Under the pieces are notes generated by a model, which saw only the letters and a list, made by a program, of their open reading frames with translations, had not been told where the DNA came from and ran no database searches. Of a stretch of 39,970 nucleotides of DNA, positions 1-39,970 are shown piece after piece (the first letter of the stretch is position 1; the number at the start of each line of letters is the position of its first letter). The position numbers were made by a program, and so were the translations under genes. The stretch is from Spirochaetia bacterium (GTDB lineage: Bacteria > Spirochaetota > Spirochaetia > DAHUYW01), in NCBI GenBank assembly GCA_030041455.1, contig JASHNV010000034.1, forward strand, positions 1 to 39,970, given 5' to 3'.

Positions 1-59
1 GAAGACAGCTCATCGTCAGGCGCACCACGGGCGGTCGAAAGGTCCCGGGGGCGAAGTGA
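1..59 (+). CDS. Possible C-terminal tail of a gene cut by the window edge
   Basis: Reading from base 3, a frame gives 18 residues ending in KVPGAK and a TGA at 57-59. It stops 13 bases before a well-spaced ATG at 73, which is the spacing expected inside an operon. The tail is basic and matches no family I recognise. The other frames are also open or nearly so over this short length, so the call rests only on position and on mostly G/C third codon positions. Confidence 0.25.
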   Translation, partial: RQLIVRRTTGGRKVPGAK

Positions 60-72
60 GGTAGGAAGTACG

Positions 73-502
73 ATGTCGTTAGATCCAATAGAATATAGCA
101 GACGGCGGGAGCTCACGATGCCGCGTTCAACGCGTGCCTCGCGGTCTTCGATATCGAATTGGTCGACCGGAGGCTCGCGGTCCCCTTCCGCATCCGGGCG
201 CGACGTCCGCCTCCGAGCTCAAGGTCGACCTCTTCGCGAGCGGCTTTCTATCCGAACGTCCGCACCCGCGCATCCGTCTCCCATACCGTTCTCATCGAAG
301 GGACCTCGTCGCCGACCTCTCGCAGTGGTACGATTCGGCGGCGACGTTCGTCCTTTTCTTCGTGATCTCGCCGGTCAACCCTCTTCCTGTCATCCTCTTC
401 GGTATCGCGTTCGTGATTCTTCTCGCGGTCCGGGGCGTCGTATCGTTCTGTGGTACGAGGACGCACCGCGACATGACTGCTCCGTCTCAGGCGATGTCGT
501 GA
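73..502 (+). pseudogene. Probable frame-disrupted small membrane-protein gene
   Basis: An ATG at 73 has a good Shine-Dalgarno (AGGTAGGA, 62-66 region) and starts MSLDPIEYSRRREL. Coding-like third-position G/C use then appears to move to the frame of base 117 (AAFNACLAVFDIELVDRRL) and again, near 190-200, to the frame of base 134, ending at TGA 500-502. The last segment includes a hydrophobic stretch (about 350-450, FVLFFVISPVNPLPVILFG) that could be a membrane segment. Two one-base losses would join the pieces into about 143 residues. The stop overlaps a GTG at 499 as GTGA, like a genuine operon junction. This could be a decaying gene or two sequencing errors. I do not recognise the family. 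Confidence 0.35.
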
Positions 503-915
503 ACGAGCTCTTCGCCGATCCCGGCACGCTCGACCTCGAAAGGGAGCGGCAGGAGATCGCCGCACGTTTCGCGGAGGCGGGGGGATTCCCGACGATCTCC
601 GGACTGCCTTCGGACCTCGGCGTCTCCCTCACCGAGAGGAGCCCGGTCGTCCCCGACGAGCGGAGCGCGATCGACACGATCGAGGCGGACGCCGTCCCCG
701 CGTCGCAAGACGCGCCGGCCGTCCCCCCTGGGCATGCGAAGCGCGCCTACGCCGCGTCCCCTCGGAGGAGACAGGCCGAGCGCGCTCAAGCGGGCTCCGC
801 CGAGGTCGTTCGCGTCGAGCCCGAGGACGCCCCGGCGCGGATTTTCCTCGCGCTGCGCGAAGCATGCGGGGCGAGCACTCGGCAGGCGGCCGTGCTCGGC
901 CTCGCAATACCGTGA
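499..915 (+). CDS. Hypothetical protein, translationally coupled to its neighbours
   Basis: The 138-residue reading frame starts at GTG 499, which overlaps the preceding stop (GTGA), and ends at TGA 913-915, which overlaps the GTG start of the MutY-like gene in the same way. Third positions are strongly G/C throughout, and the two 4-base overlaps are hard to explain by chance. The protein has an acidic, helix-prone N-terminus (NELFADPGTLDLERERQEIAARFAEAGG), a Pro/Ala/Arg-rich middle, and a short C-terminal helix ending in VLGLAIP. There are no membrane segments and no motif I recognise. The same frame stays open back to 73, but upstream of about 420 it does not look coded. Function unknown; the context suggests co-expression with the DNA glycosylase. 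Confidence 0.55.
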   Translation: MNELFADPGTLDLERERQEIAARFAEAGGFPTISGLPSDLGVSLTERSPVVPDERSAIDTIEADAVPASQDAPAVPPGHAKRAYAASPRRRQAERAQAGSAEVVRVEPEDAPARIFLALREACGASTRQAAVLGLAIP

Positions 916-1823
916 CGGACATCGCTTCCTTCGAAGGGCCGCTCTTCGCCGACGGCGGGGACCCCTTCGCGCCCTTCGGAGATCTGACCGGCTCCCGAGA
1001 GCTGCCCGCGGAGCTTCGCTCGCGCTTCGCGGCTCTCGTCTGGGGGTACTATCGCGCGCACCCTCGGCGCTTTCCCTGGCGCGAGACGACCGATCCCTAC
1101 GCAATTCTCGTCTCCGAGCTCATGCTGCAGCAGACCCAAACCGAGCGCGTCGAGCCGAAGTACCGTTCCTTTCTCGGCCGCTTCCCGACCTTCGCCGCGC
1201 TCGCGGCCGCCACGCTCCGGGAGGTCCTCGAGGAATGGCAGGGGCTCGGCTACAACCGCCGCGCGAAGGCGCTGAAAAACTGCGCCGAGCGCGTGATCCG
1301 GGAGCACGGAGGGGTCCTTCCCGGGCGCGTCGAGGTCCTCCGTGCGTTCCCCGGAATCGGACCCTACACCGCGGCCGCGGTCTGCGCCTTCGCTTTCCAG
1401 GCGCCGGTCGCGCTCGTCGAGACGAACATCCGGCGCGTCTTTATCCACTACTTCTTCAAGGACCGCGACGGGGTGCGCGACCGCGAGATTCTCCCCCTCG
1501 TCGAGGCGACCGTCGACCGCGCCGACCCTCGCGGCTGGTACTACGCGCTCATGGACTTCGGCTCCATGCTGCGCGGGCGCCTCCCGAATCCGAACCGAAG
1601 AAGCGCGCACTACGCGCGCCAGGCGCGCTTCGAGAACTCCGACCGCCAGATCCGCGGAGGCATTCTCAAGGCGCTCGCGTCGAGCGACGCCGCGGCGGCC
1701 GACGAGCTTGCGGCGATGCTGCGCGTCGATCCCGAGAGGGTCGCGCGCGCGCTCGGCGGCCTTGAGACCGACGGGCTCGTGGTCCTCGAGGAGCCCGGCC
1801 GCTATCGCATCCCGGATCGTTAA
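912..1823 (+). CDS. mutY: MutY-like A/G-mismatch DNA glycosylase lacking the iron-sulfur cluster
   Basis: The HhH-GPD superfamily protein has 303 residues from GTG 912, chosen because it overlaps the upstream stop as GTGA; an in-frame ATG at 864 lacks a ribosome site. Residues 56-80 carry the MutY/EndoIII signature PWRETTDPYAILVSELMLQQTQ, with the expected catalytic Glu at 69. The helix-hairpin-helix FPGIGPYTAAAV lies at 146-157. Three features are odd. The residue at the catalytic Asp position is Glu170 (VETNIRRV rather than LDxNVxRV). The C-x6-C-x2-C-x5-C cluster ligands are absent; the only cysteines are 124 and 158. No MutT-like recognition domain follows, only about 60 residues that look like a winged helix (248-303). 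It probably excises adenine opposite 8-oxoguanine, but EndoIII-like activity on other lesions is possible. Confidence 0.85.
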   Translation: MTDIASFEGPLFADGGDPFAPFGDLTGSRELPAELRSRFAALVWGYYRAHPRRFPWRETTDPYAILVSELMLQQTQTERVEPKYRSFLGRFPTFAALAAATLREVLEEWQGLGYNRRAKALKNCAERVIREHGGVLPGRVEVLRAFPGIGPYTAAAVCAFAFQAPVALVETNIRRVFIHYFFKDRDGVRDREILPLVEATVDRADPRGWYYALMDFGSMLRGRLPNPNRRSAHYARQARFENSDRQIRGGILKALASSDAAAADELAAMLRVDPERVARALGGLETDGLVVLEEPGRYRIPDR

Positions 1824-1837
1824 CGAGCGCGCTCGCC

Positions 1838-1866
1838 TTTACCAAAACGGCGATCCGCACTACAAT
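1838..1866 (+). promoter_or_regulatory. Promoter of rocD
   Basis: TTTACC (1838-1843), a 17-base spacer and TACAAT (1861-1866) form a good vegetative promoter 15 bases after the mutY stop. The predicted start near 1873 leaves a leader of about 70 bases before the rocD ATG. Confidence 0.65.
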
Positions 1867-1944
1867 CTCCGTTACTGCCAAGAAAGACTTTCAGGAACGG
1901 CTGAACACAGCGCCAAAGCGAAGCCTATCCATTGAGGGGACGAC

Positions 1945-3144
1945 ATGACTCAAGAGGAATATGCGCGCCTCGAGACGACCTACGGAACGAACAACTACAA
2001 GCCCTTCGACGTCGTGATCGCGCGCGGAAAGGGCGTATGGGTGTGGGACACCGACGGCAATCGCTATCTCGACTGCGTCTCGGCGTACGGCGCGGTGAAC
2101 CACGGCCACTGCCATCCGAAGATCCACAAGGCCTTCGTCGAGCAGGCCGACAAGGTGAGCATCGTCTCCCGCGCCTTCCGGACCGATCAGGCCGGTCCGC
2201 TGTACAAGGAGCTCTGCGATCTCACGGGCTCCCGGCGGGCGATCCTCATGAACAGCGGAGTCGAGGCCGTGGAGACCGCGCTGAAAGCGGTCCGCAAGTG
2301 GGGCTACCAAAAGAAGAAGATTCCCGAGGGCAAGGCCGAGATCATCGTCTGCTCCGGCAACTTCCACGGCCGGACCATCGCGGTCATCGGGTTCAGCAGC
2401 GTCGAGAAGTACCGCCAGGGGTTCGGGCCCTTTCCCGGAGGGTTCAAGGTCGTTCCCTACGGAGACGTCAAGGCCCTCAAAGAGGCGATCACCCCCGCCA
2501 CGGCCGGTTTCCTCGTCGAGCCGATCCAGGGGGAGGGCGGCATGAACGTCCCGCCCGACGGGTTCCTTCGCGAGGCGGCGAAGCTCTGCGCGGCGAGCAA
2601 CGTCTGTCTCCTCCTCGACGAGATCCAAACCGGGCTCGGAAGGACGGGCAAGCTCCTCGCCGAGGAGCACGACGCGGTCAAGGCGGACGCGGTGATCCTC
2701 GGGAAATCGCTCGGAGGAGGGTTCCTCCCGGTCTCGGCGGTCCTCGCCCGCGGGGAGATTCTCGACGTGTTCGGCCCGGGAGACCACGGGAGCACCTTCG
2801 GCGCCAACCCGCTCGCCTGCGCCGTCGGCCGCGCCGCGCTGAAAGTCCTCGTCGAGGAGGAGCTCGTCGCGAACGCCGCGAGGATGGGAGCCCACTTGAA
2901 AAAGGAAATCGAAGGGCTCTCAAGCCCCATCGTGAAGCGGGTCAAGGGACGGGGCATGATGCTCGGCATCGAGATCGTTCCCGACGCGCCGAGCGCGGAG
3001 GAGCTCTGCACGCGGCTCATCCGCGAAGGACTCCTCTGCAACACGGCGGGAAGCGGCATCGTCCGCCTCACTCCGCCGATCGTCATGGACGACGAGGAGG
3101 CGGGCTGGGCGCTCGAGCGGATTCAGAAGGTCTTCAAGGCTTAG
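1945..3144 (+). CDS. rocD: Ornithine aminotransferase (class III)
   Basis: The PLP-dependent class III aminotransferase has 399 residues, the usual length for RocD. It converts ornithine and 2-oxoglutarate to glutamate semialdehyde and glutamate in the cytosol, linking arginine/ornithine with proline and glutamate. The cofactor-phosphate region NSGVEAVETALK is at 103-114, the PLP aspartate is in LLLDEIQTG (Asp225), and the Schiff-base lysine is Lys254 in ILGKSLGGG. GSTFGANPLACA follows. N-terminal NNYKPFDVVIARGKGVWVWD and ANPLACA are typical of ornithine rather than acetylornithine enzymes, though that split is not absolute. ATG 1945 follows GAGGGG with seven bases of spacing. It is monocistronic and overlaps the convergent phosphohexomutase gene by 11 bases, so there is no room for a terminator between them. 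Confidence 0.9.
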   Translation: MTQEEYARLETTYGTNNYKPFDVVIARGKGVWVWDTDGNRYLDCVSAYGAVNHGHCHPKIHKAFVEQADKVSIVSRAFRTDQAGPLYKELCDLTGSRRAILMNSGVEAVETALKAVRKWGYQKKKIPEGKAEIIVCSGNFHGRTIAVIGFSSVEKYRQGFGPFPGGFKVVPYGDVKALKEAITPATAGFLVEPIQGEGGMNVPPDGFLREAAKLCAASNVCLLLDEIQTGLGRTGKLLAEEHDAVKADAVILGKSLGGGFLPVSAVLARGEILDVFGPGDHGSTFGANPLACAVGRAALKVLVEEELVANAARMGAHLKKEIEGLSSPIVKRVKGRGMMLGIEIVPDAPSAEELCTRLIREGLLCNTAGSGIVRLTPPIVMDDEEAGWALERIQKVFKA

Positions 3145-5050
3145 CGGCCGGTATCGCGTCCTCGGCCCGCCTGAGCATCGAGACGAGCCAGGAGAGGAGC
3201 CACGCCTCGTCGGCGGAATTCCCGCCGCGCACGTCGGCGAGGATCCGGAAGACCGGCTCGGTGTTCGAGCCGCGCATCCAAATGAAGGCGATGCCCCGCC
3301 CGGACTCGTCCTTGAAGAGGATCTTCAGCCCGCCGCGCTGCTTGCCCGAGCGATAGGTTCTCCCGAAACCGTGCACCTCGTTGATGCCTTCATAGTTGAT
3401 CTCCTCCCAGCTCGAGATGGCGAAGCGGTCGCGGAGCTCGTCGCGCCGCTCCTCCCAATCCTGTGAAAAGATCTCCTCGAAGCGCTCCTTGAGCGCGACT
3501 TGATCCTGGGTGCGGACGTCGATAAGGGCGCGCGACTCGTAGATATCGGTCGTCGCGAACTTCGGCAGGCTCGCGACCATCTCCGCGAAGCCGCTTCCCG
3601 GCGCGTACTCCTGGCCGCTTCGCCTGCACCAGATCTCGTAGAGGCCCGGCGCGCCGGGCGCGGAGTCGAGGAGCAGCAGCTTGAGGAACGCCGAAAGCGT
3701 GTTGATCGGGTCGCGAACCGCGGCCGGATGCGTGATGTTGCCGCCGTTCGACCCCTCGCCGAGGATCCGCACGACGAACCCGGATTTCCGGCTGTCGCGG
3801 GCGAGGTTCACCACGTTCGCCTCGCCGACCTCCGCGCGAAAGACCCGCGCATCGAAGGCTTTCGCGATCGCTTCGATGCGCAGCGACGTCGGGTCGTTGA
3901 CGACCACGGCCACCTTCTGAACCGCCTTGCCCGAGCCGTTGTAGGTGAGCTTCCCGGAATAGACGAGGTAGGCGAGCTCGGCGACGCAGCAGAGCGCGAA
4001 GACCTCCTGGGCGTGGAGAATCTCCCCGCGGCCCGAGCGCGCGTTGAAGAAGACGATATTGCCGCGGTCGCCGTCGTTGTCGGGGACGTATCCGAGGAGG
4101 TAGCCCCGGTCGCTCGCGTGCGCGCGCTCAAGCTCTTCGCTGCACTGCGCGAGGGAGGCCCCCTCGGGAACGATGCGATGGACGATCCGGCCCGGCTCGC
4201 CGTTCACCACGCGGACCTTCACGCCGAGACTCTTGAGGAAGCTCTCGTCGATCGAGCGGGTGCGCGCGCTGCCGTTGAGCTCGGCTACCACCCCGATGCC
4301 GCGCCGCTTCGCGCCGCGGGCGAGCTCCGCGAGGAGCTCTTCCTGCTTCTCGGGATCCGAGTATCCGGTGACGACCTCCCTCGTGAAGCGAAGGTACGCC
4401 TCGATCGCGGCGCTCTTCCATCGCGACGACTCCTCGTAGAGCGCCTCGAGACGGGCGCTCTCCACGCGGCTCGCCTGCGAGCGGATCTCGGCGCACCTCC
4501 CTGCGTCCTGAATCGTCTCGCCGAAGGCGACGGCGAGCGCCTGAGAATCGGCAGCTCCGAGCACGCCGCCGTCTGAAAGGCCGAACTTGAAGCCGTTGTG
4601 GCCGATCGGGTTGTGGCTTGCCGTCACGTAGGCGAAGCCGGCGAGCTTCGCGACCCGGGCGTAGGCCATGATCTCAGGCGCCGCGGCAACTCGAAGAAAC
4701 CGGACGGTCACGCCCTCGGCGAGGAGCGCGCGCGCCATGACGCCCGCGATCGCGGGACCGGTCGGTCTCGTGTCGGTCGCGAGCGCGACGACCCAGGGCG
4801 CCTCGCCGCCTTTTTCCTTTATGAAGCGCGCGAACACCGACGCGCTCACGGCGACGATCTCGGCGTTCGCCTCGCTTATCGACGAGTCGCCGCTCTCTTC
4901 ATCCGCGGCGAAGACCTTTCGCCAGCCCGACGAGGTAATCATGAACGATCGGAGCTCGTCGGGAAGGCGGCGCGCCTCCCGATCGAAGCTCGCGGCGAAC
5001 TCGGGCCGGACGAACAGCCGGTATGAAGCGGCTTCGGCATCACTCGTCAT
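3134..5050 (-). CDS. Phosphoglucomutase/phosphomannomutase family alpha-D-phosphohexomutase
   Basis: The phosphohexomutase has 638 residues, somewhat longer than most bacterial members. It interconverts hexose 1- and 6-phosphates through a phosphoserine intermediate. The sugar-binding ATDTRPTGP is at 91-99, the catalytic serine is Ser145 in TASHNPIGHNG, the magnesium loop DNDGDRG is at 324-330, and the phosphate-binding loop RGSNTEPVFRI is at 593-603. The substrate (glucose or mannose phosphate) cannot be settled from motifs alone. ATG 5050 has no Shine-Dalgarno; instead a promoter -10 box lies six bases upstream, so the mRNA is probably leaderless. The 3' end overlaps rocD tail to tail. Confidence 0.88.
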   Translation of the reverse strand: MTSDAEAASYRLFVRPEFAASFDREARRLPDELRSFMITSSGWRKVFAADEESGDSSISEANAEIVAVSASVFARFIKEKGGEAPWVVALATDTRPTGPAIAGVMARALLAEGVTVRFLRVAAAPEIMAYARVAKLAGFAYVTASHNPIGHNGFKFGLSDGGVLGAADSQALAVAFGETIQDAGRCAEIRSQASRVESARLEALYEESSRWKSAAIEAYLRFTREVVTGYSDPEKQEELLAELARGAKRRGIGVVAELNGSARTRSIDESFLKSLGVKVRVVNGEPGRIVHRIVPEGASLAQCSEELERAHASDRGYLLGYVPDNDGDRGNIVFFNARSGRGEILHAQEVFALCCVAELAYLVYSGKLTYNGSGKAVQKVAVVVNDPTSLRIEAIAKAFDARVFRAEVGEANVVNLARDSRKSGFVVRILGEGSNGGNITHPAAVRDPINTLSAFLKLLLLDSAPGAPGLYEIWCRRSGQEYAPGSGFAEMVASLPKFATTDIYESRALIDVRTQDQVALKERFEEIFSQDWEERRDELRDRFAISSWEEINYEGINEVHGFGRTYRSGKQRGGLKILFKDESGRGIAFIWMRGSNTEPVFRILADVRGGNSADEAWLLSWLVSMLRRAEDAIPAAKP

Positions 5051-5056
5051 AACGAG

Positions 5057-5085
5057 ACTCTAACCAAAGCGGTACATGATGTAAA
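5057..5085 (-). promoter_or_regulatory. Promoter of the phosphohexomutase gene, predicting a leaderless mRNA
   Basis: On the minus strand, TTTACA (5085-5080), a 17-base spacer and TAGAGT (5062-5057) are followed by six bases (ctcgtt) and the ATG at 5050. A start seven bases after the -10 box falls on the A of the ATG. Confidence 0.65.
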
Positions 5086-5158
5086 GAGCGCGCGTTCCGT
5101 CCGAGTCGCGCTCGGGAATCGAGCCTCTCGCGCGATCGCTCCCCGGACGACCGACGCC

Positions 5159-6118
5159 TCACACGCCGGCCGGAAGCGGGAGCTTGCCGAGGAGCTCGGC
5201 GACGACGGCGATCGCGCTCGTCGCCTCCATCTTGGCGTCGGCCGAGAGCACGATCCGATGGGGAAGGACGAGCGGCGCGGTCCTCAGGACGTCCTCGGGA
5301 ATGACGAAGTCTCGACCGTCGAGGAGCGCCTCGCACTGCGCGGCGCGGAACAGGTGGCGCGTGCCGCGCGGGCTCAAGCCGAGCTTGACTTTCGCGCTTG
5401 ACCGCGTGAGTCGCGCGACGGCGACGAGGTACTCCTTGATCGAGCGCTCGACGCGCACCCGCCCGACCGCCTCGCGGATCGCGTCGACCTCCTGTGCGCT
5501 CGTGACCGGGGCGAGCGCCTCGAGGGGGTTCGCCTCGCTGAAGCGGTCGAGGATGGTGACCTCCGCCTCGGGGGCGGGGTAGCCGAGGCTGAAGGAGATT
5601 CCGAAGCGGTCCGCTTGGGATTCCGGGAGCAGGAAGGTCCCGGTGAAGCTCGCGGGATTCTGGGTCGCAATGACGAAGAACGGCGACGGCAGGCGGTAGG
5701 TCGTGCCGTCCATCGTCACGGCCTCCTCCTGCATCGCCTCGAGGAGCGCCGACTGCGTGCGCGCCGAGGCGCGGTTGATCTCGTCGCCGAGGATGAACTG
5801 GTGCATGATCGCGCCGGGCTTGAAGAGGAAGTCGCGCCGCTCCGCGCTCCAGACGGTCATGCCGAGGATGTCCCCCGGCAGGAGATCCGGGGTGAACTGG
5901 ATTCGTCCGAAGTCGAGCCCGGTGCTTCGAGCGAGCGCGAGAGCGAGGGTGGTCTTGCCGACCCCGGGCACGTCCTCGATGAGGACGTGGAGGCCCGCGC
6001 AGAATCCGACGATGAGGTTGTGGATGACCCCGGGGTCGCCGACGAAGACGCCGCCGATCTGGGCGGCGAGCGCCCGGGCGATCCGCTTAGGCTCGGAAAT
6101 CGGGAGGGAATCTTTCAT
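5159..6118 (-). CDS. MoxR-family AAA+ ATPase
   Basis: The MoxR-type AAA+ ATPase has 319 residues. These proteins act as chaperones that assemble or activate metal-, VWA- or DUF58-containing partners. Walker A PGVGKTT is at 51-57, Walker B FILGDEINRA at 108-117 (Asp112, Glu113), sensor 1 VIATQNP at 149-155, and the sensor 2 region LGLSPRGTRHL lies toward the C-terminus. I took ATG 6118 (MKDSLPISEPKR) because family similarity begins there; an in-frame ATG at 6163 adds 15 residues without a ribosome site. The usual partners (DUF58, transglutaminase, VWA genes) are absent: the next gene is an unrelated mutase and the upstream gene an aldolase. The partner must be encoded elsewhere. Confidence 0.85.
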   Translation of the reverse strand: MKDSLPISEPKRIARALAAQIGGVFVGDPGVIHNLIVGFCAGLHVLIEDVPGVGKTTLALALARSTGLDFGRIQFTPDLLPGDILGMTVWSAERRDFLFKPGAIMHQFILGDEINRASARTQSALLEAMQEEAVTMDGTTYRLPSPFFVIATQNPASFTGTFLLPESQADRFGISFSLGYPAPEAEVTILDRFSEANPLEALAPVTSAQEVDAIREAVGRVRVERSIKEYLVAVARLTRSSAKVKLGLSPRGTRHLFRAAQCEALLDGRDFVIPEDVLRTAPLVLPHRIVLSADAKMEATSAIAVVAELLGKLPLPAGV

Positions 6119-6239
6119 GCTACATGCCGTCCGAGAGAAGGATCTCGTCGCTCTCGAAGCCATGGGAGCGTGCGCGGAGGGCGGCTCGCGCCCCGAGAAA
6201 CCAGCGTAAATTCAGGGCGAGAAAAAAGCAAGGGACGCG

Positions 6240-7199
6240 CTACCGCTTGAGCAGGTGGATCGCGAATCCCGAGATCTCGCGCTCGAGGTAGGCGAAGTCC
6301 GGCTCGACGCCCGGGCTCGCGCCGCCGTCGGGAAGGAGGCGGAAGCCGCGCCTCAGGAGGTAGGCCGTCGCGCGGCGCATCGAGCTTGTCTCGACGGCGA
6401 GGTGGCCGCGCTCGCCCCTGCCCGGCCGCTTGAGGATCTCGATCGCGGGGTCGAGAAAGTACGAGCCGCTCGCCTCCCGGACGCGAAAGCCGAAGAGCTC
6501 CGCGAAGGCGTCCGCGCTTTCGCGCGCGCGCTCAGGCGACGCCTCGTTGATGCCCACGTGGCGCACCTTGAAGCCGAGCATCGAGAGGACCGCTTCCCGG
6601 GCGAGCCGGGTGACCTCGGCGAAACTCCCCGAGGCGAGGAGCTCCTGCTTCACCATCCAGCTCCCGCCGACCGCGAGGACCTGCGGAAGGTCGAGATAGC
6701 CGGACATATTGGAAGGGGTGATCCCCCCGGTCGGGACGAACCTGACGTCGGCGAAGGGAGCCGAGAGCGCTTTGATCTTCTCGACTCCTCCGCTCGCCTC
6801 GGCGGGAAAGAACTTCAGCGCGGCGAGGCCCATCTCGAGCGCCGTCTCGATCTGGGTCGCCGAGTCGACCCCGGGAATCACGGTCACCCCGCGGCCGAGG
6901 CAGTGCTCGACGACTCTCGGATTGAGCCCCGGCGCGACGATGAAGCGCGCCCCCGCCCCGATCGCCCGGTCGGCCTGTTCCGTCGAGAGCACCGTGCCCG
7001 CCCCCACGAGCAGCTCAGGCACCTGCGAGGCGAGCACGCGGATCGACTCTTCCGCCGCCGGGGTACGGAAGGTCACCTCGGCGACCGGAAGGTCGGCGGC
7101 GAGGAGCGCTTTCCCGAGCCCGAGCGCCTCGCCCGGGTCGCCGAGCTTCACGACCGGCACGATCCCGAGCTCGCCGATCCGTTCCAGCACGCTGTCCAT
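6240..7199 (-). CDS. eda: KDPG/KHG aldolase with C-terminal extra domain
   Basis: The N-terminal ~210 residues are a class I 2-keto-3-deoxy-6-phosphogluconate/2-keto-4-hydroxyglutarate aldolase, which splits KDPG into pyruvate and glyceraldehyde 3-phosphate in the Entner-Doudoroff and uronate pathways. Glu41 lies in EVTFRT, the Schiff-base lysine is Lys129 in ALKFFPAEASGG, and the phosphate site is VPTGGI at 155-160. Residues 210-319 form an added domain (KVRHVGINEASPERARESADAFAELFGF...GHLAVETSSMRRATAYLLRRGFRLL) whose repeated beta-alpha pattern resembles glyoxalase/VOC modules. Stand-alone Eda proteins are about 210 residues. ATG 7199 follows AAGGAG by nine bases. It lies 26 bases after dapL and is probably co-transcribed. 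Confidence 0.87.
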   Translation of the reverse strand: MDSVLERIGELGIVPVVKLGDPGEALGLGKALLAADLPVAEVTFRTPAAEESIRVLASQVPELLVGAGTVLSTEQADRAIGAGARFIVAPGLNPRVVEHCLGRGVTVIPGVDSATQIETALEMGLAALKFFPAEASGGVEKIKALSAPFADVRFVPTGGITPSNMSGYLDLPQVLAVGGSWMVKQELLASGSFAEVTRLAREAVLSMLGFKVRHVGINEASPERARESADAFAELFGFRVREASGSYFLDPAIEILKRPGRGERGHLAVETSSMRRATAYLLRRGFRLLPDGGASPGVEPDFAYLEREISGFAIHLLKR

Positions 7200-7225
7200 C
7201 GAGGAGAACTCCTTCCGGCGGAACG

Positions 7226-8455
7226 TTAGCCGCCGATCGCCATCGAACCGATCCGATCGAGCGCCGCCTCGACCTTCCCGCGCTCGTTGAAGGCGCTGAA
7301 TCTGACGTAGCCCTCGCCGCACAGACCGAAGCCGCTCCCCGGCGTGCAGACCACGCCGGCCTCGCCGAGGAGCCGGTCGAAAAAGGCCCACGAGTCCCCT
7401 CCGACCCGCGCCCACACGTAGGGCGAGCTCTCGCCGCCGGAGCACGGCACGCCGAGCTCGACGAGCTTCGCGCGGATCAGCTTCGCGTTCGCGAGGTAGT
7501 AATCGAGGTGCGCGCGAGTCTCCCTCGATCCCTCCTCGCTGTAAACCGCCGCGGCCGCCCGCTGGACCGGATAGGAGACTCCGTTGAACTTCGTCGTCTG
7601 GCGCCGGCTCCAGAGCTCATGGAGGCTCACCGGAGCGCCGTCGGGACCCGGCGCGGCGCATTCCCGCGGGACGACGGTGTACGCGCAGCGGGTGCCCGTG
7701 AAGCCGGCGGTCTTCGAGAAGCTCCGAAACTCGATCGCGACCTCCTTGGCGCCGGGAATCTCGAAGATCGAGCGGGGAAGGGACTCGTCGCGGATGAACG
7801 CCTCGTAGGCGGCGTCGAAGAGGATGAGGGAGCGGTGCTCGCGGGCGTAGGCGACCCACCGCTCGAGCTGGGCCCTGCTCGCGGTCGCTCCGGTCGGGTT
7901 GTTCGGAAAGCAGAGGTAGATGACGTCGACCTCGTCCTCGGGCGGCTCGGGCACGTAGCCGTTCGCCTCCGTCGCGTCGAGATAGCAGAGGCCTTCGTAG
8001 CGCCCGGCGCGGAACGCGCCAGTCCGTCCCGCCATCACGTTCGTGTCGACGTAGACGGGGTAGACGGGGTCGGGGAGCGCCACCCTCACGTCGAGGGCGA
8101 AAAGCTCCTGAATGTTCGCCGTGTCGGACTTCGCGCCGTCGCTCACGAAGACCTCCGCGGCGTCGATCCGGGCGCCGCGCGCCTGGAAGTCGCGCTCGGC
8201 GATCAGCTTTCGGAGGAACTCGTAGCCCTGCTCGGGCCCGTAGCCGCGGAAGGTCGGACCCTCGCCCATCTCGTCGACCGCCTCGCGGAACGCGCGGACG
8301 ATCGACCGGGGCAGGGGCAGCGTGACGTCCCCGATTCCGAGGCGGATGATCTCGCGCTCAGGATGCGCCTCGTGGAAGGCGGCGGTCTTCCGCGACACAG
8401 TCGTGAAAAGATAGGAGGACTGGAGCTTCGCGTAGTTGTCGTTGATGCGCACCAT
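7226..8455 (-). CDS. dapL: LL-diaminopimelate aminotransferase
   Basis: The PLP enzyme (fold type I) of 409 residues matches DapL length and opening (MVRINDNYAKLQSSYLFTTVSRKTAAF). It converts tetrahydrodipicolinate directly to LL-diaminopimelate, bypassing the succinyl and acetyl branches of lysine/DAP synthesis. GIGDVTLPLP is at 40-49, GYGPEQGYEFLR at 71-82, PNNPTGA at 184-190, Asp214 in LFDAAYEAF, and the cofactor lysine Lys248 in SFSKTAGFTGTR. The start is ATG 8455. There is no Shine-Dalgarno, but a strong promoter ends five bases upstream, so a leaderless transcript is likely. The gene is divergent from the amidotransferase gene and followed closely by eda. Confidence 0.93.
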   Translation of the reverse strand: MVRINDNYAKLQSSYLFTTVSRKTAAFHEAHPEREIIRLGIGDVTLPLPRSIVRAFREAVDEMGEGPTFRGYGPEQGYEFLRKLIAERDFQARGARIDAAEVFVSDGAKSDTANIQELFALDVRVALPDPVYPVYVDTNVMAGRTGAFRAGRYEGLCYLDATEANGYVPEPPEDEVDVIYLCFPNNPTGATASRAQLERWVAYAREHRSLILFDAAYEAFIRDESLPRSIFEIPGAKEVAIEFRSFSKTAGFTGTRCAYTVVPRECAAPGPDGAPVSLHELWSRRQTTKFNGVSYPVQRAAAAVYSEEGSRETRAHLDYYLANAKLIRAKLVELGVPCSGGESSPYVWARVGGDSWAFFDRLLGEAGVVCTPGSGFGLCGEGYVRFSAFNERGKVEAALDRIGSMAIGG

Positions 8456-8460
8456 GAGCC

Positions 8461-8490
8461 AGTATAGCCTGAACGGCCGAGCGCTGTCAT
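8461..8490 (-). promoter_or_regulatory. Promoter of dapL, predicting a leaderless mRNA
   Basis: On the minus strand, ATGACA (8490-8485), an 18-base spacer and TATACT (8466-8461) each match consensus at five of six bases. Only five bases (ggctc) separate the -10 box from the dapL ATG, too few for a ribosome-binding leader. Confidence 0.7.
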
Positions 8491-8572
8491 GGGCGCCTTC
8501 GTGCGCCCGCTCCCGCGCGCGGGCGCTCTTGCCCGCCGCTTCCTTCCGTGCTACAAGGAGGCGGGAGGTCCC

Positions 8573-9274
8573 ATGCGAATCCATTCCCTCGAGCACGCGC
8601 CGTTCGAAGGCCCCGCCCACATCGCGCAGTGGGCGGCCCGCAACGGGCACTCGATCGTCTCGACGCGTCTCTACGAGACCCCCTGGCTCCCGGAGCTCGG
8701 CGACCTCGACCTCCTCCTCGTCATGGGCGGACCGATGAACATCTACGAGGATGTCCGCTATCCCTGGCTTGCGCCCGAGAAGGCGTTCATTCAGGCCGCG
8801 ATCGACGCGGGAAAGGCGGTCCTCGGAGTGTGCCTCGGCGCCCAGCTCGTCGCCGACGCTCTCGGCGCTCAGGTCATCAAGAACGAGGAGCGGGAGATCG
8901 GCTGGTACCCGGTGAAGCTCGAGTGGATGGCGCGCCGCTCGACGCTCTTCGGAGACTTCCCGGAGCGCTTCCCGGCCTTCCATTGGCACGGGGACACGTT
9001 CGGCATTCCGCCGGGCGCTCTCCACATCGCCGGGAACGAGGCGTGCGAGCACCAGGCCTTCGAGTACGAGTCCAAGGTGGTCGGCCTCCAGTTTCATCTC
9101 GAAGCGACCGTCGGCAGCATCGCGGGGCTCGTCGAGAACTGCCGGGAGGAGATTACCCCGGACCCCTTCGTGCAGCGGCTTGAGGAAGGGGTTATGCGCT
9201 CCCGCCCCGAAGACCTCCTCGCCGCCCACGAGCTCCTCGAGAAGCTCCTCGCAAAGCTCGCGCGCGTGCGCTAA
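8573..9274 (+). CDS. Class I glutamine amidotransferase (GMP synthase-like)
   Basis: The stand-alone class I glutamine amidotransferase has 233 residues. The nucleophile elbow GVCLGAQL places Cys87, and QFHLEAT supplies His175 and Glu177, so the Cys-His-Glu triad is complete. LLVMGGPMNIYED (48-60) is the oxyanion-strand region typical of the GMP synthase-like GATase1 group. No synthetase domain follows, so the acceptor is unknown; relatives include gamma-glutamyl hydrolases and small-molecule amidotransferases. ATG 8573 follows AAGGAGG about 11 bases upstream and a second GGAGG nearer. The gene is divergent from dapL. Confidence 0.85.
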   Translation: MRIHSLEHAPFEGPAHIAQWAARNGHSIVSTRLYETPWLPELGDLDLLLVMGGPMNIYEDVRYPWLAPEKAFIQAAIDAGKAVLGVCLGAQLVADALGAQVIKNEEREIGWYPVKLEWMARRSTLFGDFPERFPAFHWHGDTFGIPPGALHIAGNEACEHQAFEYESKVVGLQFHLEATVGSIAGLVENCREEITPDPFVQRLEEGVMRSRPEDLLAAHELLEKLLAKLARVR

Positions 9275-9382
9275 AGGGAGCGCTCCGCGCCTTCGGACCT
9301 GAGTCCCGCTTCAAGGCGCCTTGCGCCTGCTTCGCGCCGCGAGGAGGCCACCCCCTTGCCCGAGCGAGCCTCGTACGAGCCC

Positions 9383-9411
9383 TTGACACCTCGCTCGCCT
9401 CGGGCTACTGT
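9383..9411 (+). promoter_or_regulatory. Promoter of the small zinc-ribbon gene
   Basis: A perfect -35 box TTGACA (9383-9388) is followed 17 bases on by TACTGT (9406-9411), a weak -10 box. The predicted start near 9418 leaves about 34 bases of leader, including GAGGAG before the ATG. Confidence 0.5.
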
Positions 9412-9451
9412 CACGGCCACGTTCCCGGTGTTTTTCTCGCGAGGAGACCGC

Positions 9452-9646
9452 ATGTCCAAGGCTCACAGAGGCAGAGGCATTCGAAACGTTCCGAGTCACG
9501 GCCGAGGCGCTTGCCCGGTGTGCAAGCGCACCGGCGTCAAGGCGCTCTACGAACAGGAAATCAATGGGAAAAAGATCAAGATCTGCAAGCAGTGCAGGGC
9601 CGCGCTCACGCACAACAAGAAGCAGGACGTCGTCGCGACTCTTTGA
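9452..9646 (+). CDS. Small conserved four-cysteine (zinc-ribbon-like) protein
   Basis: The 64-residue basic protein begins MSKAHRGRGIRNVPSHGRG and has two CxxC pairs, CPVC at 21-24 and CKQC at 45-48. They are separated by a beta-hairpin-like stretch (KALYEQEINGKKIKI), a layout expected to bind one zinc ion. Its Lys/Arg richness suggests nucleic-acid or ribosome association, but that is inference. I recall similar small proteins in spirochaete genomes annotated as hypothetical. ATG 9452 follows GAGGAG by six bases. An in-frame start at 9356 would add 32 residues but lies upstream of the likely promoter. Confidence 0.75.
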   Translation: MSKAHRGRGIRNVPSHGRGACPVCKRTGVKALYEQEINGKKIKICKQCRAALTHNKKQDVVATL

Positions 9647-9735
9647 TCCCCCGTCGCTCCGAGGCGCGGTTTCCGCTCCGTGCGAGGAAGCGCGCCGATC
9701 TCGCCTCCTCGCTCCACGAGAATCCAGAGTGCCGC

Positions 9736-10530
9736 ATGCCGTCGAACCAGGCTGACGGCGCGACTCGGGAGACCGCGCTCGTCACCGGCGCGACGAGCGG
9801 GATCGGCTGGCAGCTTGCGAAACGGCTCGCGCTCGGTGGCCGCGCCGTCATCGCAACCGGGCGCGACGCGGGGAAGCTCGCCGAGCTCGGCCGGGAGGCG
9901 CGGGGCGCCGAGATCGTCCCGATCCAAGCCGACCTCGGCGGGAGCGGCGGCGTGGAGAGCCTCCTCGACGCCGTGGGGAGGAGCGGCCGAAGCGTCGACA
10001 TCCTCGTGAACAACGCGGGCTTCGGCGACCACGGGCCGTTTGCCGAGTCCGATCTCGCCCGCCAGATGAGCATGATCGAGGTGAACATCAACGCCCTCGT
10101 GCGCCTCACCCGTCATTTTCTCCCGCCGATGATCGCGCGCCGGCGCGGCCGCATCATGAACGTGGCCTCGACCGCCGGCTTCGTCCCGGGCCCTTTCATG
10201 CCCATTTACTACGCGACGAAGGCCTTCGTTCTCTCGTTCTCGCAAGCGCTCTCTTCCGAGCTCGAGGGGACCGGCGTGACGGTGTCGGCGCTCTGCCCCG
10301 GCGCGACGAGGACGAATTTCGACGTCGTGGCGCGCACCTCCGAGACCCGGCTCTTCGGGCGGCGGGTGATGAGCGCGGAGGCGGTCGCCGACGCCGCGCT
10401 TCGCGGGCTTCTCGCGGGAAAGCGGCTCATCGTTCCCGGCTTTTCGAACAAGGCGGCCGTCGCGCTCCTGCGCCTTTCGCCGCGCTCCGCCGCGCTCAGG
10501 CTCGTCCGGTCGCTGAACTCGAAGCGGTAG
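9736..10530 (+). CDS. Short-chain dehydrogenase/reductase
   Basis: The classical SDR has 264 residues. The cofactor motif TGATSGIG is at 17-24, NNAG at 92-95, the catalytic Ser145 in NVASTAG and Tyr158-x3-Lys162 in YYATK. The charged position after strand 2 is TGRDAGKL, where the Arg favours NADPH. The PG motif (CPGATRTNF) and the C-terminal LRLVRSLNSKR resemble the DltE/YqjQ-like subgroup, often annotated as short-chain oxidoreductases of lipid or sugar metabolism. The substrate cannot be inferred. The start at ATG 9736 has only a weak ribosome site; no better in-frame start fits the N-terminus. It lies 89 bases downstream of the zinc-ribbon gene and probably shares its transcript. Confidence 0.85.
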   Translation: MPSNQADGATRETALVTGATSGIGWQLAKRLALGGRAVIATGRDAGKLAELGREARGAEIVPIQADLGGSGGVESLLDAVGRSGRSVDILVNNAGFGDHGPFAESDLARQMSMIEVNINALVRLTRHFLPPMIARRRGRIMNVASTAGFVPGPFMPIYYATKAFVLSFSQALSSELEGTGVTVSALCPGATRTNFDVVARTSETRLFGRRVMSAEAVADAALRGLLAGKRLIVPGFSNKAAVALLRLSPRSAALRLVRSLNSKR

Positions 10531-10549
10531 CCCGCCCGGGCGGCCGTTC

Positions 10550-10578
10550 TTGAACAACCGGGAACGAATCCGTATGAT
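10550..10578 (+). promoter_or_regulatory. Promoter of murC, predicting a leaderless mRNA
   Basis: TTGAAC (10550-10555), a 17-base spacer and TATGAT (10573-10578) are followed by seven bases (ggggccc) and ATG 10586. The expected start falls on the A of that ATG. A G-rich run precedes the ATG but would not be transcribed. Confidence 0.65.
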
Positions 10579-10585
10579 GGGGCCC

Positions 10586-12049
10586 ATGTCCGATTCTCCG
10601 ATGAGCGGGTCCCTCGCCGGCGTTCCGGTGTATATGACGGGAATCAAGGGCAGCGGGATGGCCGCCCTCGCCGAGCTCCTCACCAAGCGAGGCGCCGTCG
10701 TCTCGGGGTCGGACGTGAGCGAGAAGTTCTACACCGACGAGATCCTGAGGCGCTATCACATCCCCTTCGTCGAGCGTTTCGCGGCGGAAAACGTGCCCGC
10801 CCATGCGAGGGTCGTGATCCACTCCGCCGCCTACAACCCGGAGGAGAATCCCGAGCTCCTGCGCGCGCGCGAGCTCGGGATCCCCGTCCTCGTCTACACC
10901 GAGGCGCTCGGGCTTCTCTCGAAGCTCGCGGACTCAAGCGGCATCTCGGGGGTCAACGGAAAGACGACGACGACCGCCATGGCCGGCGCGATTCTCAAGG
11001 CGCTCAGATTCCCGGTTTCCGTGCTCGCGGGCTCGGCGGTCTCCTCCTTCGAGGACTCGTCGACCCTCGTTCTGGGCGAGAAGTACTTCGTCGCCGAGAC
11101 CTGCGAGTACCGCAGGCATTTCCTGAGCTTTCATCCCTCGCGCATCGTCGTGACGAACGTCGAGCGCGACCATCTCGACTACTTCAAGGACCTCGAGGAT
11201 ATCTACGACGCCTTCGTGGAGTACGCGGGGAGGCTTCCGCGAGGCGGCGAGCTCATCTACTGCGTCGACGATCCCGGAGCGAGGGAGGTGGCGCGGCGCG
11301 CCCTCGAGGCGAGGCCCGATCTCTCGGCGGTGCCCTACGGCCGGAGCGCGGAAGGAGCGTTTCGGATCGTCGAGGAGGGAATCGAGCCCGGGATGAGTTT
11401 CTTCCGCCTCGCGGGGATCTCGCCGGCCTTCAAGCTTCGGGTTCCCGGGCGCCACAACGTCCTCAACGCGGTCGCGGCGATCGCCCTCGCGGTGCATCTC
11501 GCCGAGAAGGAGCGCGGAGCCGTCACCGCCGACGACATGGCCGGAATCGCGGCCGGAGTCGAGGCGTTCGCGGGAAGCAGGCGGAGGAGCGAGATCATCG
11601 GCGAGGCGGGCGGCGTGCTTTTTTTCGACGACTACGGCCACCATCCGACCGCGATTCGCTCGACGCTCTCGGGCCTCCGGGAGTTCTATCCCGGCCGCAG
11701 GATCGTCGTCGACTTCATGTCGCACACCTACTCGCGCACGGGAGCGCTCATCGGCGAGTTCGCCTCGAGCTTTTCCGATGCGGACGTCGTGATTCTCCAC
11801 AAGATCTACGCCTCGGCGCGCGAGCGCTCCGGCAGCGTCTCGGGAGAGGACCTCTTCCGCCTCACCGCCGAGCGCCATCCGGACGTCCGGTACGTCGAGG
11901 AGCCGATGGACGCCTTCGAGCTCTGCCGATCGCTCCTGCGGCCGGGCGACCTCTTCATCACGATGGGCGCGGGAAACAACTGGCCGCTTGCCCACGCGCT
12001 GCACGCCGCCTACGCGGCAGGCGAGGGAAAGCCCGCGGGTGCGGCATGA
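10586..12049 (+). CDS. murC: UDP-N-acetylmuramate--L-alanine ligase
   Basis: The Mur ligase has 487 residues. It adds L-alanine to UDP-N-acetylmuramic acid using ATP, the first amino-acid step of peptidoglycan synthesis. The N-terminal UDP-binding loop GIKGSGMAAL is at 19-28, the ATP P-loop GVNGKTTTT at 122-130 (most MurC have GTHGKTTT), RHNVLNAVAAIALA marks the central domain, and FFDDYGHHPTAI the start of the C-terminal domain. The peptide ligase Mpl is the main alternative, but the GxxGxGM loop favours MurC. I took ATG 10586 because it fits the promoter; an upstream in-frame TTG (10550) is the -35 box itself. The stop overlaps the yicC start as ATGA. Confidence 0.88.
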   Translation: MSDSPMSGSLAGVPVYMTGIKGSGMAALAELLTKRGAVVSGSDVSEKFYTDEILRRYHIPFVERFAAENVPAHARVVIHSAAYNPEENPELLRARELGIPVLVYTEALGLLSKLADSSGISGVNGKTTTTAMAGAILKALRFPVSVLAGSAVSSFEDSSTLVLGEKYFVAETCEYRRHFLSFHPSRIVVTNVERDHLDYFKDLEDIYDAFVEYAGRLPRGGELIYCVDDPGAREVARRALEARPDLSAVPYGRSAEGAFRIVEEGIEPGMSFFRLAGISPAFKLRVPGRHNVLNAVAAIALAVHLAEKERGAVTADDMAGIAAGVEAFAGSRRRSEIIGEAGGVLFFDDYGHHPTAIRSTLSGLREFYPGRRIVVDFMSHTYSRTGALIGEFASSFSDADVVILHKIYASARERSGSVSGEDLFRLTAERHPDVRYVEEPMDAFELCRSLLRPGDLFITMGAGNNWPLAHALHAAYAAGEGKPAGAA

Positions 12050-12930
12050 AGAGCATGACGGGGTACGGATTCAGCGACCGGCGCACCGAGCGGCTCCATA
12101 TCTCCGTCGAGCTTAAGTCCTACAACAATCGCTATCTCGAGATCATGGTCAGCCTGCCGCAGGCGCTGACTCCGATCGAGCCGAAGGCGAGGGAGTTCCT
12201 TTCCGAGCGCATCGCGCGCGGGCGGGTCGAGCTCACGGTCCGTATGGTCGACTTCCAGCAGGATCTCGCGGTCATTCTCGACGCCAAGGCCGCGACGGCC
12301 TACGCGAAGGTCCTCGCCGATCTCGCGCGGACGATCGGCGCCGAGCCGCGTATCGACGTGCGCGATCTCCTCCAGATGGACGAGCTGCTCGGGGGAAACG
12401 GGCTCCTGAAGGTCGAGCGGAGCACGGATGTCGAGGCGTTCTGGCGCATTCTCGAGCCCGAGATCGCGAGGAGCTTCGCCGAGTTCGAGCGCACGCGCAC
12501 CGCCGAGGGCGAGCTTACCTTCAACGACATCATGAGGAACGTCGCCCTCATCGAGGAGCGGACCGCCGCGATCGCGCGGCACGCCGACTCGATGGAAGGC
12601 GCCATCAAGAAGAACCTCAAGGAGCGCTTCGCGGAGGTGCTCGGCGAGAGTTACGACGAGCAGCGGCTCCTCGCCGAGACCGCGGTGCTTCTCGTGAAGG
12701 CGACCATGTCCGAGGAGATCAGCCGGCTCTCCGGGCACCTCGCGAGCTTCAGGAGTCTCGCCGCCGCCGCGGGGCCGTGCGGCAAGAAGCTCGACTTCCT
12801 GTGCCAGGAGCTCGGCCGCGAGGTGAACACGATCGGATCGAAGAGCGGCATTCTCGAGGTCAACCAAGCGGTCGTGGACGTGAAGGACGCGCTTGAGAAC
12901 ATCCGGGAGCAGCTCCGCAATGTCGAATAG
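12046..12930 (+). CDS. yicC: YicC/YloC-family endoribonuclease
   Basis: The YicC family protein has 294 residues, full length, beginning MKSMTGYGFSDRRTERLHISVELKSYNNRYLEI, which is near-diagnostic. The C-terminal DUF1732 region shows EEISRLSGHLASFR, GKKLDFLCQELGREVNTIGSKSG and the terminal ENIREQLRNVE. Members are reported to be stress-linked endoribonucleases acting on small or structured RNAs; the catalytic detail cannot be read from sequence. The start overlaps the murC stop by four bases and the end overlaps cmk by 11, so the three genes are translationally coupled. Confidence 0.92.
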   Translation: MKSMTGYGFSDRRTERLHISVELKSYNNRYLEIMVSLPQALTPIEPKAREFLSERIARGRVELTVRMVDFQQDLAVILDAKAATAYAKVLADLARTIGAEPRIDVRDLLQMDELLGGNGLLKVERSTDVEAFWRILEPEIARSFAEFERTRTAEGELTFNDIMRNVALIEERTAAIARHADSMEGAIKKNLKERFAEVLGESYDEQRLLAETAVLLVKATMSEEISRLSGHLASFRSLAAAAGPCGKKLDFLCQELGREVNTIGSKSGILEVNQAVVDVKDALENIREQLRNVE

Positions 12931-13459
12931 CCTCAAGATCGCCATCTCCGGCAAGAGCGGCTGCGGCAACTCGACCGTGAGCAGGATCGTGGCCGACCGG
13001 CTGTCGCTGCGCTTCATCAACTATACCTTCCGGAGCATGGCGCAGGAGCGCAATATGAGCTTCGTCGAGTTCTCCCGCCTTGCCGAGGAGGACACGAGCT
13101 ACGACCGTCACCTCGACCGAAAGCAAGTCGAGATGGCGTCGCTCGGCGATTGCGTGCTCGGCTCGCGCTTGGCGATCTGGATTCTCAAGGACGCGGACCT
13201 GCGGGTCTACCTCACCGCCTCGATGGACGTTCGCGCCCGCAGAATCGCGAAGCGGGAGGGCAAGACCTTCGAGCAGGTGCTCGCGGAGACGACGGACCGC
13301 GACCGGCGTGATCGCGCGCGTTACCTCAGACTTTACGGGATCGACAACGACGTCTTCGCGTTCGCGGACCTCGTCGTCGACACCGAAAAGCAGGACGAGT
13401 ACGCGACCGCGGACCTCATCGTCGGGGAGATTCGCACGCGAGGCCTCGACCGGCGCTGA
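12920..13459 (+). CDS. cmk: Cytidylate-kinase-like protein with altered P-loop
   Basis: The small NMP-kinase-like protein has 179 residues from ATG 12920, with GGAGC 10 bases upstream inside yicC. The nucleotide loop at 11-19 reads GKSGCGNST: the Walker A lysine is replaced by Asn17, although the short spacing to SxxVSRIVADRL and the downstream DRKQVEMA and GSRLAIWIL segments fit the archaeal/spirochaete CMP-kinase type. TASMDVRARRIAKREGKT resembles the NMP-kinase lid. It probably phosphorylates CMP/dCMP, but the missing lysine makes activity uncertain without comparison to characterised relatives. The position after yicC in a coupled cluster supports a housekeeping role. Confidence 0.75.
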   Translation: MSNSLKIAISGKSGCGNSTVSRIVADRLSLRFINYTFRSMAQERNMSFVEFSRLAEEDTSYDRHLDRKQVEMASLGDCVLGSRLAIWILKDADLRVYLTASMDVRARRIAKREGKTFEQVLAETTDRDRRDRARYLRLYGIDNDVFAFADLVVDTEKQDEYATADLIVGEIRTRGLDRR

Positions 13460-13737
13460 GCGAGAGCCGCGCGAGGCCTTCCGCGGACGTTTCCCGACGA
13501 GCGAGGCGGGCGGACGCCCGGTCCCTTCCCGGCCTCTTCGCGGATTGCACCGTCACCTTTCTCCGATTCGTCCCTTCCCCGCAAGCTCGACGCGTCTCCC
13601 GCCTCGCGGGAGCGGCTCTCACTTCCAGGGTTTGGGGAAGCGGGTCCGCGATCGATGGAGGCGCGGAGGACGCGCTTGCCCCTCGATCGTCAGGCGGACG
13701 GTGACGCCTCGCCGCGGTAATTCCAGGACCGCGCATA
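13460..13737 (+). other. Non-coding gap between cmk and the rpoZ promoter
   Basis: No frame here shows convincing coding bias. A perfect 7-bp hairpin lies near 13599-13615 (CTCCCGC, loop CTC, GCGGGAG), but no T-run follows, so it is only a weak candidate for the end of the murC-yicC-cmk transcript. I see no tRNA or other known RNA. Confidence 0.5.
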
Positions 13738-13766
13738 TTGTCATTCCCCTCCATTGTTGGTATATT
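13738..13766 (+). promoter_or_regulatory. Promoter of rpoZ-miaA
   Basis: TTGTCA (13738-13743), a 17-base spacer and TATATT (13761-13766) each match consensus at five of six positions. The predicted start near 13773 leaves a 26-base leader containing GCGGAG just before ATG 13799. Confidence 0.7.
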
Positions 13767-13798
13767 CCTTGCTATTCACCCTTGATCGCGGAGTCGTC

Positions 13799-13990
13799 AT
13801 GATCATACCCCTGGATCTCCTCATAGACCGGACCGACAACATCTACGAAATGACCTGCGCCGCGGTCAGGCGCGCCATGCAAATCACCGTCGCCGGGGAT
13901 GAAGAGGTCGACAAGAACGACGGAAAGATCGTCTCCACCGCGATTCGTCAAATCCTCACGAAGAAGGTTGAATACCGCCTCGAGCCCTGA
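13799..13990 (+). CDS. rpoZ: RNA polymerase omega subunit, short form
   Basis: The 63-residue protein (MIIPLDLLIDRTDNIYEMTCAAVRRAMQI...NDGKIVSTAIRQILTKKVEYRLEP) matches the short omega subunit of spirochaetes; E. coli omega has about 90 residues. Omega binds the beta' subunit and helps RNA polymerase assemble. The NIYEMTCAAVRRA helix corresponds to the conserved RFxLVxxAxxRA core, and GKIVSTAIRQIL to the second helix. ATG 13799 has GCGGAG five bases before it; an upstream in-frame TTG (13754) lies inside the promoter. The 3' end overlaps miaA, a neighbour that I recall being conserved in this group. Confidence 0.82.
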   Translation: MIIPLDLLIDRTDNIYEMTCAAVRRAMQITVAGDEEVDKNDGKIVSTAIRQILTKKVEYRLEP

Positions 13991-14939
13991 TCCTGGGGCG
14001 CCGCTCCCGGTCGTGCTCCTCTTCGGGCCGACCGGGGTGGGAAAGACCGGCCTCCTCGCCGAGCAGCTTCGGGGCGAAGCGGAGGTCGTCAACGCGGACT
14101 CCCTCCAGATCTACCGCGGCATGGACATCGGCACCGGCAAGCCCGACCTGCCCACCCGCGCCGCGCTCCCGCACCATCTGATCGACATCCTGGACCCGAA
14201 CGAAGGTTTCAGCGTCGGCGCTTTCGTCGAGGCCGCAGACCGGCTCGTTCCCGAGATTCTCTCGCGAGGCAAGATCCCGGTCGTCTCGGGCGGATCGGCC
14301 TTCTACCTGAAGCACTTCCTGCTCGGCCTGCCCGGCACGCCGCCCGTCGACCCGGCGATTCGCGACGAGCTCAGCCGCGCCGTCGAGCGCCGAGGCGCGC
14401 GCGCTCTCCACGCGGAGCTTGAGGAGGCGGACCCCGAAGCGGCGCGGCGCATCGCGCCGGGCGACCGCTACCGGATCGTGCGCGCCCTTGAGATCGTGCG
14501 ATCGGCGGGCCGGCCCCTCTCGCGGTACGCCCCTCCCGGGGAGCCCCGAACGCGCTACGATTTCCTCGTCCTCGGTCTCGAGCGAGCGCGAGCGGAGCTT
14601 TACCGCCGAATCGACGAGCGGGTCGCCGACATGTTCGCTCGAGGTCTCCTCGCGGAGGTCGGAGCGCTCGTCGAGGCGGGGTACGGTTTTCGGGACCCGG
14701 GAATGCGGGGCATCGGCTACCGCGAGTTCGCCGCGACGCTCGGCGCCGAGCCGCCGCGGGAGCCCGAGGGCGCCGAGCTTGCGTCGCTGCGGGAGCTCGT
14801 CGCGCGCAACTCCCGCCGCTACGCCAAGCGGCAGATAACCTTCTTCCGTTCGCTCCCGCTCGTCCGGTGGGTGGAGGCCGACGACGGGCGGACGGTGCGC
14901 GAGGAGATCGAGAGGTTCATCGGCTCGAGGAGGCGCTGA
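13968..14939 (+). CDS. miaA: tRNA dimethylallyltransferase
   Basis: MiaA, about 323 residues if translation starts at TTG 13968 inside rpoZ. It transfers a dimethylallyl group to A37 of tRNAs reading U-starting codons. The P-loop GPTGVGKT is at 20-27, the DSLQIYRGMDIGTGKP motif at 44-59, and PHHLIDILDP, GGSAFYLKHFLLGLP, RGIGYREF and the C-terminal RNSRRYAKRQITFFR follow in order. The start is uncertain: TTG 13968 is the only start codon before the nucleotide-binding strand that leaves a sensible N-terminus, but its purine-rich stretch (AAGAAGG) directly abuts it, so translation may depend on coupling with rpoZ. The 3' end overlaps the convergent membrane-protein gene by 23 bases. Confidence 0.92.
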   Translation: MNTASSPDPGAPLPVVLLFGPTGVGKTGLLAEQLRGEAEVVNADSLQIYRGMDIGTGKPDLPTRAALPHHLIDILDPNEGFSVGAFVEAADRLVPEILSRGKIPVVSGGSAFYLKHFLLGLPGTPPVDPAIRDELSRAVERRGARALHAELEEADPEAARRIAPGDRYRIVRALEIVRSAGRPLSRYAPPGEPRTRYDFLVLGLERARAELYRRIDERVADMFARGLLAEVGALVEAGYGFRDPGMRGIGYREFAATLGAEPPREPEGAELASLRELVARNSRRYAKRQITFFRSLPLVRWVEADDGRTVREEIERFIGSRRR

Positions 14940-16341
14940 GCTCGGAGGGAATCGCCACGGCCTCCTGCTCGACGTTCTTGATGCTCGTTATCGCCCAGAA
15001 CTTTCCCTCGTTCTTCACCGTCACGAGATCGACGCGCTTCGCGGCGTGGATCCGCATGACGACCTGCGCCTCCGGATCGGCGTCCGGGGGAGCCTCGGGC
15101 ACCCATTTTTCATAGCTCACGGCGAAGCTCCCGTTCGCGTTCTCCGTGATCGAGAGATCCGTGATGCCGTAGACCGCCTCGCCCGGCTTGAGCGGCCGGT
15201 ACCCCTCGCGCCTCCACTCCTCGGGGAGGAGGTAGCCGCTCTTCCCTTCGTAACCCTCCCTCACGCGCGCGGTGACGTAGAGGGTGGTCGCTTCCGTGAT
15301 CTCGGACTTGCCCGCGCCGCCGACGACGCAGTCCTGCATCGCGAGGGAATCGTAGGAGTTGATGCTCGTGTAGAATAGGCGCACCACCGCTTCGGGCGAA
15401 AGGCCGACGGTGATCCGCGGCTTGAGCGCGTTCTTCGCGATCGAGCCTCCCACGAGCCCCACGACGAGGACGATTGCCGCGGTGACGAGGATCATCCTCC
15501 AGTTCCTCTGAACGTATCCCTTGACCCTGAAGCCGGACTCCTGCTTGGCGCGCGCTCTCCCCGCCACGTCCTCGATCGACCGGCGCTCGCCCTCGCTCAG
15601 CGCTCTCGCGAAGCCGTCCCTCGACCAGCGCGAAAGATCGTCGACGAGCTCGGCGAGCCGAGGCGGCGAGGCGAGCGCGCGGGCGACGGACTCCGAGACC
15701 TCGGGCGCGATCTCGGGCGACAGGTAGCGGGGAGGCAGAAAGACCTGCGTCCGCATGCGCTCGTGGAGCTCCTCCTCGCTCGCTCCCTTGAAGGGGAGCT
15801 CGCCGGTGAGGACCCGGTAGGCGAGAAGCGCGAGGAAGAACGACGCGCCGCTCTCCCCGTCGAGATCGGGATGGCTCCAGAGCTCGGTCGAGTCGATCCG
15901 CTCCCGTTCGGTCTGCGAGCTGCGCAGATAGTCGAGAACGCCGCGCGGGAGAAAGAGAAAGCCGTCGCGAAGGAGGGCGACGCCCGCAAGGCGCGGCCGC
16001 GAGAGGTCGGCCTTCCTCTCAAGGAGGAGACGGTAGGCGGCGCCGAGGCGGACGAGCGTCGCGAGCGCGGCCTGCTTGTCCTCGTCGAAGAGCGACGATA
16101 GGGAGCGCCCGTCGGGGTCGGGACCGTAGGCGTAGATGCGCCCCTCGCACTCGATGAGCCCCGCGAGCTCCCATGGCGCGACCTCCTCCCCCCGCACGAT
16201 CCAGCCGGTCTCGCGCCTCGCGTCGAGGAGCTGGCCGCCCACGCCCCGCGTGTGGGAGGAGACCCTGACCCCGAAGAAATCCGTTCCGTCGATGGTGAGC
16301 CTCCCGATCCCCGGAGAGAGCTCGCGGATCGTCACGCCCAC
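14917..16341 (-). CDS. Kinase-like single-pass membrane protein
   Basis: The protein has 474 residues from GTG 16341 (AAGG upstream); GTG 16335 in the same frame is an alternative. Residues 1-270 are cytoplasmic. A stretch at 168-195 (SFFLALLAYRVLTGELPFKGASEEELHERM) resembles the F-G helix region of Ser/Thr protein kinases. I see no glycine-rich loop, catalytic HRD or DFG, so it would be a degenerate kinase fold at best. One membrane helix lies at about 282-302 (RMILVTAAIVLVVGLVGGSIA), followed by a ~170-residue domain that is probably extracytoplasmic (VVRLFYTSINSYDSLAMQDCVVGG..., NTF2-like in feel). Such a layout suits envelope signalling, but the function is unknown. Confidence 0.7.
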   Translation of the reverse strand: MGVTIRELSPGIGRLTIDGTDFFGVRVSSHTRGVGGQLLDARRETGWIVRGEEVAPWELAGLIECEGRIYAYGPDPDGRSLSSLFDEDKQAALATLVRLGAAYRLLLERKADLSRPRLAGVALLRDGFLFLPRGVLDYLRSSQTERERIDSTELWSHPDLDGESGASFFLALLAYRVLTGELPFKGASEEELHERMRTQVFLPPRYLSPEIAPEVSESVARALASPPRLAELVDDLSRWSRDGFARALSEGERRSIEDVAGRARAKQESGFRVKGYVQRNWRMILVTAAIVLVVGLVGGSIAKNALKPRITVGLSPEAVVRLFYTSINSYDSLAMQDCVVGGAGKSEITEATTLYVTARVREGYEGKSGYLLPEEWRREGYRPLKPGEAVYGITDLSITENANGSFAVSYEKWVPEAPPDADPEAQVVMRIHAAKRVDLVTVKNEGKFWAITSIKNVEQEAVAIPSELSASSSR

Positions 16342-16364
16342 TGCACCTTTTCCTTATTCGTCAT
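16332..16364 (-). CDS. Possible 10-residue upstream ORF
   Basis: On the minus strand, ATG 16364 follows AAGGGA by six bases and encodes MTNKEKVQWA before TGA 16334-16332. That stop overlaps the second in-frame GTG of the kinase-like gene as GTGA. It may be a short coupling ORF, or simply show that the true N-terminus arises differently. Evidence is positional only. Confidence 0.25.
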   Translation of the reverse strand: MTNKEKVQWA

Positions 16365-16665
16365 GCTGATCCCTTCTTTGGCGGACCTCGACGAGGACCC
16401 TCACCGAGACGCGAACGGCCTCGGTGCCGGGTCCCTCGGCGCGAAGCCCCGTGCCGAACGGCGCCACACGCGTCCGAGGCGAGCCGCCAGGGAAGCCCGG
16501 GCCCCGCGGGAGACCGGCCGGGCTCCTTCAGACAATTTCCTCGCTTTTCGCGACCTTTTCAAGGGGATCCCGGGCGCGCGCCTCCGGACGGCGTCGGGCT
16601 CCGAGGCGGGAAGCCGAAGCGGCCGCCTCTCAGGCGGTCTCGATCTTGGCGCCCGCTCGAGGACC
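16365..16665 (-). other. Non-coding gap with a hairpin after the NFACT gene
   Basis: No convincing gene. A 6-bp hairpin (CCGCCT, 3-base loop, AGGCGG at 16623-16637) lies about 30 bases beyond the NFACT stop on the minus strand but has no T-run. A weak promoter for the downstream membrane protein may exist: TTGAAA (16562-16557), 17 bases, GAAATT (16539-16534). Confidence 0.4.
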
Positions 16666-18111
16666 CTAGCCGAGCGTGCCGAGGAGCGAGTCTCGAACGT
16701 TGAAGAGGCGATCGAGCCGCTTCTCGTCGAGCGCGACCGAGAGGTTCTTTTCGTGGGTCGGCAGCACGAGGCCGAGCCTGCCTTCGCGGGGCCGCCTGAG
16801 ATGCTTGACTTGGGTGTAGTAGAGGTCGGCCCGGCCGCCTGCCTTCGCCTTGCTGTAGTAGAGCGCGAGGTTCGCGGCGTCGAGGAGAACCTCGAGGGGG
16901 AGGCTCTTCGCCGCGATGCTTTTGACGAACACGTACGCGCCGGGATAATCGCGGCTGTGCAGCCAGTAGTCGTTGCCCTTCACGTGCCTGCGAAGGAGCG
17001 CGTCGTTCTCGGTCGCCGATCGGCCGACGAGGATCGTGTAGGCGCCCGAGCGGTACTCGAGGCCCGGCCGCGTCTCCCGCGAGGCGCTCGCCTTCCGCTG
17101 GGTCTGCTGCTTCTCGAGTCGGCGCGCGTAGGCGGCGAGCTTTCGCGGGTCCTCGATCGCCGCGACCGACTCGCGATCCCTCGCGATGGCCTCGAGGAGC
17201 TTGCCGTGCTCGGCGATTTCCTCCCTCACGTTGGCGAGGCCCGATTTCGCCTTCTTGTACCGTTCGTAGTAGAGCGCCGCGTTCTCCCGCGCGCTCAGCT
17301 GTTCCTTGAGCGGAATCTCGATGCGCCCGCCGTTCGCGGCGAAGCTCTCCGCCGAAAGCCACCGGTCGCCGGGGCGCACGCTCGGGAGGTTGCTCATGAC
17401 GAGATCGCCGAGGGTCCTGAGCTCTTCGTAGTGCTCGTACTCCGAGAGCTTTCCCTCGAGCTCTGCGAGCGTGGACCGCACGCGCCTCTCGCGCTCGGCG
17501 AGGAGCTCGACCACGCTGGCCTTCAGCGTCTCGACGTCGCCGTGGCCGCCGAGACGGCCATAGGCGCGCTCGACGCGCTCGTTGAAGCTCCCGGCTCCGG
17601 GAAGGTCGCGCACCTCGTAGGCCTTCTCCGGCTTCCGCGCGAGCGACGCGAGGCCCTCGGGATCGAAGCGGCCGCCGGTCACCTCGCCTCGCGCGGGCCT
17701 GCGGTAGAACGCGTCGAGAATGACGCCCTCATCGTCGGTTGCGACGACGTTCGCCGCTCCGCTCCACAGACGGATCCAGAGCCTCGTCGCGACCTCGCCG
17801 TGGACGACCCTGAGCAGGATGATGCGCTCCGCGCCGAGCTGGCGGGCCTCGACGATCTTGCCGCCCTTGACGCGCGAGCGCAGGAACTGCGCGAAGCGCT
17901 GCAGCTTCTCGGGCTCCGCGATGTCGGCCCCGAGCCGGTGGAGGCGCGTTTTCCCCGGCGCGAGGGAGACGAGGAGCGCGAAGGGATCGGCGGGCCGGTA
18001 GAGCCCGAGGACGAGGGAGGAGAAATCGGGCTGGACAATCCGCTGGATGTGGCATCCGGCAAGCGCCAGCTCGGAGAGCACGAGGTCGATTTCGCGCCAA
18101 TTGAGCGACAC
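16666..18111 (-). CDS. NFACT-family RNA-binding protein (RqcH/FbpA-like)
   Basis: The NFACT protein has 481 residues, shorter than typical RqcH (about 570). Family members bind peptidyl-tRNA on obstructed 50S subunits and add C-terminal alanine tails in ribosome rescue; Gram-positive homologues are also described as fibronectin-binding proteins. The NFACT-N domain covers about 1-170. A coiled-coil region (about 195-345, rich in Glu, Leu and Arg) follows. The NFACT-R domain contains YTILVGRSATENDALLRR and DYWLHSRDYPGAYVFVKS (381-398), then TQVKHLRRPREGRLGLVLPTHEKNL. GTG 18111 follows AAGGAGG by five bases. It lies 15 bases after the macro-domain gene. Confidence 0.85.
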   Translation of the reverse strand: MSLNWREIDLVLSELALAGCHIQRIVQPDFSSLVLGLYRPADPFALLVSLAPGKTRLHRLGADIAEPEKLQRFAQFLRSRVKGGKIVEARQLGAERIILLRVVHGEVATRLWIRLWSGAANVVATDDEGVILDAFYRRPARGEVTGGRFDPEGLASLARKPEKAYEVRDLPGAGSFNERVERAYGRLGGHGDVETLKASVVELLAERERRVRSTLAELEGKLSEYEHYEELRTLGDLVMSNLPSVRPGDRWLSAESFAANGGRIEIPLKEQLSARENAALYYERYKKAKSGLANVREEIAEHGKLLEAIARDRESVAAIEDPRKLAAYARRLEKQQTQRKASASRETRPGLEYRSGAYTILVGRSATENDALLRRHVKGNDYWLHSRDYPGAYVFVKSIAAKSLPLEVLLDAANLALYYSKAKAGGRADLYYTQVKHLRRPREGRLGLVLPTHEKNLSVALDEKRLDRLFNVRDSLLGTLG

Positions 18112-18126
18112 GCGGCCTCCTTCCGG

Positions 18127-18672
18127 TCAGTCGAGGTCCCCGATCGAGGCGAGAAAAAGGTCCTGATCCGCGGAGAGGAAGAAGACCAGGTAGACGGTCC
18201 GGGGGAGCGCGTTCGCCGCGAGGTGCTCGCGGATCGCGCGGAAGGCGATCCGCGCGGCGAGCGGCTTCGGAAACCGATAGACGCCCGTCGAGATCGCGGG
18301 AAAGGCGACCGACGCGAGACGCTCCTCCGCCGCGATCGCGAGCGAGCTTCGGTAGGCGCTCGCGAGGGTCCGCTCCTCGCCCTCCGTTCCCCCCGCCCAG
18401 ATCGGACCGACCGTGTGGATCACCCGCCGGGCCTGAAGCCTGCCGCCGGTCGTCGCCACCGCTTCGCCCGCCGGAAGCCCGTCGGGGTAGCGGGAGCGCC
18501 TGATCTCCCGGCAGGCCTCGAGAATGGCGGGCCCGCCGCGGCGGTGGATCGCTCCGTCGACTCCCCCGCCGCCGAGGAGACCGCTGTTCGCGGCGTTGAC
18601 GATCGCGTCGGTCGTCATCTCGGTGATGTCCCCGGTCGTCACGAGGAGGCGGCCCTCAAGGAGCTCGATCAT
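18127..18672 (-). CDS. Macro-domain ADP-ribose hydrolase
   Basis: The single macro domain has 181 residues from ATG 18672. Macro domains bind ADP-ribose; this subgroup removes it from proteins or hydrolyses O-acetyl-ADP-ribose. GDIT is at 14-17, the catalytic-region NAANSGLLGGGGVDGAIH at 26-43, HTVGPIW follows, and AISTGVYRFPKPLAARIA contains the phosphate loop. The start lies inside the hisC 3' end (17-base overlap), pointing to translational coupling; no Shine-Dalgarno is visible. A TTG six bases earlier is a possible alternative start. Its presence between hisC and the NFACT gene is unusual. Confidence 0.9.
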   Translation of the reverse strand: MIELLEGRLLVTTGDITEMTTDAIVNAANSGLLGGGGVDGAIHRRGGPAILEACREIRRSRYPDGLPAGEAVATTGGRLQARRVIHTVGPIWAGGTEGEERTLASAYRSSLAIAAEERLASVAFPAISTGVYRFPKPLAARIAFRAIREHLAANALPRTVYLVFFLSADQDLFLASIGDLD

Positions 18673-19729
18673 CGGCAAGCGCGCGCATCTGCGCGAGCAG
18701 CGCGTCCATCTCGGCGTCGGTGCCGATCGTCACCCGGACGAAGTCGCGGATGCCTTGGATGTCGAAGTGGCGGACGAGGATCCCGCGCTCCTTCAGGGAG
18801 GAGTAGAGCTCCCGGCCCGAGCGGGCCGGCAGGGAGGCGAGGACGAAGTTCGCGCTCGACGGGAGAACCCGAAAACCGAGATTGCGCGCCGAGCGGGAGA
18901 AGCGCTCCCGGGTCGCCATCACCTTCCGGTTCATCTCTCGGTAATACGCGCTCGCCTTCGCCGCCGCGATCCCGACCGCCTGCGCGATCGCGTCGAGCGG
19001 GTAGGAGTTGAAAGCGTCCTTCGCCGCCTCGAGCGCCGCGATGAGCGGCTTCGCGCCGAAGGCGAAGCCGAGCCTCATGCCGGCGAGCGCGCGGCTTTTC
19101 GAGAAGGTCTGAACGACGAGGAGATTCTCGTGGCTCTCGACGAGCCCGACCACGCTCTCCCCGCCGAAGTCGACGTAGGCCTCGTCGACGAGGATCACCC
19201 GGTCGCGCGGATAGCGCTCGAGGAGGAGCTCGATCTCCCTCCGCGCCACCCCGATGCCGGTGGGCGCGTTGGGGTTCGCGAAGGCCGCGCCGCAGGAGCT
19301 CGGCTCCCCGACGAACCGGCGGGGATCGAAGGAGAGATCGGGCTCGAGGGGGATCCGCTTGAGCGGAATGCCGTAGAAATCGCAAAAGACGGGGTAGAAG
19401 CTGTAGGTGAACTCCGGGAGGAGCAGGGGGCCTCGCCCGCCCTCGAAAAAAGAAAAAAAGGCGAAGGAGAGGACCTCATCCGAGCCGTTGCCCGCGAAAA
19501 CGAGGTCGCGGGAGAGCCCGACCTCGGCCGCCACCGCCTCGCGCAGCCGCGAGGCGCTCGGATCCGGATAGCGGCGGAGGACGGCGGGATCGAAGCCCGA
19601 CAGGGCCGCGAAGACCTCCGGCGCCGGAGGGTAGGGGTTCTCGTTCGTGTTCAGCTTGATGTACTCTCGGCCCTGCGGTTGCTCGCCGGGGGTGTAGGGC
19701 ACGAGACGTCTCAATCGCTCGGAGATCAT
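18656..19729 (-). CDS. hisC: Histidinol-phosphate aminotransferase
   Basis: The PLP-dependent aminotransferase has 357 residues, the standard HisC length. It converts imidazole-acetol phosphate and glutamate to histidinol phosphate. KLNTNENPYPPAPEV is at 25-39, GNGSDEVL at 80-87, NPNAPTG at 152-158, the PLP aspartate in VDEAYVDF (Asp182), and the Schiff-base lysine is Lys211 in TFSKSRALAGMRLG. The C-terminal RPGRELY/VRVTIGT-type arginine region is present (FVRVTIGTDAE). ATG 19729 follows GGGAGGAG by five bases. It is separated from hisD by folC and a 195-base gap. Confidence 0.92.
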   Translation of the reverse strand: MISERLRRLVPYTPGEQPQGREYIKLNTNENPYPPAPEVFAALSGFDPAVLRRYPDPSASRLREAVAAEVGLSRDLVFAGNGSDEVLSFAFFSFFEGGRGPLLLPEFTYSFYPVFCDFYGIPLKRIPLEPDLSFDPRRFVGEPSSCGAAFANPNAPTGIGVARREIELLLERYPRDRVILVDEAYVDFGGESVVGLVESHENLLVVQTFSKSRALAGMRLGFAFGAKPLIAALEAAKDAFNSYPLDAIAQAVGIAAAKASAYYREMNRKVMATRERFSRSARNLGFRVLPSSANFVLASLPARSGRELYSSLKERGILVRHFDIQGIRDFVRVTIGTDAEMDALLAQMRALADDRAP

Positions 19730-19747
19730 CGCTCCTCCCGTACGTTG

Positions 19748-19777
19748 AGTGGAATCCCGAAGCGCCCGGGGTGTCAA
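19748..19777 (-). promoter_or_regulatory. Tentative promoter of hisC
   Basis: A perfect -35 box TTGACA occurs on the minus strand at 19777-19772. The best -10 match, TCCACT (19753-19748, 18-base spacing), is poor. The rest of the 195-base gap up to folC shows nothing I recognise. Confidence 0.35.
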
Positions 19778-19924
19778 GGACGGCGGGGAGGTCGATCGGC
19801 CCCTCTCGGGCTCGAAGACAGGATCCCGGCCGTGAACGCACCAGCGCTCCCCGCCTTCGCGACAGCTCGCGCCCCCTCCCGCGCTCGCCCCGCGGGCATC
19901 GGCGCGCAAGCTTCCCCAGGGAGG

Positions 19925-21319
19925 TTAGACCACGAGCCTGCGGATCTCCGCGACCATGTAGAACGAGCCGGTCACGAGGATCGGAAGACCCCTCGCCCCT
20001 CCCGACGCGCGCGACAGGCGCTCGGCCTCGGCGAGCGCCTCGCCGGGATCCTCGACGAGCCGGGTGGCGGGGTTTCTTCCGTGGAAGATCTCCGCGAGAG
20101 CCCGAGGATCGCTCTTCTTGAAGGTGCCCGGCGTGGAGATGATGATCCGGTCGAAGGCGGGCGCGAGGACGTCGGCCATGCCCTCGTGGTTTTTCCCCGT
20201 CACCGAGCCGAAGAGGAGGATGGACGGCGAGGGAAAGAGCTTTCGATACGAGGAGAGCAGGCGCGAGACGGAGACCGGCGTGTGCGCGACGTCGAGAACG
20301 ATCGTCCCGCCCGGCCGCTCGATCACCTCCATGCGGCCCGGAAGGCGGGCGAAGGCGAGCCCTTCGGCCAAGGCCGCCTCGGTGAGCCTCGGCCAGTCGT
20401 CCGGCCGATCCTCCGCGCCTTGGCCGCCGAAGAGCGTCCTCGCCGCGAGCAGGGCGAGCGCGGCGTTCTCGGCTTGGACCTCGCCGGGCATCGCGAGGAG
20501 GAACGCATCGGTGCCTGGCCGCCCTGCGGCCTCCCGCCACGTGACCGCCGCGCGAGAAGCCTCAAGGCCGAGCGCGACGTCGATGCTTTCGACCTCGTCG
20601 GCGAGGAACCTGATCGGCGCCCGCCTGAGGGCGCCGGTGGCGGCGAAGACGGCGCGCACCTCCGGGTGCTGGTAGCCCGAGAACGCGGGCACCGAGTCCT
20701 TGATGATTCCGGCCTTCTCGGTGGCGATCTGCGGAAGGGTGGTGCCGAGGAGGTCGGTGTGCTCGAGCTCGACGGGCGTGAGGAGGCAGGCGACCGGCGT
20801 GATGACGTTGGTCGCGTCGAGCCTGCCTCCTATGCCGGTTTCGATGACCGCCCACTTGCAACCGGCTTCGCGGAACATGATGAAGGCGAGGAGCGTGAGG
20901 AGCTCGAAGGTCGTCGCTTCCCCGCGTCCGGCGAGCGCGTCGGCGCCGAGCGAGGCGATGCGCGCGAGAATCCGGTTGATGCCGTCGACATAGGCGTCGT
21001 CGTCGAAGAAGGCTCCCGAGAGGGTGATGCGCTCGCGATAGGTGGCGACGTGCGGGGAGGCGTAGAGACCGGTCTTGATTCCCGCGGCTTTCAAGATCGA
21101 GGCGACGAAGAGCGCCGTCGAGCCCTTGCCCTTTGATCCGGCGAGGTGAATGGAACGGAAGTCGCGCTCCGGATGGCCGAAGAGATCGAGGAGCGCGCGC
21201 ATCCGGTCGAGGCGGTAGGCTCGAACCGGCTGGCTGTCGGTGCGCTCGAAGTTCGTGAAGGACTCGATGTAGGCGAAGCCTTCGTCGACGGACTCGATCC
21301 TCCGGATGACCTCGGGCAT
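19925..21319 (-). CDS. folC: Folylpolyglutamate/dihydrofolate synthase
   Basis: The Mur-ligase-like enzyme has 464 residues. It adds glutamate to dihydropteroate or folates using ATP. The P-loop GSKGKGST is at 61-68, YASPHVATYRERI at 86-98, the metal/ATP signature ETGIGGRLDATN at 160-171, LEHTDLLGTTLPQIATEKAGII follows, and VLDVAHTP marks the C-terminal domain. Whether it has both activities is not visible. ATG 21319 has an ideal Shine-Dalgarno (AAGGAGGT, seven bases upstream) and lies 13 bases after hisD, so the two are co-transcribed. Confidence 0.93.
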   Translation of the reverse strand: MPEVIRRIESVDEGFAYIESFTNFERTDSQPVRAYRLDRMRALLDLFGHPERDFRSIHLAGSKGKGSTALFVASILKAAGIKTGLYASPHVATYRERITLSGAFFDDDAYVDGINRILARIASLGADALAGRGEATTFELLTLLAFIMFREAGCKWAVIETGIGGRLDATNVITPVACLLTPVELEHTDLLGTTLPQIATEKAGIIKDSVPAFSGYQHPEVRAVFAATGALRRAPIRFLADEVESIDVALGLEASRAAVTWREAAGRPGTDAFLLAMPGEVQAENAALALLAARTLFGGQGAEDRPDDWPRLTEAALAEGLAFARLPGRMEVIERPGGTIVLDVAHTPVSVSRLLSSYRKLFPSPSILLFGSVTGKNHEGMADVLAPAFDRIIISTPGTFKKSDPRALAEIFHGRNPATRLVEDPGEALAEAERLSRASGGARGLPILVTGSFYMVAEIRRLVV

Positions 21320-21332
21320 TGCGCTGACCTCC

Positions 21333-22649
21333 TTAGGGCGCCGTCGGCCCGCCGTCGCGCCGTCTGATCGCCGCGGCGTGGGCGGGGAAGCCCTCGTAGT
21401 CGGCGAGCGCCGTCACGTGGGGCGCGAGGTCGCGGAGGCCTTCGCTCGTCGCGAAGACGACCGAGGTGCGCTTCATGAAGTCCCTCACGGAAACCGGCGA
21501 CCAGGTTTTCGCCCTGCCGCCGGTCGGCAGGACCGCGTTCGCGCCGATCGCGTAGTTCGCGGCGGAAAAAGGGGTGTGCTCCCCGAGCAGGATCTCCCCC
21601 GCGTGGCGGATGGAGGAGAGCGCGGCGAACGGCTCTCGCGTGCGGATCTGCAGGTGTTCGGGGGAGAACTCGTTCACGAAGGCGATCGCCTCCTCCATGT
21701 CGCCGGTGACGAGCACGCCCCCGTAGCCTGAGAGCACGTCGCCCACGTAGGTCCGGCGCGGCTCGCTCATCGTCGCGGCGAGCGCCTCGACATGGGAGGC
21801 GACGCGCTCGGCGAGCGTCTCGGAGGGCGTGACGAGGAGCGCGGAGGAATCCGAGCCGTGCTCCGCCTCGATCATGAGGTCGAGCGCGACCGTGTAGGGA
21901 TCCGGGGAGTCGTCGGCGAGAATGATCGATTCCGAGGGCCCGGCGGGGACTCCGCCGTCGATCACGGAGGAGAGGAGGCGCTTCGCCGCGGCGACGTACC
22001 GGCTGCCGGGGCCGACGACCTTCGCGACCGGCCGGATGCTCTCGGTGCCGTAGGCGAGCGCGGCGATCGCCTGGGCGCCGCCCGAGCGGTAGACCTCCTC
22101 GACCCCGCAGAGCTCCGCCGCGACGAGGCAGGCCGCGTCGACCGCGCCTGAGGGCTCGGGGGGCGTGACGATCCTGATCTCCTCGACCCCGGCGATTCGC
22201 GCGGGGATCGCGAGCATGTAGAGCATCGACGGAAAGCTCCCCCGGCCGCGCGGCACGTAGAGCCCCGCCGAGGGGATGGGGGTCGCGCGCTCCGCGGCGT
22301 AGAGTCCGGGGCGAACCTCGATGAGGTCCGCGGCTCGGGGCCGCTGGTGCTCGTGAAAGCGGCGGACGTTCTCGATCGCGTAGTCGAGCGCCGAGCGCAC
22401 CCGGGCCGGGAGCGTCTCGCGGGCCCGCCGAAACTCGTCCCGCTCGACGCGAAGCGGCAGGCGGCCGAGCTCCGCTCGGTCGAGCTCTCGGGCGAGGGCG
22501 CGCAGCGCGGCGTCCCCCTCGGCCCTCACCCGCTCGATGATGCCCCGCACGGCGGGAAGCACCTCTTCGATGTCGCTTTCCGAGCGCTTGAGCACCCTCT
22601 CGCGCTCTTCGGCGCCGAGCCGGTCCCAGCGACGTATCCGCACGTTCAT
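21333..22649 (-). CDS. hisD: Histidinol dehydrogenase
   Basis: HisD, 438 residues. It oxidises histidinol to histidine in two NAD-dependent steps with a bound zinc. Recognisable blocks are IPSAGLYVPRGRGSFPSMLYMLAIPARIAGV, YRSGGAQAIAALAYGT, KVVGPGSRYVAAAKR, IDGGVPAGPSESIILAD, AEHGSDSSALLVT and NEFSPEHLQI, which holds the catalytic Glu-His pair. ATG 22649 follows GGGGAGGT by ten bases. An in-frame TTG at 22715 with an SD-like stretch is rejected because it lies in the -35 box of the likely promoter. Confidence 0.94.
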   Translation of the reverse strand: MNVRIRRWDRLGAEERERVLKRSESDIEEVLPAVRGIIERVRAEGDAALRALARELDRAELGRLPLRVERDEFRRARETLPARVRSALDYAIENVRRFHEHQRPRAADLIEVRPGLYAAERATPIPSAGLYVPRGRGSFPSMLYMLAIPARIAGVEEIRIVTPPEPSGAVDAACLVAAELCGVEEVYRSGGAQAIAALAYGTESIRPVAKVVGPGSRYVAAAKRLLSSVIDGGVPAGPSESIILADDSPDPYTVALDLMIEAEHGSDSSALLVTPSETLAERVASHVEALAATMSEPRRTYVGDVLSGYGGVLVTGDMEEAIAFVNEFSPEHLQIRTREPFAALSSIRHAGEILLGEHTPFSAANYAIGANAVLPTGGRAKTWSPVSVRDFMKRTSVVFATSEGLRDLAPHVTALADYEGFPAHAAAIRRRDGGPTAP

Positions 22650-22686
22650 GGCTTGCCGCGACCTCCCCGGGAGCTGGCCCCCGGCC

Positions 22687-22715
22687 ACTGTAGTCGAGAG
22701 CTCGATTTTGTTCAA
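22687..22715 (-). promoter_or_regulatory. Promoter of hisD-folC
   Basis: On the minus strand TTGAAC (22715-22710), 17 bases, then TACAGT (22692-22687). The predicted start near 22680 gives about 31 bases of leader containing the hisD Shine-Dalgarno. It stands back to back with the acnA promoter. Confidence 0.55.
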
Positions 22716-22739
22716 CTTTCCTCCGGAGGAGCTCTCATC

Positions 22740-22768
22740 TTGTCAAAGGGGTCGCCTTTTAGGATATT
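22740..22768 (+). promoter_or_regulatory. Promoter of acnA
   Basis: TTGTCA (22740-22745), a 17-base spacer and GATATT (22763-22768). The predicted start near 22775 leaves about 39 bases of leader with GAGGAG before ATG 22814. An AGGAGGT at 22769 lies at the start site and is probably not used for ribosome binding. Confidence 0.55.
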
Positions 22769-22813
22769 AGGAGGTACCCCGCACGGACAGGTGCACTCGA
22801 GGAGCCTCAACCT

Positions 22814-25489
<2,676 letters not shown>

Positions 25490-26006
25490 CCCGACGCGCA
25501 ACCGATCCGGGGCTTCGCCTGCGGGAACGCGTCGCGACGGAATCGGGCTCCCGCGCCAGGATCCGGGGTCGAACTCGAGCAGTCCTCATTGTTTCCGCAC
25601 ACGAACACGCAACCATCGGCCTTCGATGACGAAGGGCAGAACGGAGAACGCGGCCCGTGGTCCCGAGGCTCACCGGGTCCGGACGAGCCTTTTCGAGGGC
25701 TCGGCCGCCTCGATCGCGTAGGAGCTCACCCTCCTCCCGTCGGCCTCGCCTGCGGCAGGACGTCGAACCGGCTGCCGCGGCGTGGTACCCCTTCTCGCAC
25801 GCATACGCACACGCTCGACCGACGGTCAGGCTCCCGTCTTTTCGGAGGCGGTGTGCGGCGAGGCGTGAGCTTCACGGAATCGACCGAGACCGGTCGCCAT
25901 CCGCGTGCGCCCTGTGACGTTTCGTGCCGGTCGCGCCGCTCATGGCGAGCCGCCTGAGGCTCAGGTCTAGGACCTCGGGAGCGGACCCCGCCCGGGTCTC
26001 GTGCCG
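25490..26006 (+). other. Long non-coding gap after acnA
   Basis: About 500 bases without a convincing gene. A possible acnA terminator is GACGG (25821-25825), an 8-base loop, CCGTC (25834-25838) and TTTT, but it lies 330 bases beyond the stop and is weak. No tRNA fold, repeat or mobile-element remnant is visible. The length is unusual for this compact region. Confidence 0.5.
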
Positions 26007-26034
26007 TATTGTAATTAAGTCACTTGACATAATT
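26007..26034 (+). promoter_or_regulatory. Operator A: palindrome over the -35 box of the sulfate-transport operon
   Basis: At 26013-26034 the left half AATTAAGTCA, a 2-base centre CT and the right half TGACATAATT pair at nine of ten positions. Read on the minus strand, 26027-26007 gives GTGACTTAAT followed by T and ACAATA, almost the same as operator B at 30161-30182. The palindrome overlaps TTGACA (26024-26029), the position expected of a repressor site. The regulator is unknown and not encoded in the window. Confidence 0.7.
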
Positions 26035-26052
26035 GAGTATATCGCGTATAGG
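26024..26052 (+). promoter_or_regulatory. Promoter of sbp-cysTWA
   Basis: TTGACA (26024-26029), a 17-base spacer and TATAGG (26047-26052) give a strong vegetative promoter in an island of A+T-rich sequence. The predicted start near 26059 implies a leader of about 245 bases before sbp. Confidence 0.75.
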
Positions 26053-26091
26053 AAACCGGCTCGAACGTACCGAGCTCCAAAGGAGGAGCGC

Positions 26092-26127
26092 ATGGCGGCG
26101 CCCTTGAAATGTCCGTGTCGTCGCTAG
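26092..26127 (+). CDS. Cysteine-containing leader peptide
   Basis: An ATG with a strong Shine-Dalgarno (AAAGGAGGAG, 26079-26088) opens an 11-codon frame, MAAPLKCPCRR, ending at TAG 26125-26127. Two of the last five residues are cysteine, the end product of the pathway, and both use TGT, whereas cysH uses only TGC. Its place in the leader of a sulfate-import operon, immediately before a stable hairpin, fits a cysteine-sensing leader peptide. Comparable cysteine leader peptides are known in actinobacteria; I know of none described in spirochaetes. Confidence 0.6.
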   Translation: MAAPLKCPCRR

Positions 26128-26299
26128 TCCCCGCGAAGGCCGGGACCCCGGTCACGGGAGGCCGCACGGACCTCTCGCGGGGATAGGCCATCGTCTCTGG
26201 GACCTCGACGAGACGCGGCTTCGCGTTGAAAGCGGACGGAGCGAGGTCCTCCCGTGTTCAATTTTCTTATTTCGACAATCTACGGCTGGAATTGGAGGA
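26128..26299 (+). promoter_or_regulatory. Structured leader (candidate attenuator) of sbp-cysTWA
   Basis: TCCCCGCGA (26128-26136), starting one base after the leader-peptide stop, pairs perfectly with TCGCGGGGA (26175-26183); AGG/CCT inside extends the stem past a bulge. A second hairpin pairs CGTCTC (26192-26197) with GAGACG (26210-26215). Further on, TCCTCC (26247-26252) is complementary to the sbp Shine-Dalgarno GGAGGA (26294-26299), and CAATT (26259-26263) to AATTG (26290-26294), allowing ribosome-site occlusion. No T-run follows the first hairpin, so intrinsic termination is not evident. It matches no riboswitch I know. Confidence 0.5.
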
Positions 26300-26304
26300 A
26301 TGCT

Positions 26305-27366
26305 ATGGCCGCACAGAGAAACATCAGGTCGCTCGCTTCGATCGTCGCGCTTCTCGCGACCTTCGTGCTCGCCGGGGTTCCCGCGTACGCGTCGGGAAAC
26401 AGCGAGACGCAAGCCTCGGCCGCGGGCTCGACGGGCACCGTCAAGCTGCTCAACGTCTCCTATGATCCGACGCGGGAGCTCTATGAGGACATCAACGCGG
26501 CGTTCGAGAAGTACTGGAAGGACAAGACCGGGCAGACCGTGGAGATCGAGCAGTCGCACGGCGGCTCGGGCGCCCAGGCGCGCGCGGTCATCGACGGTCT
26601 CGAAGCCGACGTCGTCACCCTCGCGCTCGCCTACGACATCGACGCGATCGCGGCGCACGGTCTGATCTCGCCGGACTGGCAGTCGCGCCTTCCGGACAAC
26701 AGCACGCCCTACACCTCGACCATCGTCTTCCTCGTGCGGGCGGGCAACCCGAAGGGCATCAAGGACTGGGACGATCTCGCGAAGCCGGGCGTCTCGGTCA
26801 TCACGCCGAACCCCAAGACCTCAGGCGGCGCCCGTTGGAACTACCTCGCGGCATGGGGCTACGCGCTGAAGCACGACGGAGGCGACCAGGCGCAAGCGGA
26901 GGCCTTCGTGCGCGCCGTCTACAAGAACGTTCCGGTTCTCGACTCGGGCGCTCGCGGATCGACCACGACCTTCGTCCAGCGCGGGATCGGCGACGTGCTC
27001 GTCGCGTGGGAGAACGAAGCCTTTCTCGCGCTGAAGGAGCAGGGAGCCGGCAGCTTCCAGATCGTCGTCCCCTCGGTCTCGATCCTCGCCGAGCCGCCGG
27101 TCGCGGTGGTCGACAAGAACGTCGACAAACACGGCACCCGGGCGGTCGCCGAGGCCTACCTTCGGTTCCTCTACACGCCCGAGGCGCAGACGATCGAGGC
27201 GCGGAACTTCTATCGGCCGAGGCTCCAATCGGTGGCGTCGGCCTTCTCGAGCCAGTTTCCGAAGGTCGAGCTCCTCACGATCGATCAGTTCGGCGGGTGG
27301 GCGGCGGCCCAGAAGACCCACTTCGCCGACGGCGGGATCTTCGATCAGATCTACCAGGTCCAATAG
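26305..27366 (+). CDS. sbp: Sulfate-binding periplasmic protein
   Basis: The protein has 353 residues including a Sec signal peptide: MAAQRNIRS, the hydrophobic [16 protein letters not shown], then AYA before SGNSET, with cleavage likely after Ala30. There is no lipobox cysteine. It is the sulfate/thiosulfate solute-binding protein of the CysPTWA/Sbp-CysTWA importer. [101 protein letters not shown] and FLYTPEAQ are characteristic of the family. ATG 26305 follows GGAGGA by five bases. It lies three bases before cysT. Expression is probably controlled by operator A and the structured leader. Confidence 0.93.
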
Positions 27367-27369
27367 CCG

Positions 27370-28218
27370 ATGCTCCTGAAGGAGCGCAGCATCCTGCCGG
27401 GATTCGTCCCGGCCTGGAGCTACACGGTGCTCTACGTGAGCCTCGTGCTCCTGATCCCCATCGCGGCGCTCGTGCTCAAGGCGGCCACGCTCTCGTGGCC
27501 GCACTTTTGGGCGGTCGTCGGGAGCCCTCGCGTCGTGGCCTCCTACCGCCTCAGCCTGCTCGCTTCCCTCGCCGGGGCGGGCGCGAACGCGGTGTTCGGG
27601 CTTCTCATCGCGTGGGTCCTGACCCGCTACCGCTTCCCCGGCCGAAGGATCGTCGACGCCCTCATCGACCTTCCCTTCGCCATGCCGACGGCGGTCGCCG
27701 GGATCGCGCTCACGACGATGTTCAGCCCGGTCGGCCTCCTCGGGCGCGCGCTCATCCCCCTCGGCGTCAAGGTCGATTTCACCCCGCTCGGCGTGGGAGT
27801 CGCGCTTACCTTCATCGGGCTGCCCTTCGTCGTGCGGACCGTCCAGCCGGTTCTCCTCGACCTCGACGCGGAGGTCGAGGAGGCGGCGGCCTCGCTCGGG
27901 GCGAGCCGGGCGCAGACGGTCCTTCGGGTGATCCTGCCGAGCATCCTCCCGAGCTGGCTCACCGGCTTCGCGCTCGCTTTCGCCCGCGCGCTCGGAGAGT
28001 ACGGCTCGGTCGTCTTCATCTCGGGGAACCTCCCGGGGAAGACTGAGATCAGCCCCCTCATCATCATCACGAAGCTCGAGCAGTTCGACTACGCGGGGGC
28101 GGCCGCGGTCGCGACCGTCATGCTCGTCTTCTCGTTCCTCCTGCTCCTCCTCATCAACCTGCTGCAGTGGTGGAGCGCGAGGCGTTTCGAGCCCGGCGCC
28201 CGGCGTCAACCGGCATGA
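27370..28218 (+). CDS. cysT: Sulfate ABC transporter permease CysT
   Basis: The inner-membrane permease has 282 residues and about six hydrophobic helices, starting at TVLYVSLVLLIPIAALVL. The EAA loop EEAAASLGASRAQTVLRVILP, which contacts the CysA ATPase, is at about 172-192, and the C-terminal GEYGSVVFISGNLPGKTEISPLIIITKLEQFDYAGA is typical of CysT/CysU. It pairs with CysW to form the sulfate channel. ATG 27370 lies three bases after sbp with only a weak AGG upstream, so it is probably coupled. The stop overlaps cysW as ATGA. Confidence 0.94.
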   Translation: MLLKERSILPGFVPAWSYTVLYVSLVLLIPIAALVLKAATLSWPHFWAVVGSPRVVASYRLSLLASLAGAGANAVFGLLIAWVLTRYRFPGRRIVDALIDLPFAMPTAVAGIALTTMFSPVGLLGRALIPLGVKVDFTPLGVGVALTFIGLPFVVRTVQPVLLDLDAEVEEAAASLGASRAQTVLRVILPSILPSWLTGFALAFARALGEYGSVVFISGNLPGKTEISPLIIITKLEQFDYAGAAAVATVMLVFSFLLLLLINLLQWWSARRFEPGARRQPA

Positions 28219-29084
28219 TCGAGCAGGCGCTCCGGGCCGAGCCCGCGCGGAGGAGCGAGGCGACCGACGAACGGCCCGTCGTCCGCGGAGCCCTCATCGT
28301 CGTCGCGCTGCTCTTCGTCGCGGTTTTTCTCGTCCTCCCGCTCCTCGTCGTCTTCGGCCAGGCCTTCGCGAAGGGCGTCGTTTTCTACGCGCGCGCGATC
28401 GAGGAGCCGGATTCCCTCGCCGCGATCCGCCTCACCCTGGTCACGGCTTTCGCGGCGGTCTCGCTCAATCTCGTCTTCGGCGTCCTCGCGGCGTGGACCA
28501 TCGCGAAGTTCCGCTTCTTCGGCCGGAGCGTCCTCGTCACGGTCATCGATCTGCCCTTCGCGATCTCGCCGGTCGTCTCGGGGCTCGTCTTCGTCCTCCT
28601 TTTCGGCGCCCAAGGCTGGCTCGGAGGCTGGCTTTCGGCGCACGACATCAGGATCGTGTTCGCGCCGCCGGGGATCGTTCTCGCGACGGTCTTCGTCACC
28701 TTCCCCTTCGTCGCCCGGGAGCTCATCCCCGTGATGCAGGCGCTCGGGAACGAGGAGGAAGAGGCGGCGATCGTGCTCGGCGCGAGCGGGCTGCAGACCT
28801 TCTTCCGCGTGACCCTCCCCAACGTCAAGTGGGGCCTCATGTACGGCATCGTCATCTGCAACGCGCGCGCGATGGGCGAGTTCGGAGCGGTTTCGGTGGT
28901 CTCCGGGCACGTGCGGGGCCTCACCGACACCATTCCCCTTCAGGTGGAAATCCTGTACAACGGATACAGCTTCACCGCCGCCTTCGCGATGGCTTCGCTC
29001 CTCGCGTTCCTCGCGATCGCGACCCTCGTCGTGAAGAGCCTCGTCGAGTGGAGGCTGAGCCGGGAGTCGAAAGATGGGAATTGA
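28215..29084 (+). CDS. cysW: Sulfate ABC transporter permease CysW
   Basis: The permease has 289 residues and about six helices, beginning [23 protein letters not shown]. The EAA loop [31 protein letters not shown] and the C-terminal [31 protein letters not shown] are CysW hallmarks. The N-terminal ~24 residues are charged and cytoplasmic. ATG 28215 shares four bases with the cysT stop; the end overlaps cysA by 11 bases. Confidence 0.94.
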
Positions 29085-30111
29085 CGTCCGCGCGGTGAGC
29101 AAGCGCTTCGGCGGCTTCAGCGCGCTCGAGGATGTGAGCCTCGAAGTGAGATCGGGCGAGCTCCTCGCGCTGCTCGGGCCCTCGGGCTCCGGCAAGACGA
29201 CGCTCCTTCGCATCATCGCGGGGCTCGAGGTCGCCGACTCCGGGTCGCTCATCTTCCACGGAGAGGACGCCACCGCGAGGCGGGCGCGCGACCGGGAGGT
29301 CGGCTTCGTCTTCCAGCACTACGCCCTGTTCAAACACATGACGGTGTTCGAGAACGTCGCCTTCGGCCTTTCGGTGAAGCGGCGGCGGCTCGGCCTCACC
29401 CGCGCGGAGATCGCGCGGAAGGTCGGCGATCTCCTCAAGCTCGTGCAGATGGACTGGCTCGCCGACCGCTACCCGAGCCAGCTCTCCGGAGGCCAGCGGC
29501 AGCGGGTGGCGCTCGTGCGGGCGCTCGCGGTGGAGCCGAAGGTCGTGCTCCTCGACGAGCCCTTCGGCGCGCTCGACGCGAAGGTCCGCGGCGAGCTCAG
29601 GCGCTGGATCCGGCGCCTGCACGACGAGATCCACCTCACGAGCGTGTTCGTGACGCACGACCAGGACGAGGCGCTCGAGGTCGCGGACCGGGTGGTCATC
29701 ATGAACCAGGGGAAGATCGAGCAGATCGGCACGCCCGAGGAGGTCTACGACCGCCCGGCGAATCTCTTCGTCTACACTTTCCTCGGGAACGTCAATCTCT
29801 TCAGGGGCAGGCACGCGCGCGAGGGCGTCCACCCGGAGAACGGCGGGGGAGAGGCCGACGCCTACGTCCGTCCGCACGAGATCGAGCTCTTCCGCGAGCG
29901 CCGATCGGAGCAGTCGGTGCCGATCGTCGTGAGCCACGTCCGGGCGATCGGCCCGATCGTGCGTCTCGAGCTCAAGCGCGCCGACACCGGCGACCTCCTC
30001 GAGGCGGAGCTCACGAAAGAGCGCTATCGCGAGATCGGTCTCGCGGTGGGGGAGGCGGGGTTCGTCGACCCGCGCAACCTTCGCTTCTTCGAGAGCGACT
30101 ATTCCATCTGA
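29074..30111 (+). CDS. cysA: Sulfate ABC transporter ATPase CysA
   Basis: The ATPase has 345 residues. Walker [10 protein letters not shown] is at 35-43, the Q-loop in [12 protein letters not shown], signature LSGGQRQR at 137-144, Walker [13 protein letters not shown] at 157-168, and the H-loop in [26 protein letters not shown] leads into a C-terminal TOBE-like domain of about 100 residues ([13 protein letters not shown]...). It powers the Sbp-CysTW importer. The start overlaps cysW. Only about 16 bases separate its stop from the -35 box of the next transcription unit, so read-through into that operon is possible. Confidence 0.94.
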
Positions 30112-30127
30112 GCCTGGGCCCGCCGGC

Positions 30128-30156
30128 TTGACAAAGCGCGCCGCGACAAATATAAC
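30128..30156 (+). promoter_or_regulatory. Promoter of the cysteine-biosynthesis operon
   Basis: TTGACA (30128-30133), a 17-base spacer and TATAAC (30151-30156) are near consensus. The predicted start near 30163 lies inside operator B and leaves about 37 bases of leader with GGAGG before GTG 30200. Confidence 0.8.
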
Positions 30157-30160
30157 CTAC

Positions 30161-30182
30161 TCACGTGACTTAATCTACAATA
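30161..30182 (+). promoter_or_regulatory. Operator B: half-site over the start of the cysteine operon
   Basis: TCACGTGACTTAAT, then CT and ACAATA, repeat the operator A motif with one mismatch and one extra base, in the opposite orientation. Around the TCACGTGA core the left arm is degenerate (about five of ten positions). It covers the expected transcription start just downstream of the -10 box, consistent with repression. Confidence 0.65.
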
Positions 30183-30199
30183 GGAGCTCGGAGGACAGA

Positions 30200-30937
30200 G
30201 TGAGCGGCACAGTTTGGATCGTCGGCGCGGGGCCCGGGGACCCGGAGCTCCTCACGCTGAAGGCGGCGAGGCTCATCGCCGAGGCGGAGGTCGTTCTCTA
30301 CGACGCCCTCGTGAACGACGAGGTGCTCGAGGGGATCTCGGCGGAGTGCCTGTTCGTCGGCAAGCGCCGCGGATTTCGCGCCTTCAGCCAGGAGGAGATC
30401 AACAGGATGCTTCTCGACGCGGCGCTGCGCCGGGAGCGGGTCGTGCGCCTGAAGGGAGGAGACCCGTTCGTGTTCGGCCGCGGAGGCGAAGAGGCGCTTT
30501 TCCTTCGCGCCCACGGCATCCGCTGCGAGGTGGTGCCCGGCGTCTCGGCGGCGCTTGCCGCGGCGGCGGGGTCGGGCATCCCGCTCACCCACCGCGGGCT
30601 CTCCTCGAGCGTGTCGCTCTGCGCCGGAGCGCCGGAGGAGAAGATCGTTTTTCCCGAGACCGACACGGTGGTCTACTACATGGGCGCCTCCTCCTTGAGC
30701 CGGATCTTCGCGAAGGCGATCCGCTCGGGCTTGAGCGCCGAGGCGCCGGTCGCCCTCATCCACAACGCGAGCCTTCCCGACGAGGCCGTGTGGGTCCGCT
30801 CGGCCGGCGAGCTCCGCGACGGGACCCCGGACTTTCCCTCCCCGCTCCTCGTCATCGTCGGCGAGGTCGTCCGCCTCGCGCCGTCGCTCGCCGATCTCGC
30901 CTCCTCCGCTCGAGCCGGGGCGGGAGGCGGGCGATGA
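30200..30937 (+). CDS. cobA: Uroporphyrinogen-III C-methyltransferase
   Basis: SUMT, 245 residues from GTG 30200 (GGAGG five bases upstream). It methylates uroporphyrinogen III twice with SAM, giving precorrin-2 for siroheme. GAGPGDPELLTLKA is at 9-22, VLYDALVND at 32-40, RLKGGDPFVFGRGGEE at 83-98, VPGVSAALAAAAGSGIPLTHRG at 112-133 and YMGA further on. It corresponds to the C-terminal domain of CysG; the N-terminal functions are on a separate gene four positions downstream. Being first in the sulfite-reductase operon, it serves siroheme rather than cobalamin. The stop overlaps cysH as ATGA. Confidence 0.93.
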   Translation: MSGTVWIVGAGPGDPELLTLKAARLIAEAEVVLYDALVNDEVLEGISAECLFVGKRRGFRAFSQEEINRMLLDAALRRERVVRLKGGDPFVFGRGGEEALFLRAHGIRCEVVPGVSAALAAAAGSGIPLTHRGLSSSVSLCAGAPEEKIVFPETDTVVYYMGASSLSRIFAKAIRSGLSAEAPVALIHNASLPDEAVWVRSAGELRDGTPDFPSPLLVIVGEVVRLAPSLADLASSARAGAGGGR

Positions 30938-31704
30938 GCGGCGCGTCGCTCGCCGCCGAGAGGCTCCTTCGGGAGACCGAGGGCCTCGCCGACGAAGCGT
31001 TCATCGCCGCGGTCGCGCGCTCCTTCCCGGGGCGGATCGCCTTCGCCTCCTCGCTCGGGCCCGAGGATCAGGTGCTGACCCATCTCCTCATGGCCCAGGA
31101 CCCGGGCATTCCCATCTTCACGCTCGACACCGGGAGGCTCCCCGAGGAGACCTACGAGCTCATTCAGGAGACGCGCTCCTTTTTCGGCAAGGAGATCGAG
31201 CTTGTCTTCCCCGACTCGGCCGAGGTCGAGGAGCTCGTGAGGGAGCGCGGCCCGAACCTCTTTTACGAGAGCGTGGACAATCGCAAGGCCTGCTGCAACG
31301 CCCGGAAGGTTCTTCCGCTCAAGCGGAAGCTCGCAGGCTACGACGCCTGGATCACGGGCTTGCGCCGAAGCCAGTCGGTGACCCGCGGCGGGCTCGCCCG
31401 CGTCGAGCACGACGCGGCGAACGACAAGGTGAAGATCAATCCGCTCGTCGACTGGTCGCGCGAGGCGGTCTGGAGCTACCTGCGCGCGCACGCGCTGCCC
31501 TACAACAAGCTCCACGACCGGGGCTTCCCGAGCATCGGCTGCGCGCCGTGCACGCGGGCGGTGCGGCCCGGGGAGGACGAGCGGGCGGGCAGGTGGTGGT
31601 GGGAGCGCGCCGATCAGCGGGAATGCGGCATCCACGTTCAGGACGGAAAGGTCACGCGAAGACGCATCGAGGTCGAGAATGTACGAGCACCTAGACAAGC
31701 TTGA
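30934..31704 (+). CDS. cysH: Assimilatory APS reductase, iron-sulfur type
   Basis: The PAPS/APS reductase family protein has 256 residues. [15 protein letters not shown] and [16 protein letters not shown] form the nucleotide site. Cys120-Cys121 (KACCNARKV) and Cys203-x2-Cys206 (GCAPCTRAV) are the [4Fe-4S] ligands that mark APS- rather than PAPS-specific enzymes, and the C-terminal catalytic cysteine is Cys231 in ECGIH. It therefore reduces APS directly to sulfite and AMP with thioredoxin, which makes APS kinase unnecessary. The start overlaps cobA (ATGA) and the end overlaps cysD by 26 bases. Confidence 0.95.
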
Positions 31705-32560
31705 AGCGCAGAGCGTCTACATTTTCCGCGAGGCCTACCGCAAGTTCAAGAACCTCGCGATGCTCTGGTCGATCGGAAAGGACAGCACCGTGCTCCTGTG
31801 GCTCGCGCGAAAGGCTTTCCTCGGCCACGTTCCCTTCCCGCTCGTGCACATCGACACTTCCTTCAAGATACCGGAGATGATCTCCTACCGGGACCACCTC
31901 GCCTTAAGCTGGCGGCTGAACATGGTCTACGGCCAGAACACGGAGGCGCTTCGGGCGAAGCGGACCTTTCCCGACGGCGCGCTCTCGCGCACCGAGTGCT
32001 GCCAGGCGCTGAAAAGCGACGCGCTCAGGCACACGCTCTCAGGCGAGTGGACCCGCTTCCGGCTCGACCACAAGCTCAAGAAGTACGTGCCCGACGAGAA
32101 CACCGAGCCCTACACCGGCGTCATCGTCGGGGTGCGCGCCGACGAGGAGGGCAGCCGCTCGAAGGAGCGCTATTTCTCGCCGCGCGACAAGCACAACGAC
32201 TGGAACGTCGACGACCAGCCGCCGGAGCTGTGGAATCAGTTCAAGACCGACTTCGCCCCCGGGACTCACATCCGCATCCATCCGCTCCTCGATTGGACCG
32301 AGCTCAACATCTGGGAGTACATCCACCGCGAAAGCATTCCGGTCGTCTCGCTGTACTTCGACTGCGGGGAGGGGACCCGCTACCGCTCCCTCGGGTGCTA
32401 TCCGTGCACGACGCCGGTGGCGTCGAAGGCGCGGAACGTCGAGGAGATCATCGAGGAGCTTCGCACCGGCAAGTTCTCGAACGTCGCCGAGCGCTCGGGC
32501 CGAGCGCAGGACCTCGAGGGGGCCGGGCTCGAGGTCCTGCGCCGAAGCGGGTACATGTGA
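31679..32560 (+). CDS. cysD: Sulfate adenylyltransferase subunit 2
   Basis: CysD, 293 residues, the catalytic subunit of ATP sulfurylase that forms APS from sulfate and ATP. The pyrophosphate loop SIGKDST is at 31-37 (the N-type PP-loop SxGKDS). [67 protein letters not shown] and [14 protein letters not shown] are all CysD hallmarks. It needs the CysN GTPase, encoded 10 bases downstream. ATG 31679 lies within the cysH 3' end, so translation is coupled. Confidence 0.97.
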
Positions 32561-32570
32561 CGGGGGAGCG

Positions 32571-34358
32571 ATGCAGCGAGAGCGATTGAACCTCGTCGTG
32601 GTCGGCCACGTCGACCACGGCAAAAGCACGGTGATAGGGAGGCTCCTCGCCGATACCGGCTCGCTTCCGGAAGGCAGGCTCGAGCAGGTGAAGGCGACCT
32701 GCGCGCGCAACGCGAAGCCCTTCGAATACGCCTTCCTGCTCGACGCGCTCGCGAACGAGCAGAGCCAGGGGATCACGATCGATACCGCGCGCTGCTTCTT
32801 CAAGTCGAAGACGCGCGATTACATCATCATCGACGCGCCGGGCCACATCGAGTTCCTCAAGAACATGGTGACCGGCGCCGCGCGCGCCGAGGCCGCGCTC
32901 CTCGTGATCGACGCAAAGGAGGGGGTGAGGGAGAACTCCCGCCGCCACGGCTACATGCTCTCGATGCTCGGCATTCGGCAGGTCGTCGTCTGCGTGAACA
33001 AGATGGACCTCGTCGCCTACGCCGAGAGCGCCTACGAGGCGATCTCGGCGGAGTACGCCGCCTTTCTCGCGCGGATCGGCGTCCGCCCCGCCGCGTTCAT
33101 TCCGATCAGCGCGATCAACGGCGAGAACCTCATCGAGCCCGCCGCGAGCCTCGGCTGGTACCGGGGACCGGCGCTCCTCGATCTCATCGACGGGTTCGCG
33201 AACGAGAAGGCGAGCGACGAGAAGAGCTTCCGCTTCCCGGTGCAGGACGTCTACAAGTTCACCGAGTACGGCGACGATCGCCGGGTCGTCGCCGGGCGGG
33301 TGGAGTCGGGCTCGATCGGCGTGGGCGAGGAGGTGGTCTTCCTTCCCTCGAACAAGCGGGCTAGGATCCGGAGCATCGAGGAGTTCAGCCACGAGCCCCG
33401 CACGAGCGTCTCCGCGGGGCTCTCGACGGCGTTCACCGTGGAGCCCGAGGTGTACGTCCGGCCCGGGGAGGTCATGGTCCGCGCGGGGGACCCCCCGCCC
33501 ATGGTCGGAACCACGTTCCGCGCCAACCTCTTTTGGATGGGCCGCCAGCCGATGGTCCGGGGCCGGAAGTACAAGCTGAAGATCGCGACCGCCGAGGTGC
33601 CGGTTTGGCTCCGCGCCGTCCGCTCCGCGCTCGACGCCTCCGAGCTTCAGGCGGTCGAGGCGAAGGGCCAGATCGACCTCTACGACGTCGCCGACTGCGT
33701 CCTTGAGACCTTCAAGCCCGTCGCGGGCGACCGCATCGGCGACGTCGCCGCCACCGGACGGTTCGTCATCGTCGACGGCTTCGAGATCGCGGGCGGCGGC
33801 ATCCTGATCGAGCAGGCGAGCGAGGAGCGGAGCCTCGTGCGGGAGCACATCCGCGTCCGCGAGCGCGGTTGGGAGCGCACGCCGATCACGGCGGGGATCC
33901 GCTCGGCGCGCTACCAGCAGCGCTCGACGTTCGTCGTCGTCGCGGGCGAGGCCGACGTGGACGCGAGGCCGCTTGCGAGGCGGCTCGAGGAGCGCCTCCT
34001 CGAGCGCGGGCGCTTCGTCTACTACCTCGGGCTCTCCAACGCGCTTCTCGGCGTCCAGGCCGACGTCGGGGAGGACCGCTCCGAGTTCATCCGCCGCCTC
34101 GGCGAGGTCGCGCACCTGTTCACCGACGCCGGCACGATCCTCATCGCGACGGTCCCGGACGCCGACGACGACGAGCTCTCGATCCTGCGGGAGCTCAACC
34201 GGCCCAACGACATGCTCGTGGTGTCGCTCGGCGAGGGGCAGCTCGACGGGTCTCCGGTGGACCTTCGCCTCGCCGAAGGGATCGAGCCTGAGAGCGGCGC
34301 GCGCGAGATCGAGAGCCTCCTCATGCGGAACAACGTGTTCGTCGAGTACGCGATCTAG
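32571..34358 (+). CDS. cysN: Sulfate adenylyltransferase subunit 1 with relic APS-kinase domain
   Basis: The protein has 595 residues. The N-terminal ~430 form an EF-Tu-like GTPase that drives APS formation by CysD: G1 GHVDHGKST at 12-20, [11 protein letters not shown] near 68-77, [12 protein letters not shown] at 88-99 and NKMD at 143-146. After the beta-barrel, residues 447-595 align by pattern with APS kinase ([50 protein letters not shown]). The P-loop GLSGAGKST of true kinases is replaced by GEADVDARP (459-467), and the GDNVRHGL substrate motif by GLSNALLGV. The domain should not phosphorylate APS and may be structural or regulatory. ATG 32571 follows a GGGGGAG stretch. Confidence 0.93.
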
Positions 34359-34367
34359 GGGGAACCT

Positions 34368-35060
34368 ATGTACATGCCGTTGATGATCGACGTGAGGCGC
34401 GCGGTGGTTTTCGGAGGCGAGCGCGGCGAAGGGCTGCAGAAGACCGAGAAGCTCTCGGTCTACGCCGACGAGCTTCTCGTGGTGCCCGAGAGCGTCTTTC
34501 CCGCCGAGTTCATCCTCCTCGCGGCGGGCCGCCTTCCCCACGTCGGCGAGGAGCTCTCGCTCGGAACGGAGCGGAGGGTCCCCGTGGCGGCCGAGGCGGC
34601 GGCGGCCGGAAACGCCGGACGTTTCATCGAAGGCGCGACGTTCGTCGTGAGCGACCTTCGGGACCGCTCGCTCAACGAGACCATCTCCGGGCTCTGCCGC
34701 GCGAGGGGCATCCTCTGCAACGTGATCGACACGAAGGACCTCTGCTCGACCTGGTTCATGAGCCTCATCGACACGCCGCACCTCCTCGCCGGTATCTCGT
34801 CGAAGGGAGGCTGCGCCTACTACGCCCGCCAGACGAGGATCGAGCTCGAGGAGGAGTTCCGATCGCGCGAGCCGGTCGCGGAGATCCTCGTCGATCTCCG
34901 CGACCGCGTTCCCTCAGGCGTCGAGCGCAACGAGGTGCTCGACGCGGTCTACCGGGACGGAGAGTTCAGCCGCCTCAGGCGGGAGGGCCGCTGGATCGAG
35001 GCGCGCTCGCGCGCGGAGGCGCTCTTCGGCGGGCTCCTCGCCGCTCGGGCGGCGGGATAG
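34368..35060 (+). CDS. Precorrin-2 dehydrogenase / siroheme synthase N-terminal-like protein
   Basis: The protein has 230 residues with the SirC/Met8/CysG-N layout. [17 protein letters not shown] starts a Rossmann fold, but the usual GGGxVAxRK loop is altered to [14 protein letters not shown] (16-29). [30 protein letters not shown] leads to Asp121, at the position of the catalytic aspartate, and [23 protein letters not shown] (142-164) corresponds to the conserved AISTGGxSPxLARxxR helix. It probably oxidises precorrin-2 to sirohydrochlorin and may also insert iron, since no separate ferrochelatase gene is nearby. ATG 34368 lies nine bases after cysN. Confidence 0.82.
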
Positions 35061-35068
35061 GAGGAGCA

Positions 35069-35998
35069 TTGGCCGGAATCGTCGACGATCTCACCCAGCT
35101 CATCGGCAACACTCCCCTCGTCCGCTTGCGGCGCTTCGGCGCCGCAAGCGGCGCGGAGATCCTCGTCAAGGTCGAGGCGTTCAACCCGGGCTCGTCGGTG
35201 AAAGACCGCATCGGCCTCGCGATGATCGAGGCGGCGGAGCGCGACGGAAAGCTCAAGCCCGGCTCGACCATCATCGAGCCGACCTCCGGGAACACCGGGA
35301 TCGGGCTCGCGCTCGTCGCGGCGATCCGGGGGTACCACGTCATCCTCACCATGCCCGACAGCATGAGCGTCGAGCGCCGGAAGCTCCTGCGCTCGCTCGG
35401 AGCCGAGATCGTGCTCACCGACGGCAAGCAGGGAATGGTCGGCGCGATGGGCGTCGCGAACAGCCTCGCCGAGAAGATCGAGGGCTCCTTCGTGCCCCAG
35501 CAGTTCGACAATCCCGCCAACCCGGACGTCCACTTCCGCACCACCGGGCCGGAGATCTGGCGCGATACCGGGGGAAAGCTCGATTTCTTCGTGGCGGGGG
35601 TCGGAACGGGAGGCACGATCTCCGGGGCCGGCCGCTACCTGAAGGCGCAGGACCCCAAGGTGAGGGTCGTGGCGGTTGAGCCGACCGAGTCCGCGGTCAT
35701 GTCGGGCGGAGAGGCCGGAAGCCACATGATCCAAGGGCTCGGCGCGGGCTTCATCCCCGGGAATCTCGATACCGCGGTCGTCGACGAAGTGATTCAAATC
35801 GAGAGCCTCGACGCGATCAAGGCGGCGAAGGAGCTCGCGCGAAGCGAGGGGCTCCTCGTCGGGATCTCCTCGGGCGCCGCCGCCGCGGCCGCGCTCGTGG
35901 TCGCGGCGAAGCCCGAGAATCGCGGCAAGCGCATCGTAGCGGTCCTTCCCGACACCGCCGAGCGCTACATCTCGACCCTTCTCTTCTACGAAGACTGA
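35069..35998 (+). CDS. cysK: Cysteine synthase A
   Basis: The O-acetylserine sulfhydrylase has 309 residues. It makes cysteine from O-acetylserine and sulfide with PLP. The cofactor lysine is Lys45 in [10 protein letters not shown], the substrate loop is [11 protein letters not shown] at 71-81, the phosphate loop is [15 protein letters not shown], and [12 protein letters not shown] lies near the C-terminus. It starts at TTG 35069, supported by GGAGGAGCA directly upstream and by the N-terminus [17 protein letters not shown]. It lies eight bases after the precorrin-2 dehydrogenase gene. The O-acetylserine supplier CysE is not in the window. Confidence 0.96.
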
Positions 35999-36015
35999 CG
36001 GGAAATGGAGGCAGT

Positions 36016-37596
36016 ATGCAGCGGCGATTGCAGTTTCTCAGGCGCAGCGAGGACGAGGACATCAAGGACGCCGGGCTCGTGCTCGACTTCGACGAGATGG
36101 CGCGCAAGGGCGTCATGTCGAAGGAGGAGAAGAACGTCGCCAAGTGGTACGGGATCTACGCCTCCCGCCAGCCCGGTAACCACATGGCGCGGATCGTCAT
36201 TCCCGGGGGGGTCCTGACCTCGACGCAGGCGCGCAATATCGCGAAAGTCTCGGAGAAGTTCGCGATGGGCAAGCTCAACATCACGACGCGCACGTCGATC
36301 CAGCTCCATTGGCTGAAGCTCGGGAGCCTCGCCGACATCATGCGGGCGCTCGCCGACGAGGGCTCCACCACCCGCCACGGCTGCGGCGACGTGACCCGGA
36401 ACGTCACCGCCTGCCCGCTCGCCGAGACCTGCCGGTACCGGCGCTTCAACGTGCTCCCCTTCGCCCAGCGCACCGCCCGCCGCCTCGGCGACAGCCACGA
36501 CCTCGACAACCTCCCGCGCAAGTTCAAGATCAGCTACTCGGGATGCGGCGCAGGGTGCGCCCAGCCGTTCATCAACTGCGTCGGGGCGATCGCGGTCGGC
36601 GGCCGCGAGGGCTCCGAAGAGCCCCGCGGCTTCAAGGTCGTGATCGGCGGGGGGATGGGCGCGACGCCGTTCATCGCGAAGGAGCTCTTCTCCTTCGTGC
36701 CTGCGGAGCGGATGGTGGATCTCACCCGGGCGATCGCGCTCCTGTTCCGCGACCACGGCGACCGCTTCAACCGCTCCAAGGCGCGGTTGAAGTACGTCGT
36801 CGAGCGCTACGGAATCGAGCGGTGCCGCGAGATCGTCATCGAGAATCTCCGCGCCGAGGGAGTCTCGACGGAGGGCTTCGTCGTCGAGGGCTTCCGGGAG
36901 GCCGACGCGAGCTATCCGGACCGCCCCCTCGCCGAGGAGGACACCGTCGGCACCGACGGCAGCGTCACCCTCCGGATCATGGTGCCGAAGGGCGAGATGG
37001 GCCATCGGCAGCTGAAGCGCGTCGCCGAGCTCTCCGAGATCTACGGAGACCAGCGCGTGCGGACCACCAACCGCCAGAACCTCGAGCTGCACGGCATTCC
37101 CAAGGAAAACGCGGAGGAGGTCAAGCGCGAGATCCGCAAGATCGGCCTCGGGACCACCGGCTTCTACGGCCTGCGGGACATCGTTCCCTGCGTCGGCACC
37201 ACCTACTGTCCGAAGGCGGTCTCCGAGACGCGGGCGCTCTACGACCTCCTCCAGCCCCTCGTCGCGCAGCCGAAGTACGCCGGCATCGAGAAGGCCGCCG
37301 TCATCAACATCACCGGATGCCCCAATTCCTGCTCGCCCTACCGGATCGCCGACATCGGCTTTCGCGGGAGCAGGATCCGCGAGGAGCTCGGCTCGACGGA
37401 AGGGTACGAGGTGACCCTCGGCGGGACGCCCGAGCGGCTCGGCGAGGTGTTCGGCGAGTTCAAGCGCGACGACTGTCCGGGGGTGGTCGAGAAGATCCTC
37501 GATACGTTCATCGCGCTTCGATCGGAGGCCGAGAGCCTTTCGGACTGCGTCCTGCGCGTGGGGGCGGAGCCCTTCAAGAAGGCGGTGTACGAATGA
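36016..37596 (+). CDS. Siroheme-dependent sulfite reductase (NirA/Sir type)
   Basis: The nitrite/sulfite reductase family protein has 526 residues and two pseudo-repeats. The first half has NITTRTSIQLHW and GCGDVTRNVTACPLAETC. The second half has VRTTNRQNLELHGI, then the siroheme-[4Fe-4S] ligands Cys392-x5-Cys398 and Cys435-x3-Cys439 (GCPNSC). It reduces sulfite to sulfide with six electrons; context strongly favours sulfite over nitrite. Electron delivery is probably through the next gene product rather than a CysJ flavoprotein, which is absent. ATG 36016 follows TGGAGG by four bases; the stop overlaps the next start as ATGA. Confidence 0.9.
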   Translation: MQRRLQFLRRSEDEDIKDAGLVLDFDEMARKGVMSKEEKNVAKWYGIYASRQPGNHMARIVIPGGVLTSTQARNIAKVSEKFAMGKLNITTRTSIQLHWLKLGSLADIMRALADEGSTTRHGCGDVTRNVTACPLAETCRYRRFNVLPFAQRTARRLGDSHDLDNLPRKFKISYSGCGAGCAQPFINCVGAIAVGGREGSEEPRGFKVVIGGGMGATPFIAKELFSFVPAERMVDLTRAIALLFRDHGDRFNRSKARLKYVVERYGIERCREIVIENLRAEGVSTEGFVVEGFREADASYPDRPLAEEDTVGTDGSVTLRIMVPKGEMGHRQLKRVAELSEIYGDQRVRTTNRQNLELHGIPKENAEEVKREIRKIGLGTTGFYGLRDIVPCVGTTYCPKAVSETRALYDLLQPLVAQPKYAGIEKAAVINITGCPNSCSPYRIADIGFRGSRIREELGSTEGYEVTLGGTPERLGEVFGEFKRDDCPGVVEKILDTFIALRSEAESLSDCVLRVGAEPFKKAVYE

Positions 37597-39440
37597 ACTA
37601 TCAGTACCGCAAGGCGCCCAACCCCACCGAGTTCTCGGTCTTCACTGGGCTCGGAACCGCGGCGCTCGACCTGAAGACGCTCGCCCGCGACGTGCCCTGT
37701 CAGGCGGCCTGCCCCGCGAAGACCGACGTCCCCGCCTATATCGCGCTCATCTCCCGGGGCGAGAACGAGGCCGCTTACCGCGTGAACCAGGAGGACAACG
37801 TCTTTCCCGGCGTCCTCGGCAGGGTCTGCACCAAGCCGTGCGAGGCGGCCTGCCGCTACGCATGGACCAACGCCGAAGGGCCCGTGCAGATCTGCCACCT
37901 GAAGCGGTCCGCCGCCGACCGCCTGAAGACGCCGCCCACCCCGCTTCCGCCGTGGTTCCAGGAGACCGGCCGCCGCGTCGCGGTGGTCGGCGGCGGGCCG
38001 GCCGGCCTCACCGCCGCCCGCGAGCTCAGGCGCTACGGGCATCGGGTGACGCTCTTCGAGCGGGAGGACCACCTCGGAGGCATGATGGTCGACGGGATCC
38101 CGTCGTTCCGCCTTCCCTTGCCCACCATCGAGCAGGAGATCAAGCTCATCACCGACAGCGGCATCGACGTCAGGCTGGGGAGCGACGTCGACCGATCGGG
38201 CCTCGCGAAGCTTCTCGAGAGCTACGACGCGGTGTGCGTCGCAACCGGCACCATGAAGGCGAAGTCCCTCGATCTGCCGGGTATCGACGGCGCCGAGGTC
38301 ATCCCGGGGCTCCGCTTCATGAAGCAGTACAACGCCGGCGTCGTCAAAAGCATGAAGGGCGACGTCGTGGTCATCGGGGGCGGGTTCACCGCCGTCGACT
38401 GCGCCCGCTCCTGCGCTCGGGCGGCGCGTCGGATCGTCGGCGCCGACGACCGGGTCACGATAGCCTACCGGCGCACCGAGCACCACATGGCCGCCGAGAT
38501 GGACGAGCTCGAGGAGATCAGGCTCGAGAACATCGACGTGCGCACGTTGGTGACCCCCGTGAAGGCCAAGGTCGAGAACGGGAGCCTGCGCTCGGTGGTC
38601 TTTCAGCGGAACGTGATGGGGGACGACGGCTCCGATGCGGGCAAGCCGCGGATCGTCCCGATTCCCGGGAGCGAGTTCGAGCTCCCCTGCAGCCACCTCA
38701 TCGTCGCGATCGGCCAGGACGCCGAGACGGAGATCCTTCCTGAGGGGATCGCGCTCGCCGACCGGCAGCAGACTGCCGAACCGAAGCTCTTCGTCACCGG
38801 CGACTTTCTTACCGGGAGCCTCGACGTCATCCACGCGGTCGCCGACGGGAAGTCGGTCGCCGACGAGATCGACCGGTTCCTCGTGGGGGAAGTGCGAAAA
38901 AAGTTCCACGTCTCCATCGAGCTCATCGACAACGACGGCGAGACCGGGCGGTTCCGCGACCACGACCTCCAGGAGGCGCCCGCGATGCCGCTGCGGAGCA
39001 TCGTCGAGCGCGCGGTCGGAAACGCCGAGGTCGAGAAGGGCCTCTCCGACGAGGCGACGCGCGTCGCCTCAAGCCGCTGCTACCTCTGCAACCACAAGTT
39101 CGAGATCAACCAGGACTCCTGCATCCACTGCGACTGGTGCATCGACGTCGCGCCGCGGGACTGCATCAAGAAGGTTTCGCGCCTGTTCGTCGACGAGGTC
39201 GGAAGCCCCCGCGAGTACGTGCAGACCGACGTGGCGGCCGAAGCCACCTACATCTACATCGACAGCGACAACTGCATCAGGTGCGGCAAGTGCCTGCGGG
39301 TGTGCCCGACCGGAGCGATCACGATGCGGAAGATGGAACGGACCGCCTGCTGCTCCACGAAGAACGCCGCGGGGGAGGTACGCTGGGAGCGGCTGACCGC
39401 CCGACTCGACGAGCGGAAGGCGGCGAGGGGCCGGACCTGA
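37593..39440 (+). CDS. GltD-like FAD/iron-sulfur oxidoreductase with C-terminal ferredoxin domain
   Basis: The oxidoreductase has 615 residues. The N-terminal Fer4_20-type region holds Cys36, 40, 79, 83, 87 and 101. The FAD motif VVGGGPAGLTAA begins at 131, the second dinucleotide motif VVVIGGGFTAVDCA at 258, and AIGQDAE and VTGDFLTGS follow as in glutamate synthase small subunits. The C-terminal part adds Cys496-x2-Cys499, then Cys510/513/516/524 (the last with unusual spacing) and a canonical CxxCxxCxxxCP cluster at 561-571. It probably passes electrons from NAD(P)H to the sulfite reductase whose stop it overlaps. It is the last gene of the operon. Confidence 0.88.
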   Translation: MNYQYRKAPNPTEFSVFTGLGTAALDLKTLARDVPCQAACPAKTDVPAYIALISRGENEAAYRVNQEDNVFPGVLGRVCTKPCEAACRYAWTNAEGPVQICHLKRSAADRLKTPPTPLPPWFQETGRRVAVVGGGPAGLTAARELRRYGHRVTLFEREDHLGGMMVDGIPSFRLPLPTIEQEIKLITDSGIDVRLGSDVDRSGLAKLLESYDAVCVATGTMKAKSLDLPGIDGAEVIPGLRFMKQYNAGVVKSMKGDVVVIGGGFTAVDCARSCARAARRIVGADDRVTIAYRRTEHHMAAEMDELEEIRLENIDVRTLVTPVKAKVENGSLRSVVFQRNVMGDDGSDAGKPRIVPIPGSEFELPCSHLIVAIGQDAETEILPEGIALADRQQTAEPKLFVTGDFLTGSLDVIHAVADGKSVADEIDRFLVGEVRKKFHVSIELIDNDGETGRFRDHDLQEAPAMPLRSIVERAVGNAEVEKGLSDEATRVASSRCYLCNHKFEINQDSCIHCDWCIDVAPRDCIKKVSRLFVDEVGSPREYVQTDVAAEATYIYIDSDNCIRCGKCLRVCPTGAITMRKMERTACCSTKNAAGEVRWERLTARLDERKAARGRT

Positions 39441-39443
39441 CGG

Positions 39444-39485
39444 CCCGGCCGTCCCGGAAAGCCGGCATCCGCGGCCGGGTTCTTT
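39444..39485 (+). terminator. Terminator of the cysteine operon
   Basis: CCCGGCCG (39444-39451) pairs perfectly with CGGCCGGG (39472-39479), with a smaller CCGG/CCGG pairing inside, followed by TTCTTT. It begins four bases after the oxidoreductase stop. The T-run continues into the next -35 box. Confidence 0.7.
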
Positions 39486-39512
39486 GACACCCGATTCGCC
39501 TCGTTCTATAAT
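39484..39512 (+). promoter_or_regulatory. Perfect-consensus promoter of the PilZ gene
   Basis: TTGACA (39484-39489), exactly 17 bases, TATAAT (39507-39512). All twelve consensus positions match. The predicted start near 39519 leaves about 43 bases of leader with AAAGGAGG before ATG 39562. Confidence 0.88.
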
Positions 39513-39561
39513 ATCACGGGAGCGTGCGGCGGCTCCGGTGGGGGAGTAAAGGAGGCAGGGG

Positions 39562-39924
39562 ATGACGGAGCGACGAAGAGCGCCTCGTTTTGCCATCGAG
39601 CAGCTCGTCGAGTTGGAATACGGCAAGGAAACGTTCGTCCGCGCGAAAGGGGTCAACATCAGCTCGTCGGGCCTCCTCTGCACGGTCGACACCTACGTGG
39701 AGCCCTACACCCAGGTGTCGCTCCTCATCAGCGTTCCCTCGGGCCCCGAAGGGCGCAAGATAAGTTGCGAGGGCACGGTCATGCGCTCCGAGAAATCCAA
39801 GGGCAAGTACTACATCGGCATCAGCTTCAGTTTCTTTTCCGACGACGACGCCAAGGCGCTTGCCGAGTTTATCGACGCGGAGGCGGCTTCGAACAAGCCG
39901 CTTGAGGAAGAGCCGGAGTCCTGA
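39562..39924 (+). CDS. PilZ-domain c-di-GMP receptor
   Basis: The single PilZ domain has 120 residues. PilZ proteins bind cyclic di-GMP and modulate motility, envelope or secretion partners. RRAPR (4-9) supplies the RxxxR motif and NISSSGLLC (34-42) the (D/N)xSxxG motif; both are intact, so nucleotide binding is likely. The C-terminal ISFSFFSDDDAKALAEFIDAEAA helix closes the barrel, followed by an acidic tail. ATG 39562 has AAAGGAGG about six bases upstream. It has its own consensus promoter and is unrelated to the sulfur operon before it. Confidence 0.9.
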   Translation: MTERRRAPRFAIEQLVELEYGKETFVRAKGVNISSSGLLCTVDTYVEPYTQVSLLISVPSGPEGRKISCEGTVMRSEKSKGKYYIGISFSFFSDDDAKALAEFIDAEAASNKPLEEEPES

Positions 39925-39970
39925 CCGGCCGGCCTCGGGACTTCACGACGAGAACCAGGGCGATCGAGCA

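Follow-up and report, generated by a model that had tools for sequence, protein, structure and literature searches.

A probable cysteine leader-peptide attenuator in front of the sulfate assimilation operon of a spirochaete

The window analysed here, a 39,970-nt stretch of DNA from a member of the Spirochaetia, carries on its forward strand the genes sbp-cysTWA-cobA-cysH-cysD-cysN, preceded by a leader that contains a short open reading frame (ORF) with a Shine-Dalgarno sequence (SD) and Cys codons, a hairpin (P1), a competing 9-bp helix and a U-rich tract. The gene content from sbp to cysN points to an operon for importing sulfate and reducing it on the way to cysteine. The features are as follows.

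26024-26052, + strand: promoter-like sequence TTGACA-17-TATAGG, read directly, with a predicted start site
26080-26088, + strand: SD of the leader ORF, AAGGAGGAG, read directly
26092-26127, + strand: leader ORF MAAPLKCPCRR, read directly as ATG GCG GCG CCC TTG AAA TGT CCG TGT CGT CGC TAG
26110-26112 and 26116-26118, + strand: TGT Cys codons 7 and 9 of the leader ORF, read directly
26125-26127, + strand: stop codon of the leader ORF
26128-26183, + strand: hairpin P1, proposed antiterminator or switch hairpin (perfect 9-bp outer stem, 26128-26136 with 26175-26183)
26153-26161, + strand: CACGGGAGG, within P1, 5' arm of the candidate competing helix and perfect complement of 26248-26256
26248-26256, + strand: CCTCCCGTG, putative 3' arm of the candidate competing, terminator-like helix
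26257-26272, + strand: U-rich tract TTCAATTTTCTTATTT, read directly, interrupted
26294-26299, + strand: SD of sbp, GGAGGA, read directly
26305-27366, + strand: sbp, sulfate ABC transporter substrate-binding protein (NCBIfam NF008022, E 4.1e-158), in agreement with the initial annotation
27370-34358, + strand: cysT, cysW, cysA, cobA, cysH, cysD and cysN (NCBIfam and Pfam)

Within the operon, cysteine codons are absent from sbp, cysT and cysA, and cysW has a single one (window 26305-30111), as expected of sulfur-sparing proteins. CysN (32571-34358) is fused to a partial APS-kinase domain, covering only positions 5-80 of 152 of Pfam APS_kinase and perhaps degenerate.

The 5' untranslated region would span approximately 250 nt from the promoter-like sequence, which the promoter scan missed because its -10 rule demands T at position 6. 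Direct reading confirmed both that the leader ORF has 11 codons with two TGT codons near its end and that it is strongly initiated, its SD lying in front of the ATG at 26092. Short ORFs of this kind are rare: in 20,000 dinucleotide shuffles of 26056-26304, a strong-SD short ORF with at least two Cys in its last nine residues arose four times, and never with AGGAGG plus ATG (0/20,000). A search of 1.04 Mb of single-strand sequence of this genome gave 105 short ORFs preceded by GGAGG or better; two of them had this Cys content, the second being antisense within dnaX. A pattern search for paralogous Cys leaders in this genome returned eight matches, against eight with a reversed-pattern control, and only the match in the window formed a short in-frame ORF. 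The peptides MFYICCR (L151) and MACSSCETV (L243) were discarded as Cys leaders, both being antisense inside genes. NCBIfam leader-peptide models gave no match to MAAPLKCPCRR, which was queried as a doubled copy because the 11-aa peptide is too short alone. Both Cys codons of the leader are UGU, a codon making up 8.6% of the Cys codons (64/748) in putative genes of this genome, which fits a slow sensing codon and fits unselected sequence equally well.

The hairpin had been described as a perfect 9-bp stem starting one base after the ORF; the stem stood, its arms TCCCCGCGA (26128-26136) and TCGCGGGGA (26175-26183) pairing perfectly, but strictly it begins at the very base that follows the stop codon. 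The window holds a single instance of the stem pattern and 100 shuffles held none, and a perfect 9-bp helix beginning 0-2 nt past the stop was seen in 0.6% of shuffles. The whole 56-nt hairpin has a folding energy of -35.2 kcal/mol (z -2.94), a stability that 1 of 200 shuffles reached. Folding was modelled at several transcript lengths, with the ribosome represented as a 31-nt block. With Cys7 in the A site of the waiting ribosome, the predicted pairing probability of P1 was 1.0, and with Cys9 there it was 0.96-1.0; once the stop codon occupied the A site the value was 0, which follows from the assumed footprint, under which the 5' arm then lies. According to these models, formation of P1 depends on the position of the ribosome, as in attenuators of the trp type. 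With the ribosome left out, the predicted probability varied with transcript length from 0.01 to 0.91, and the full leader favoured folds other than P1, which counts against transcription-level control.

A scan of the + strand from the leader to sbp for intrinsic terminators found none, and the best terminator candidate is a non-canonical one, the 9-bp helix between 26153-26161 and 26248-26256 that adjoins the U-rich tract. The models gave it a probability of 0.05-0.15 for a ribosome that has reached the stop codon and 0.00 in the other states. Such a helix was present in 0.3% of shuffles, and a P1-like together with a terminator-like helix in 1e-4 of them, by criteria chosen after the sequence was seen. 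The candidate has an 86-nt loop, an interrupted U tract and an equilibrium probability of at most 0.15, and the GC-rich leader allows many alternative pairings, so that picking one is partly post hoc. The initial proposal that stalling at the Cys codons sets a ribosome against the hairpin is partly supported: in the models P1 folds when the ribosome is paused and is blocked when it reaches the stop codon, but for the step from hairpin to regulation neither an intrinsic terminator nor a predicted SD switch was found.

The model that we prefer, with a probability of about 0.62, is that the leader is a cysteine-responsive leader-peptide attenuator acting at the level of transcription. Ribosomes would initiate at 26092. 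A shortage of Cys-tRNA(Cys) would hold them at codons 7 and 9, both UGU, with their leading edge at approximately 26128, leaving P1 (26128-26183) free to fold and the operon expressed. With cysteine in good supply, the ribosome would reach the stop codon and cover the 5' arm of P1, so that P1 could not form and 26153-26161 would be free to pair with 26248-26256 next to the U-rich tract, and transcription would tend to end before sbp. Rho, instead of an intrinsic terminator, may be the terminating agent.

A related but in our view unlikely alternative is that the Cys leader acts on the translation of sbp or via Rho, so that pausing would make either the start of sbp or a Rho loading site within the 177 untranslated nt more or less accessible. 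The outcome of the terminator scan agrees with this, and so do the mycobacterial cys leaders, in which terminators are not obvious and which the literature presents as translation attenuators (PMC1262725; PMC13236596 citing Canestrari 2020). The sbp SD could moreover pair with TCCTCC at 26247-26252, and in the one relative with a similar leader (G095, see below) only some 40 nt separate the leader stop from sbp, too short a stretch to hold a terminator. Against this alternative, the folding models gave the pairing of TCCTCC with the sbp SD a probability near 0. The predicted accessibility of the sbp SD was 0.34-0.35 in every ribosome state in the window and 0.43, likewise constant between states, in G095; a switch based on SD sequestration was rejected on these grounds.

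We compared the leader with 13 other genomes of the class that have a clear sbp. Related leaders lacking the ORF or its Cys codons had been named in advance as evidence against attenuation, and indeed no Cys leader was found before sbp in 12 of the 13, but the remaining one, G095, has a similar leader. It consists of the GTG-started MSRYRPNQRPAAVTGSDCCR, which ends in DCCR-stop, has AGAGGAGG in front, aligned opposite AAGGAGGAG of the window, and is preceded by a promoter-like TTGACA-17-TATACC, so that promoter, spacing and SD are co-linear in the two leaders. Their local alignment score of 32 exceeds those of all 500 shuffles, if by the narrow margin of one over the best (31), and on this account shared ancestry is suggested, not proven. 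The order and family of the source genome comprise two genomes of one genus, and the other of these (G001) has cobA-cysH and neither sbp nor the leader. The leader of the window is in this respect one unique sequence, which also counts against the transcription-level model. Across the phylum, about 20 more sbp loci yielded no Cys leader with a strong SD. A class-wide search for the CCR-stop pattern gave many matches, unfiltered for reading frame, and its length limit left out even G095. At L263:1253-1375, a possible Cys leader MSYRKFDMISLQDIDTLKITCAQYCS lies directly 5' of a hairpin before sbp; it has no SD and could be due to chance, such ORFs being expected approximately once per 4 kb in the surveyed loci by our estimate.

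Other elements were seen in front of the sulfate genes of spirochaetes. Palindromic, operator-like sites lie at the sbp promoter in six relatives (L005 to L010) and before cobA in L145 (approximately 1030-1060, minus strand). Such palindromes, seen at sulfate gene promoters of many spirochaetes, include CATAGTTTAACTATG (L005, L006), CCTAGCAAACAGATAGGT (L010) and CTAACGTGAGTAAGTTAG; as a guess, they possibly serve an Rrf2-type regulator. In three related genomes from another class of the phylum (L271, L272, L276), the motif TTTAGTCGTATATAAA is repeated 5' of sbp and is probably the operator of another regulator.

The distribution among relatives bears on a second alternative, which we regard as quite improbable: that the leader ORF is a chance ORF in a structured 5' untranslated region with another role, or next to a transcription factor site, with control exerted at the promoter. 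Most class relatives have operator-like palindromes at the promoter and no such ORF, and the rare UGU codons would be expected of unselected sequence as well. A chance ORF accounts poorly, however, for the strong SD at good spacing, the rarity of Cys ORFs in the genome, the fit of Cys to the pathway, the stop codon set exactly against the hairpin and the similar leader of G095. That the leader houses a riboswitch binding SAM, SAH, O-acetylserine or a similar metabolite is hardly credible: it is long and structured and SAM riboswitches often control sulfur genes, but it is not conserved among relatives, a strong uORF would be needless for a riboswitch, and an Rfam search of the leader for riboswitches, T-boxes and leaders gave no match at the gathering threshold and nothing plausible when hits up to E 1 were admitted, on which the riboswitch reading was set aside.

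Outside the spirochaetes, a canonical Cys attenuator turned up at every one of the eight sbp loci retrieved from Chlorobiaceae (L047, L068, L076, L081, L095, L097, L109, L111), placed approximately 90-250 nt 5' of sbp. The leader ORF has 28-32 codons, with CC or CCC midway and one more Cys at its end or close to it, and is followed by a canonical terminator, GCCGGTTC...GAACCGGC-T8 or longer. The ORF closes with a TCCGG-type segment complementary to the terminator's 5' arm, and pairing of the two yields the antiterminator. In folds computed on transcripts before the 3' arm of the terminator is made, the antiterminator had a probability of 0.99-1.00 for a ribosome waiting on the first CC codon and of 0 for one that had reached the stop, in 7 of 7 distinct cases. 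In full-length equilibrium folds the terminator was dominant in every ribosome state, a behaviour common to attenuators that act co-transcriptionally. The SDs of these leaders are weak, and the leaders were seen only once the SD requirement was dropped; an earlier survey of 80 sbp loci, which required an SD, had yielded no Cys leaders elsewhere. We found no Rfam family for this attenuator and no paper on it in the literature searched. In the sbp tree, the sequence from the window shared a moderately supported group (94/89) with one from Elstera and one from a member of the Chlorobiaceae, in a topology distorted by the long branches of three sequences read on the wrong strand (L004, L012, L015), and no homology was evident between the leaders of the window and of the Chlorobiaceae. 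The finding shows the same gene, sbp, under a Cys leader in bacteria other than Actinobacteria.

Taken together, the leader of the window is a probable cysteine leader-peptide attenuator of a known kind. It is very likely that its ORF senses cysteine, whether by a transcriptional or by a Rho-dependent or translational route. This is the best reading because two Cys codons lie directly 5' of cysteine-making genes, the SD is strong, such ORFs are rare, the hairpin stands at the edge of the ribosome, and G095 and the Chlorobiaceae have Cys leaders of their own. As in Cys leaders generally, an ORF with initiation signals lies in the 5' leader of a sulfate gene and has its Cys codons near its end. 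We give an even chance to the broader proposal that sulfate assimilation came independently under Cys-sensing, ribosome-mediated attenuation in several phyla, namely in Spirochaetota (the window and G095) and Chlorobiota (the eight Chlorobiaceae loci), beside the known Actinobacteria and the alphaproteobacterial cysS, the spirochaete form being a stop-abutting hairpin with no canonical terminator. The literature searched held no report of a Cys leader-peptide attenuator in Spirochaetota. If the proposal is true, amino acid leader-peptide control extends to spirochaetes and cysteine is sensed via ribosome pausing in several unrelated phyla, cysteine limitation being a signal that reports on the whole sulfate pathway. 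The leader of the window is a directly testable element of 250 nt, and the Chlorobiaceae attenuator is the cleaner case.

A 2005 study predicted Cys leaders 5' of the cys operons of Mycobacterium, Propionibacterium and Bifidobacterium, with no terminators, and Rho-dependent termination was proposed for those of mycobacteria (Seliverstov 2005, PMC1262725). The mycobacterial leaders are cited as cysteine-responsive, with a reported regulatory role in M. smegmatis, in later papers (PMC9094748, PMC13236596). Precedents reach beyond the actinobacteria named in the initial annotation, to the Rhodobacterales cysS leader (PMC8632094) and the Chlorobiaceae described here. With the actinobacterial cys leaders the window shares a short ORF before a cys operon, Cys codons near the stop and the lack of an obvious intrinsic terminator; unlike their Cys runs and their leaderless state in mycobacteria, it has C-P-C, a strong SD and a stable hairpin directly 3'. 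The Rhodobacterales leader (uORFC-8-2, PMC8632094) likewise combines a uORF with two Cys codons, hairpins and a cysteine-related gene, but there the Cys codons are tandem and lie inside the first stem, the terminator is an intrinsic one with a U-tract, and the target is cysS, not sulfate uptake. With the Chlorobiaceae attenuator the window has in common a Cys leader 5' of sbp in a sulfate operon, whereas the former has 28-32 codons with CC/CCC, an antiterminator arm inside the ORF approximately 40 nt past the Cys codons and a canonical U-tract terminator. In E. coli trp attenuation, the stop codon lies near the 5' arm of the antiterminator, and a paused ribosome permits the first hairpin while one at the stop codon blocks it. 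The window differs from this type in having no canonical terminator hairpin plus U run; it resembles it in that its stop codon adjoins the 5' arm of P1 and in that, with P1 as the putative antiterminator, the same logic would apply, the paused ribosome permitting the hairpin and the ribosome at the stop codon blocking it.
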